In this document: positions 1 through 45,868 of the stretch, piece by piece
Numbering within the stretch: position 1 is the first letter of the stretch
Layout: each line of letters opens with the position of its first letter
NCBI GenBank assembly: GCA_016872915.1
Contig: VGYQ01000013.1
Location: 1 to 45,868 of the forward strand
Origin: Planctomycetota bacterium
Lineage (GTDB): Bacteria > Planctomycetota > Phycisphaerae > Phycisphaerales > SM1A02
Length of the DNA: 45,868 bases
Reading direction: 5' to 3'
Made by a program: the position numbers and the translations under genes
The notes under the pieces: model-generated
The model's input: only the letters and a program-made list of their open reading frames with translations
Database searches by the model: none
Told to the model about the DNA's origin: nothing

Positions 1-11
1 CGGCGAGTAAA

Positions 12-2789
12 TCAGCTGCGGCGTTCCAAATCCTGACGCCATCGGCGCAGCAGGTCGAACGCTTCCATGGGCGATAGCGATTCGATCTGCAGCGCACGCA
101 TCTCGTCGATCACCGCTTGGTGCGTGGCGCTTCCCGCGCTTGCCGCACCTGCTGTGTCTGTTGCGCTTGGCGTGCGCGATGCATGCGAATCGAAAAGGCC
201 AGGCTGCGCGTCGCGCGCCGCGCTCGACGGCGGAGCGACTTGCGTGTGCACCGCGAGCGTTTCCAGAATGCGTCGGGCGCGCTCGACAACAGCCAATGGA
301 ACGCCCGCAAGCTTCGCAACGTGAATGCCGTAGGAGCGGTCGGCGCGCCCAGGTTCGATGCGGTGGAGGAAGATCACCTCGTCCTTCCACTCTCGCACAA
401 CGACCTGCAAGTTGCCGATCGACGGCATCTCATCCGCAAGCGCAGTGAGTTCGTGGTAGTGCGTGGCGAAGAGCGTTCGAACCCCGCGGTCCGCCAGGCA
501 TTCTGTGATCGCCCATGCGAGGCTGAGTCCATCGAGTGTGCTGGTTCCACGCCCGATTTCATCGAGAATCACCAGGCTGCTGCGCGTCGCATGGTGGAGA
601 ATGTTCGCCGTCTCGGTCATCTCCACCATGAAGGTGGAACGCCCGCTATGCAGCTCATCGCCAGCGCCGATGCGTGCGAAGATGCGGTCGCAGAGTCCAA
701 CCGCTGCGTCATCGGCTGGTACGAAACTGCCTGCGAGTGCGAGCAGTGCGATGATCGCATTTTGACGGATGAAGGTCGACTTGCCCGCCATGTTCGGACC
801 CGTTACAAGCGCAAGCGTGTGACGAGACCGGTTGCCGCCGTCCTCCGTATTCGCGCCAAGCATGCAGTCGTTCGGCACGAACGACGCGCCGAGCGTTTGA
901 TCGAGCACCATGTGCCTGCCGCCACGCACGGCGAGCAGGGGTTCATCGGCAATGTTCGGACGCACGAGTCGCTGCCGGACGGCGGTCTGCGCGAAACAGC
1001 TGATGACGTCCAGTTCTCCCATGCACTGCGCATACGCGGCAAGTCCCTCGGCATGCGATGCGACTTCCTCGAGCAACTGCTCGAAGAGTTGGCGCTCGCG
1101 CTCCAGAGCCCGCGCCTCGGCAGTCAGCACGCGCTCCTCGAATCCCTTGAGTTCGGGAGTGATGTACCGCTCCGCATTGCGAAGCGTCTGCTTGCGCGTG
1201 AATGTGGCGGGGGCACGCGCCGCCTGCGACTGCGTGAGTTCGATGTAGTAGCCGAAGACGCGGTTGTAGCCCGTCTTGAGGCTCTCGATCCCCGTCTCTG
1301 CGATCAGCTGCGCTTGGTAACGCGCGAGCCATTCGCCCGCATCGCGCTGGAGCGAACGAGCCGCGTCGAGATCGCTGTCGAACCCGTCGCGGAAGAGTCC
1401 GCCCTCGCGCAGATGCGCGGGCGGGTCCTCCACACACGCCGCCACGAGGTGTGCGCCGAGCGCAGTCAGCGGACCAGCCATCGACTGCAGTCGGCGGTGC
1501 CACGCGGCAAGCGGGGGAGTGCCTTCGAGCAGTTCCGAGGTGCTTGTTGCCGCGGCAACGCTGCGTCCGAGCGCCACGACATCGCGCGGTGTCGCGCGGC
1601 GCATGGCCACGCGACCGTGGATGCGCGCGACATCCTGCACGCGACCGAGGACGCCGGCGAGCGCCTCGCGGAGCGCGCCGTCCTGAACGAGCACCGATAC
1701 CGCAGCGAGCCGCCCCTCGATCGCACCTCGGTCGCGAAGCGGAAAGCAGAGCCAGTCGCGCAGCAGCCGCCGACCCATCGGTGTGCGCGCTCCCGTGAAG
1801 ACCGACAGAAGCGAACCATCCGCCGAACCACTCAGCGCGGTGCGTTCCACTTCGAGTGCGCGCAGTGTCCACGCATCGAGCACGACCGACTGCGCACGGT
1901 TTACCGCGTGTGGCGGTCGCAGATGGGCAAGCGACCGAACGCCCGCCGAGGTTCCTGCCGCACCATCGACTGCAAGACCGGACTGCGTCTCGAGCAAGTA
2001 CGCCAGAAGCCCGCCCGCCGCGCACACGCTCGCATCATCGAGTCCCCACGCGGCAGTCGAGTGAACGCCGAAGTGCCTTCGCAGGCACGCATCTGCCTCC
2101 TCGCGCGCAAGGGTCCAGGGCGGACGGACAGTGACAGCCGCACGGATCGGTCGTGCAAGATCGGCCAGCAGCCCGGTCGGTCCCTGCGCCGCATCGGCAA
2201 CGACCAGTTCGCTGATGCCCAACCGAGCAAGTTCATCGCCGACCTCCGACGCGTCACACGCGACCGTATCAAAGTGACCTGTCGAAAGTTCGGCAACGGC
2301 GATCGCCGCGCGCGAACCCATCACGACGGCCGCCGCCACCGCATTTCGCGCAGCGGCATCAAGCAGCGAGTCGTCCACGCGTGTTCCTGGCGTGACCACG
2401 CGAACAACCGCGCGCTCGACCACACCCTTGGCATCCTTTGGATCCTGAATCTGCTCGCACACGGCGACTCGCTCGCCATGCTCCACAAGTCGGCGCAGAT
2501 AACCCTCCGCAGAATGGAAGGGGACGCCTGCCATCGGAATACCTGCCGTGCGCTGCGTCAGCGTGATGCCGAGGATGCGGTGAGCCCGCACGGCATCGTC
2601 GTCGAACATCTCGTAGAAGTCGCCAAGGCGAAAGAAGAGCATGCAGCCTGGGTGTTCACGCTTGAAGCGTTCGTACTGCCGCATCGCCGGCGTATCGCGC
2701 GATGGTGCAGACGGAACAGACGGTGATCCAGCAGCACTCGGCGCGGTGCTGCCGCCATCGTTCTCCACCTTCTGCTTCGCCTGCTGCAC
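12..2789 (-). CDS. mutS: DNA mismatch repair protein MutS
   Basis: MutS recognises mismatches and small loops in newly replicated DNA and recruits MutL, using ATP as a switch. The 925-residue protein has the mismatch-reading Phe-Tyr-Glu motif at residues 58-60 (RLGDFYEMF). The C-terminal ABC-type ATPase has Walker A GPNMAGKST near residue 664, then DEIGRGTST and ATHYHEL. The extreme C-terminus has the usual Ala/Ser-rich linker followed by a short helical dimerisation segment. The length is slightly above the usual 850-880 because of a Ser/Pro/Ala-rich N-terminal tail of about 30 residues and the long linker. The start is GTG at 2789. TACGCT at 2803-2798 lies 8 bases upstream and there is no Shine-Dalgarno, so a near-leaderless mRNA is likely. 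No mutL is nearby. The family assignment is certain; the exact start is less so. Confidence 0.98.
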   Translation of the reverse strand: MQQAKQKVENDGGSTAPSAAGSPSVPSAPSRDTPAMRQYERFKREHPGCMLFFRLGDFYEMFDDDAVRAHRILGITLTQRTAGIPMAGVPFHSAEGYLRRLVEHGERVAVCEQIQDPKDAKGVVERAVVRVVTPGTRVDDSLLDAAARNAVAAAVVMGSRAAIAVAELSTGHFDTVACDASEVGDELARLGISELVVADAAQGPTGLLADLARPIRAAVTVRPPWTLAREEADACLRRHFGVHSTAAWGLDDASVCAAGGLLAYLLETQSGLAVDGAAGTSAGVRSLAHLRPPHAVNRAQSVVLDAWTLRALEVERTALSGSADGSLLSVFTGARTPMGRRLLRDWLCFPLRDRGAIEGRLAAVSVLVQDGALREALAGVLGRVQDVARIHGRVAMRRATPRDVVALGRSVAAATSTSELLEGTPPLAAWHRRLQSMAGPLTALGAHLVAACVEDPPAHLREGGLFRDGFDSDLDAARSLQRDAGEWLARYQAQLIAETGIESLKTGYNRVFGYYIELTQSQAARAPATFTRKQTLRNAERYITPELKGFEERVLTAEARALERERQLFEQLLEEVASHAEGLAAYAQCMGELDVISCFAQTAVRQRLVRPNIADEPLLAVRGGRHMVLDQTLGASFVPNDCMLGANTEDGGNRSRHTLALVTGPNMAGKSTFIRQNAIIALLALAGSFVPADDAAVGLCDRIFARIGAGDELHSGRSTFMVEMTETANILHHATRSSLVILDEIGRGTSTLDGLSLAWAITECLADRGVRTLFATHYHELTALADEMPSIGNLQVVVREWKDEVIFLHRIEPGRADRSYGIHVAKLAGVPLAVVERARRILETLAVHTQVAPPSSAARDAQPGLFDSHASRTPSATDTAGAASAGSATHQAVIDEMRALQIESLSPMEAFDLLRRWRQDLERRS

Positions 2790-2875
2790 GGTTGGAAAGC
2801 GTACAGCCGCGACGAACGAGCGGCCGCACTCTCATGCGCGGCGGCTGCGTGTGGGTGAAGCGCGCCGCTTTGCGC

Positions 2876-2881
2876 TACACT
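2876..2881 (+). promoter_or_regulatory. -10 box of the tRNA-Ala gene
   Basis: TACACT lies 17 bases before the first tRNA base. It matches the TAnnnT hexamer found before many genes in this window. Transcription would begin near 2888. No clear -35 box is visible. Confidence 0.5.
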
Positions 2882-2898
2882 CTCGCTCCTCCTGATTT

Positions 2899-2971
2899 GG
2901 GGTGGTAGCTCAATTGGGAGAGCGCTTGAATCGCATTCAAGAGGTTGTGAGTTCGATCCTCATCCACTCCA
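2899..2971 (+). tRNA. tRNA-Ala (anticodon CGC)
   Basis: The sequence folds as a complete 73-nt cloverleaf. The acceptor stem is 2899-2905 with 2964-2970, the anticodon stem is CTTGA/TCAAG at 2925-2929 and 2937-2941, and the T arm GTGAG-TTCGATC-CTCAT spans 2947-2963. The anticodon CGC is at 2932-2934 and reads the alanine codon GCG. The third acceptor pair is G-U, the classic alanine identity element, and the discriminator base is A. The terminal CCA is not encoded and must be added after transcription. An intrinsic terminator follows directly. Confidence 0.97.
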
Positions 2972-2975
2972 CTCG

Positions 2976-3002
2976 CCCCGCCCGCAACGGCGGGGTTTTC
3001 AT
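2976..3002 (+). terminator. Intrinsic terminator of tRNA-Ala
   Basis: A perfect 7-bp GC stem, CCCCGCC (2976-2982) with GGCGGGG (2989-2995), encloses a 6-nt loop and is followed by TTTTCATTT. It begins five bases after the tRNA, so it ends a monocistronic tRNA transcript. Confidence 0.9.
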
Positions 3003-3071
3003 TTCCGCCGCTTGGACGCGTGCGCCTGGAGGGGCAGCGCCGTCGTACCCCGCGCCTTTGCGGCGAAGCGT

Positions 3072-3077
3072 TACGCT
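3072..3077 (+). promoter_or_regulatory. -10 box of trpG, leaderless
   Basis: TACGCT ends 6 bases before the ATG at 3084, which puts the predicted transcription start on the start codon. No Shine-Dalgarno is present. Confidence 0.5.
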
Positions 3078-3083
3078 TCGGCA

Positions 3084-3680
3084 ATGGCCGTGCTGCTGCT
3101 GATCGACAACTACGACTCCTTCACATGGAATCTTGTGCAGGCATTCAGCACGCTCGACCGCAGCATCGATGTCCGCGTGGTGCGCAACGATGCCATCGAT
3201 GCGGCCGCTGCGCGCGCCATGAAGCCGCGGTGGTTGGTGCTCTCGCCAGGTCCATGCACGCCGCGCGAGAGCGGGGCGTGTGCGCCAGTACTACGCGCGC
3301 TGCGCGGTGCAGTACCGATTCTTGGTGTGTGCCTTGGTCACCAGACCATCGGTGATGCGCATGGCATGGTGGTGCGCCGCAACGATCAGCCGATGCACGG
3401 CAAGACTTCTGAGATCCACCACGATCGCCGTGGTCTCTTTGCAGGGCTTCCTGAACCGTTCATCGCCACGCGCTATCACTCGCTGGTGGTCGAGCGTTCG
3501 ACCGTTGGCAGCGACTTCGAAGTCTCTGCATGGACCGACCGCGGCGAGGTGATGGGGCTTCGCTGGCGAGCGCCCGCCGGCGCCGCTGCGATGGAGGGAG
3601 TGCAGTTCCACCCAGAGAGTTTTCTGACAACCGACGGACCGAAGTTGTTGGCGAACTTTCTTGCGATGCCAGCAGCGTGA
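3084..3680 (+). CDS. trpG: Anthranilate synthase component II (glutamine amidotransferase)
   Basis: This class I glutamine amidotransferase supplies ammonia from glutamine to anthranilate synthase (tryptophan pathway), or to aminodeoxychorismate synthase (folate pathway) when used as PabA. The 198-residue protein begins with the family signature LLLIDNYDSFTWNL. It has the nucleophile Cys83 in GVCLGH and the catalytic His176 and Glu178 in FHPES. The ATG at 3084 is chosen because the conserved N-terminus starts there and a TAnnnT box precedes it by 6 bases. An upstream in-frame start at 3012 would add 24 unconserved residues. Its likely partner trpE is at 37617, far from here. Such an isolated subunit may serve both pathways, so TrpG and PabA cannot be told apart by sequence. 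Confidence 0.93.
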   Translation: MAVLLLIDNYDSFTWNLVQAFSTLDRSIDVRVVRNDAIDAAAARAMKPRWLVLSPGPCTPRESGACAPVLRALRGAVPILGVCLGHQTIGDAHGMVVRRNDQPMHGKTSEIHHDRRGLFAGLPEPFIATRYHSLVVERSTVGSDFEVSAWTDRGEVMGLRWRAPAGAAAMEGVQFHPESFLTTDGPKLLANFLAMPAA

Positions 3681-3695
3681 TGCCGAAGCGAGCCG

Positions 3696-4526
3696 TTACT
3701 CGCCTGGAATGTGCGTGATCACGCCTTCCCATGGGCTCGACGCCGTTGCGTAGCGGCGGCGGGGGATGCGTCCCGCACGCAGCCCGACGAATCCACTCTC
3801 GCACGCGAGCCGCATGGCGTGCGCCATCGCCACGGGATCGCGCGCGTGGGCAATCCCCGTGTTCAGCAGTACTCCATCCGCGCCAAGTTCCATCGCAAGC
3901 GTTACATCGCTTGGCGTTCCAACGCCTGCATCGACAATGACGGGGTAGTCCGGATCGCCGCCCGCCTCTGGATCCTTCAGCATCTCCAAGATGATGGAGA
4001 TGGCCGATGGGTTCGCGATGCCACGGCCTGATCCGATGGGGCTGCCCGCGGGCATCACGCTCGCTGCGCCTGCCTCACGCAGGCGCACAGCCATGATCGG
4101 GTCATCGCTGGTGTAGCACAGCACCTCGAATCCATCGCGCACCAATTCGCGGCACGCCTCAAGCGTGCCCACGGGATCGGGAAGCAGCGTGCGACGATCC
4201 CCGAGCACCTCCAGTTTCACCCAGCGTGCGCCCGCGTTCCCACACTGCTCGAGAATGTCTCGCCCAAGCCGCGAAACGCGCACCGCATCTTCCGCGCTGA
4301 AACATCCTGCGGTATTCGGAAGGATCGTGACTCGCGAAAGATCGAGCGCATCGAGCAGCGAGCGCCCCTGCGCATCGATCAACCGCTCGCGCCGTACCGC
4401 GACCGTGACGACATCGGCGCCCGCCGCCTCGATCGCGCGGTTCATCGTCTCAAAGTCTGGGTACTTGCCCGTGCCAACGACCAGTCGGCTGCGAAGCGTG
4501 AAGGATCCGACACGCAGGCCTTCCAC
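3696..4526 (-). CDS. thiG: Thiazole synthase ThiG
   Basis: ThiG forms the thiazole phosphate ring of thiamine from deoxyxylulose phosphate, dehydroglycine and sulfur carried by ThiS. The 276-residue protein opens with [19 protein letters not shown], carries the Schiff-base Lys104 in WVKLEV, and has the phosphate-binding DAGVGTPSD and [12 protein letters not shown] motifs of the TIM barrel. The GTG at 4526 is chosen because GGAGG lies 8 bases before it, inside the end of thiS, and because ThiG homology begins there. The ribosome binding site overlaps the thiS stop, so the two genes are coupled. The gene ends 15 bases from the convergent trpG. Confidence 0.96.
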
Positions 4527-4530
4527 GGCT

Positions 4531-4740
4531 TCAGCCTCCACCCACGAGCGTGACGATTTCGACGCGGTCACCAGGCTGCAGCAGAACGCCCTCGCGCTCG
4601 CGGTGCCGCACAAGCGTGCCGTTCACTTCCACCGCACAGGGCTGCCCAGCCGGTCGCAGCACGGCAAGCGCCTGCGCAACAGAGCAGCGTTCGGGCAAGT
4701 GCTGCGCCGAACCATTGATCATGACTTGCATTTCGCTCAT
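4531..4740 (-). CDS. thiS: Sulfur carrier protein ThiS
   Basis: ThiS is a ubiquitin-fold protein whose C-terminal glycine becomes a thiocarboxylate and donates sulfur to ThiG. The 69-residue product has the family size, the internal pattern [14 protein letters not shown]...[13 protein letters not shown], and the required Gly-Gly end; here there are three glycines and no trailing residue. It precedes thiG by 4 bases. No thiF, thiE or thiO gene is in the window, so adenylation must be encoded elsewhere. A TAATCT box at 4758-4753 could drive the operon; it overlaps the promoter of the divergent lipoprotein gene. Confidence 0.95.
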
Positions 4741-4750
4741 GCCTACTGCG

Positions 4751-4758
4751 TAAGATTA
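4751..4758. promoter_or_regulatory. Overlapping divergent -10 boxes (thiS and lipoprotein gene)
   Basis: TAAGATTA reads as TAAGAT (4751-4756) toward the lipoprotein gene at 4764 and as TAATCT (4758-4753) toward thiS. The plus box ends 7 bases before its start codon and the minus box 12 bases before its own. The two promoters should exclude one another. Confidence 0.5.
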
Positions 4759-4763
4759 GCGCG

Positions 4764-5546
4764 GTGAACCTCTCCGTTCTCACAAGTCCTGTTCGGGCCG
4801 TCCTTGCCACGCTGCTGCTGCCGCTCGCGGCACTTGGCTGCAGCAAGCCCGCGTATGACACCAGCACTCCAGAGGCTGCCATCGAGGCGGTGCAGAAGAT
4901 GCTCGAGGACGGTCACCCCGAGATGCTGCCGACGCTCATCGAGATCAAGGCGCGCGACGTCACCTTTGACGACGGCGTCACGGAGGCAAGCGCGATTGCC
5001 GAGGTGAAGGGGAAGGCGGGCGACATGATCGCACAGCTCTGGCGGGTTTCGAAGAAGGTGAAGGAGCGTTTCCCGAAGGAACTGCTGCAGGAAGCGAATG
5101 TCGCTGGAGACTCGGCCGCGCGCAGCGGCTTCGACTTCCGTGCGCTGGCGCAGCGAGTGCTCGGCGATCCATTTGGTTTCATCACGGAGCAGCGCGAGCG
5201 GATGAAGGTGGAAGACCTCGGTGACGGCACCGCCGCCATCAGTATTGACGACGAGCCCGTGTTTGGCGGGGCGCTCACGCTGGTCGAGACAGATGACGGG
5301 TGGAAGTTCAATGTGCCTGTCGATGCGCTTCGAACCAATGAGTATTGGCCTGATACGCGACATGAGTGGGCTGTCATCGCGTCCATGATGCTCGGGATCG
5401 AGAACTCGCTGAACGATTTTGAGCAGGAGTTCGATGAAGGCAAGATCCGATCAGTACGCGAGGCGGGTGAGCGAGTTGGACGACTCGTGGGCGAGTCGGT
5501 CGTCGTGCAGAGCGTCATCTACGGCATGATGAAGCGCGATTCGTAA
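4764..5546 (+). CDS. Putative lipoprotein of unknown function
   Basis: This 260-residue protein starts with a lipoprotein signal peptide: a hydrophobic stretch ending in LAALGC near residue 26, so the cysteine would be lipidated after export. The mature part is mostly charged alpha-helix with an N-terminal TPEAAIEAVQKMLEDG segment, typical of small helical or NTF2-like exported proteins. I do not recognise the family. The GTG start at 4764 follows TAAGAT by 7 bases and has no Shine-Dalgarno, suggesting a leaderless message. It is convergent with the transporter gene, 43 bases away. Confidence 0.75.
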   Translation: MNLSVLTSPVRAVLATLLLPLAALGCSKPAYDTSTPEAAIEAVQKMLEDGHPEMLPTLIEIKARDVTFDDGVTEASAIAEVKGKAGDMIAQLWRVSKKVKERFPKELLQEANVAGDSAARSGFDFRALAQRVLGDPFGFITEQRERMKVEDLGDGTAAISIDDEPVFGGALTLVETDDGWKFNVPVDALRTNEYWPDTRHEWAVIASMMLGIENSLNDFEQEFDEGKIRSVREAGERVGRLVGESVVVQSVIYGMMKRDS

Positions 5547-5589
5547 CGCGAAGGCCCGCGCGGGGCAGTGCGCGAGTCGCGGCTCATTG

Positions 5590-6939
5590 TCAGCGCAGGA
5601 AGAGCAGGCTCGTGGCGATGAAGACGGGGATCAGGATCGCCGCAGCCCACGCCATGTAGCCAAAGAATGTGGGCATGCGCACACCGCGTTCCTCGGCGAT
5701 CGCCTTCACCATGAAGTTTGGTCCGTTGCCGATGTAGGTGTTTGCTCCCATGAACACGGCGCCGAGCGACACCGCGGCAAGCAGGGGTTCCGCCACGACC
5801 GATCCATCGACGAGCACGATGGACACACTGCCACTTGGCACGGGCTGCGTGATCGCCGTTGTGAGGAACACAAGATAGGTCGGTGCGTTATCGAGGAAAC
5901 TCGACAAGATGCCTGACGCCCAGAAGTAGCCGTTGGGCGAGGACAGCCCGAGTTCGCCTCCGCGCTGCTGCAGGACGCCAAGAGGCACCTGCATCGCGAC
6001 GAAGATGCCGATGAACAGCACGGCAACCTCCAGGATCGGTCCCCACGTGAAACTGTTGACACGGCGAAGTTCGGCGCGCGTGGTGACGAGACTCAGGACT
6101 GCACACGCCACCATGACTGCCTCGCGTGCGAAGTTCGGCACGGTCCACGAAGTGCCGAGAAGGGCTCGTCCTGGAATCAGCACGATCACCGCAGCAAGGA
6201 TGCCCACAAGCCAAAGCAGATTCATGGACCCCGAAAGATGAACGCGCCGCCGCGTCACGGATTCGGCGGCGCGGGCCGCTGCGGGTTCACGGCGAAACAT
6301 CCACGAATCCACGACCCAGTAGATCGCGAGGACGCTTCCAGAGACGAACAGGAACGGTTTCCACATGTGCAGCGTCCAGAAGAAGGGCACACCGCGCAGA
6401 TAGCCGAGGAACAGCGGCGGATCACCAATGGGCAGCAAGAGTCCGCCAATGTTTGACACCAGAAAAATGAAGAAGACAACGGTATGAACGACCCGCGTGC
6501 GCTGCTGATTGGTCGCCAGCAGCAGTCGAATCAGCAGCACACTTGCGCCGGTGGTTCCCATGATGCTTGCGAGCAGTGTGCCCACAAGCAGGATGCTCGT
6601 GTTGGTGGCGGGTGTTGCGGCAAGGTCGCCGCGAATGACGATGCCGCCTGCCACGACATACAGCGATCCAAGCAGGATGATGAACGGGACATACTCGGCG
6701 AGCAGCGTGTGCTCCAGCGCGTGCCAAGCGGCACCCACCGAGTCCGTGCCTGCGATGAACAGCAGCGTGGCAACCCCGCATGCGGCTGCCACGATCAACT
6801 TGTTTGAGTTGGCATGCCACCAGTGCGCAGCGCGCGGGATCAGCGGCAGCACCGCGATGGCAAGCAGCAGCAGCACAAACGGCAGGCTTCCAAGTGGCCA
6901 AAGGGGATGCACGCTGTGCATGTTGGGCAGCGTAGTCAT
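5590..6939 (-). CDS. NhaD-like sodium:proton antiporter (CitMHS/ArsB superfamily)
   Basis: This 449-residue membrane protein has about twelve hydrophobic segments with short polar loops. It resembles NhaD-type antiporters and the wider ion transporter superfamily of citrate and arsenite permeases: duplicated helical bundles with SNIGGLLLPIGDPPLFLGYL in the first half and DNAPTYLVF and GANTYIGNGPNFMVKAIA in the second. The latter motifs are characteristic of NhaD. It would exchange sodium or lithium for protons at the inner membrane; substrate is inferred. ATG at 6939 is preferred. A TTG at 6981 would add 14 His-rich residues and would lie upstream of the predicted transcription start. Confidence 0.82.
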   Translation of the reverse strand: MTTLPNMHSVHPLWPLGSLPFVLLLLAIAVLPLIPRAAHWWHANSNKLIVAAACGVATLLFIAGTDSVGAAWHALEHTLLAEYVPFIILLGSLYVVAGGIVIRGDLAATPATNTSILLVGTLLASIMGTTGASVLLIRLLLATNQQRTRVVHTVVFFIFLVSNIGGLLLPIGDPPLFLGYLRGVPFFWTLHMWKPFLFVSGSVLAIYWVVDSWMFRREPAAARAAESVTRRRVHLSGSMNLLWLVGILAAVIVLIPGRALLGTSWTVPNFAREAVMVACAVLSLVTTRAELRRVNSFTWGPILEVAVLFIGIFVAMQVPLGVLQQRGGELGLSSPNGYFWASGILSSFLDNAPTYLVFLTTAITQPVPSGSVSIVLVDGSVVAEPLLAAVSLGAVFMGANTYIGNGPNFMVKAIAEERGVRMPTFFGYMAWAAAILIPVFIATSLLFLR

Positions 6940-6979
6940 CGGATGAAATGTGTGGCGGTGTGGGTGGGACTCTGCTTGC

Positions 6980-6989
6980 AACCTAGACT
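6980..6989. promoter_or_regulatory. Overlapping divergent -10 boxes (transporter and NHL operon)
   Basis: On the plus strand TAGACT (6984-6989) lies 12 bases before the ATG at 7002. On the minus strand TAGGTT (6985-6980) faces the transporter gene. The two hexamers share the central CTAG region. The plus-strand start near 6996 rules out the GTG at 6990 as start codon. Confidence 0.45.
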
Positions 6990-7001
6990 GTGGCGCCCGT
7001 C

Positions 7002-8966
7002 ATGGCGATCGCACTCTGCATCCTCGCAGCGAGTCTTGGTCAGGCCGTTCCATCGAGCGCAGCGCTCGCAGGGACGCCTGCATGGGAGGCTGTCGTGGTC
7101 GAGTCGCCCGTGGCGTGCGCGATCGATCCCACGGGGCAGGTCGTTGTCGCCGACTCATCGGGTGAAGTCGTGTCGCTCAGCGCGCGCGACGGCAGTGTGC
7201 GCTGGCGCGTTGCCGCAGCGGGCAACGAGGCACTCATCGAGCCTGCCGGTATCGCAGTGGAAGCAGGTGGAACGCTCCTGGTGAGTGATGCTCGCGCGCG
7301 GCGCATCTTTCGTCTGGCGAAGGACGGCACGCGTGTTGGAGTACTCGAAGCGCAGTCGCCGATCGCCATCCCAGGAGTAGTCGCGGTGGATCCCTCGCCA
7401 AGTGGCGGCGGCCGCATTGCCATCGTGGACCGTGCCGATGGGGGTGTTCACATCGTGCTGCCGAGCGGGCAGCCGTTTGGGAGGCTTCCTCGCGAACTGT
7501 TCAACGTGGATGGCGCAGTCTGTGTGCCAACGGCGGTTGCGTTTCGCCCCAACGGTGAACTGGTCGTCTCCGCGGCGGAGCAGGACCGTGTGTTCGTCAT
7601 CGATCTCGGCACGGGCGCGGACAATGCACGCCGAACAGCATCGTGGGGAGGACGCGGACCGTTCCCCGGACTCTTTCGAGGTCCGAGCGGTGTCGCTGCA
7701 GCGGGTGAGTGGGTCTTCACTGCAGACACATTCAATCACCGCATCTGCCGGCAAGATGCGAAGGGGCAGGGTCGATTGGCGTATGGACAGCACGCGATCC
7801 GCCCGCGTGACGGCAACGGAGCGGTGCATTATCCGCGTGCAGTCAGCGTGACGGAATCAGTGCAGCGCGGTGATTCCACGGGGCCGCTCGCCGTTGTCTG
7901 CGAGCCCTTTGAGCGGCGTGTACAGGCCTTTGTCCCTGGATTTGGATCGGAGCCGGCCGACATGCGACTGGAACTGCCGAATCTCGACGGCGTGCAGAGC
8001 CACTTTGGCGGGGCCGCCGCACTGGGCGGAGACCGACTGGCGCTGCATGATCCGGAGTCCGGCACGGTGGTGATCTTTGACATGCTCGGCGGTACGCCTC
8101 GCCATGTCAGCAACATGTCCGCAAGCGGCGCGAAGCCGCACGAGACCGGACGCATCGATGCACTGTGGATGGATGACCGCGGGCGCCGCGTGCTGCTTGC
8201 CGATGGTGGTCTGCGCCGCCTCGCGCTGTGGGAACTGACGGAGCGACCGAAGGAGATCATCTTTGAACCGTTCATGGCGAAACTTGTGAAGACTCGCCCG
8301 TACGACCGGCTTGGAAGTGGACCGAACTGCATGGTGGTTGCGCTCGCGCGCGGAGTGAGTGGCGAAGCACTCGCTCTCGCGCAGCCTGGTCCACATCTCG
8401 TGCGACTTGATCCCTCGCTGCGCACGGTGGAAAGCCTGCCGATCGCGCTTCCAGACACTACGGCTCAGCCCACCGGTCTCGCGGTGGGAAGTGATGGTCG
8501 AGTTGCTGTGCTGCTCGATCGTCCGGCCATGCTCTGTTTCTTTGAACGCACGGAGAAGGCGTGGCAGTCGCGAGGCGTCCTGCCACTGAAAGAACTTCGG
8601 GATGCGCGGTCGGTGGCGCCTCTCGCAGACGGGGAGTGGCTCGTCGCGGACAGCGTGGGTGATCAAGTGGTATGGATCGGTTCGGGAGGGATCATTCGGC
8701 GCGTGGGAACGCGCGGCGTTGCCGATGGTCAGTTGTGGCTGCCGAGTGCCGCTGTCCCAGATTCGCAGGGGCGCGCCATCGTTGTGGATTCCGGCAATCA
8801 CCGCGCACAGCGTTACGGCGAAGCAGGTGAATGGGAGATGACCTTCAGTCTCGGCAGAACCTACACGCGCGCACGGACCGCGGACGAAGTGCTGAAAGTG
8901 AAGCGGCGAACGCCTTCGCCCACAAGTGCCGCGCCGCTGCCGCAGGGCAAAGGGGGTGAGCAGTGA
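7002..8966 (+). CDS. Secreted NHL-repeat beta-propeller protein
   Basis: This 654-residue protein has an N-terminal signal peptide (MAIALCILAASLGQA) followed by repeated propeller blades of the NHL type. Examples are VACAIDPTGQVVVADSSGEV, EPAGIAVEAGGTLLVSDARA, GPSGVAAAGEWVFTADTFNH and a late LPSAAVPDSQGRAIVVDSGN. Two propellers are plausible for this length. NHL propellers usually bind proteins or other ligands, and no catalytic residues stand out. The ATG at 7002 is chosen from the promoter position and the signal peptide. The stop overlaps the next start by 4 bases (GTGA), so expression is coupled to the YtkA-like and di-heme peroxidase genes, which suggests an envelope complex or shared redox task. 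Confidence 0.85.
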   Translation: MAIALCILAASLGQAVPSSAALAGTPAWEAVVVESPVACAIDPTGQVVVADSSGEVVSLSARDGSVRWRVAAAGNEALIEPAGIAVEAGGTLLVSDARARRIFRLAKDGTRVGVLEAQSPIAIPGVVAVDPSPSGGGRIAIVDRADGGVHIVLPSGQPFGRLPRELFNVDGAVCVPTAVAFRPNGELVVSAAEQDRVFVIDLGTGADNARRTASWGGRGPFPGLFRGPSGVAAAGEWVFTADTFNHRICRQDAKGQGRLAYGQHAIRPRDGNGAVHYPRAVSVTESVQRGDSTGPLAVVCEPFERRVQAFVPGFGSEPADMRLELPNLDGVQSHFGGAAALGGDRLALHDPESGTVVIFDMLGGTPRHVSNMSASGAKPHETGRIDALWMDDRGRRVLLADGGLRRLALWELTERPKEIIFEPFMAKLVKTRPYDRLGSGPNCMVVALARGVSGEALALAQPGPHLVRLDPSLRTVESLPIALPDTTAQPTGLAVGSDGRVAVLLDRPAMLCFFERTEKAWQSRGVLPLKELRDARSVAPLADGEWLVADSVGDQVVWIGSGGIIRRVGTRGVADGQLWLPSAAVPDSQGRAIVVDSGNHRAQRYGEAGEWEMTFSLGRTYTRARTADEVLKVKRRTPSPTSAAPLPQGKGGEQ

Positions 8967-9400
8967 ACTGGCATGCGAGATGGATGCTGCCTGCCGCAGT
9001 GCTCGCGGCTTCGGTGATGGCTGCGCCGAGCGCCCCGACGCAGAAAGCTGAGGAGTGGGGCAGTGTCGTCAGCAACGATGGATCATGGCGGGTGCAGTGG
9101 CGAGTGATGATGGGGACGAAACAGTTGGTCCTTCCCGAAGTACGGAAACGGTTCACCATTGAACTCCGCATCGAGTCGCTGCTTGAACCCAAGCGCCCCG
9201 TTCGCGCCGTACTCGTGGATGCGCAGATGCCCGACCATGTGCATGGGATGAATGTCGCTCCAACCATATTGATGCTCGAGGGCGGTGGTGCCGCGAGCGA
9301 GGGCATGCTCTTCCACATGTCAGGGCGCTGGGAAGTGGACGTGGACATCGATGATGGCGAGACCATCGAAAGGGCACAGTGGGACATCGGCATGTATTGA
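8963..9400 (+). CDS. YtkA/FixH-like exported protein, possibly metal-binding
   Basis: This 145-residue protein has a signal peptide ending near AAPSAP and a single beta-sandwich domain. The segment VDAQMPDHVHGMN followed by GMLFHMSGRWEVDVDID matches the YtkA-like pattern, in which His and Met residues cluster in the loop and the strand after it. Similar domains occur with cytochrome oxidase assembly and copper handling, but metal binding here is inferred from the His/Met motif only. It starts at GTG 8963, with AGGGGGTGAG just upstream and its start overlapping the NHL stop. Its own stop overlaps the next start (TGATG at 9398-9402). It is therefore the middle gene of a tightly coupled three-gene operon. 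Confidence 0.75.
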   Translation: MNWHARWMLPAAVLAASVMAAPSAPTQKAEEWGSVVSNDGSWRVQWRVMMGTKQLVLPEVRKRFTIELRIESLLEPKRPVRAVLVDAQMPDHVHGMNVAPTILMLEGGGAASEGMLFHMSGRWEVDVDIDDGETIERAQWDIGMY

Positions 9401-10725
9401 TGCGCGTGGCGCCACTCGTGTTCCTCATGCTGCTGACCTGCTGCAAGGGAGGCGAGCGTGGCGCAACAGAACCGACGCGGCCTGCGCCGAACGATCGCGG
9501 CACATCGGGTGTTGAACTCGGTGCGGCGCAGATTGACCGCGTCAATGAAATGGGGTACCCGGGTCCTCCGCCACCGGACGAAACCAATCTGGTCGCTGAT
9601 GATCTGCGCGCCGCGCAACTGGGGCATCTGCTCTTCTTCGATACGGGACTGTCGGTGAACGGCCAGATTTCTTGCGCCACGTGCCACGATCCAGACCGCG
9701 CTTTCACGGATGGGCTCGCACTGAATCAGGGTCTTGAGCGCGGTCGGCGGAACACGCTTTCGGTGCTCGATGCGGCGCACATGAGATGGTTCAACTGGGA
9801 TGGTCGCTTTGATTCGCTTTGGGGGCAGAGCCACGGGCCGATTTCGCATCCGCGCGAGATGGGCAGTTCCTTCGCCCAGGCGGTCGAGCATGTGCGCGCA
9901 ACACCCGCCCTCCGCGAGCGGTACGAGCAAATCTTCGGCGCGCTCCCCACTGCACCGACGGATGGTCTTGCGGGCGAGACCGCCATCGCGAACATTGGCA
10001 AGGCAATCGCCGCGTACGAACGGCGACTTGTCACAGGGCCGAGCTCATTCGACCGTTGGGTCACTCGCTGGCGTGAACGTGGCACGCCGCGTGATGCGGA
10101 CTCCGTGCCACCGATAGACTTCAGCGCATCGGCACTTCGTGGACTGGATCTGTTCACGAGCCGCGGCTTGTGTTGGCAGTGCCATGTCGGACCGCTGCTC
10201 AGTGACGGTGAGTTTCATGCGCTCGGTGCGGCGCCGCGGAATGACCTCATTGCCGATGGTGGGCGATTTGAGGCGGTACCGCAACTCAAGGCGAGCTCGT
10301 TCCGTTCCAGCGGAGTTCACTCAGCGAACCCTCAAGGGGAGCAGGGAAAGTTGGTGGAGTCGCTCGTGGCGCAGCCCGATCAGTGGGGAGCGTTTCGGAC
10401 GCCGAACCTTCGGAATGTTGCGTTGACTGCGCCCTACTTTCATCAAGGACAGTTCGCCACACTCGAAGAAGTTGTGACTTTCTACAGCACACTGGAGGGC
10501 GCCGTCACCATGGATCACCACCGCGAATCCGTGCTTCGTCGCCGTGATTTGTCGGTGCAAGAAATTGCGGACATCGTGGCCTTCTTGCGATCTCTGACGG
10601 GCGAGTCACCCCCCTCGGATTGGGTGCGCGATCCGTGGCGCTTTGGTTGCGGTGAGTCCATTCCGTCGGCGGAGGTGGTGCGCCCAGATGATGCTGCTCG
10701 TGCAAAAAATGCGATGGGAATCTGA
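9400..10725 (+). CDS. Di-heme cytochrome c peroxidase / MauG-family lipoprotein
   Basis: This 441-residue exported protein has a lipobox-like LMLLTCC at the N-terminus and two covalent heme sites, CATCH at residues 92-96 and CWQCH at 258-262. The C-terminal half has the family sequence TPNLRNVALTAPYFHQGQFATLEEVVTFY. Family members reduce hydrogen peroxide or, like MauG and MbnH, oxidise protein residues through a bis-Fe(IV) state. ATG at 9400 overlaps the YtkA stop and is preferred over 9379, because the lipoprotein signal begins there. Coupling to the YtkA-like protein raises the possibility that this neighbour is its substrate. That is inference. Confidence 0.92.
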   Translation: MRVAPLVFLMLLTCCKGGERGATEPTRPAPNDRGTSGVELGAAQIDRVNEMGYPGPPPPDETNLVADDLRAAQLGHLLFFDTGLSVNGQISCATCHDPDRAFTDGLALNQGLERGRRNTLSVLDAAHMRWFNWDGRFDSLWGQSHGPISHPREMGSSFAQAVEHVRATPALRERYEQIFGALPTAPTDGLAGETAIANIGKAIAAYERRLVTGPSSFDRWVTRWRERGTPRDADSVPPIDFSASALRGLDLFTSRGLCWQCHVGPLLSDGEFHALGAAPRNDLIADGGRFEAVPQLKASSFRSSGVHSANPQGEQGKLVESLVAQPDQWGAFRTPNLRNVALTAPYFHQGQFATLEEVVTFYSTLEGAVTMDHHRESVLRRRDLSVQEIADIVAFLRSLTGESPPSDWVRDPWRFGCGESIPSAEVVRPDDAARAKNAMGI

Positions 10726-10756
10726 GTGTTGCGGTGGATAAATCGCGCCGCTGGGC

Positions 10757-10762
10757 TACTCT
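10757..10762 (+). promoter_or_regulatory. -10 box of the anchor-B gene, leaderless
   Basis: TACTCT ends 6 bases before the ATG at 10769. No ribosome binding site is present between them. Confidence 0.5.
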
Positions 10763-10768
10763 TGGGAC

Positions 10769-13024
10769 ATGGTGAGATCCGCGCTGACCGCTTTAGGGTG
10801 TGCCGTGGCCGTTTTGGCAGCCTCGCTTTCTTTCGCACACGAAGATGATCCCAAAGCGCAGGACATGGAACCTGCGTTCGTTGGACCAGTCTGGCGCGAT
10901 TCCGATCCGCCCAGTGGCGTGGCGGACACCTTTGCATCGTCCAACATCAGTCTGCGCTCCTGGTTCCCCTGTAATACTTTCAACAGCGCATCCGCGAGCG
11001 GGAACGACATTTGGGGCTACGTGAGTCCGAGTGGGCGCGAGTACGCGCTGATGGGACTCGACAACGGCACGGGCTTTGTTGAGGTCACCAATCCATCGCA
11101 GGCGACGCTGGTGAAGTTCATGCCGAAGCCAGCGACCGCATCATCAAGTCTCTGGCGCAACGTCAAGACCTATCAGCAGTATGCGTACTCCGTGAGTGAA
11201 GGTGGAGGCGGCATCCAGATCTTCGACATCTCGGGAATCGATCAAGGCACTGTGACGGATCTCGGCACGGTGACCACGGGAGGCTCGGCGGCGACCCACA
11301 CCATGATCATCAATGAGCAGACGGGCTTCCTGTACCGCATGGGCGGCGGGTCAAACGGTGTTCGCTGTTACAGCCTCGCGAATCCTGCACAGCCCACCTT
11401 CGTGTCGTCATGGAATCCCAAGTACACCCATGACGGCGCCGTCTTTAACTGGCCGAGCGGGCCCTACGCGGGCAGGGAGATCTTCCTTGCGTGCGGCGGA
11501 CTGAATGGCGGGCAGACCGATACGGGTATGGACATTCTGGATGTCACCGACAAGAGCAACATCACGGTGATCGGTCGTGCGACCTATCCGAACGCCGCGT
11601 TCTGCCACCAAGTCTGGATCTCTCCTGACTACAAGTATGCGTACATCAATGACGAGATTGATGAATCGAACTTCGGTATCAATTGTCTCACTCGCATCAT
11701 CAACATCGAGAATCTCGCGAATCCCATCTCTGTCGGCGGCTTCACCAACGGCTTGGTGTCGGTGGACCACAACCTCTACATCAAGGGCAATCAACTCTTT
11801 GCCAGCAATTACAAGACGGGACTGCGCGTCTACGACATCACGAACCGAACGAACTTGTCCGAGACCGCTTGGTTCGACACCTATCCCGAGGGTGACGGCA
11901 CGGGCTACGCGGGATTGTGGAGCAACTATCCGTTCCTGCCCAGTGGCACTGTGCTGCTGAGCGACATCCAGAGAGGCCTGTTCGTGGTGTCGCTCGGCGT
12001 CGCGCCGCTGACCATCGGCTACCCCAACGGAGCACCCACGGCGATCACGCCAACCGGTGGCAACTTCCAAGTCACCCTCGCGCTCGCGCCCGGACAGTCG
12101 ATCGCGCCCAATGGTGCGAAGCTCATCTTCAACACGGGCGGACCGACGGATCGCTCCGAGCCACTTCAGTCGCTTGGCGGCAATCTTTACCGAGCTGCGT
12201 TCCCCGCACTTTCCTGCCCCTCCACCGTGTCGTACGGCATTCAGGTCACGCTTGCGAGCGGGTCCGTTGTGCGCGATCCCGTTTCAGGATGGCGGACGGC
12301 GAACGTGTCCTATGGCGAAGAGGTAACCTTTTCCGACACGATGGAGATTGGAACCAATGGATGGACCGTTGGCCTCTCGACAGATGACGCGACGACCGGA
12401 GGGTGGGTCTGCGTGGATCCCAACGGAACCACGGCTCAGGCTGAAGATGATCACACGGTCAACGGCAAACAGAGCTGGGTGACCGGTCAGGGAACGGTGG
12501 GCGGCCCAGCCGGTGCGGCGGATGTCGATGGTGGTACCACGACGCTGACAAGCCCAATCTTCAGCGCGGCGGGCATCGTTGACCCGCGCATTGGTTACTG
12601 GGTGTGGTACTCCAACAATCTTGGTGGTGCTCCGAATGAGGACTCCATGCCCGTGCTGTTGTCCAACAACGGCGGGACCACATGGACGCAGGTGGAACTG
12701 ATTTCAACGAGTGCGACCGCATGGGTCGAACGGTCGATCCAGATTTCCACTTTCATGACCCCGACGAGCCAAATGCGAATCCGTTTCCAGGCGCGTGATC
12801 TGAATGCGGGAAGCCTCGTGGAGGCGGGCATCGATGACCTGCGCGTCTACGGGTACGACTGCACTGCGCCGCGACCGGCTGATTTCGATGGAAATGGCTT
12901 TGTCGATGGGGCTGACCTTGCACGGATGCTGTCCGGTTGGGCGGCGGGGGGTCAGACCGATATCAATGGCGACGGCGTGACTGATGGCAACGATTTGGCG
13001 GGGTTGCTGAGCGATTGGGGTTGA
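10769..13024 (+). CDS. Secreted choice-of-anchor B family protein with dockerin-like tail
   Basis: This 751-residue exported protein starts with a signal peptide (AVAVLAASLSFA, residues 11-22). Residues of about 45-420 resemble choice-of-anchor B / LVIVD-repeat propellers: GNDIWGYVSPSGREYALMG, GFVEVTNPSQATLVKF, MDILDVTDKSNITVIGRATY. A beta-sandwich follows at about 520-700. The last 45 residues contain two calcium-loop-like repeats, DFDGNGFVDGADLARMLSGW and DINGDGVTDGNDLAGLLSDW, the tail type common on secreted planctomycete proteins. The tail probably serves anchoring or calcium binding. ATG at 10769 is supported by the -10 box 6 bases upstream. Confidence 0.88.
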   Translation: MVRSALTALGCAVAVLAASLSFAHEDDPKAQDMEPAFVGPVWRDSDPPSGVADTFASSNISLRSWFPCNTFNSASASGNDIWGYVSPSGREYALMGLDNGTGFVEVTNPSQATLVKFMPKPATASSSLWRNVKTYQQYAYSVSEGGGGIQIFDISGIDQGTVTDLGTVTTGGSAATHTMIINEQTGFLYRMGGGSNGVRCYSLANPAQPTFVSSWNPKYTHDGAVFNWPSGPYAGREIFLACGGLNGGQTDTGMDILDVTDKSNITVIGRATYPNAAFCHQVWISPDYKYAYINDEIDESNFGINCLTRIINIENLANPISVGGFTNGLVSVDHNLYIKGNQLFASNYKTGLRVYDITNRTNLSETAWFDTYPEGDGTGYAGLWSNYPFLPSGTVLLSDIQRGLFVVSLGVAPLTIGYPNGAPTAITPTGGNFQVTLALAPGQSIAPNGAKLIFNTGGPTDRSEPLQSLGGNLYRAAFPALSCPSTVSYGIQVTLASGSVVRDPVSGWRTANVSYGEEVTFSDTMEIGTNGWTVGLSTDDATTGGWVCVDPNGTTAQAEDDHTVNGKQSWVTGQGTVGGPAGAADVDGGTTTLTSPIFSAAGIVDPRIGYWVWYSNNLGGAPNEDSMPVLLSNNGGTTWTQVELISTSATAWVERSIQISTFMTPTSQMRIRFQARDLNAGSLVEAGIDDLRVYGYDCTAPRPADFDGNGFVDGADLARMLSGWAAGGQTDINGDGVTDGNDLAGLLSDWG

Positions 13025-13045
13025 GCACCCCGTGCCGCGCTGCGG

Positions 13046-13051
13046 TAGTGT
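13046..13051 (+). promoter_or_regulatory. -10 box of the FGE-fold gene, leaderless
   Basis: TAGTGT ends 7 bases before the ATG at 13059 and lies 21 bases after the preceding stop codon. Confidence 0.4.
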
Positions 13052-13058
13052 GGCGCGC

Positions 13059-13913
13059 ATGACGTTCCGTGCTGCCTCTGTGTTGCTGATCGCGCTGCTA
13101 GGAGTCGCGTGGGACGATGCGCCTCGCGTCGAGGCGCCAGCGCAGAGCGAGGAGAGATCGCTGCCGACCACACCGCCTGCGCGTGCGCCGTTCACGCAAG
13201 CGATCGCAGGCACCACACTTTCCATCGACTTCGTTCCTGTCACCCTTGCGGACGGTCGGTCGCTTTGGATGAGCCGCACCGAGATTCCATGGGAAGTGCT
13301 CGATGTCTGCGTGTATGGATTCGATCAGGTTGAAGGCAAGAGCGAGTCTTCAAAGGCAGACGCCGTCACGCGCCCGACGAAGCCGTACATCGCGACGGAC
13401 CGTGGCTTCGGTCACGCGGGCTGGCCTGCAAACTCCGTCAGTTTCCACAATGCAAAGACATTCTGCGAGTGGCTGAGTGCAAAGAGTGGTTGCGCATACC
13501 GCCTGCCGCGCGAAGCGGAGTGGATCGAGGCGTGTGCGCTCAGTGGTGTGACTACCGCGAGTGCTGCCGATCATGCATGGTTCGAGGGGAACAGTGGCGG
13601 CACAACGCACCGCGTTGGCAGCAAGCGCGCCGATGCGCAGGGCGTGCATGACTTGTGGGGCAATTTGGCGGAGTGGTGTGTACTGCCGGACGGGAGTGGC
13701 GCGGTCTTTGGCGGTTCTTACCGAGATGCGGGCGCTGATCTTGGATGTGCGGCGAGGCGGATGGATTCCCCACGCTGGAACCAGAGCGACCCGCAACTGC
13801 CCAAGAGCATCTGGTGGCTTGCGGATGCTGGCTGGATCGGCTTCCGCGTGGTGTGCGATGCGCCTCCGACGAAGCCAGCGGCGCCGCCTGCGAGTGCGCC
13901 TTCAACGAAGTAA
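13059..13913 (+). CDS. Exported formylglycine-generating-enzyme-fold protein
   Basis: This 284-residue protein has a signal peptide followed by the SUMF1/FGE fold: IDFVPVTLADGRSLWMSRTEI, WPANSVSFHNAKTFCEWLSA, YRLPREAEWIEAC, LWGNLAEWCV and AVFGGSYRD. Active FGE oxidises sulfatase cysteines using a copper-binding cysteine pair in the final part. Here the corresponding segment GGSYRDAGADLGCAARR keeps only one cysteine. It is therefore probably not a true sulfatase activator, and no sulfatase lies nearby. The ATG at 13059 is preferred to 13032 because the signal peptide begins there and a -10 box lies 7 bases upstream. Confidence 0.82.
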   Translation: MTFRAASVLLIALLGVAWDDAPRVEAPAQSEERSLPTTPPARAPFTQAIAGTTLSIDFVPVTLADGRSLWMSRTEIPWEVLDVCVYGFDQVEGKSESSKADAVTRPTKPYIATDRGFGHAGWPANSVSFHNAKTFCEWLSAKSGCAYRLPREAEWIEACALSGVTTASAADHAWFEGNSGGTTHRVGSKRADAQGVHDLWGNLAEWCVLPDGSGAVFGGSYRDAGADLGCAARRMDSPRWNQSDPQLPKSIWWLADAGWIGFRVVCDAPPTKPAAPPASAPSTK

Positions 13914-13941
13914 TCTCGTGGGCGTTCGATTCGTCAGTCGG

Positions 13942-13965
13942 GGGAAAGCAGCAGATCGGTTTCCC
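13942..13965 (+). other. Small hairpin before the Shine-Dalgarno of the Tat oxidoreductase gene
   Basis: GGGAAA (13942-13947) pairs with TTTCCC (13960-13965) around a 12-nt loop, ending 5 bases before the AGGAGG at 13971. It could be a weak terminator for the FGE-fold gene or affect translation of the next gene. The stem is short, so it may have no role. Confidence 0.3.
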
Positions 13966-13983
13966 AAATCAGGAGGAAGCACC

Positions 13984-15288
13984 ATGCAATCGGATCACAC
14001 TCGGCGGATGTTCCTGAAAACCGCAGCGGCTGCCGGTGTCGGTGCGGCGGTCGCGCCATGGAGCGCCTTCGCACGCGTACCCGACTCGCGAATCCGAGTG
14101 GGTCTTGTCGGTTGCGGTGGACGTGGCACAGGCGCTGCTGCACAAGCGCTCGCTGCGGACGCAGGCGTGGTGATCTGGTCGATGTCCGATGCGTTCGCAG
14201 ACCGCATCGAGCAGAGCCTTCAGCAACTGCTCGGCTCCGAACACAAAGACCGTGTGGAAGTGCCGGCTGAGCGCCGCCATGTGGGCATCGGCTCGATCGA
14301 CGCGCTGCTTCCCGAAGTGGATGTGGTCCTGCTGTGCAGCCCTCCCGGATTTCGCCCAGAGCAACTTGCCAAGAGTGTTGCGGCTGGAAAGCACATCTTC
14401 TGTGAGAAGCCGGTGTGTCTCGATGGACCGGGCTATCGATCGGTGCTCGAGAGCGTTCGCGCTGCACGCAACAAGGGGCTGTCGCTCGTGAGCGGGTTCT
14501 GCTGGCGCAGTTCATCGCCCGAACGCGCCATGTTCGAGCAGATCCATGCGGGCACGCTCGGCGAAGTGGTGGGTGTTCACGCCACCTATCTCACCTCGCC
14601 GCTTGGCGTTCGCGCGCGGCAACCCGATTGGAGCGATCTGGATTTCCAACTGCGCAATTGGCAGCATTTCACGTGGTTGTCGGGCGATCACCTTGTGGAG
14701 CAGGCGGTCCACTCGGTCGACAAGATCCACTGGGCCATGGGCGGGCGGCTACCGATGCGATGCATCGGGATGGGCAGTCGCTTCGTGCACGATCCACTTC
14801 CGGAGCGCGGAGATGTGTACGACAACTTTGCGGTGACTTACGAGTACGAAAATGGTCCGCGCTGTGTGCTGATGTGTCGCCAACAGCCCGACTGCTACAA
14901 CATCAACGATGACTGGATCAACGGCACCAAGGGGTATGGATGGGTCAACGGCTGGGGACCGACCCACTGGATCAAGAACTATTCGGGTTCACTGCTGTGG
15001 TCGTATCCCAAGGACGGGCCTGCGCCCAACATGTATCAAGTCGAACACGACACACTCTTTGCCGCCATTCGCTCGGGGCAACCGGTGAATGAGGGCGAAT
15101 GGATGGCCAACTCGTGCATGATGGCGATCATGGGTCGCATGTCCGCGTACACGGGCCAGGCGATCACATGGGAGCAGGCGACGCAGTCGAACGAAGTGCT
15201 GCGCCCAGCGGATCTCAGCGGCCCACTCGCCGTGCCGCCTGTGCCGCGTCCTGGTCGTCGTGCTGTGTCGCCGACGCCGAGCGCGTGA
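13984..15288 (+). CDS. Tat-exported Gfo/Idh/MocA family oxidoreductase 1
   Basis: This 434-residue protein begins with a twin-arginine signal (HTRRMFLKTAAAAGVGAAVA). The Rossmann domain has GLVGCGGRGTG, and the Gfo/Idh lysine motif is IFCEKPVCLD. Family members are NAD(P)-dependent sugar oxidoreductases. The Tat signal implies that it folds with cofactor in the cytoplasm and works in the periplasm, as expected for planctomycete polysaccharide degradation; substrate is unknown. ATG at 13984 is set by a strong AGGAGG 7 bases upstream, one of the few clear ribosome binding sites in the window. It probably forms an operon with the paralogue 55 bases downstream. Confidence 0.92.
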   Translation: MQSDHTRRMFLKTAAAAGVGAAVAPWSAFARVPDSRIRVGLVGCGGRGTGAAAQALAADAGVVIWSMSDAFADRIEQSLQQLLGSEHKDRVEVPAERRHVGIGSIDALLPEVDVVLLCSPPGFRPEQLAKSVAAGKHIFCEKPVCLDGPGYRSVLESVRAARNKGLSLVSGFCWRSSSPERAMFEQIHAGTLGEVVGVHATYLTSPLGVRARQPDWSDLDFQLRNWQHFTWLSGDHLVEQAVHSVDKIHWAMGGRLPMRCIGMGSRFVHDPLPERGDVYDNFAVTYEYENGPRCVLMCRQQPDCYNINDDWINGTKGYGWVNGWGPTHWIKNYSGSLLWSYPKDGPAPNMYQVEHDTLFAAIRSGQPVNEGEWMANSCMMAIMGRMSAYTGQAITWEQATQSNEVLRPADLSGPLAVPPVPRPGRRAVSPTPSA

Positions 15289-15343
15289 CTCGCCGTTCAA
15301 GGATCCATCTGGTTTCGCGTCCACATCGAAAGGAACATCGTCC

Positions 15344-16678
15344 ATGGATCGACGCACATTCATGCGAACAACGGCTGCGCTTGGCGCCGCCGCTGCACTT
15401 CCACCGGTCTTGCAGCAGGGCTCGCTCGCTGCCACTGCTCCAGAGGCCGCACGCTCCCGTGCTGCTCGCGTCGGGAGTGAACTGCGCATCGGAGTGATCG
15501 GCTGCGGAGGGCGTGGGACGGGGGCCGCAGCAAATGCGCTTGAAGCATCCCCGGAGACGCGCATTGTTGCGCTGGGCGATCTCTTTGCGGACAGGATCGA
15601 TTCATGTCTTGCACAACTCGGGAAACTCGGCGGACGAGCAGACGTGGCGCCTGCGAACCGCTTCATCGGTCTTCAGGCGTTTGAGGGTGTCTTGGGGACG
15701 TCGTGCGATGTTGTCATCTTGGCGACGCCGCCCGGGTTCCGTCCCCAACACTTTGCCGCAGCGGTGGACGCGGGCAAGCATGTCTTTCTTGAAAAGCCGG
15801 TCGCGGTGGATGGCACGGGGATCCGTACCGTCCTTGCTGCCGCGGCACGCGCGGATGAACGGCAGCTCTCGGTCGTTGCAGGCACGCAGCGACGGCATGA
15901 GACGAGTTACCGCGAGGCGATGGAACGCATCCGCGGGGGAGCCATCGGTGACATCGTTGCAGCGCGGGTGTTCTGGAATATGGGGAGCCTCTGGCATAAG
16001 CAGCCCGATCCCACCCGCACTGACACTGAGAACCAGGTTCGCAACTGGCTCTACCACGCGTGGCTCTCGGGTGATCACATCGTGGAGCAGCATGTGCACA
16101 ACATCGATGTCGCCAACTGGGCGCTCGCCGCGACCCCTGTTCGCTGCGTGGCGGTCGGCGGTCGACAGGTGCGTACCGATCCCGTCAACTTTGGTCATAT
16201 CTTCGATCACTTCGCAGTCGACTTCGAGTATCCGCCCGCAAGCGATGGCGCGCCGCGCTTTGTGCTCAGTATGGCAAGGCAGCAGGATGGAACGGCAGGG
16301 CGTGTGGAGGAAGTTCTGCGCGGCACGCGCGGCATGGCGCGGCTCGCGCCCGGCTTCGCTCAGATCACGGGTCAATCACCTTGGGAGTTCACGGGGCAGG
16401 ACAACAATCCATACGTTGAGGAGCATGTGGACTTGCAGCGAGCGATTCGCTCCGGAACGCCCGTGAATGAAGCGAGAGATGTGGCGTACAGCACGCTGAC
16501 TGCCATCATGGGCCGAACCGCCGCTTACACAGGCGCGGAAGTGTCGTGGGACGAGGCACTCAACGACCCGACGGAACTGTTCCCGCGTGATTTGCAGATG
16601 GGGGTGCTGCCGCAGGCGACCGTCCCGATGCCTGGACGTCCTTGGCCACCAAAGCCTCCCAACCTGAAGTCACCGTGA
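15344..16678 (+). CDS. Tat-exported Gfo/Idh/MocA family oxidoreductase 2
   Basis: This 444-residue paralogue of the preceding gene has a twin-arginine signal (MDRRTFMRTTAALGAAAAL), the nucleotide-binding GVIGCGGRGTG, and VFLEKPVAVD with the conserved Glu-Lys-Pro. Both proteins share LSGDHIVEQ-type segments and a proline-rich end, and they look like a local duplication. ATG at 15344 is preceded by AAAGGA about 11 bases upstream. The last 119 bases overlap the convergent apbE gene on the other strand. Confidence 0.92.
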   Translation: MDRRTFMRTTAALGAAAALPPVLQQGSLAATAPEAARSRAARVGSELRIGVIGCGGRGTGAAANALEASPETRIVALGDLFADRIDSCLAQLGKLGGRADVAPANRFIGLQAFEGVLGTSCDVVILATPPGFRPQHFAAAVDAGKHVFLEKPVAVDGTGIRTVLAAAARADERQLSVVAGTQRRHETSYREAMERIRGGAIGDIVAARVFWNMGSLWHKQPDPTRTDTENQVRNWLYHAWLSGDHIVEQHVHNIDVANWALAATPVRCVAVGGRQVRTDPVNFGHIFDHFAVDFEYPPASDGAPRFVLSMARQQDGTAGRVEEVLRGTRGMARLAPGFAQITGQSPWEFTGQDNNPYVEEHVDLQRAIRSGTPVNEARDVAYSTLTAIMGRTAAYTGAEVSWDEALNDPTELFPRDLQMGVLPQATVPMPGRPWPPKPPNLKSP

Positions 16679-17696
16679 TGTGCGCGGGGCAGGCCTCTGC
16701 CGAACCTGACTCGGGGGTCACAAGTCGCGCTTCGAACGATCCGAGCGCAGCGCGCAGTTCGCTGACTCGCTCAATCAACGTGGGTCGTGCGGCGAGAGCA
16801 GTCGCGAGCGCATCCGCAATCGCGCCGTTCTGAGCCACAACGGTCACCCCGAAACGCCCATCTCGCGGCGTCTGACTGCGCGGTTCGATGATGTGGGCCA
16901 AGTGGTGCGCGGACACATCAACCCACTGTTCACGGTCGCCGCTCGTTGACACAGCGCAATTCGTCAAACAAAGCGTACAGCCCGCATCGCCGTCCACACC
17001 ACTGTCCACGTCAACGCGCCATCCCGCGCGCCCAAACGGCGCCGCGCCACAGGCGATGTCGCCATCGAGACTGACGAGTGCGGTCTGGCACCCCCTCTGT
17101 TCGATCGCACGCAACGCCTCTGTTGCTGCCAAACCCTTCCCAATGCCGCCAAAGTCGAGTCGTACACCATCGCAGTCGAACGTAATGGTTTGCGTATTGC
17201 TGCTCCAACGAACATGCGACCAGCCACTGCGCGCACGAGCCTGTGCAATGCTCGCTTCCGTAGGCGGGATGCCTGTGGAACGCGCCTCCCGCCAAATCCG
17301 TGTCAGTGCACCGAGCGCAGGATCGAAGGCACCTTCCGTGGCTTTCTGCACTTCGCTGCTGCGATCGAGAGCCATTGCCAGATCCGCGGCAACGACCGTT
17401 GGCTTGTCAGCGGTGAGAGGCAATCGACAAACATCAGAGTTTGGCTGCCAGTCGCTCAGAGCATTTTCCACTTGGACCGCACGAGCGAATGCGGCCGACG
17501 CCGCCGAGCGTGCATCCCGCGCATCCTGTGTGTCGATGGTGACGCGCATCGGCGATGCCATCACCAGTTGTGTGAAGCTCGCTTGGACCCCACTTGCTTT
17601 CGGCAGGGCAGAAGATGCGCGCTCTTGGCTGCAGCCCAACAGCACGGACGCAGTACCGAGCAGCGCCGCAGTCCAAGTTGTTCCGACTCGCCTCAT
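16560..17696 (-). CDS. apbE: FAD:protein FMN transferase ApbE-like lipoprotein
   Basis: ApbE enzymes attach FMN from FAD to threonine residues of exported flavoproteins, such as subunits of Nqr and Rnf. The 378-residue protein has a lipobox (ASVLLGC), the conserved VRLDFGGIGKGLAATEAL and the metal-site motif GAIADALATALA near the C-terminus. No flavinylation target is in the window. Its ATG overlaps the stop of the HD-GYP gene by 4 bases (ATGA), so it is the last gene of that operon. Its 3' end overlaps the convergent oxidoreductase gene by 119 bases, encoding a Pro/Ala/Ser-rich tail of about 25 residues beyond the usual ApbE end. Confidence 0.93.
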   Translation of the reverse strand: MRRVGTTWTAALLGTASVLLGCSQERASSALPKASGVQASFTQLVMASPMRVTIDTQDARDARSAASAAFARAVQVENALSDWQPNSDVCRLPLTADKPTVVAADLAMALDRSSEVQKATEGAFDPALGALTRIWREARSTGIPPTEASIAQARARSGWSHVRWSSNTQTITFDCDGVRLDFGGIGKGLAATEALRAIEQRGCQTALVSLDGDIACGAAPFGRAGWRVDVDSGVDGDAGCTLCLTNCAVSTSGDREQWVDVSAHHLAHIIEPRSQTPRDGRFGVTVVAQNGAIADALATALAARPTLIERVSELRAALGSFEARLVTPESGSAEACPAHITVTSGWEALVAKDVQASGRSPAAAPPSANHAGTVPSGR

Positions 17697-19447
17697 GCGC
17701 GCGGTAGCGCCTCAGGGTGTGCATCGCGCACGCGACGGATCGAATCCAGTTGCGCGAACAGGATCTCGACGAGTTCAGGATCGAAGTGCTTGTGCGACTC
17801 CGACTGAATCAGCTCGAGCACGCGCTGCTCGTTCCATGCCTCCTTGTAGCAGCGCGCCGTGCTGAGCGCATCAAAGACATCCGCCAGTCCGACGATACGT
17901 GCGAACAACGGAATCTCCTCTCCCTTGCGACCGCGGCGCGTGCCGCCATCGTCGAAGCCGGGGTAGCCGTTGCCATCCCACTTTTCGTGGTGCAGCAGCG
18001 CCACCTCGCGTGCAGCCTCATCGAAATCCGACGGGTCGTGCGTGAAAAGATCACCACCGATGGCCGTGTGCTTCTTGACCTCGTCGAACTCCTCGGGCGT
18101 GAGACGCCCCGGTTTCTTGAGGATCGAATCGGATACCCCAACCTTGCCGACATCATGCAGCTTCGCAGCCGTTCGCAGCCGATCACGCTGCCGCTCGAAC
18201 GCCGCGCCTTCGAGCCCTCGGCGTCGCGCCCACTCCTCGAAGAGCACAGTCGCGTATCCGGCGACGCGTTCGACATGCGGCGCCGTCTCGGACGGATCTC
18301 GAATCTCCGCCATGCGGATCATCCGCAGGACCGATCCCTCCGCAAGATTGGTGCGCTCGATCGCCACGGTCGCGATGCTCGCAAAGTGTTCAAGCAAACG
18401 AATGTCCTCGGCTGTAAACCCAATCACGGTCCTTCCGTCCTGCGACCGTGGATTGATCAGTTCGATCACGCCGAGAATGCGCCCAGACTGGTTCTTCAGC
18501 GGCATCGCCACCATCGAACAGGTTCGATAGCCAAGCAGTTGGTCGAACGACGAGTCGAAGCGGTAGGGGGCCTGTTGCGGAATGCGATAGCAGTCGGGGA
18601 TATGCAGCGGCTGCCCGGTGAGGCAAACCCACCCTGCCAGACTGCGGTCGGTGATCGGCACACGAAAGCTTGAGACGTGCGGCGTGTCGCCCGTGGCTGT
18701 GCGCTGTGCGAGCGCCTCATTGTGAAAGAACGCGAATCGCAGGGAATCGGCTTCCCGCAGAAAGATCGTGCCCGCCTCCGACCGCAGCAAATGCCGCGCC
18801 TCGGAAAGAATACGGTCCATGAGCGTGTGGAAGTCTTGAATCTGGTTCAGTTCGATGCCAATCTGCATCAGCCCGCTGACGCGAAGTTGCCACTGCAGAT
18901 CGTCGGGATTGCGGTGACGTTCTTCCAGTTGGCGCCGCGCCTCTTCCAGCGAGCGGTTCGCGGCACGCAGCTCCACCTGCAGCGATTCGTAGGCGGTCGC
19001 CGTGCGATTGCGCTTGATGATGTTGAGGTACGAAGTCGAGTGGATGCGAACACGCGCCACAATCTCGCCGACCGATACGGGTTCGGCCAGGAAGTCCGTC
19101 AGTCCGCGACCGAATGCCGCTTCGCGGATGCGTTCGGATGCCTGATCGCCGAGCAGGATGATCGGTACCGCACCCACTTCGGGACTCCTCTTGAATGACT
19201 CAAGAATGCCCAGGCCATCGAGCCCCGTGCCGCGCAGATCGATCAGGATGCTCGTGGGACAGGTGCGAATCGCCTCATCGACTGCATCCTGTACGCGCGC
19301 GCACACGTTGACCCGGATACCGCCTGAAGTGCCGATTGCATCGGCGAGTTCGCGTACATGCAGAAAGACGCTGCCCACGAGCAGAAGTTCGTGGTTGTCG
19401 AGGTCAAGCCCCTCGAAGGACCCGATGCCATTCGATTCCGCAGGCAT
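17693..19447 (-). CDS. HD-GYP regulator with degenerate receiver and GAF domains
   Basis: This 584-residue protein contains, in order, a receiver-like domain (about 15-135), a coiled coil (about 145-175), a GAF sensor domain (about 195-370) and an HD-GYP phosphodiesterase domain (about 375-570). The HD-GYP domain has HDVGKVG, HTAIGGDLF, HHEKWDGNGYP and DVFDALSTARCYKEAW. HD-GYP enzymes hydrolyse cyclic di-GMP. The receiver keeps one aspartate (SILIDLRG), but the usual acidic pair after strand 1 is replaced (LLLVGSVF) and the conserved Lys-Pro is Glu-Pro. It probably does not signal by ordinary phosphorylation. ATG at 19447 follows TAGGCT by 6 bases, and that box includes the stop codon of the gene upstream. 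Confidence 0.9.
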   Translation of the reverse strand: MPAESNGIGSFEGLDLDNHELLLVGSVFLHVRELADAIGTSGGIRVNVCARVQDAVDEAIRTCPTSILIDLRGTGLDGLGILESFKRSPEVGAVPIILLGDQASERIREAAFGRGLTDFLAEPVSVGEIVARVRIHSTSYLNIIKRNRTATAYESLQVELRAANRSLEEARRQLEERHRNPDDLQWQLRVSGLMQIGIELNQIQDFHTLMDRILSEARHLLRSEAGTIFLREADSLRFAFFHNEALAQRTATGDTPHVSSFRVPITDRSLAGWVCLTGQPLHIPDCYRIPQQAPYRFDSSFDQLLGYRTCSMVAMPLKNQSGRILGVIELINPRSQDGRTVIGFTAEDIRLLEHFASIATVAIERTNLAEGSVLRMIRMAEIRDPSETAPHVERVAGYATVLFEEWARRRGLEGAAFERQRDRLRTAAKLHDVGKVGVSDSILKKPGRLTPEEFDEVKKHTAIGGDLFTHDPSDFDEAAREVALLHHEKWDGNGYPGFDDGGTRRGRKGEEIPLFARIVGLADVFDALSTARCYKEAWNEQRVLELIQSESHKHFDPELVEILFAQLDSIRRVRDAHPEALPRA

Positions 19448-19453
19448 GGGGCA

Positions 19454-19459
19454 AGCCTA
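19454..19459 (-). promoter_or_regulatory. -10 box of the HD-GYP gene, overlapping a stop codon
   Basis: TAGGCT on the minus strand ends 6 bases before the ATG at 19447. Its TAG is the stop codon of the PIN-TRAM gene, so the HD-GYP and apbE pair may have its own promoter. Confidence 0.45.
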
Positions 19460-20710
19460 TGCGCGGCGCGGATTGCGAGAGGACGCGGACGATGGTCGCA
19501 CGGGACCGCCCCGCAACGAAGTATCACCACCCCGCGGTGCATCGGGGGCCTGTGACGTGGCAGCCGCACTCATCGAAGCTGTTGTTCCCGACTGCGGAGG
19601 ATCAAGTCGCGAGAAGATGATCCGCCCTGTCTGTGTCTGTAGGACATTCGTAATGGTGCACGATGCTTCGACGCCGATGCAATCAGATCCGCCATCGACG
19701 ACGACCATCGTGCCATCCGCCAGATGCCCGATGCCTTGCCCGGGCTGCTCGCCAGTTCGCGTGACAGTGACGGTGATGGGCTCGCCCTGTTGAATGGGCG
19801 GTCGAAGCGCGGCCGAGACCTCATGCAGGTTGATGACTTGAACTCCGCTGATCTGCGCCACGCGCTGGAGGCCCGCGTCGCAGGTGGCGATCCGCAGGTG
19901 ATCGCGTGCGGCGCACTCCACAAGCATGCGATCAGCGCCACGACCATCGAGTGGCACCTCCTGAATACGCAAGTCCATGCGGGGGTTCGACTGCATGCGA
20001 CTGATTGCATCCAGCCCACGCCGCCCACGCGCTCGCTTCTGGCGATCTTCACTGTCGCACAGCGCCTGCAATTCATCGAGGATGAACCGTGGTACCACCA
20101 GATGCGCATCCACAAGCCCAGCCGATGCCAGCGCTTCGAGTCGACCATCGATCAGCGATGAACTGTCGAGCAGGACCGGCGAAAACTGGTCGGGCTTCCG
20201 GTCAAACTGGATGTATGGAATGACCATGCGGAAGTCGTCCTTGGTCGTCAGCACGATGGATGTGGCCAAGTAACACAGCACGATGCCGATGATGATCTTG
20301 GTGAGGCTCAGGTACACCTGCGCCGGTCCCTGCGCGATGTCCCATGCGCGTGAAACGATGTCAATCAGTGAGCCGAGTGCAACCGCTGCAACAAGACCCA
20401 AGGAGATTCCCAGATAGACGCCCACCACGGAAGTCAGCTTCTTGTTGGGAGTCAGGACATCGAGGAGCAGGACCACGACTCCGACGCCCACGGATGCAAG
20501 GATGAGGCCAACGACAAAGGGCGGTCCGAACTCTTCGACGCTGCGCGAACTTGCGATGGTGACCGTGACAACCACCACAAGCAGCACCACAAAGATGAGC
20601 CGAACAGCCAAGAGCAGGAACCGACCGCCACGAGGGCGGGACAGGTCGAGCTGCGTGGGTGTCCAGCGGATCTCCTGCGGAGACTGCGGGAGCTGAGGTT
20701 CAGGCGCCAC
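19457..20710 (-). CDS. YacL-like membrane protein with PIN and TRAM domains
   Basis: This 417-residue protein has four N-terminal membrane segments (about 28-155), a PIN nuclease-like domain (about 175-300) and a TRAM RNA-binding domain (about 310-370), the arrangement of Bacillus YacL. PIN acidic residues are visible in LLDSSSLIDGRLE, FILDELQALCDSED, GADRMLVECA and IATCDAGLQ. TRAM is recognised in GEPITVTVTRTGEQPGQGIG. A Ser/Arg-rich tail ends the protein. A membrane-bound ribonuclease or toxin-like function is inferred; the physiological role of YacL proteins is poorly known. GTG at 20710 follows TACACT by 7 bases with no ribosome binding site. Confidence 0.88.
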   Translation of the reverse strand: MAPEPQLPQSPQEIRWTPTQLDLSRPRGGRFLLLAVRLIFVVLLVVVVTVTIASSRSVEEFGPPFVVGLILASVGVGVVVLLLDVLTPNKKLTSVVGVYLGISLGLVAAVALGSLIDIVSRAWDIAQGPAQVYLSLTKIIIGIVLCYLATSIVLTTKDDFRMVIPYIQFDRKPDQFSPVLLDSSSLIDGRLEALASAGLVDAHLVVPRFILDELQALCDSEDRQKRARGRRGLDAISRMQSNPRMDLRIQEVPLDGRGADRMLVECAARDHLRIATCDAGLQRVAQISGVQVINLHEVSAALRPPIQQGEPITVTVTRTGEQPGQGIGHLADGTMVVVDGGSDCIGVEASCTITNVLQTQTGRIIFSRLDPPQSGTTASMSAAATSQAPDAPRGGDTSLRGGPVRPSSASSRNPRRA

Positions 20711-20717
20711 GCGGCCG

Positions 20718-20723
20718 AGTGTA
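20718..20723 (-). promoter_or_regulatory. -10 box of the PIN-TRAM gene, leaderless
   Basis: TACACT on the minus strand ends 7 bases before the GTG at 20710. It faces away from the SRP RNA promoter. Confidence 0.5.
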
Positions 20724-20734
20724 GTTGTCGCTGC

Positions 20735-20740
20735 TAGGAT
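20735..20740 (+). promoter_or_regulatory. -10 box of the SRP RNA gene
   Basis: TAGGAT predicts a transcription start near 20747, about 8 bases before the first paired base of the SRP RNA. No convincing -35 box is seen. Confidence 0.45.
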
Positions 20741-20754
20741 TCACATCGCAGGGT

Positions 20755-20868
20755 CGCGGAGGACGGCCGGGCCCGTTGGGCGGTCAGCTCGTGAACCTGG
20801 TCAGGGCCTGACGGCAGCAGCCATAAGCGTCGTTGTCCGTGCCGTCGGTCGCCTGGTCGTCCTCCGCG
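20755..20868 (+). ncRNA. ffs: Signal recognition particle RNA, small bacterial type
   Basis: This is a 114-nt RNA of 4.5S type. The ends pair perfectly: 20755-20765 (C plus GCGGAGGACG) with 20858-20868 (CGTCCTCCGC plus G). Near the apex is the Ffh-binding domain, GGTCAGG followed by a GCC-TGAC-GGC tetraloop stem and AGCAGCC (20799-20822), the hallmark of domain IV. Placement just before dnaX and recR repeats the gene order in Bacillus (scr-dnaX-yaaK-recR), which supports the call. Only 12 bases separate it from the dnaX ATG, and no terminator lies between. The SRP RNA may therefore be processed out of a longer dnaX transcript. Confidence 0.92.
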
Positions 20869-20880
20869 CCTCTGCACATC

Positions 20881-22506
20881 ATGTCACCGAGCAAGTCCAG
20901 TTCCAAGCCAGCCGCGAAAGATGGTCCGCCCGTTGCCTTGTTCGGTGCGGACGATCCACTCACACCCTACGAGGTGTTCGCCCGCCGCTACCGGTCACGC
21001 ACCTTTGGCGAGGTCGTGGGGCAGGAGACGATCGCACGCACGCTGCAGAACGCCATTGCTCTGGGACGGACAGCGCACGCGTATCTCTTCTGTGGAACGC
21101 GGGGGGTCGGCAAGACATCCATGGCACGCATTTTTGCTCGGGCTTTGAATGCCGTGGACTCGTTGTCGCAGCAGGATGCGATCGCCGACTCGATCATGCG
21201 CGGTCAAGATCTCGATGTGATCGAAATCGATGGTGCGAGCAACCGCGGTGTCGATGATGCGCGCGATTTGATCGCAGGTGCGGGGATGGCGCCCGCACGG
21301 AGCCCTTACAAGATTTACATCATCGACGAAGTCCACATGCTGACGCAGCCCGCGTTCAACGCGCTGCTGAAGACGATGGAGGAGCCGCCTGCCCATGTGA
21401 AGTTCATCTTGTGCACCACAGAGCCGCATAAGGTCCCGGCAACGATCCAGAGCCGTTGTCAGCGATACGACTTCAAGTCGATCCCGACGCAGGCGATCGC
21501 CGGGCACCTGCGCGCCGTGCTGCAACGAGAGTCGGTGACGGCAGATGAGGCGGTCATCGTGCAGGTGGCGCGGCTTGCGAATGGCTCGATGCGCGATGGA
21601 CTCAGCCTGCTCGATCGTCTTGTAGCCGCCGCGAGTGGGCATGTGTCGGGGGATCTGGCGCGTGATGTGCTTGGGTTGCCCGATGAGGAATTGTTGGAGC
21701 GGGTCATGGCAGCGATCGCAGCATGCGATCCTGCGGCTGGTCTTGCCGCCGCAGGGGAACTGCTCGACCACGGGATGTCCTGTGACCATGCACTCGACAC
21801 CATTGCGGCACGACTGCGTGATGCGCTCCTGATCCTGCTGAGTGGTACGGGAGCGCATCATGTGGATCTGCCTGACGAGGCCAAGCAGCGGCTCGCCGTA
21901 CATGCCGCCGCGTTCGACGCGCCCGCCCTCGTGCATCTCATCGCGCTCTGCGACGCATCGGTCCGGAGCGTTCGCTCGTCTGCTGTGCCGCGTGCGATCT
22001 TCGATGCGGTTGTCGCACGACTGTGCATGAGCGAGCACTTCCTCAAAGCCACGGCGCTGCTCGCTGGTGAGACGCCGGCGACTGCACGCGGTGGTGACGC
22101 TAAAAAAAAAGTAGTCAGAGAGAGTGAGCCCACCGCCTCGGCTGGCAGTCGCGCAGCGACCTCCACACCGAACGCGGGTGCGGTGACTGGAGCGGCACCG
22201 CGAGCAGCTGCGCCGATTGCGCCGGTTGGCGGCGGCGCCGCAGACGCCGCGTCCGCACCCGCCTCAGCACCAACGCTGCGTCCCGCGGTCTCCGCCGCAC
22301 CTGCCGCTGCAACAACAGCGGCGCGCCCTTCGGCATCGTTGTCGCCCGCACGCAAGGAAGAAGCAGATGCGATTCGGAAGGATCCCATGGTCCTTGAGAT
22401 CGCCGGAATCCTCGATGCCACGGTTGGTGGCGTTTCGTTGCAGGGCGATATCGGTGGGGGAGGCCAGCCCACGAGAACTGCACGTGAAAGCGAGTCCGCG
22501 CCATGA
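20881..22506 (+). CDS. dnaX: DNA polymerase III subunit gamma/tau
   Basis: DnaX is the clamp-loader ATPase that opens and loads the sliding clamp. The 541-residue protein has Walker A GTRGVGKTS (near residue 70), IDEVHMLT (Walker B), TTEPHK, the arginine finger in SRC, and GSMRDGLSLLD. The normal four-cysteine zinc module after ARALN is absent; the segment reads ALNAVDSLSQQDAIADS. A run of nine A at codons 408-410 is a probable slippage site for making a short gamma form. The remaining 130 residues are a Pro/Ala-rich tail. ATG at 20881 is chosen because the in-frame start at 20833 lies inside the SRP RNA. recR overlaps the stop by 4 bases. Confidence 0.96.
   Translation: MSPSKSSSKPAAKDGPPVALFGADDPLTPYEVFARRYRSRTFGEVVGQETIARTLQNAIALGRTAHAYLFCGTRGVGKTSMARIFARALNAVDSLSQQDAIADSIMRGQDLDVIEIDGASNRGVDDARDLIAGAGMAPARSPYKIYIIDEVHMLTQPAFNALLKTMEEPPAHVKFILCTTEPHKVPATIQSRCQRYDFKSIPTQAIAGHLRAVLQRESVTADEAVIVQVARLANGSMRDGLSLLDRLVAAASGHVSGDLARDVLGLPDEELLERVMAAIAACDPAAGLAAAGELLDHGMSCDHALDTIAARLRDALLILLSGTGAHHVDLPDEAKQRLAVHAAAFDAPALVHLIALCDASVRSVRSSAVPRAIFDAVVARLCMSEHFLKATALLAGETPATARGGDAKKKVVRESEPTASAGSRAATSTPNAGAVTGAAPRAAAPIAPVGGGAADAASAPASAPTLRPAVSAAPAAATTAARPSASLSPARKEEADAIRKDPMVLEIAGILDATVGGVSLQGDIGGGGQPTRTARESESAP
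22102..22110 (+). other. A9 slippage site in dnaX
   Basis: Nine consecutive A form three AAA codons in frame, after GCT and before GTAGTC. One extra A gives AGT AGT CAG AGA GAG TGA, and one fewer gives AAG TAG. Both alternative frames stop at once, producing a protein of about 410 residues that ends just after the clamp-loader core. The arrangement resembles the transcriptional slippage site of Thermus dnaX and the ribosomal frameshift site of E. coli dnaX. Confidence 0.8.
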
Positions 22507-23144
22507 GCGGCGAGGATGCACAGGGACCGTATCCCGCGAGTGTGAATCGGCTCATTCAAGCATTCGGACAACTTCCGGGGATTGGCCGCCGCACTGCGGA
22601 GCGGCTCGCATTCTGGGTGCTGAAGGCCGAGGATGCGCAAGCGATGACGATTGCCGATGCGATCACAGCCGTCAAGCGCACGGTCCGCCACTGCCCGGTG
22701 TGCTGGAATCCAGCCGATACCGCGCCCTGTCACATCTGCTCCGACCCGCGGCGTGACGCGGGCATCATCATGGTGGTGGAGCAGCCGAAGGATCTCATCA
22801 ATCTTGAGCAGACCGGCATGTTCCGCGGCATCTATCACTGTCTCATGGGACGGCTCGATCCGCTCGATGGAGTCGGGCCCGAGAGCATCACGGTGGCGGA
22901 TCTTCTTGCCCGGGTGCGCGAACCCACGCGAAATGCGCGCGGCGTTCCAGTGCGAGAAGTCGTTCTGGCGCTGAACCCTGACATGGAGGGAGATTCCACG
23001 GGGCTGCTGATCGCCGAGATGCTCGCGCCCACGGGCGTTCAAGTCACAAGGCTCGCGCGCGGGCTTCCGTCGGGATCGCAGATCGAGTTTGCCAATCGTG
23101 CGGCGCTCGCAGATGCCATCGCTCTCCGCCAATCGGTGTCGTGA
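22503..23144 (+). CDS. recR: Recombination mediator protein RecR
   Basis: RecR works with RecF and RecO to load RecA at single-strand gaps. The 213-residue protein has the N-terminal helix-hairpin-helix (FGQLPGIGRRTAERLAFW), the zinc finger CPVC...CHIC (CPVCWNPADTAPCHIC), and a Toprim domain with IIMVVEQPKDL and LALNPDMEGDSTGLLIAEML. Its length is normal. Its ATG overlaps the dnaX stop (ATGA), so translation is coupled. In many bacteria a small ybaB/ebfC gene sits between dnaX and recR; here there is no room for it. Confidence 0.97.
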   Translation: MSGEDAQGPYPASVNRLIQAFGQLPGIGRRTAERLAFWVLKAEDAQAMTIADAITAVKRTVRHCPVCWNPADTAPCHICSDPRRDAGIIMVVEQPKDLINLEQTGMFRGIYHCLMGRLDPLDGVGPESITVADLLARVREPTRNARGVPVREVVLALNPDMEGDSTGLLIAEMLAPTGVQVTRLARGLPSGSQIEFANRAALADAIALRQSVS

Positions 23145-23183
23145 ACCCGGCGCGTGTTGGGGGGCTTGCGCGCACTCCGAAGG

Positions 23184-23189
23184 TAGGAT
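23184..23189 (+). promoter_or_regulatory. -10 box of rpoN, leaderless
   Basis: TAGGAT ends 6 bases before the GTG at 23196. rpoN is thus probably transcribed separately from dnaX-recR, whose last stop is 40 bases before the box. Confidence 0.5.
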
Positions 23190-23195
23190 TTCCGT

Positions 23196-24701
23196 GTGAA
23201 GTTCGAACTCTCGCAGACTCCGCAGGCGCGACTCGGGCAGCAACTGAAGATCGCGCCCCGTGTGCTGCAGTCCGTGGAAATCTTGCAGATGCCGATTGCG
23301 GCAATGGAGGAGCGGATCGCCGCGGAACTGGAGTCGAACGTAGCCCTCGAGCAGGTTGAGCCCGAGGGCAGTCGTGCGGACGAGCAGGACGATCAGCCCA
23401 AGCGGCGCAAGACGCGCAGTCAATCATCGGAAGCGGAGGGAGAACGCCTTTCGAGCGCGGATCGCATGCGCAGTCGCATGGGTGATGATGATGATGCGGC
23501 AAGGTACCGAGAGGCCACTCGGCGTGAGGGTGAGTTTGATCCGCGGGTTGCTGCAGTCGAGGGGGCAGCGGATTCGAGTGGCGGCCTTGAGCAGGCGCTG
23601 CTTGATCAGTGGGCGCTGTGCGAGGCGCCCAAACCGATCATCGCCGCAGGCAAGCTGCTCATCGCCAATATCGACGCACGTGGATTCCTCGCGCGACCCA
23701 TCGAGGTCATCGTGAGCGAAGCCGCTACGGAAACGTTCGCGCCGAGCGCTGAGCTCCTGCAGCAGGCGCTGAAGCGATTGCAGGAGTTTCTCGAGCCAGC
23801 TGGTCTTGCAGCGCGCGATCTGCCGGAGAGCCTTCTGTTGCAGCTGAACGCACACGAGCGCACCGAGAGCCATGCGCCTCAGGACACGCGTTTCTCCGAT
23901 GCACGGGAGTTGGTCAGCCACCATCTTGCAGATCTGGAGCGTGCACGCCTGGCCGCGATCCGTCAGCGACGCGGCTGGAGTTCCGATCGACTCGAAACGG
24001 CCCTCGCGTGCCTGCGCCGATGTGATCCAGCGCCCGGACGCACGTTGGCGAGCGAACCTGCGGCGCTCCTCAGACCCGATGTCATCATCGAGCATGATCC
24101 AGCGACCGACCAGTTTTCCGCACGTCTCGCGAGCGGGCTGGTGCCGAATCTGCGAGTCAGCGAGGAATATCTCCGCCTCGCGAAAGACCGCCGTACGGAT
24201 GCGGCAACCCGCACGATGCTCAAAGATGGCATTCGCCGAGCGCGTTGGTTCATCGATGCAGTTGAACAGCGCGGTGCCACACTCTTGCGCGTCGTGCAGG
24301 AAGTGATCGCACGTCAGCGTGAGTGGATCGAAGTGGGGGGTGCAACGCTCAAACCAATGCCGATGATTGACGTGGCGCGTGCACTGCGGCTGCATGTCAG
24401 CACCATCAGCCGAACCGTCGCTGGGAAGTGGGTGGCAGCACCGCGTGGAACCTTCGAACTCCGCAAGGCGTTCGCAGGGGGGACCGAAACTGATTCGGGC
24501 TCCGATATCTCGTGGACAGCGGTTCGTGGTGTTGTTGGGGAGATCATCGCGGCCGAGGACAAGGCTCACCCACTCTCGGACGATGCAGTTGTGAGCGCAC
24601 TGAAGGACCGCGGCATTCCACTCGCTCGACGAACGGTCGTGAAGTACCGCGATCAACTGGGTATCCCGACCGCACGGCTTCGCAGGCGTGAGCAGAGCTG
24701 A
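23196..24701 (+). CDS. rpoN: RNA polymerase sigma-54 factor
   Basis: Sigma-54 directs RNA polymerase to -24/-12 promoters and needs an enhancer-binding ATPase to open them. The 501-residue protein has the Gln/Leu-rich region I (ELSQTPQARLGQQLKIAP followed by QSVEILQMPI), an acidic region II (about 55-120), the core-binding region, and the C-terminal RpoN box ARRTVVKYRDQLGIP near residue 480. GTG at 23196 is the first codon of the conserved N-terminus and follows TAGGAT by 6 bases. No enhancer-binding protein gene is in the window. Confidence 0.97.
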   Translation: MKFELSQTPQARLGQQLKIAPRVLQSVEILQMPIAAMEERIAAELESNVALEQVEPEGSRADEQDDQPKRRKTRSQSSEAEGERLSSADRMRSRMGDDDDAARYREATRREGEFDPRVAAVEGAADSSGGLEQALLDQWALCEAPKPIIAAGKLLIANIDARGFLARPIEVIVSEAATETFAPSAELLQQALKRLQEFLEPAGLAARDLPESLLLQLNAHERTESHAPQDTRFSDARELVSHHLADLERARLAAIRQRRGWSSDRLETALACLRRCDPAPGRTLASEPAALLRPDVIIEHDPATDQFSARLASGLVPNLRVSEEYLRLAKDRRTDAATRTMLKDGIRRARWFIDAVEQRGATLLRVVQEVIARQREWIEVGGATLKPMPMIDVARALRLHVSTISRTVAGKWVAAPRGTFELRKAFAGGTETDSGSDISWTAVRGVVGEIIAAEDKAHPLSDDAVVSALKDRGIPLARRTVVKYRDQLGIPTARLRRREQS

Positions 24702-25591
24702 TGCGCTGCAAGAGTTGCGGCTATCGACTCTGGAACGCAGTCCCCGGCGGGTGCAGTGAGTGCGGTGCCCCGTGGCGCTTTGAGGACTTCCGATTTGTGC
24801 CTGGACTTGTGCAGTTCTGTTGCACAACATGTGGTCGTGCCTACATGGGAACGGACGCGGACGGGCTGCCGCTTCCGAGATCGTTCGTCTGTAGCGGCTG
24901 CGGCACGGAACTCGACTTGAGCAGGATGCGGGCGTTGCCTGCCCCCGACATCACCGACGACTCAGCCATGGTGGTCGAACATGCGTGGAGTGAACGCAAA
25001 CGCTTTGGGCGTTGGCGTGCGTTCTGGACAACGGTGGGTCAGTCGCTTGGAAATCCTCGTCGGCTCGTCACATCGCTGCCGCAACGGCCCAGCCTCCTCG
25101 GCGCACTCTGGTTTGCGGTGCTTGCCGTCTTCATCCCCACGTCCATCGCCGTGGCGCCTGTCTTCATCGTTCCATTTGGAATGATGCCGCTGCGAGGCAG
25201 TGTCATGCAGACACAGCAGTGGCTCTCCGTAGTGGGCGGGTTTCTGTTGATATTGGTCCTGTCAGCACTGACCATCCTGCTGGCCGCAGCAATCTCTGCC
25301 CTGTTCACACATCTGCTGTTGCGATGGACAGGTGGAGTCAAGCGGTCGCTGCGCTGGACACTCTGCACGAGCCTCTACTGCCTCGGACCATTTGTCTGCA
25401 GTGCACTCCCGTGCTGTGGCGTCTATCTCGTCTTGGTGACCATGACGTGGTCGTACATTTCATTCATCATTGCAACGATGGAACTGCACAAGACTGGTGC
25501 ACTCCGTGCGACTTTCGTCGTACTGGCGCCGCCCATCGGCAGCAACCTGATCGGTGGTGCGCTGGCCTATTGGTTCATCGTCGGACCGTAG
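24701..25591 (+). CDS. Zinc-ribbon membrane protein
   Basis: This 296-residue protein has several cysteine pairs in its first 70 residues (CKSCG, CSECG, CTTCG and CSGCG), consistent with two zinc ribbons. About five membrane segments follow from about residue 140 to the end, resembling Yip1-like domains. Its ATG overlaps the last base of the rpoN stop (TGATG), so it is translationally coupled to sigma-54. I do not recognise a function. Proteins of this layout are frequent in Phycisphaerae; another is at 39153-40133. Confidence 0.75.
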   Translation: MRCKSCGYRLWNAVPGGCSECGAPWRFEDFRFVPGLVQFCCTTCGRAYMGTDADGLPLPRSFVCSGCGTELDLSRMRALPAPDITDDSAMVVEHAWSERKRFGRWRAFWTTVGQSLGNPRRLVTSLPQRPSLLGALWFAVLAVFIPTSIAVAPVFIVPFGMMPLRGSVMQTQQWLSVVGGFLLILVLSALTILLAAAISALFTHLLLRWTGGVKRSLRWTLCTSLYCLGPFVCSALPCCGVYLVLVTMTWSYISFIIATMELHKTGALRATFVVLAPPIGSNLIGGALAYWFIVGP

Positions 25592-25610
25592 AAGGCACCA
25601 GCGGCAGTCT

Positions 25611-27149
25611 TCACACGGTGATCCGCTCCCACTTCGACGATCGGAACCGTGCGAGGAAGAGAAGCCCCCGCAGGCAGAGTTCCGCACACAGTGCGATCCA
25701 GATCCCTGTCAGTCCCCAGTCCATCCATAGTCCAAGTGCGTACGCGAGCGGCATGCGAACCCCGTAGCAACTGATGACCGTGATCCAGAAGCATGCCGCC
25801 GTATCGCCAACGCCGCGCAGCCCGTTTCGAATCACCATCGCCATCGCAAAGAACACCTGAATGATGCCGCAGGCCAGCAGCAGGCGGGGCACTTCGCGCA
25901 GATGCACTTCTTCACGGCTGATGATGCGCGTCAGGGATTCGCCGCATGTCATGAAGACGATGCCAAGCAGACCCATGATGATGCAGCCCACGAGTGTGCA
26001 TGCGGCGATGGCCTTCCGAGCCTGCGCTCTGTTTCCCGCACCGAGGTACTGACCCGCGAGCGCGCCCGCGGCGATCCCCATGGCAAACCCTGGCAAGAAT
26101 GAGAACGACTCCCATTGCACCGCGATCATGTGCGCCCCGATGAGACCGTCCGCAGGTTCGCCGCTTGCCGCACGCTTTGCCGCGATCATGCCGATGAACA
26201 CCATCACCGCCAAGTTCACGGCCCACAGGGCGATGCCCTCGGCAAAGTTGGGGATGCCGATACGGGCGATGCGCCATGTCATCGCAGGGGTCGGTCGCAG
26301 ATCGCTCCGCTTTGGACGGAAGTCCCGCGCTCCTCGCCGCAGCGCCAGCAGCGTCAGTGCTGCACCGACGAGGTACGAAAGCGCAGTTCCAGCTGCGATG
26401 CCAATGACACCCCATTGCGCGCCATCGATACCCAGCACATTCGGCAGCGTGAACAGTGGTGTTTCGTACTGCGCCCCTGACAGCACCCACGAGAGGGAGG
26501 CATTCACGATGTTGACCGCGACCGCAATGGCGGCCGGAGTCCACGTGTCACCTGCGCCATGGAGACACATAGAGCCAACGGTCATGAGCCCCGTCAACGG
26601 CATCGCCACTGCCAGAATCCGGCAGTACTGCACGCAAAAGAGTTCGGCATCGCCCTGCAGTCCGGCGAGATGCGCCAGCGGTACCACGGCAAACCACAGC
26701 AGCGCACCCACAAGGGCACCCCACGCGAGGCTCAACGTCAACGCCTGCCCACAGGCGGACTCGCTGTCACGTGTGTTGCCCGAACCCATCCCGCGCGCGA
26801 TGATCGCCTGCGCGCCCACGCCAAGCCCCGCCATCGCGATGCCGATGAACCAACCGACATACGAGCCGATGCCGATGCCATCGAGAGCTGGGAGCACCGT
26901 CGATCCCGGCAGACTCCCTGCGATCACCTTGTCGACGAGTCCGACGCATGCGGTCACCAGTTGCTGCAGCAAAATTGGGATGGCCAGCGTCCAGATCGCG
27001 GCCCACATCGTCTTGCCCGCGAGTTTGCCACTCGCGATGCGACCATCGAGCATCGACTCGGCTTCCTCCACTGCAAGCAGTGCGTGCGGAGGATCGTCGG
27101 GGCCGACTGCAGTCGGCGAATCGGACGGCTCAGCGCGGGGTGGTTGCAT
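25611..27149 (-). CDS. MATE family multidrug/organic cation exporter
   Basis: This 512-residue inner-membrane protein has about twelve membrane segments in two homologous halves. MATE features are WTLAIPILLQQLVTACVGLVD at the start of helix 1, GVGAQAIIARGMGSG, and in the second half FLPGFAMGIAAGALAGQYLGAG. MATE proteins export drugs and metabolites in exchange for sodium or protons; the substrate is unknown. The ATG at 27149 is the first plausible start. It overlaps the end of the HEAT-repeat gene by 20 bases, and a longer frame to 27392 only shadows that gene. It is the last gene of the cupin-HEAT-MATE operon. Confidence 0.93.
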   Translation of the reverse strand: MQPPRAEPSDSPTAVGPDDPPHALLAVEEAESMLDGRIASGKLAGKTMWAAIWTLAIPILLQQLVTACVGLVDKVIAGSLPGSTVLPALDGIGIGSYVGWFIGIAMAGLGVGAQAIIARGMGSGNTRDSESACGQALTLSLAWGALVGALLWFAVVPLAHLAGLQGDAELFCVQYCRILAVAMPLTGLMTVGSMCLHGAGDTWTPAAIAVAVNIVNASLSWVLSGAQYETPLFTLPNVLGIDGAQWGVIGIAAGTALSYLVGAALTLLALRRGARDFRPKRSDLRPTPAMTWRIARIGIPNFAEGIALWAVNLAVMVFIGMIAAKRAASGEPADGLIGAHMIAVQWESFSFLPGFAMGIAAGALAGQYLGAGNRAQARKAIAACTLVGCIIMGLLGIVFMTCGESLTRIISREEVHLREVPRLLLACGIIQVFFAMAMVIRNGLRGVGDTAACFWITVISCYGVRMPLAYALGLWMDWGLTGIWIALCAELCLRGLLFLARFRSSKWERITV

Positions 27150-28032
27150 CCGGTGCTGCTGCGGGTGGCGCCGTGCCCGTGGGATAGGTGCTGCGAGCGC
27201 CAGCATCCGCGAGCCCGCGCGGAAGTGCAGGAGATTCCCATCTGGGAATGTCCCAGAAAACGATGTAATCCCAGAAGACAAGATGACGCTGGAAAGTCGG
27301 GAAGAGGTAGGGCGGCTGTGCGGTGAAGCGCTTCGACTCCGGCGTGATCGCATACCACCCAAGCCAGCGGATCTTGTCGAGCCCAAAGTCAACGCCTGTG
27401 ATCTGCGTCAGGCTGTCACGCGCCGCGACATTCACCGATAGTTCGCTTTGATCAAGCGCTGCACACAGCGCCTGAAAGACATCATCCTGCGCGTACTGCC
27501 CAAGCCCAATGGCCAACTCCACGCGCGTTTCGGGCTCTTCTGTTTCATCCTGCAGGCGGCGCCACATGGTTTCCACCACGATCGGATCCTTGTTGTGCAG
27601 TCGCTGCAATCCGATCGCTGCGGCAAGGCGGACCTTTGGGAATGGACTGCCGCCTTTGCCAACTGGCGCTGCCCCAGATCCGCCCTCCGCTGCAGGTGCC
27701 AACTTCTCGGCGAGCAGCAAGGCATCCGCCGGATCACCGAAGCGCGCGAGCGCAGTGATCGCCGCTGCCTGCACGAGTGGGTCTTTGATGTCCTTCGCGT
27801 AAAAGCGGTAGAGCTTCACATACGGCGCAGCGCCACCGAACGCAGACGTACCGAGGAGCACCGTGCCACGGCGCATGTTTTCCGAGTCGGTGGTGTCGAC
27901 AGCCCACTGCGCCGCCTCCTGCGGCGACGGTGGCGCAAGTTTCTCGCCGATCGACTGAAAGTCTGAACCGATCGTGTCGCAGCCCCCGATGGCAAGCATC
28001 AGCGCCGCGAAGATGGCTGCCCGTTCGCGCAT
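27130..28032 (-). CDS. HEAT-repeat lipoprotein
   Basis: This 300-residue protein has a lipoprotein signal (LMLAIGGC, cysteine near residue 18). Helical HEAT-type repeats follow at about residues 75-215: DPLVQAAAITALARFGDPAD, PKVRLAAAIGLQRLHNKDP, PETRVELAIGLGQYAQDD and LSVNVAARDSLTQITGVDFG. The C-terminus is aromatic and Pro-rich. HEAT repeats form protein-binding scaffolds, and a role at the inner face of the outer envelope is inferred from the signal. It starts 4 bases after the cupin stop and overlaps the MATE start. Confidence 0.82.
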   Translation of the reverse strand: MRERAAIFAALMLAIGGCDTIGSDFQSIGEKLAPPSPQEAAQWAVDTTDSENMRRGTVLLGTSAFGGAAPYVKLYRFYAKDIKDPLVQAAAITALARFGDPADALLLAEKLAPAAEGGSGAAPVGKGGSPFPKVRLAAAIGLQRLHNKDPIVVETMWRRLQDETEEPETRVELAIGLGQYAQDDVFQALCAALDQSELSVNVAARDSLTQITGVDFGLDKIRWLGWYAITPESKRFTAQPPYLFPTFQRHLVFWDYIVFWDIPRWESPALPRGLADAGARSTYPTGTAPPAAAPDATTPR

Positions 28033-28036
28033 CCCG

Positions 28037-28405
28037 TCAACTCCCTGGGGTCGGCTTTCCGCAGTCGAATGTCACTGGAACGAAGCAGAGGAAGGTCAGA
28101 TCGTCCGCGCCTGCGTTTACAAACTGATGCATCTTGTTGGGCTCAATGAGCAGCACATCGCCCGCGGCACAGTTGTGGAATGCGCCGTCGTACTCCACGC
28201 GCGCCGTGCCGCCCATGATCATGACCTCATGCTCGTAGTTGTGCTGATGGCGCGGCGTGTGCCCGCCCGGCGAGACCGTGTAATGCCGCATCGCAAATGT
28301 GGGCGCACCGTCCTTGCGCCCCACCATCAGCCGCATCGCAACACCCTGAACGCCCGGCATGTCGACAGGGGTCGGGTGCACTTCCTCCACGCGCCGCTTC
28401 AGCAT
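28037..28405 (-). CDS. Single-domain cupin protein
   Basis: This 122-residue cytosolic cupin has the two metal motifs GGHTPRHQHNYEHEVMIMGG and GDVLLIEPNKMHQFVN, giving the His-His-Glu-His set. Small cupins of this type are sugar isomerases, dioxygenases or ligand sensors, and the sequence does not discriminate. It leads an operon with the HEAT lipoprotein and MATE exporter. ATG at 28405 follows TACCCT (28417-28412) by 6 bases, so the message is probably leaderless. Confidence 0.88.
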   Translation of the reverse strand: MLKRRVEEVHPTPVDMPGVQGVAMRLMVGRKDGAPTFAMRHYTVSPGGHTPRHQHNYEHEVMIMGGTARVEYDGAFHNCAAGDVLLIEPNKMHQFVNAGADDLTFLCFVPVTFDCGKPTPGS

Positions 28406-28411
28406 GGCAGG

Positions 28412-28417
28412 AGGGTA
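28412..28417 (-). promoter_or_regulatory. -10 box of the cupin operon, leaderless
   Basis: TACCCT on the minus strand ends 6 bases before the ATG at 28405. Confidence 0.45.
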
Positions 28418-28470
28418 GCCGCTCTGTTCTCGCGCGGGGCGAGGCTAGGCATCCAAGATTCATCAACCCC

Positions 28471-28521
28471 CTTCGCCAGATGGCGGCGCCTGCCGATATG
28501 CCCGCCATATCTCTGGCGGAG
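28471..28521. repeat. Nested inverted repeats between divergent genes
   Basis: An outer arm CTTCGCCAGA (28471-28480) pairs with TCTGGCGGAG (28512-28521) with one G-T mismatch. Inside is a perfect hairpin, GATATG (28495-28500) with CATATC (28506-28511). It lies in the 192-base gap between the cupin operon and the S9 peptidase gene. It could be an operator or a structured RNA element. Nothing else was identified in this gap besides the two promoters. Confidence 0.6.
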
Positions 28522-28585
28522 CCGACCGGACGCTCGGGAAGGATTCAAAGAGCGTTGATGGGTCGGTGCCAAAAGTGGTTCTGGG

Positions 28586-28591
28586 TAGAGT
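28586..28591 (+). promoter_or_regulatory. -10 box of the S9 peptidase gene, leaderless
   Basis: TAGAGT ends 6 bases before the GTG at 28598. A TTG at 28592 would lie upstream of the predicted transcription start. Confidence 0.5.
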
Positions 28592-28597
28592 TTGATC

Positions 28598-31132
28598 GTG
28601 GCGCTTGCGGCACTCGCTGTCCTTGTTCTGTGTTCCTCCGTCCTGTCGCCGCCTCCCAAAGACTCGCTCGATTCCACCCGCTCAGCCATCGCCGCTGCGC
28701 GCGCACGCATCGAGAAGCAAGTCGCCGCCTATCACGATCCTGTGGGTCCTCGAACCTGGATCGATGGGTCTCGGCTTTGGTACGCCGAGACTTCGCGCGA
28801 TGGCGCGCGGCGCTGGTGGCTTTGCGATGCGGCGTGCGAGCGTGGCGATGCCCGCGTGCCGCTCTTCGACCATGCCGCGGTCGCCACGGTGCTTGGCGGA
28901 GCCGTCGCCGCCGATCGGCTTCCTGTGCGCGGCGTCGCCGTCGATGGTTCCCGCGTTGCGATCGCGCTCGAAGGGCGCGATGCCCCCGTTGTGTGCGCAG
29001 TTGGTGGCGCCGTTGTTGCGGAAAGTGATCCATCGGCTCGCGCGCTGCTGGAGATATCACTGCGTTCGGGCAAGCAGCGGAGCAGTGGGCAAGGCGCGTC
29101 CACCCATCTCAACTTCGTGAACAGACTCGCAGAACCTGTTGAAATCGTCTGGATCGACCATGGACAGGGGGAGAGGCCCTACGGTCGTATCGCACCAGGT
29201 GAGACGCACAGGCAGCAGACCTTCGGTGGGCACGCATGGTTCGTGCGCACCGAGTCAGGGCGTGATCTCGGGCATGTTGTGGCAACCGATGTCGAGCGCA
29301 CCGTTGTCATCGGCGAATCGTCACCCGCGGAGCCTGCATCGGTCGAAACCATGGGCGCACCGAAGCAATCGTCCAAGCCCGTCCCGCACGAAGGCGTGCC
29401 CTCGGCGCTGCCGGTCGTCGAAATCACGCGCGGTGGCCCAAATCTTGTGTTCCGCGCGGAAGGCGCTGAATTCTTCCGCACCATCGATGGCGCCGAACGC
29501 GATGCCTACGACTCCCACTGGCTCTCTCCCTTGGGCGACGCAGTGGTTGCGCTCAAGATCCGCCGGGCTCCACCGCGACCCATGCACATCGTTGAACCCG
29601 CGCCCACGGATCGGTTGCAGCCGAAGCTGCGGACAGAGAACTACACCAAACCCGGCGACGAGATCGATCACCCCGTGCCGCACATCTTCCGCATCGAACG
29701 CACCGATGGCCGCATCACTGCCCGCGAAGTGCCACTCGAAGGAACGCTCTTCTCCACTCCGTGGTCGATTGACCGTATCCACTTCCTCCCCGGCGGCCGC
29801 GAAGCAGCATTTCTCTACAACGAGCGCGGCCATCAAATCGTGCGCCTTGTCGCAGTTGATCTTGCTTCAGGCGCCACCCGGACGATTGCAGAGGAGCGCT
29901 TCCCGACCTTTGTCGACTACGCCAACAAGATCTGGATGCACTGGCTCGATGAGACGGGCGAGCTGCTCTGGATGACCGAGCGCACGGGGAAGAGCCAACT
30001 GCTCCTGCTTGATTCGGCCACGGGAGCGGTGAAGCGCGAAGTCACCCGCGGTCCCGCGCTTGTTCGCCGTGTCGACCATGTTGATCCGCGCGCACGCACC
30101 GTGGACCTCGCACTGATGGGCCATGACCCCGCGCAGGATCCCTACCACATCCATGAGGCCCGTGTCGCCATCGACAGCGGCGACACTGTCATGCTCACTT
30201 CTGGAGATGGCACCTGCCGCGTTGACTTTTCACCCGACCGCAGCGCTCTTGTCTGCGTGCGCGCGCGCGCCGATCTTCCGCCTGTGTATGAACTCCGACG
30301 CGCCCGCGACGGCGCCGTGGTTGTCACCCTCGGCGCGGCCGACGACTCCGCCATGCGCGCCGCCGGCTGGACCGTACCTGAGCGCTTCGTCGCCAAGGGC
30401 CGCGATGGTGCCACCGACATCTGGGGTCTTGTCTTCCGTCCGAGCGGCTTCGACCCTGCGCGTCGTTACCCCGTCATAGAAAACATCTACGCCGGGCCAC
30501 ACGGCCAGCATGTGCCGAAGTGGTTTGACCTCTCGAGCCGCTCGCGCGAGTACGCCGAACTCGGCGCTGTCGTCGTCCAGATCGATGGGATGGGCACCAA
30601 CTGGCGGGGGAAGGCCTTTCACGATGTCTGCTGGAAGAACTTGAAGGACGCAGGATTTCCCGACCGCATCGCGTGGCTGCGCGCTTTTGCTGCACGCGAG
30701 CCCGCGGCTGACCTTACACGCGTCGGCATCTTCGGCGGCAGCGCGGGCGGTCAGAACGCCATGCGCGCCGTGCTCGACCACGCAGACTTTTACAAGGCCG
30801 CCGTCGCCGACTGCGGCTGTCACGACAACCGCATGGACAAGATCTGGTGGAATGAGCAGTGGATGGGTTGGCCTCTCGACGAGAGCTACGCCGACAACTC
30901 GAACATGGAGCACGCGTCGCGCCTCGGCGGAGCGCTCATGCTGATCGTCGGCGCACTTGACTCCAATGTCGACCCCGCCAGCACCATGCAGGTCGTGCAG
31001 AAGCTGATCGAGGCGGGCAAGGACTTTGAGCTCCTCGTCATGCCCGGCCAAGGTCACGGTGCCGCCGATTCTGCGTACGGCAACGCGCGCCGCGCGAAAT
31101 TCCTATTTGAGAATCTTGGCAGCCCGCACTGA
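28598..31132 (+). CDS. S9 family peptidase (DPP-IV type) with VHL-like insert
   Basis: This 844-residue exported serine peptidase starts with a signal peptide (residues 1-18). An N-terminal DPP-IV type propeller is followed by a prolyl-oligopeptidase hydrolase domain. The triad is Ser715 in FGGSAGGQ, Asp788 in GALDSNVDP and His820 in GQGHG. Family members cleave dipeptides or oligopeptides after proline or alanine. Within the propeller, residues of about 169-237 look like the VHL beta domain: LNFVNRLAEPVEIVWIDHG, PYGRIAPGETHRQQTF and GHAWFVR. GTG at 28598 is chosen from the -10 box 6 bases upstream. Confidence 0.93.
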   Translation: MALAALAVLVLCSSVLSPPPKDSLDSTRSAIAAARARIEKQVAAYHDPVGPRTWIDGSRLWYAETSRDGARRWWLCDAACERGDARVPLFDHAAVATVLGGAVAADRLPVRGVAVDGSRVAIALEGRDAPVVCAVGGAVVAESDPSARALLEISLRSGKQRSSGQGASTHLNFVNRLAEPVEIVWIDHGQGERPYGRIAPGETHRQQTFGGHAWFVRTESGRDLGHVVATDVERTVVIGESSPAEPASVETMGAPKQSSKPVPHEGVPSALPVVEITRGGPNLVFRAEGAEFFRTIDGAERDAYDSHWLSPLGDAVVALKIRRAPPRPMHIVEPAPTDRLQPKLRTENYTKPGDEIDHPVPHIFRIERTDGRITAREVPLEGTLFSTPWSIDRIHFLPGGREAAFLYNERGHQIVRLVAVDLASGATRTIAEERFPTFVDYANKIWMHWLDETGELLWMTERTGKSQLLLLDSATGAVKREVTRGPALVRRVDHVDPRARTVDLALMGHDPAQDPYHIHEARVAIDSGDTVMLTSGDGTCRVDFSPDRSALVCVRARADLPPVYELRRARDGAVVVTLGAADDSAMRAAGWTVPERFVAKGRDGATDIWGLVFRPSGFDPARRYPVIENIYAGPHGQHVPKWFDLSSRSREYAELGAVVVQIDGMGTNWRGKAFHDVCWKNLKDAGFPDRIAWLRAFAAREPAADLTRVGIFGGSAGGQNAMRAVLDHADFYKAAVADCGCHDNRMDKIWWNEQWMGWPLDESYADNSNMEHASRLGGALMLIVGALDSNVDPASTMQVVQKLIEAGKDFELLVMPGQGHGAADSAYGNARRAKFLFENLGSPH

Positions 31133-31173
31133 TCTTTCCACCAACCGCTGCAGCATGGAGATGGGGGAGCGGC

Positions 31174-31179
31174 TATGTT
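31174..31179 (+). promoter_or_regulatory. -10 box of the MBL-fold gene, leaderless
   Basis: TATGTT ends 7 bases before the GTG at 31187. The in-frame ATG at 31175 is inside this box. Confidence 0.45.
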
Positions 31180-31186
31180 CTCGCGC

Positions 31187-31831
31187 GTGGCGAAACTGCA
31201 TATTCAAGGGTTCCCGCTTGGCGATTGGCAGACCAACAGCTATCTCGTGTGGATCGAGCAGCAAGGGCGAAAGCCGGCGTGGATCGTGGATGTCGGCGAC
31301 CGCCCTGCAGCGCTCATCGATGCGGTACGGCGCTCTGGTGCTGAAGTGGAAGCGATCCTCTTCACGCACGCGCATCTTGATCACATCATGGGTCTGCCCG
31401 AAGTGCTGCGAGAACTTGGGGATCTGCCGCGCCTCGCGCACGCGGTCGAGCATCCATGGTTTACCGACCCGCTTCTCAACCTGTCGGCGCTTGCCGATGT
31501 GCCTGCCGTGTCCGTGGCGCAGCCGACGGGAACGCTCGCGGAGGCAGAGACGCTGAAACTCGGGCCGACTTCGTGGCGCGTGCTGCACACGCCTGGTCAT
31601 AGCCCAGGGTCCATCTCACTCGTCTGCGATGAAGCGGCTGCCGCGATTGTCGGCGACACGCTGTTTGCAGGTTCGGTCGGTCGCAGCGATTTCCCCACGA
31701 GTGATCCGCGCCAACTCGATGCGTCGCTTGCGCGGCTGATGCAACTCGATGACCGCTTCGCGGTGCATCCTGGGCACGGTCCGTCAACCACCATTGGCGC
31801 CGAGCGGCGCAGCAACCCCTTCCTTCGCTGA
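31187..31831 (+). CDS. Metallo-beta-lactamase-fold hydrolase, glyoxalase II-like
   Basis: This 214-residue cytosolic hydrolase has the metal motifs THAHLDHIMG (HxHxDH), LHTPGHSPGS, GDTLFAGSVGRSDFP and VHPGHGPSTTIGAERRSNPF. These are typical of small glyoxalase II-like or YcbL-like thioesterases with a two-metal site. Substrate is not known. GTG at 31187 is preferred to ATG 31175, because the ATG lies within the -10 hexamer and the protein family starts at about this residue. Its end overlaps the convergent DUF885 gene by 48 bases. Confidence 0.9.
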   Translation: MAKLHIQGFPLGDWQTNSYLVWIEQQGRKPAWIVDVGDRPAALIDAVRRSGAEVEAILFTHAHLDHIMGLPEVLRELGDLPRLAHAVEHPWFTDPLLNLSALADVPAVSVAQPTGTLAEAETLKLGPTSWRVLHTPGHSPGSISLVCDEAAAAIVGDTLFAGSVGRSDFPTSDPRQLDASLARLMQLDDRFAVHPGHGPSTTIGAERRSNPFLR

Positions 31832-33673
31832 ACGCGCCTCGCACCACGCGGACATGCGCGTGGCGAGGACATCGAGCGGCAGGGGACCCGCACCGAGCAG
31901 ATGGTCATGGAACGCCCGTAGATCAAACGCGGCGCCGAGTCGCTGCTCGCACTCGCTTCGGATACGACGAATCTCCAGCTCGCCGATCTTGTACGCGCAT
32001 GCCTGCCCTGGCCACGCGATGTAACGATCCACCTCGCGCTCGATATTCAGCATGGAAAGCGCCGTGTTCGATGCCATGAAGCGGATCGCATCGGCGCGCG
32101 GCATGCCCTGCGCATGGATGCCGGTATCCACCACCAATCGGCAGGCGCGCCACATTTCGTAGAGCAGCCGTCCAAAGTCGTCGTACGGATCTTCGAAGAG
32201 CCCCATCGGGATCCCGAGCCGCTCCGCGTACAGCGCCCAGCCTTCGGTGAACGCCGTTGCATCGATATCGCGCCGAAACTCGCGAAGTCCGACGACCTCG
32301 CGCGCGAGTGCGATCTGCAGGTGATGGCCAGGCACCGCCTCGTGCAGCGAGAGCGGGATCATCTCGTAGATCGGCCGCTGATCGAGCGCGTAGGTGTTCG
32401 CATAGAACCACCCCGGCAGTCCCGCCTCCATGCTGCCCGGTTGGTAGTACGCCGTGGTCTGCGAGGGGGCCATGAAACGCGGAATCTCGCGCACGCCGTA
32501 GGGCAGCCGCGGCAGCACGCCGAAGTACTCGGGCAGTTTCGCATCGATGCGTTTGCAGATGGCGCGGTAGCCATCGAGCAGCGCTTCCGCAGTGCGGTGG
32601 TAGAAGCGCGGATCGCTGCGCAGATACGCGATGAACTGAGCGAGGCGTTCATCAGGTGGCAGCGCCGCACGCGCAACATCCGCGGCGGACCAATCCGTGC
32701 GCGCGATCACCTGCAGCATCTCGCCACGAATGCGAGCCACCTCCTTCAAGCCGATCTCATGAATCTCCTGCGCACTCTTTGCCGTTGTGGTGAAGCGCCG
32801 CAGTTCAAACTCGTAGAACGCGCGCCCCATCGGCTGATCGCGCACGCTGACGGACTGTGGTGCGGCGGGGATGTAGTCGGACTTCAGCCACAGCAACATC
32901 TCGCCGAGTGCGAGCAGTGCATCGAGTCGCGCTTTCTCCGCCATCGCACGCAGTTCCGCTTGGCGCGCCGCAGGGATCGAATCAGGCATCGTGTGGAGCG
33001 GTGCCATCATCGGCTCCAAGTTGCCGGCAAGCACCACGTCAAACTGTGTGGTCGTTCCATCCAGAACGACGGCAGGAGGTACAAGCCGCTCTGCCAGTCC
33101 CTCGGCCATCATGGCTTGCGTATCGCGCACCGCCGAAGGCAACCGCGTCATGCGCTTCACATAGTTTTCCCAGTCCTCGGGCGCGCGGAAGGGAACACCC
33201 TCGGCAAACTGCGGCAGATCCTGCTGCGGTCCGCCGCGCTGGCCGACGGGCATCATCCAACGCTTGAACGCAAACCCCGCGGATTCCTGCCGCAGTTCGC
33301 GCATGAAGAGCGCGTAATCAAGTTGGTCGTTGCCAGTCAGCGAAGCGGCATCGATCGCCTCGCCACGCTCGATGAAGTAGTTGATGTCGTTGTGCCGCAG
33401 CAACGCGCCGCGCGAACCAGGCTCCGTGATGCGGTCCGCCTGTGTGGGTCTGCCGCGGGCGATCGCATACTCGGGGAACGAGAGGTCGCGCCAGCGCTGG
33501 TATTCCTGTGCGAGCTCCTCGAATGCAGTGGCCGCATGGGTCGCGGGAGGCGGTGGATCCTCCGCAGCGACGACTCCGTACACGATCAGGAGCGCGCACG
33601 CCATCGCGCCGCTCCACATGGGAGTCCGCGGACGGGCGCACGCTGGTCGCCTTGCTGCACATACTTCCTGCAT
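31784..33673 (-). CDS. DUF885 family exported protein, probable metallopeptidase
   Basis: This 629-residue protein has an N-terminal signal (AMACALLIVYGVVAAED) after a basic stretch. The DUF885 core is recognised by YQPGSMEAGLPGWFYANTY, IPLSLHEAVPGHHLQIALAR, TEGWALYAERLGIPMG and WPGQACAYKIGELEI. HEAVPGHH plus the later TEGW glutamate resembles a zinc peptidase site, although activity is proven for few family members. ATG at 33673 follows TACCGT by 6 bases; a GTG at 33697 lies upstream of that box. The 3' end overlaps the MBL-fold gene by 48 bases. Confidence 0.88.
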   Translation of the reverse strand: MQEVCAARRPACARPRTPMWSGAMACALLIVYGVVAAEDPPPPATHAATAFEELAQEYQRWRDLSFPEYAIARGRPTQADRITEPGSRGALLRHNDINYFIERGEAIDAASLTGNDQLDYALFMRELRQESAGFAFKRWMMPVGQRGGPQQDLPQFAEGVPFRAPEDWENYVKRMTRLPSAVRDTQAMMAEGLAERLVPPAVVLDGTTTQFDVVLAGNLEPMMAPLHTMPDSIPAARQAELRAMAEKARLDALLALGEMLLWLKSDYIPAAPQSVSVRDQPMGRAFYEFELRRFTTTAKSAQEIHEIGLKEVARIRGEMLQVIARTDWSAADVARAALPPDERLAQFIAYLRSDPRFYHRTAEALLDGYRAICKRIDAKLPEYFGVLPRLPYGVREIPRFMAPSQTTAYYQPGSMEAGLPGWFYANTYALDQRPIYEMIPLSLHEAVPGHHLQIALAREVVGLREFRRDIDATAFTEGWALYAERLGIPMGLFEDPYDDFGRLLYEMWRACRLVVDTGIHAQGMPRADAIRFMASNTALSMLNIEREVDRYIAWPGQACAYKIGELEIRRIRSECEQRLGAAFDLRAFHDHLLGAGPLPLDVLATRMSAWCEARSAKEGVAAPLGANGG

Positions 33674-33679
33674 CCATGC

Positions 33680-33685
33680 ACGGTA
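33680..33685 (-). promoter_or_regulatory. -10 box of the DUF885 gene, leaderless
   Basis: TACCGT on the minus strand ends 6 bases before the ATG at 33673. Confidence 0.45.
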
Positions 33686-33731
33686 CCCCACCAACACAGC
33701 ACATGCGACGGAGCCGTCGTGGGCGGAGGGC

Positions 33732-33737
33732 TATACT
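33732..33737 (+). promoter_or_regulatory. -10 box of the ACT-domain gene
   Basis: TATACT, a near-consensus -10, lies 12 bases before the GTG at 33750, giving a leader of about 6 bases. No -35 box is evident. Confidence 0.55.
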
Positions 33738-33749
33738 CGCCGACTTCCC

Positions 33750-34220
33750 GTGAGCGCTGCGATCCCAACACCGACGGAGCAGGGGTACTCGCCCCCTTCA
33801 GTGCGGCAGTTCGCGGTGTTTCTCGACAACAAGGTGGGCAAGCTGCTCGAACTGCTGAAGCTGTTCGATGACGAGTCCTCTGTTTCGATCGCGGCGCTCA
33901 GTGTGATGGATTCGAGTGATTATGCGGTCGTTCGAATGATCTTCTCGAATGCCGATGCGGCACGACACGCGCTTCGCAAGAACAACTACACCTTCAGTGA
34001 ACTTGATCTCATTGTGGTGCAAATCGGGCAGGGGCAGTCGCTCACAAAGCTGTGTCTCTACCTGCTCGGCGCAGAGCTGAACATTCGGTTTGTGTATCCC
34101 GTGTTGCTCCGCGCCTCGGGTGAACCGTGTGTTGCGCTCGCGGTCGATGACTGCTATCTCGCCGGACAGATCCTTCTTCGCAAGCGATTCACGCTGCTGG
34201 GCGAGGAAGACCTCGGCTGA
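33750..34220 (+). CDS. Tandem ACT-domain protein
   Basis: This 156-residue protein consists of two ACT-like halves. The first, SVRQFAVFLDNKVGKLLELL with SSDYAVVRMIF, is a clear ACT domain of the amino-acid-binding kind. The second covers VVQIGQGQSLTKLCLYLLG to the end and is more divergent. Stand-alone ACT proteins usually bind amino acids and regulate biosynthetic enzymes. The long upstream frame extending to 33381 is antisense to the DUF885 gene and is discarded. GTG at 33750 agrees with the promoter and with the start of homology. It has no operon partner. Confidence 0.85.
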   Translation: MSAAIPTPTEQGYSPPSVRQFAVFLDNKVGKLLELLKLFDDESSVSIAALSVMDSSDYAVVRMIFSNADAARHALRKNNYTFSELDLIVVQIGQGQSLTKLCLYLLGAELNIRFVYPVLLRASGEPCVALAVDDCYLAGQILLRKRFTLLGEEDLG

Positions 34221-34254
34221 AGCGTCGCCCGTCCCTCGGCCGACCGTCCTGCCG

Positions 34255-34455
34255 TCAACCCGCCGTTGGTTTGGGGTTGTTGCCCTGGTCGTCGTAGGTG
34301 TAGACCGTTCCATCCTGCTCTGCATCACACTGCTTGTGGTGACCATCGCAGAGTGGGAACTTCTGCGAGAGTCCACATGCGCAGATCCACACGGGCTTGT
34401 CGGATGGTTCGATCTTGATGGGACGATTTGCGTTGATGCGAACGATGCGTGCCAT
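34255..34455 (-). CDS. CDGSH-type iron-sulfur protein
   Basis: This 66-residue protein contains the CDGSH-type motif CACGLSQKFPLCDGHHK, with three cysteines and a histidine that bind a [2Fe-2S] cluster. The N-terminal strand is ARIVRINANRPIKIEPSDKP. Such proteins carry redox-active, pH-labile clusters; the partner is not known. AAGGAG lies 8 bases before the ATG, a clear ribosome binding site. It starts 32 bases after the stop of the tandem PTPS gene and is probably in its operon. Confidence 0.92.
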   Translation of the reverse strand: MARIVRINANRPIKIEPSDKPVWICACGLSQKFPLCDGHHKQCDAEQDGTVYTYDDQGNNPKPTAG

Positions 34456-34487
34456 GCCTCGATCTCCTTCGGGTGGTGATCACCGAC

Positions 34488-35402
34488 TCAGATGCGGACT
34501 GTTTCGTCGCGCGCGCTCGACCGCTGCGATTCGTGTTGCGGTCCGTGAACGGGCACCGCTTCGACGGTCGCCGAGGTCTTGGATGTCTCCCAGATGCGGA
34601 CTGCTCGAAGATGGAGCCCGCGCACCCGAAGTGGATCTTCCAGCAGTGCGAAGCAGACCGTTGCTATGTTCTCCACGGATGGATTCTGCTCGGCGAACTC
34701 TGGGCAATCCAGATTGAGATTGCGATGATCGAATCGCTCGATCACATGGCGGCAGACTTCCTCTTCGAGTACCGCCATGGACGGTGGATTCGACACGTCG
34801 GCTGAAACGGAGACCTCCACGCGGTAGTTGTGGCCATGCCCGTGGGGCCAGTTGCACTTTCCAAATTGTGTGCGGTTCGCCTCATCGCTCAGCAATGCGT
34901 CATGCATTCGGTGGGAAGCGGCGAACTCGAAGGTCGATGTCACAGTCGTTTGCGTGGCCATGTCCTGTCTCCACACTACCTGATGAAAGGGGGTGATCTT
35001 CCATTGAAGCATGTCAATCGGTCTTCCGAGCGCAGCTGCGATTCCGCGCGAAAGTTCGTGGATCAGCACAGCAGGTTTTGCGGACGCAGCATCTTCGCGC
35101 ACAAAGAGTGCTGCGCGCAGAATGCGGATCGCCGACGCGCGAACCGCCCGATCCACATCAGCGAGCGTCGCTATGCATCCGTAGTTGCACAGAGGATCAC
35201 CTTGCAAGGAAACCATCAATTCGAACCATGCACCGAGGCGATCGGGGCAGGGGAACGATGCAAATGAGTTGCCTTTGATCGCTGTGTCCATCGCCGCCTC
35301 GCGCCCCACAAAGATCCGAACGGAGCGAGTCAGCATGGCTGTCGCCGTTGTTTCCGCGGACGATCCTGTCGAGACTGGTTGTGGACCTGAATGCGCTTCC
35401 AT
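34488..35402 (-). CDS. Tandem 6-pyruvoyl/6-carboxy-tetrahydropterin synthase (QueD family)
   Basis: This 304-residue protein is about twice the usual PTPS length. The C-terminal half (about 155-290) is a normal domain with FEFAASHRMHD, GKCNWPHGHGHNYRVEV (catalytic Cys and zinc His), IERFDHRNLN and the late Glu in PSVENIA. The N-terminal half (about 23-150) has the same order of strands and helices, as in GAWFELMVSLQGDPL and LADVDRAV, but lacks the zinc histidines and the catalytic cysteine. Members act in queuosine or tetrahydropterin synthesis. Other queuosine genes are absent here. The start could also be the ATG at 35336, as the first 22 residues look unstructured. Confidence 0.88.
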   Translation of the reverse strand: MEAHSGPQPVSTGSSAETTATAMLTRSVRIFVGREAAMDTAIKGNSFASFPCPDRLGAWFELMVSLQGDPLCNYGCIATLADVDRAVRASAIRILRAALFVREDAASAKPAVLIHELSRGIAAALGRPIDMLQWKITPFHQVVWRQDMATQTTVTSTFEFAASHRMHDALLSDEANRTQFGKCNWPHGHGHNYRVEVSVSADVSNPPSMAVLEEEVCRHVIERFDHRNLNLDCPEFAEQNPSVENIATVCFALLEDPLRVRGLHLRAVRIWETSKTSATVEAVPVHGPQHESQRSSARDETVRI

Positions 35403-35416
35403 CGCTAATAAAACTG

Positions 35417-35422
35417 AGGATA
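35417..35422 (-). promoter_or_regulatory. Possible -10 box of the tandem PTPS gene
   Basis: TATCCT on the minus strand lies 14 bases before the ATG at 35402. Confidence 0.3.
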
Positions 35423-35437
35423 GTGGCGATGTGCTGC

Positions 35438-35466
35438 TTGACCAACCACCATTTACGGATTACGCT
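35438..35466 (+). promoter_or_regulatory. Promoter of a probable small RNA
   Basis: TTGACC (35438-35443) and TACGCT (35461-35466) are separated by exactly 17 bases. This is one of only two promoters in the window with both boxes well formed. Transcription would start near 35473, and no open reading frame follows before the terminator. Confidence 0.6.
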
Positions 35467-35472
35467 TCCTGT

Positions 35473-35529
35473 ATTACCAAGCCCCCGGAAGGGCTCGGCG
35501 TGAGGCTTGCCTCCGCCGGGCCTTTTTTT
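35473..35529 (+). ncRNA. Probable short terminated RNA
   Basis: A transcript of about 57 nt would run from the predicted start to the U tract. It contains AGCCC (35480-35484), which can pair with GGGCT (35491-35495), the 5' base of the terminator stem. The RNA therefore has two mutually exclusive folds, as in attenuators. It could be a free small RNA or a short attenuated leader of the lipoprotein gene at 35555. No known family is recognised. Confidence 0.5.
35491..35529 (+). terminator. Strong intrinsic terminator
   Basis: GGCTCGGCG (35492-35500) pairs with CGCCGGGCC (35514-35522), and the stem continues through GAGGC (35502-35506) with GCCTC (35509-35513), with one bulged T. Seven T follow (35523-35529). 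No coding gene on this strand ends before it. Confidence 0.9.
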
Positions 35530-35539
35530 GTTTGCTGTT

Positions 35540-35545
35540 TAGGAT
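35540..35545 (+). promoter_or_regulatory. -10 box of the YdjY-type lipoprotein gene
   Basis: TAGGAT ends 9 bases before the ATG at 35555, giving a leader of about three bases. It lies just after the terminator. Confidence 0.5.
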
Positions 35546-35554
35546 GCTGAAGTC

Positions 35555-36340
35555 ATGAGTGTCCGTTCAGGCGTTTCGGGCAGTTGCATCGTGCTGTGCA
35601 GTGCTTCTGTCGCCGTCTTCATCGGTGGAACGATGTGCGGGTGTGCTGCGCCACGCAGCTCGCCGCCTCCGCCGCAAAGTGCCGAACGTGTGCAGATGGC
35701 GGATGGTCTCTGGGCTGATCGTTCGCGCGGGGAAGTCGTGGTGGATGCCCGTGTCGCTACGCGCGAAGGGTGGCTTGAGCAGCTGGTGTGCAAGGCGGGA
35801 ACGCGCGAGCATGAGTCGCTGCTCGTCGTGGCAATCCGGCCATCGCTTCTTCATGCGGCGCTGCTGTTCGTGGGCGTGCAGCCGGGCACGCCCGGAATCT
35901 GGCGCGAGGAGCAAGGCAAAGACGGCGCGTGGAGCATCGCCTACACGAGTCCAGTTGGAACGCCCGTGGAGGTCGTGGTACGCATTCCAGGTGAATCGGG
36001 CGAGCGCGAGGAGCCACTTTGTCAGTGGGTTCGTGGCACGCGTGAAGTGGGGGGCAAGCTCGTCGAGCAGAGGTTCCCGTGCGATGGCTTCGTCTTCGCG
36101 GGCTCGCACGTGCGTCCAAATCCCCCATCGCTTGGAGCGGGCGAGCACTACGTCGCGGACTACACGGGTTCGATCGTCGGGCTCGTCACCTTCGGCGACG
36201 AGATGATCGCCTTCCGTGAAGTGATCCCAGACCGAGTGGACCTTGCTCCCGCCGTGTGGACGGCCGATACAGCGCGCATCCCGCCCGAGGGCAGTGCGGT
36301 GCAGCTCGTGATTCGCGCCGCGAAGCCGCACCCGCAGTAG
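35555..36340 (+). CDS. YdjY-domain lipoprotein
   Basis: This 261-residue protein has an export signal and lipobox-like GTMCGC at about residues 26-31. Residues of about 50-135 match the YdjY pattern seen in many planctomycete lipoproteins: RGEVVVDARVATREGWLEQL, then GTREHESLLVVAIRPSLLHA and ALLFVGVQPGTP. Function is unknown. The ATG at 35555 is preferred over an out-of-frame ATG at 35559. Its TAG stop forms part of the -10 box for the ABC ATPase gene 10 bases downstream. Confidence 0.8.
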   Translation: MSVRSGVSGSCIVLCSASVAVFIGGTMCGCAAPRSSPPPPQSAERVQMADGLWADRSRGEVVVDARVATREGWLEQLVCKAGTREHESLLVVAIRPSLLHAALLFVGVQPGTPGIWREEQGKDGAWSIAYTSPVGTPVEVVVRIPGESGEREEPLCQWVRGTREVGGKLVEQRFPCDGFVFAGSHVRPNPPSLGAGEHYVADYTGSIVGLVTFGDEMIAFREVIPDRVDLAPAVWTADTARIPPEGSAVQLVIRAAKPHPQ

Positions 36341-36343
36341 GAT
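36338..36343 (+). promoter_or_regulatory. -10 box of the ABC ATPase gene, overlapping a stop codon
   Basis: TAGGAT begins with the TAG stop of the lipoprotein gene and ends 7 bases before the GTG at 36351. Confidence 0.45.
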
Positions 36344-36350
36344 CGGTTGC

Positions 36351-37109
36351 GTGCACGGCGAGCATGCAGCACAGCTGCGCGGCATCTGCAGACGCTACTG
36401 CCATCCCGACGGCACGGTGATGGTCGATGCACTGCGCGGCGTGGACTTGGACATTCCTCGTGGACAGTACCTCGCCATCATGGGTGCATCGGGCTCGGGC
36501 AAGAGCACGCTCATGAACATTCTGGGCTGCCTCGATCGCCCGACCGCAGGTCAGTACCTGCTGGACGGTGAAGATGTCGCGAAACTCAGCGACGAGCAAC
36601 TTTCGCTTGCACGGGGACGGCGCATCGGTTTCGTCTTTCAGGCGTTCAATCTGATCCCCGAACTGAGCGTGCTTGAAAACGTGGAAGTGCCCCTCTTCTA
36701 TCAGGGGCTCGACCGCGCTGCGCGCCGCGCACGCGCGCGGGAGAAGATTGAAATCGTTGGGCTGACGTCGCGCATGACGCACAAGCCATCGGAACTCTCG
36801 GGCGGTCAGCAGCAACGCGCCGCAATCGCGCGTGCGCTTGTGTCGGATCCGTCGATCATCATGGCGGATGAACCCACGGGCAACCTCGACTCCGCGACTG
36901 GCGAGGCGATCCTGGGCGTCCTCGATCGTTTGCACGCACAAGGCCTCACCATCGTGCTGGTCACGCATGATGACCGAATCGCCGAACGCTCGCAGCGAGT
37001 GATACGCCTGAGCGATGGGGTGGTTGTTTCGGATCTCGCCGGTGGTCGCGCTCCATCGGCGAGGCAACACATCCTGAGCGCACCCGCATCTGGCGAAGGT
37101 GGTGGGTAG
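36351..37109 (+). CDS. ABC transporter ATP-binding protein, MacB/LolD type
   Basis: This 252-residue ATPase has Walker A GASGSGKST (45-53), the Q-loop in FVFQAFNLIPELSVLENVEV, the signature LSGGQQQRAAIARAL, Walker B SIIMADEPTGNLDS and the switch histidine in VLVTHDD. NLDSATG and the DGEDVAKLSDEQLS insert place it in the MacB/LolD/FtsE-like group that powers lipoprotein release or macrolide-type export. No permease gene accompanies it in the window, so its membrane partner is elsewhere. ruvC follows after 2 bases, so the two are cotranscribed. Confidence 0.95.
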   Translation: MHGEHAAQLRGICRRYCHPDGTVMVDALRGVDLDIPRGQYLAIMGASGSGKSTLMNILGCLDRPTAGQYLLDGEDVAKLSDEQLSLARGRRIGFVFQAFNLIPELSVLENVEVPLFYQGLDRAARRARAREKIEIVGLTSRMTHKPSELSGGQQQRAAIARALVSDPSIIMADEPTGNLDSATGEAILGVLDRLHAQGLTIVLVTHDDRIAERSQRVIRLSDGVVVSDLAGGRAPSARQHILSAPASGEGGG

Positions 37110-37111
37110 GC

Positions 37112-37588
37112 ATGCGCATTCTCGGCATCGACCCCGGGCTGCAGCGAACGGGCTACGGATGCGTGGACTGCGGACGCGCTGGGACTGTGCAGGTGGTTGA
37201 AGCGGGCATCCTGCGCTTGCAGGCACGCGCGACTGTGGCAGCGCGCTTGGTGGCACTTGAGCACGATCTCACGGAGCTGATTGCTGAACTCCGACCGCAT
37301 CGTGTGGCGGTCGAGCAAGTGTTTGTGCATGCCAAGCATGTCCGTACCGCAGTCATCATGGCGCATGCGCGCGGCGTGATACTGCTCGCAGCCGCACGCG
37401 CCGACATTCCCATCAGCGAGATCGCGCCGACGACGGTGAAGTCCTCGCTGACCGGGAACGGTCACGCCTCGAAGCGGCAGATGCAATTGGCAATCGCCGC
37501 GCGCTGTGGGCTCGCGAAGCCACCCTCGCCCGCGGACGTCGCCGATGCGCTTGCCGTGGCGCTCGCCGATGCGAACCGTCATCGCTGA
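37112..37588 (+). CDS. ruvC: Holliday junction resolvase RuvC
   Basis: RuvC cuts Holliday junctions with RuvAB. The 158-residue protein has the RNase H-fold catalytic residues Asp7 (GIDPGLQRTGYG), Glu68 (VAVEQVFV) and the pair Asp142/Asp145 in ADVADALAVAL. The DNA-contacting segment APTTVKSSLTGNGHASKRQM is also present. The start follows the ABC gene stop by 2 bases, with GGTGGTGGG upstream. No ruvA or ruvB is nearby. trpE begins 28 bases downstream with its own -10 box (TACGCT at 37600-37605). Confidence 0.96.
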   Translation: MRILGIDPGLQRTGYGCVDCGRAGTVQVVEAGILRLQARATVAARLVALEHDLTELIAELRPHRVAVEQVFVHAKHVRTAVIMAHARGVILLAAARADIPISEIAPTTVKSSLTGNGHASKRQMQLAIAARCGLAKPPSPADVADALAVALADANRHR

Positions 37589-37599
37589 CGCCGCGCGGC

Positions 37600-37605
37600 T
37601 ACGCT
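37600..37605 (+). promoter_or_regulatory. -10 box of trpE
   Basis: TACGCT ends 11 bases before the ATG at 37617, predicting a leader of about 5 bases. There is no room for a leader-peptide attenuator. Confidence 0.4.
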
Positions 37606-37616
37606 CCACACCACCG

Positions 37617-39140
37617 ATGAATCCTGTTCGCCTGCACACGCGCCGGATCTTTGGCGATCAACTCACGCCCGTGCTCGCGTATCGTCGCCTCGTCGCGCCG
37701 GACCAACGGAGCGCCCCGAGTTTCCTGTACGAATCGGTGGATCAGGGCGGCGCGATCGGGCGGTACTCGATACTCGGGGCTCAGCCGGTTCTTGAAGTCA
37801 TTGCGCATGGCAATGCCGTCACGCTGCGCGAGCATTCACCAAGCGGCGTGCGCGAAACCAAATCCCACGCCGACGATCCATTCCAATCCGTTCGTGAGGC
37901 GGCGAAGTGGTCTGGCATCGAGCCGATCGGTGAAGTGCCGCCGTGTTTCTGCGGCGGCTGGGTCGGCATGGTCGGCTTCGATGCCGTGCGGTGGCTGGAA
38001 CCCGGCAAGCTGCCCTTCGCACGGGCGCCTCGCGACGACCGCGGACTGCCCGACCTGCATGTGGCGCTCTACCGCGATGTGGTCATCTTCGATCACGCCA
38101 CCAAGGTCGTTCACCTCGTGTGCGCGCAACTGCCTCACGAGACGCGCAGCGGTCCGTCCGCACTCGACGCACTGGAAACACGACTCACCACACCGATGCC
38201 GCCGCTCGCCAGCGGGCGCGTTGATCTCGATATCTCTGCGCGACCGAATGAGGTGGTCCAGAGCGTGACCCAGCGTGGCGACTTTGAGGCTTCCGTACGG
38301 CGCGCGGTCGAGTACATCGCGGCAGGGGATGCCTTCCAAGTCGTGCTCAGCCAGCGGTTCGTGCGCAGCAGTGCCGTCGATCCTTTTGATGTGTACCGCG
38401 CGCTCCGTATCGTCAATCCGAGCCCGTATCAGATCTATCTGCAGGCGCAGGACTGCATCTTGGTGGCGGCGAGCCCCGAGATTCTTTGCCGAACGCGTGG
38501 ACGCGATGTCGTGAGCCGCCCATTGGCGGGCACGCGTCGCCGTGGACGCACGCACGACGAGGACGTGGCGCTCGCGCATGAACTCCTCGCCGATGACAAG
38601 GAGCGCGCGGAGCACACGATGCTTGTTGACCTTGCTCGGAACGATCTCGGACGCGTGAGCGATGCAGGATCGGTGCAGGTCACGCGTTCCATGGAGATCG
38701 AACGCTTCTCGCATGTGATGCATATCTCTTCGACCGTGACGGGGCGTCTGCGCACCGAAGTCGATGGGTGGGATGCGCTTCGCGCCGCACTGCCGGTCGG
38801 CACGGTCAGCGGTGCGCCGAAGGTTCGTGCCATCGAGATCATCGATGAACTGGAACCCGTACGTCGCGGACCTTACGCAGGCGGGATCGGCGGCATCGGT
38901 TGGTTGGGCGATGTCGACATGGCGATCGCACTGCGCATGATGGTGATCCCGGTTCCGCCTGAAGCGGACCGCGCGCCCGCGGGGTCTGTGCAGTGGCAGT
39001 ATCACCTGCAGGCTGGCGCGGGAGTCGTTCTCGACAGCGATGCCGCGCGCGAGTGGGAAGAGACCGCGAACAAGGCCGCAGCCCTTGCACGGGCAATCGA
39101 TCTTGCAGAGAGCGCGTGGTCTGCTCGGACTCCGCGGTAG
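37617..39140 (+). CDS. trpE: Anthranilate synthase component I
   Basis: TrpE converts chorismate and ammonia to anthranilate. The 507-residue protein has the N-terminal feedback-site-like FLYESVDQGGAIGRYSILG. The chorismate-binding domain has SRPLAGTRRRGRTHDED, KERAEHTMLVDLARNDLGRV, IERFSHVMHISSTVTG and LPVGTVSGAPKVRAIEIIDE. The Ala in PLAGT favours anthranilate synthase over aminodeoxychorismate synthase, which usually has PIKGT. ATG at 37617 begins the homology. The longer frame from 37506 overlaps ruvC and is discarded. Its amidotransferase partner is probably the gene at 3084. Confidence 0.94.
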   Translation: MNPVRLHTRRIFGDQLTPVLAYRRLVAPDQRSAPSFLYESVDQGGAIGRYSILGAQPVLEVIAHGNAVTLREHSPSGVRETKSHADDPFQSVREAAKWSGIEPIGEVPPCFCGGWVGMVGFDAVRWLEPGKLPFARAPRDDRGLPDLHVALYRDVVIFDHATKVVHLVCAQLPHETRSGPSALDALETRLTTPMPPLASGRVDLDISARPNEVVQSVTQRGDFEASVRRAVEYIAAGDAFQVVLSQRFVRSSAVDPFDVYRALRIVNPSPYQIYLQAQDCILVAASPEILCRTRGRDVVSRPLAGTRRRGRTHDEDVALAHELLADDKERAEHTMLVDLARNDLGRVSDAGSVQVTRSMEIERFSHVMHISSTVTGRLRTEVDGWDALRAALPVGTVSGAPKVRAIEIIDELEPVRRGPYAGGIGGIGWLGDVDMAIALRMMVIPVPPEADRAPAGSVQWQYHLQAGAGVVLDSDAAREWEETANKAAALARAIDLAESAWSARTPR

Positions 39141-39152
39141 AGGGCGGAGCGC

Positions 39153-40133
39153 TCACGACTGCTCGTCGGCAAGCGGAAGAGGGTCATCATTGTCATCGTC
39201 GCCGCGCGCAGGGCGCGGATGCTCGGGCGGTCGCACAGGGCGCTTCAACTGCTGGTCGAGCACGGCACGAGCCAACGCATCGTCTCGGTCTCGGTCCGCT
39301 GCTCGTCGCCGCGCGCGTTCACCCTCGCGCAGGGCCGATGCGGCATCCTCAAGAATCTCGCGCGTCAGGATCAGCGACGCGATGCCGGCAAGGCAGCCGC
39401 CGACAAAGAGGATCACCGCGCCCACCGTCACCCACTCGAATTGAGGCGGCAACTTCGGGAGCAGTCGTGTGAGCAACAGTGGCTGCACGAGCGCCGCAGA
39501 CGCAAGCGAAACAGCCGTTACAAGCCCGAGATGTTTCGATGGTTCGCGCTCGCCTTCACCCATGATCAGCCGTAATCCAATTTGGGCAGTGGCGAGATTC
39601 GCAAGTGCAATCAGCGGTACCCATGCGCACTGCAGCAGCACGAGGAGCCACTCAAAGAGCGCAGGCACTTGAGCGAAGGACACCAGCACCAGCAGGAACC
39701 CACCTGCAGCAGCGACAGCCAACTCTGCACGCGCAAATAGCCACCCACGCTCCGCCCACTCGCTTGACGCGTCCCAGACACGTCCATCCTCCTGCCTGAG
39801 TTGCCAGATCGTCAGACAGCGTGCTGCGCTCCCAATAGTCAGGAGCAGCCAGAGCAGCGTTCCCGGTCCCGGTAGCCCAACGCAACCAAGCCACAGTGGC
39901 AGCGTCCAGAGGAGATTGCGGCGGATGCGGTCGAGTGCGAGCACGGACTGGCCCACCACCGAGTCGCTGTACTGATCTGGATTGGCCAAGTTCCGAGACC
40001 GTAGCGATCGCACAATCGATGCGCGCGACACCTTGCGTCCGCACTCAGGGCAGTTCAGTGCGCTGCTGCCTCGGAGGTCGTACCCGCAGTCGGGGCAGGG
40101 CACGGGTTCATCGTGGATCACTGGATGAGGCAT
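39153..40133 (-). CDS. Zinc-ribbon multi-span membrane protein
   Basis: This 326-residue protein begins with a zinc ribbon (PCPDCGYDLRGSSALNCPECG, trimmed here to CPDCGYDLRG and CPECG), a motif seen on many Phycisphaerae membrane proteins. Around six hydrophobic segments follow between about residues 75 and 265, then a charged Arg/Asp-rich C-terminus of about 50 residues. I do not recognise a function. ATG at 40133 is preferred; a GTG at 40172 would add 13 residues. The gene is convergent with trpE (12 bases apart) and divergent from the S41 peptidase gene. Confidence 0.72.
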   Translation of the reverse strand: MPHPVIHDEPVPCPDCGYDLRGSSALNCPECGRKVSRASIVRSLRSRNLANPDQYSDSVVGQSVLALDRIRRNLLWTLPLWLGCVGLPGPGTLLWLLLTIGSAARCLTIWQLRQEDGRVWDASSEWAERGWLFARAELAVAAAGGFLLVLVSFAQVPALFEWLLVLLQCAWVPLIALANLATAQIGLRLIMGEGEREPSKHLGLVTAVSLASAALVQPLLLTRLLPKLPPQFEWVTVGAVILFVGGCLAGIASLILTREILEDAASALREGERARRRAADRDRDDALARAVLDQQLKRPVRPPEHPRPARGDDDNDDPLPLADEQS

Positions 40134-40214
40134 GTCAAAAGGGGGGCAGCGCTGTGGATCGGACAATCGCACGGATTTCTGACGTCTCCGTTTGAACTGC
40201 CGCTGCGGAATCAG

Positions 40215-40222
40215 ACTATAAC
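40215..40222. promoter_or_regulatory. Overlapping divergent -10 boxes (zinc-ribbon and S41 genes)
   Basis: ACTATAAC reads as TATAAC (40217-40222) toward the S41 gene and as TATAGT (40220-40215) toward the zinc-ribbon gene. Both genes would have untranslated leaders. Confidence 0.5.
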
Positions 40223-40270
40223 TTCCAAGCGTTGGCTCGAACCATCCGTCCCATACCTATGGAAGACTGC

Positions 40271-42670
40271 ATGAAATCGCCCATCACCCAGCGCCAAAGG
40301 GCTTGCGAGCGACAGCCCACGGCACTGCCACGCCGTCCGTTTCGTCGGGTAGGGCGATGTGCAGAGATGGTGGCACCGCTGCTGGCTCTCTTGTGGGTGC
40401 ATGCCGGCCTTGCATCAGACAGTGAGACAGCTGTCGCGGCATGGAGCGACCGCGTGTGGTCCGCGGCCAAGGCGGACGATCTTGCCGGGGTTCATCAGTT
40501 GCTTGCGAACCCACCGGCAGGTGAGGCGGCTGCTCTGCAGGCGCTGCGCGCCTCGGTCACGCAGCGCAATCTGCATGTCATCGATCAAGAGAAGGCGCGC
40601 GTGCAGGAACTCGAGCGGCGCACCAAGGATCTGGCAGCAGCAAGTGGCGCCGCGGATGTCACGCTGGCGCTGTTGCATGCGGTCAACATCAAGTACTTGA
40701 TGCCTGCCGAGCAGTGGCAGTCGTGGCTCGCGGGGCCTGATGGTGCGGCGCTCGAGCGGCTTGCACGCAGCGCACTCGATGCCGCGCAGCGCGATGGCGA
40801 CCTGCTGCTTGCCCAGGAAATCCTTTTTCGACTGAAGGCGCTGCACGATGGTGCGGACACCGACCGCTACAAGGAGATCGATGCGGAACTGGATGCGTTC
40901 AACCGAAAGGTCACGCTCATCGCCGAGTTTGCGCCGCGCGAGCTGTACCGGCTGCGCAAACTGCAGAACAAGCGACTCGAGGCGGCCGCCAAGGCCGAAG
41001 GCAAGCCGATCGTGCGCGAACGCGAGGAAGAGCAGGAGCCAGAATTCAATGAACTCTTCGCCGACGATTGGAAGGAACGCCTGCGCGGCATCACGCCGAA
41101 ACTGGTGCTGATGGGTCTGCGGCAGGCGGCCAGCGAGCATGTCACGAATGCGGGCTGGGCACCGCTGATTGATGGCGGACTCGACTCGGTGGAACTGATG
41201 CTCGACACACCACAGTTGGTGGAGAACTTCAAGGGGCTCGGCGATCCGGCGAAGGTCGCGGTGATGAAGGCGTTTGTGACGAGCCAGCGCGAGGCGCTCG
41301 CTGCGCGCGAACCCGGCGTACGCGTCGGTCCTTCGGATTTTCAGCGTGTACTCAGGGAAATCTTCACTCGCAACGATGAGACCGTTCAGCTGCCGCGCGA
41401 AGTGATCCTGCGAGAGTTCGGCGAAGGCGCCACAACGCAACTTTCGAAGCAGTACGAGGACGACTACTCGGAAATCATTTGGCCGGACGGTCTGCGCCGA
41501 TTCCGCCAAGGCATCGAGGGCAATTTCGTTGGGGTCGGCATCCTCATCCGTCACAACGACAAGCGCGAGTTGATGATCGTGAATCCGCTCGAGGGTTCGC
41601 CTGCATCGCGCGCCGGTATTCGACCGGGAGATCGCATCACCGCCGTCGATGGGCAGTCCACGGTCGGGTGGACGCTGAACCGCGCGGTCGACACGATCAC
41701 AGGCCCGGTGGGCAAGCCCGTGATGCTCACGGTGGCGCGCGAAGGCACCTCGGAGCCGCTGGAGTTCAAGTTGCGGCGTGCGAGCATCAAGATGCGTTCC
41801 GTGAATGGCTGGTGGAAGGAATCGCTCGATGAACGCGGGCTGCCACAGTGGGACTGGTGGATCGATCCCGACAGCGGCATTGGCTACATCCGCCTGACGT
41901 CCTTCAATGAGGATTCACTCGATGACTTCATGGATTCCATCCGCGAGATGCGCAAGGGCGGTCGCCTGAACGGCCTCGTGCTCGATCTGCGCGGCAATCC
42001 AGGCGGCCTTCTGAAGTCCGCCGTTGCGTTCGTCAACCTCTTTGTGCCCGAAGGCGAGATCGTCTCGGTCCAAGACCGCGATGGCAACATCCTCAACACA
42101 TTCAGCGCCGAGCGTTCGCGCGCCGCACTGGTGGGGCTGCCGCTCGTGGTGCTGATCAACAGTGCATCCGCGAGCGCCAGTGAGATCGTGTCCGGCAGCT
42201 TGCAGGCGCATGGTGCAGCGGTTGTGGTCGGGGAGCGAACATTTGGCAAGGGCAGTGTGCAGACCGTTCAGCCGTTGCAGGATGGAGAGAACGAAGCAGC
42301 CGTGAAGGTGACAGTGCAGTACTACCTCATTCCGACTGACGCAGGCGGACGGCGCATGGTGCACCGGCGCTCGCAGAGCACCGATTGGGGAGTGAACCCT
42401 GATCTGCTTGTGAAGCTCACTCCGTCGCAGATGGAGGAGAGTGGCGAGATGCGACTCGCGGCCGACCGAATCGATGAAGCGGAGTGGAACCGTCATGGCG
42501 CAGACTTGCGTCCCGTTATCGGCAACTTGCTCATGAAGGGGATCGATCCACAACTGGAAACGGCGCTCATGGTGTTGCAGGCGCGGGCGGCGGGCGAAGC
42601 GGAACGCGAGCAGATTGCGAAGTCCACCAAGGGCAAAGCTTCCGACGGCTCCAAGGCGGAACCGCAGTAA
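40271..42670 (+). CDS. S41 family C-terminal processing peptidase with PDZ domain
   Basis: This 799-residue exported protease has a basic N-terminus and a signal segment (VAPLLALLWVHAGLA). A long helical region precedes the PDZ domain (about 415-490; NPLEGSPASRAGIRPGDRI). The S41 catalytic domain has NSASASASEIVSG with the serine nucleophile and GERTFGKGSVQT with the general-base lysine. Such proteases trim or degrade periplasmic proteins. The length is about twice that of a minimal CtpA and closer to Tsp/Prc. ATG at 40271 has GGAAG 5 bases upstream and is preferred over ATG 40259. Confidence 0.94.
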   Translation: MKSPITQRQRACERQPTALPRRPFRRVGRCAEMVAPLLALLWVHAGLASDSETAVAAWSDRVWSAAKADDLAGVHQLLANPPAGEAAALQALRASVTQRNLHVIDQEKARVQELERRTKDLAAASGAADVTLALLHAVNIKYLMPAEQWQSWLAGPDGAALERLARSALDAAQRDGDLLLAQEILFRLKALHDGADTDRYKEIDAELDAFNRKVTLIAEFAPRELYRLRKLQNKRLEAAAKAEGKPIVREREEEQEPEFNELFADDWKERLRGITPKLVLMGLRQAASEHVTNAGWAPLIDGGLDSVELMLDTPQLVENFKGLGDPAKVAVMKAFVTSQREALAAREPGVRVGPSDFQRVLREIFTRNDETVQLPREVILREFGEGATTQLSKQYEDDYSEIIWPDGLRRFRQGIEGNFVGVGILIRHNDKRELMIVNPLEGSPASRAGIRPGDRITAVDGQSTVGWTLNRAVDTITGPVGKPVMLTVAREGTSEPLEFKLRRASIKMRSVNGWWKESLDERGLPQWDWWIDPDSGIGYIRLTSFNEDSLDDFMDSIREMRKGGRLNGLVLDLRGNPGGLLKSAVAFVNLFVPEGEIVSVQDRDGNILNTFSAERSRAALVGLPLVVLINSASASASEIVSGSLQAHGAAVVVGERTFGKGSVQTVQPLQDGENEAAVKVTVQYYLIPTDAGGRRMVHRRSQSTDWGVNPDLLVKLTPSQMEESGEMRLAADRIDEAEWNRHGADLRPVIGNLLMKGIDPQLETALMVLQARAAGEAEREQIAKSTKGKASDGSKAEPQ

Positions 42671-42701
42671 TCGGGCGCAGGACGCGCACCCCACGCGGTG
42701 G

Positions 42702-42715
42702 CTTGTCGCGACAAG
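42702..42715. promoter_or_regulatory. Palindromic operator candidate on the pdh promoter
   Basis: CTTGTCGCGACAAG is a perfect 14-base palindrome. It contains the probable -35 box TTGTCG (42703-42708), so a bound protein would block RNA polymerase. The regulator is not identified. Confidence 0.65.
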
Positions 42716-42731
42716 TCGGAACCCCTATAAC
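42703..42731 (+). promoter_or_regulatory. Promoter of the pyruvate dehydrogenase operon
   Basis: TTGTCG (42703-42708), a 17-base spacer and TATAAC (42726-42731) predict transcription from about 42738. The 16-base leader contains part of AGAGG (42733-42737) and CCTCT (42746-42750), which could pair in a longer transcript. No Shine-Dalgarno is visible before the ATG at 42754. Confidence 0.65.
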
Positions 42732-42753
42732 AGAGGGGCTTCAGACCTCTCCC

Positions 42754-43935
42754 ATGGCCTCCGCTCCGCAAGCCTCTGTTGATGTGAAATCCGTCGGCGC
42801 GACCGAGGTCTCACCACCGCCTCCGCGCCCGAATGTGCCGCGCCCCGAAGTGCCCTTCGACACGGCCCGCGGCTGGCTTCGCGAGATGATGCTGATCCGC
42901 GAGTTCGAGCTGCGCTGCATGCAGGCGTATCAGGACAAGAAGATCGGTGGATTCTGCCACGTGTATATCGGCCAAGAAGCGGTCGCAGTCGGCTGCATTG
43001 CGGCCGTGGAGAAGCGGGATCCAATTGTGACCGCATACCGGGATCACGGGCACGCCCTCGCGCGCGGCATGGATCCGCGCCACTGCATGGCGGAGATGTT
43101 TGGGCGCGTGACGGGATGTGCGAAGGGCAAGGGCGGATCGATGCACATGTTCGACCGCGCCAACAACCTCTTTGGCGGTCATGGCATCGTGGGTGCGCAG
43201 ATCCCGCTCGGAGTTGGGCTCGCGTTCGGCACGAAGTACGAGGATGAAGTGATAAGCGGTGGCAAGTCGTCGCGGGTCACGCTGGCGTTCCTTGGTGATG
43301 GCGCGCTGAATCAGGGCTCCGTGCACGAAGCGATGAACCTGGCCGGGCTCTTCGACTTGCCCGTCATCATCATCTGCGAGAACAACGGCTACTCGATGGG
43401 CACTCACATCGTGCGCGGCACCACGATGGGCCACGACATCAGCAGCAAAGCAGGCGCCTACGGCATGGAAGGTATTGCGATCGACGGCATGGATGTGCTC
43501 GAGACATACTGGGCAATGCGCGATGTGGTCGATCGGGTGCGTTCCACCAGCCGGCCAGTCTTCGTGGATATGCGCTGCTACCGCTACAAGGGGCACTCCA
43601 TGTCCGATCCGCGCAAGTACCGCACGCGCGAGGAAGAAGAAGCGTACGAACGCGACGATCCGATCGGTCGGCTGCGAGCGCATCTCGAAGGGCGGGGCCT
43701 GACCGAAGATGATTTCAAGGGAATCCAGCGTGAAGTCCGCGCCACCGTTCGGGCGGCGGTCGAATGGTCCGACCAGTCGCCCGTTCCGCCGATGAGCGAT
43801 CTCTACCGTGATGTGTATCTCGAGCGCTGGGGGCCCTACACGGGTTCGAGTGCGCCTGAGATGCTCGGCGGCGGCGAGAACGAGACGTCGTTCAAGGCGA
43901 TCCGGCCAGTCGACGGTGAAGGAGAACTGCTGTGA
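42754..43935 (+). CDS. pdhA: Pyruvate dehydrogenase E1 component, alpha subunit
   Basis: E1 alpha binds thiamine diphosphate and, with E1 beta, decarboxylates pyruvate and passes the acetyl group to the E2 lipoyl arm. The 393-residue protein has the diphosphate-binding motif GDGALNQGSVHEAMNLAG ending in CENN, the phosphorylation-loop segment YRYKGHSMSDPRKYR, and GFCHVYIGQEAVAVG near the N-terminus. The first 35 residues are Pro/Ser-rich. Its stop overlaps the E1 beta start (GTGA). Branched-chain keto-acid E1 alpha is the main alternative; YRYKGHSMSDP favours pyruvate. Confidence 0.95.
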   Translation: MASAPQASVDVKSVGATEVSPPPPRPNVPRPEVPFDTARGWLREMMLIREFELRCMQAYQDKKIGGFCHVYIGQEAVAVGCIAAVEKRDPIVTAYRDHGHALARGMDPRHCMAEMFGRVTGCAKGKGGSMHMFDRANNLFGGHGIVGAQIPLGVGLAFGTKYEDEVISGGKSSRVTLAFLGDGALNQGSVHEAMNLAGLFDLPVIIICENNGYSMGTHIVRGTTMGHDISSKAGAYGMEGIAIDGMDVLETYWAMRDVVDRVRSTSRPVFVDMRCYRYKGHSMSDPRKYRTREEEEAYERDDPIGRLRAHLEGRGLTEDDFKGIQREVRATVRAAVEWSDQSPVPPMSDLYRDVYLERWGPYTGSSAPEMLGGGENETSFKAIRPVDGEGELL

Positions 43936-44924
43936 CCGCGACCATGCGCGAAATCGAGTTCCGCGATGCCGTGCGCGAGGCGATGAGTGAAGAGATGCGA
44001 CGCGACATGCGCGTCATGCTGATCGGCGAAGAAGTCGCGCAGTACAACGGTGCGTACAAGGTCAGCCGCGGCATGCTCGATGAGTTCGGTCCGCGCCGCG
44101 TGATCGACACGCCCATCAGCGAGTCGGGCTTTGCCGGCATGGCCATCGGCGCGGCGATGCTCGGGCTTCGTCCGATCGTGGAGTTCATGTCGTGGTCGTT
44201 CAGCCTTGTGGCTGCGGATCCGATCCTGAACAACGCGCCCAAGATGCTCTACATGTCGGGTGGTCAGTACGGCTGCCCCGTGGTGTTCCGCGGCAATGAC
44301 GGCGCGGGCGGTCAACTCGGATCGACGCATTCGTGGGCCGTTGAGGGGCTGTTTTCGAATGTGCCTGGACTGAAGATGGCGATCCCATCGAACCCAGCCG
44401 ACGCCAAGGGACTCATGAAGACGGCGATCCGTGATGATGACCCCGTGTTCTTCCTTGAGAGCGAGCGGCTGCTTTCCTTGAAGGGCGATGTTCCCGAAGG
44501 GGAGCACCTGATTCCGTTCGGGCAGGCGCGCGTGGCGCGCGTGGGTCGTGACTGCACGCTTGTGTCGTTCGGTCGACCGGTGCACTTCTGTCTCGAAGCC
44601 GCCGATGCGCTCGCGCGCGAGGGCATCGACTGCGAGGTGCTCGACATGCGCACCATCCGTCCGCTCGATGCAGGCGCGATCGTGCGCAGCGTTCGCCGCA
44701 CGGGCGCGTGCGTGGTCGTGGATCAATCGTGGAGTTTCGGATCGCCCGGGTCGGAAGTGGCGGCGCTCGTCCACCGAGAATGCTTCGACGATTTGGACAA
44801 TCATGTCCACCGCGTCCACTCGGCGGATGTTCCCGCGCCCTACTCGTATGATCTCGAACAGGAGTACCTGCCCAACACGCGGCGCGTCTGTGAAGCGGTG
44901 CGCGCGTGCCTCTACCGAGCCTGA
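43932..44924 (+). CDS. pdhB: Pyruvate dehydrogenase E1 component, beta subunit
   Basis: E1 beta completes the active site at the alpha-beta interface. The 330-residue protein has the conserved GEEVAQYNGAYKVSRGM, DTPISESGFAGMAIGAAM, RGNDGAGGQLGSTHS and, near the C-terminus, the transketolase C-domain motifs GIDCEVLDMRTIRPLD and VVVDQSW. AAGGAG lies 8 bases before the GTG at 43932, inside pdhA, so translation is coupled to pdhA. E2 starts 9 bases after its stop. Confidence 0.96.
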   Translation: MTATMREIEFRDAVREAMSEEMRRDMRVMLIGEEVAQYNGAYKVSRGMLDEFGPRRVIDTPISESGFAGMAIGAAMLGLRPIVEFMSWSFSLVAADPILNNAPKMLYMSGGQYGCPVVFRGNDGAGGQLGSTHSWAVEGLFSNVPGLKMAIPSNPADAKGLMKTAIRDDDPVFFLESERLLSLKGDVPEGEHLIPFGQARVARVGRDCTLVSFGRPVHFCLEAADALAREGIDCEVLDMRTIRPLDAGAIVRSVRRTGACVVVDQSWSFGSPGSEVAALVHRECFDDLDNHVHRVHSADVPAPYSYDLEQEYLPNTRRVCEAVRACLYRA

Positions 44925-44933
44925 ACCAACCCC

Positions 44934-45868
44934 ATGCCCGTTCAGATCACCATGCCGCGCCTCTCCGACACAATGCAGTCGGGGACCATCGTCCGCTGGA
45001 ACGTGAAAGAGGGCGACAGCGTCTCATCGGGCACGGTGGTGGCGGACGTCGAGACCGACAAGGCCACGATGGAGATGCCCGTCTACGACGACGGCGTCAT
45101 CAGCAAGATCATGGTGGCCGCAGGGCAGCAGGTCCCCGTGGGAACGCCCATCGCGATCATCGCGGTGGACGGCGACGACGGTTCCTCGACCGCCAGCAAC
45201 GCCGTCCCTGCACAGGGAAACGCATCGCCCGCTGCGCCGGCCGCATCGGCTTCACCCGCCGCACAACAGCCGCCGCGCCCAGCAGTGGCGCCTTCTACCC
45301 CAGCTGCGCCTGCCGAGCGCGTTCGTGTATCGCCGCTCGCTCGGCGCATGGCCGAAGAACTCGGCGTTTCACTCGACGCTGTCCGCGGGACGGGCCCAAG
45401 CGGACGAATCGTGAAGCAGGACATTCTTGCCGCCGCACACCAGCAGCCAGCGCCGCCCGCGCCTGCCGTACTCGATACGCGTGCGCAACCGGCGCAGACC
45501 GCGCTCGCCATCGGCACAGCACTTGGCGCAGGCAGTAGCGAAGTCGTCGTCAGCGGCATGCGCCAAGCGATCGCGCGCCGCCTTGTCGAAAGCAAGTCCA
45601 CCATTCCGCACTACCAAGTGTCGATGCGAGTCAACATGGATCCGCTGCTCGAACTTCGCACCATGCTGAACGCACAGCTCGAACCGCAGGGCGTGAAACT
45701 CAGTGTCAACGACTTCATCGTCCGCGCCTGCGCCCTCGCCATGGCGGCGCACCCGTTCTTCAACGCCTCCTGGGCCGGCGACCGCATCATCCTGCACGGC
45801 GATGTGAATGTCGGCGTCGCCGTGAGCCTGCCTGCCGAGCGCGGCGGCGGACTTGTCGTCGCGGTCCT
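44934..45868 (+). CDS. pdhC: Dihydrolipoamide acetyltransferase E2 (partial, cut by window end)
   Basis: The gene is open to the end of the window, with 311 codons visible. Residues 1-78 are a lipoyl domain with the attachment Lys43 in VETDKATMEM. An Ala/Pro-rich linker and the peripheral-subunit-binding domain follow (about 122-156; RVSPLARRMAEELGVSLDAV). After a second linker the catalytic domain begins (VSGMRQAIARRLVESKSTIP near residue 205). The catalytic His motif near the C-terminus is outside the window. E2 transfers acetyl groups to CoA and forms the core of the complex. No Shine-Dalgarno is visible before the ATG. Confidence 0.95.
   Translation, partial: MPVQITMPRLSDTMQSGTIVRWNVKEGDSVSSGTVVADVETDKATMEMPVYDDGVISKIMVAAGQQVPVGTPIAIIAVDGDDGSSTASNAVPAQGNASPAAPAASASPAAQQPPRPAVAPSTPAAPAERVRVSPLARRMAEELGVSLDAVRGTGPSGRIVKQDILAAAHQQPAPPAPAVLDTRAQPAQTALAIGTALGAGSSEVVVSGMRQAIARRLVESKSTIPHYQVSMRVNMDPLLELRTMLNAQLEPQGVKLSVNDFIVRACALAMAAHPFFNASWAGDRIILHGDVNVGVAVSLPAERGGGLVVAV

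Follow-up and report, generated by a model that had tools for sequence, protein, structure and literature searches.

A candidate Thermus-type slippage tract in the dnaX gene of a planctomycete and its apparent interchange with ribosomal frameshift sites among relatives

Described routes to the two DnaX proteins

The dnaX gene of Escherichia coli relies on −1 programmed ribosomal frameshifting at the slippery heptamer A_AAA_AAG, together with a Shine–Dalgarno (SD) sequence and a stem-loop. In Thermus thermophilus, the transcriptional slippage in dnaX was reportedly described by Larsen in 2000. The excerpts of Baranov 2005 (PMC1088944) and Atkins 2016 (PMC5009743) also describe the slippage in Thermus; the excerpt of the latter links the two lysine tRNAs of T. 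thermophilus to it and has Caulobacter forming gamma by proteolysis of tau. According to the excerpt of Antonov 2013 (PMC3711429), two-ORF poly-A dnaX genes comprise 17 fs-genes in 12 genera, no planctomycete being named in that part of the paper. No treatment of planctomycete dnaX slippage was found, by title or opening abstract, among the matches listed for mostly open-access literature.

The locus presented here lies in a stretch of planctomycete DNA of 45,868 nucleotides (the window; contig VGYQ01000013.1 of assembly GCA_016872915.1). With E. coli dnaX it shares the predicted outcome and the position of the site after the core, and its heptamer-bearing relatives, taken as a set, share the downstream structure and the SD-like pairing. 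Unlike in E. coli, the window has A9 and not A6G, reads AAA AAA AAA GTA, so that the in-frame heptamer is A_AAA_AAA and not A_AAA_AAG, and shows no downstream structure, and the 28 heptamers counted in its relatives all end in AAA. As in T. thermophilus, on the evidence of the excerpts cited above (PMC1088944, PMC5009743), the A9 is on the sense strand, tau is encoded in one ORF, close stops are present in both non-zero frames, two lysine tRNAs are found, and gamma is predicted to be a truncated tau. It differs from T. thermophilus in phylum, in the kind of evidence (RNA heterogeneity and products in a 1:1 ratio were reported there, whereas the present case is built on sequence), and in its relatives, which carry A10 more often than A9 and in some cases have two ORFs. 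The type outlined in the excerpt of Antonov 2013 (PMC3711429), in which the zero frame encodes gamma and a shift at A7–A10 leads on to tau, is matched by 22 of the A8–A10 relatives, whereas the window gene itself has a single ORF. The Caulobacter route would give the same product pair but without slippage at the nucleotide level.

The window gene and the conservation of its tract

The features of the gene, in window coordinates, are as follows.

20881..22506, forward strand: dnaX, full-length tau reading frame, 541 aa plus stop (translation; TIGR02397; Pfam)
21652..22038, forward strand: domain III of gamma/tau, residues 258–386, the last Pfam domain before the tract (PF12169)
22093..22097, forward strand: GGTGA, SD-like, upstream of the tract, possible ribosomal stimulator (anti-SD duplex)
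22102..22110, forward strand: candidate A9 slippage tract, AAA AAA AAA, K408–K410 (sequence; conservation in the genus as A9/A10)
22112..22114, forward strand: TAG, predicted end of a 410-aa gamma after loss of one A or gain of two (sequence, frame table)
22125..22127, forward strand: TGA, predicted end of a 415-aa gamma after gain of one A or a −1 ribosomal shift (sequence, frame table)
22366..22443, forward strand: conserved C-terminal motif DAIRKDPMVLEIAGILDATVGGVSLQ, in tau only (by eye in the alignment; tail homology)

The product matched the NCBIfam model TIGR02397 (dnaX_nterm) over residues 30–382 with 364 bits (cut-off 250), and Pfam placed the nucleotide-binding domain at 47–201 and the lid at 206–253, ahead of domain III; in the tail beyond residue 386 no Pfam domain was called. 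Since the TIGR02397 match ends at 382 and domain III at 386, both alternative stops fall just past the clamp-loader core, as the first-pass annotation had proposed. Its reading of the nine A as three in-frame AAA codons, in a gene where AAG would be expected for lysine, was also borne out: the codon-phased context is GCT AAA AAA AAA GTA, and AAA accounts for only one of the eight lysine codons in the preceding 1000 nt of the gene. With eight A, the lysines are followed directly by TAG, again as anticipated; with ten, the frame continues as KKKSSQRE to the TGA. The stop proposed for an inserted A is therefore present, but the distance of eight codons given for it is correct only if the three lysines are counted, the foreign codons being five. 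The tract is the only run of A8 or longer on either strand of the window and the only A9/T9 in the whole assembly (2,086,306 bases, 108 contigs), in which A7 gives 45 overlapping matches.

We consider it probable that the A9 is a programmed slippage site from which a single dnaX gene makes both tau and gamma by transcriptional slippage of the Thermus type. RNA polymerase would slip on the run; mRNAs with nine (or 9+3n) A would be translated into the 541-aa tau, and those with 8, 10 etc. A into a gamma of about 410–415 aa ending just past the core ATPase and domain III. Slippage itself, its assignment to transcription over translation, the gamma:tau ratio and the entry of gamma into the clamp loader are what we infer within this scheme.

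Conservation was followed from the genus to the class. In the genus, 19 genomes were searched, the window's included; G017 gave weak matches only, and L013 and L015 end before the site. All 16 genomes reaching the site, again with the window's, have A9 (5) or A10 (11) at the same place amid diverging flanks, so the tract is kept in related dnaX genes. Tau is in the zero frame in 12 of them; in the other four (L012, L014, L016 and L020) a zero-frame stop immediately follows the run, and one extra base is required to read on into the conserved tau tail. As L012, L014 and L016 group together in a single clade (SH-aLRT 99%), their two-ORF state looks inherited and not like three assembly errors; L020, which stands apart from this clade, could be an assembly error. 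The idea that the dnaX run is the sole A9 in every genome of the genus had to be dropped, since this is true in only 6 of the 16 (G000, the window's own genome, and G002, G003, G009, G010 and G018), the other ten having further A9 runs.

The family survey gave a match in 72 of the 81 sampled genomes (G072 and G056 left out: contig edge, partial match) and the class survey in 127 of 130, with 19 places skipped in favor of a same-genus genome and one such stand-in, L232, too short. In all, 189 loci were read: 18 from the genus, 67 from the family and 104 further ones from the class, 17 of these from the window's order. Eighty named loci, 31 of them in detail, were listed separately and are outside the 189. 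The site consists of A8–A10 in 144 loci (114 A10, 29 A9 and one A8) and of an in-frame −1 heptamer in 28; 11 have neither and six end before the site. One or the other device was thus found in 172 of the 183 readable loci, and a broken tract without any other site, the pattern that would run counter to the first-pass reading, was mostly absent. The heptamers comprise 21 A7 runs, all beginning at codon position 3 and so read as A_AAA_AAA, and seven GGGAAAA, which were searched in the G_GGA_AAA phase only. Runs of A9, like those of A10, were seen in every codon phase, and no run at the site exceeds A10 among the 189 loci. Elsewhere in the 172 site-bearing loci, A9+/T9+ runs number three in 570,924 bases, and within the 1000 nt that precede the site, lysine is encoded by 507 AAA and 1272 AAG codons.

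Heptamers were found only in the window's family (20 of 67 loci) and order (8 of 17 order-mates), while the remaining 87 class loci yielded 78 A8–A10 runs, no heptamer, eight loci without a site and one too short. The simplest reading is a poly-A ancestor, with heptamers arising within the order. The 11 relatives lacking a recognised site are single-ORF genes (L235, L245, L252, L254, L258, L259, L268, L271, L154, L167 and L174). L154 carries the only G_GGA_AAG seen, whose −1 frame stays open and which was not counted as a heptamer, and L259 has the heptamer AAATTTT with a −1 stop two codons on. These relatives may have lost gamma, may rely on proteolysis, or may use an unrecognised signal; by analogy, proteolysis of the Caulobacter kind might operate in some of them.

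A phylum-wide trait was rejected. Among 81 loci from other classes (surveyed without seven same-phylum places, six from sampled genera and one at a contig end), 65 have no A7+ near the site, two are too short and 14 have A7+, six of the latter being A9–A11 with both frames closed. Given the 65 loci without A7+, the device is a trait of the window's class and scattered elsewhere; the relatives that bear a name are MAGs of Phycisphaerales and Phycisphaerae. Occurrences probably outside the class include Aporhodopirellula aestuarii strain ICT_H3.1 (A10, L073) and Gemmata sp. IIL30 (A9, L083), and Opitutaceae and Bacteroidetes MAGs have A9/A10 with both other frames closed. Other arrangements were also noticed in the other planctomycete classes. 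In L312, L316 and L315 the zero frame stops soon after the core and there is no A7+ run; L312 and L316 have a tau-like tail with the C-terminal motif in the −1 frame, and L315 has its long open frame in +1; no shift signal was recognised in them. L295, L304 and L306 have an in-frame C_CCT_TTT or C_CCT_TTC past the core and meet a stop in the −1 frame 0–2 codons later. These may be additional sites of ribosomal frameshifting in dnaX that use another kind of slippery sequence.

Polymerase, ribosome or chance

A programmed gamma/tau device at this position is strongly supported by the comparison among relatives. The first-pass annotation had likened it to the solutions of both Thermus and E. coli, a likeness which the relatives support; frame closure and the absence of downstream structure fit the Thermus type better.

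The first rival explanation, which we regard as unlikely, follows the E. coli dnaX model: the ribosome would shift by −1 on the A_AAA_AAA contained in the A9, with the SD-like stretch upstream acting as a stimulator. Any A9, whatever its phase, holds an in-frame A_AAA_AAA, so such a shift is possible, and in the window the −1 frame has the TGA close by. The 18 nt upstream of the tract form an anti-SD duplex of −9.4 kcal/mol, within the best 3% of same-gene controls (z −2.1); GGTGA as the exact pairing position is the analyst's reading of the upstream sequence, and its letters are altered in the nearest congeners, L004, L005 and L019. The use of heptamers, with downstream structure as a set, in the same family and order also speaks for a ribosomal shift, as do the 19 of 22 two-ORF A8–A10 genes whose tau tail sits in the frame that such a shift enters. 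Against it stands the length of the runs, which are 9–10 where seven A would suffice, along with the state of the reading frames and the folding downstream.

As for the frames, polymerase slippage enters both other frames, so both should be closed, whereas after a −1 ribosomal shift only one matters. Six of the 172 loci (two A8–A10, four heptamer) were left out of this test because their tau frame is unclear. In A8–A10 genes, both non-tau frames are closed within 18 codons in 136 of 142, whereas sampling elsewhere in these genes predicts 22.5; a floor of 0.05 on the chance of each gene raises this to 23.9 and gives a nominal P of 2e-114, an optimistic value since the loci are related. In heptamer genes, both are closed in 4 of 24, against a prediction of 1.9. 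When single-ORF genes alone are considered, the frame out of reach of a −1 ribosomal shift has a close stop in 119 of 122 A8–A10 genes versus three of nine heptamer genes. GC content does not explain the closure, which for this frame was found in 57 of the 60 single-ORF A8–A10 genes with a GC of at least 0.617.

The two sets also differ in their surroundings. The mean z of the downstream 60-nt fold is +0.21 in A8–A10 loci (n=144) versus −1.61 in heptamer loci (n=28), 68% of the latter lying in the lowest tenth of controls; in the window it is +0.55, with no stem-loop signal. The upstream anti-SD pairing has a mean z of −1.38 at heptamers (50% in the best tenth) versus −0.25 at A8–A10 runs, which depart little from controls in either measure. 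The E. coli K-12 dnaX control had its A6 in phase 2, as expected, and met a stop after one codon in the −1 frame and after 12 in the other, both inside the 18-codon limit; its fold is weak (z −0.77) and its anti-SD z is −1.82. Because this ribosomal case closes both frames and folds weakly, the fold test is of only moderate sensitivity, and the tests separate sets and not single genes. An upstream hairpin as a stimulator of slippage was tried and rejected, the 40 nt upstream having a fold z of −0.84 in both sets alike; this folding may reflect the GC-rich linker.

Lysine tRNAs were considered as well. The window genome has tRNA-Lys genes with CUU and UUU anticodons according to ARAGORN. Consensus patterns in 79 family and order genomes found CUU in 71 and UUU in 78, and an ARAGORN check of 17 stretches from 8 genomes confirmed 9 CUU and 9 UUU genes. 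The idea that the presence of tRNA-Lys(CUU) determines which of the two mechanisms is used was not supported, since its pattern is present in both sets alike (26 of 28 heptamer genomes, 45 of 51 A8–A10 genomes). The presence of both lysine tRNAs does not decide the mechanism; it fits heptamers ending in AAA, although AAG is the commoner codon before the site.

The second rival is ribosome sliding on poly-A, with termination in either alternative frame, which appears very unlikely here. It would explain the closure of both frames without a stem-loop, and sliding on iterated AAA is documented: in one construct series of Koutmou 2015 (PMC4363877), as given in the excerpt, three AAA lysines already sufficed for truncated product. 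With the K3 inserts in the E. coli cell-free system of the same excerpt, however, truncation was slight for A9 and A10 and robust for A11, and the genus, family and class runs stay at or below A10 (one A11 was found in another class, L305). The end of the runs at A10, together with the little truncation from A9/A10 in that study, favors transcription, a ribosomal contribution being possible.

Less probable still is a contingency locus, in which slippage at the DNA level would turn tau on and off between cells. Congeners do differ in run length and in the frame of tau, as described above. Yet the zero frame is open in 122 of the 144 A8–A10 genes, above the random-phase level, the two-ORF state is common to related species, and every cell would presumably require tau. 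Finally, a chance, functionless run in a lysine-containing linker, to which the poor conservation and the basic residues of the linker would lend themselves, has next to no probability left and is already contradicted by conservation, the run being unique in the window genome, fixed in position, set among genes preferring AAG, closed in both frames and mostly missing from the other classes of the phylum.

Two-ORF genes, the surroundings of the locus and the interchange of site types

Thermus-type slippage in the single-ORF window gene would be needed for gamma, and in some relatives for tau. The zero frame stops in 22 A8–A10 and 19 heptamer genes, 41 of the 172 with a site. The frame of tau was assigned by tail homology, that is, by matches of the C-terminal 70 residues of single-ORF relatives to the tau frame of other loci, with 120 of the 122 single-ORF A8–A10 tails as queries. 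Among single-ORF genes, this placed tau in the zero frame for 120 of 122 with A8–A10 (two unclear) and for all nine with a heptamer, and by homology the tau tail lies in another frame in 37 of the 41 genes with a zero-frame stop. In two-ORF A8–A10 genes it is in the +1-nt frame (equal to the −1 ribosomal frame) in the 19 mentioned above and in the −1-nt frame in the other three; in two-ORF heptamer genes it is in the +1-nt frame in 15 of 19 and in the other frame in none, with four unclear. The zero-frame stop with the tau tail elsewhere means that in the 22 A8–A10 genes the long product would depend on slippage. As the frame of tau varies among the two-ORF genes, the zero frame of the DNA can be any frame while the product pair stays. 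Annotators should be warned that the 41 genes may look broken.

Of the three −1-nt cases, L188 and L242 are clear as assembled, and L243 was discounted for ambiguous bases after the site. L188 (A10) can reach tau only if one A is lost or two are gained, changes that a −1 ribosomal shift cannot provide; L188 is a single MAG, so an assembly error is possible, and L242 is also a single MAG.

Two further features of the locus were noted. Zinc-binding cysteines are usual in DnaX, and they are missing in the window protein (residues ~80–112, window 21120–21220) and in its relatives. Between Walker A and the next conserved stretch, 0–1 Cys was found in all 17 genus rows, all 67 family rows and all 17 order rows, and at least 4 Cys in 85 of the 87 other class rows, the exceptions being L227 and L228. 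The zinc module seems to have been lost in the window's order. The stop of tau overlaps, as ATGA (window 22503–22506), the start of the next gene, which we take to be recR-like by comparison among relatives. If the two were coupled, only tau-finishing ribosomes would feed recR, and slippage might also set the level of RecR. Coupling to recR as a general feature was rejected: an ATGA-type overlap was seen in only 11 of 166 genes, while in 42 no recR was seen, in three there is no room, and in three no start.

The distribution of the two site types was placed on DnaX trees. On a quick maximum-likelihood tree of 101 genus, family and order loci, parsimony requires at least 9 changes between A8–A10 and heptamer and at least 13 between one and two ORFs, counts which are approximate because 34 of the 98 inner branches have support under 80%. 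FastTree with 188 rows (without the short L019) gave 9 mechanism changes and 25 changes of ORF state. L160 (A_AAA_AAA) and L164 (G_GGA_AAA) belong to one genus, and L212 (A7, two-ORF) adjoins L223 (A10, one-ORF) in the tree. On balance, we favor the view that within this one order dnaX has alternated repeatedly between transcriptional slippage and −1 ribosomal frameshifting, and between making gamma by slippage and making tau by slippage.

The window site itself would be a further case of the Thermus type, and the interesting part would be that one mechanism is exchanged for another while the two products stay the same. The role of gamma in E. coli is called controversial in the excerpt of Atkins 2016 (PMC5009743). 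The maintenance of a putative gamma-making site, by either of two devices, in nearly all readable loci is evolutionary evidence that gamma is selected for. If the proposed alternation is true, selection keeps both gamma and tau while the decoding step is free to change, and close relatives in this order allow the RNA-polymerase and the ribosomal routes to the same protein pair to be compared.
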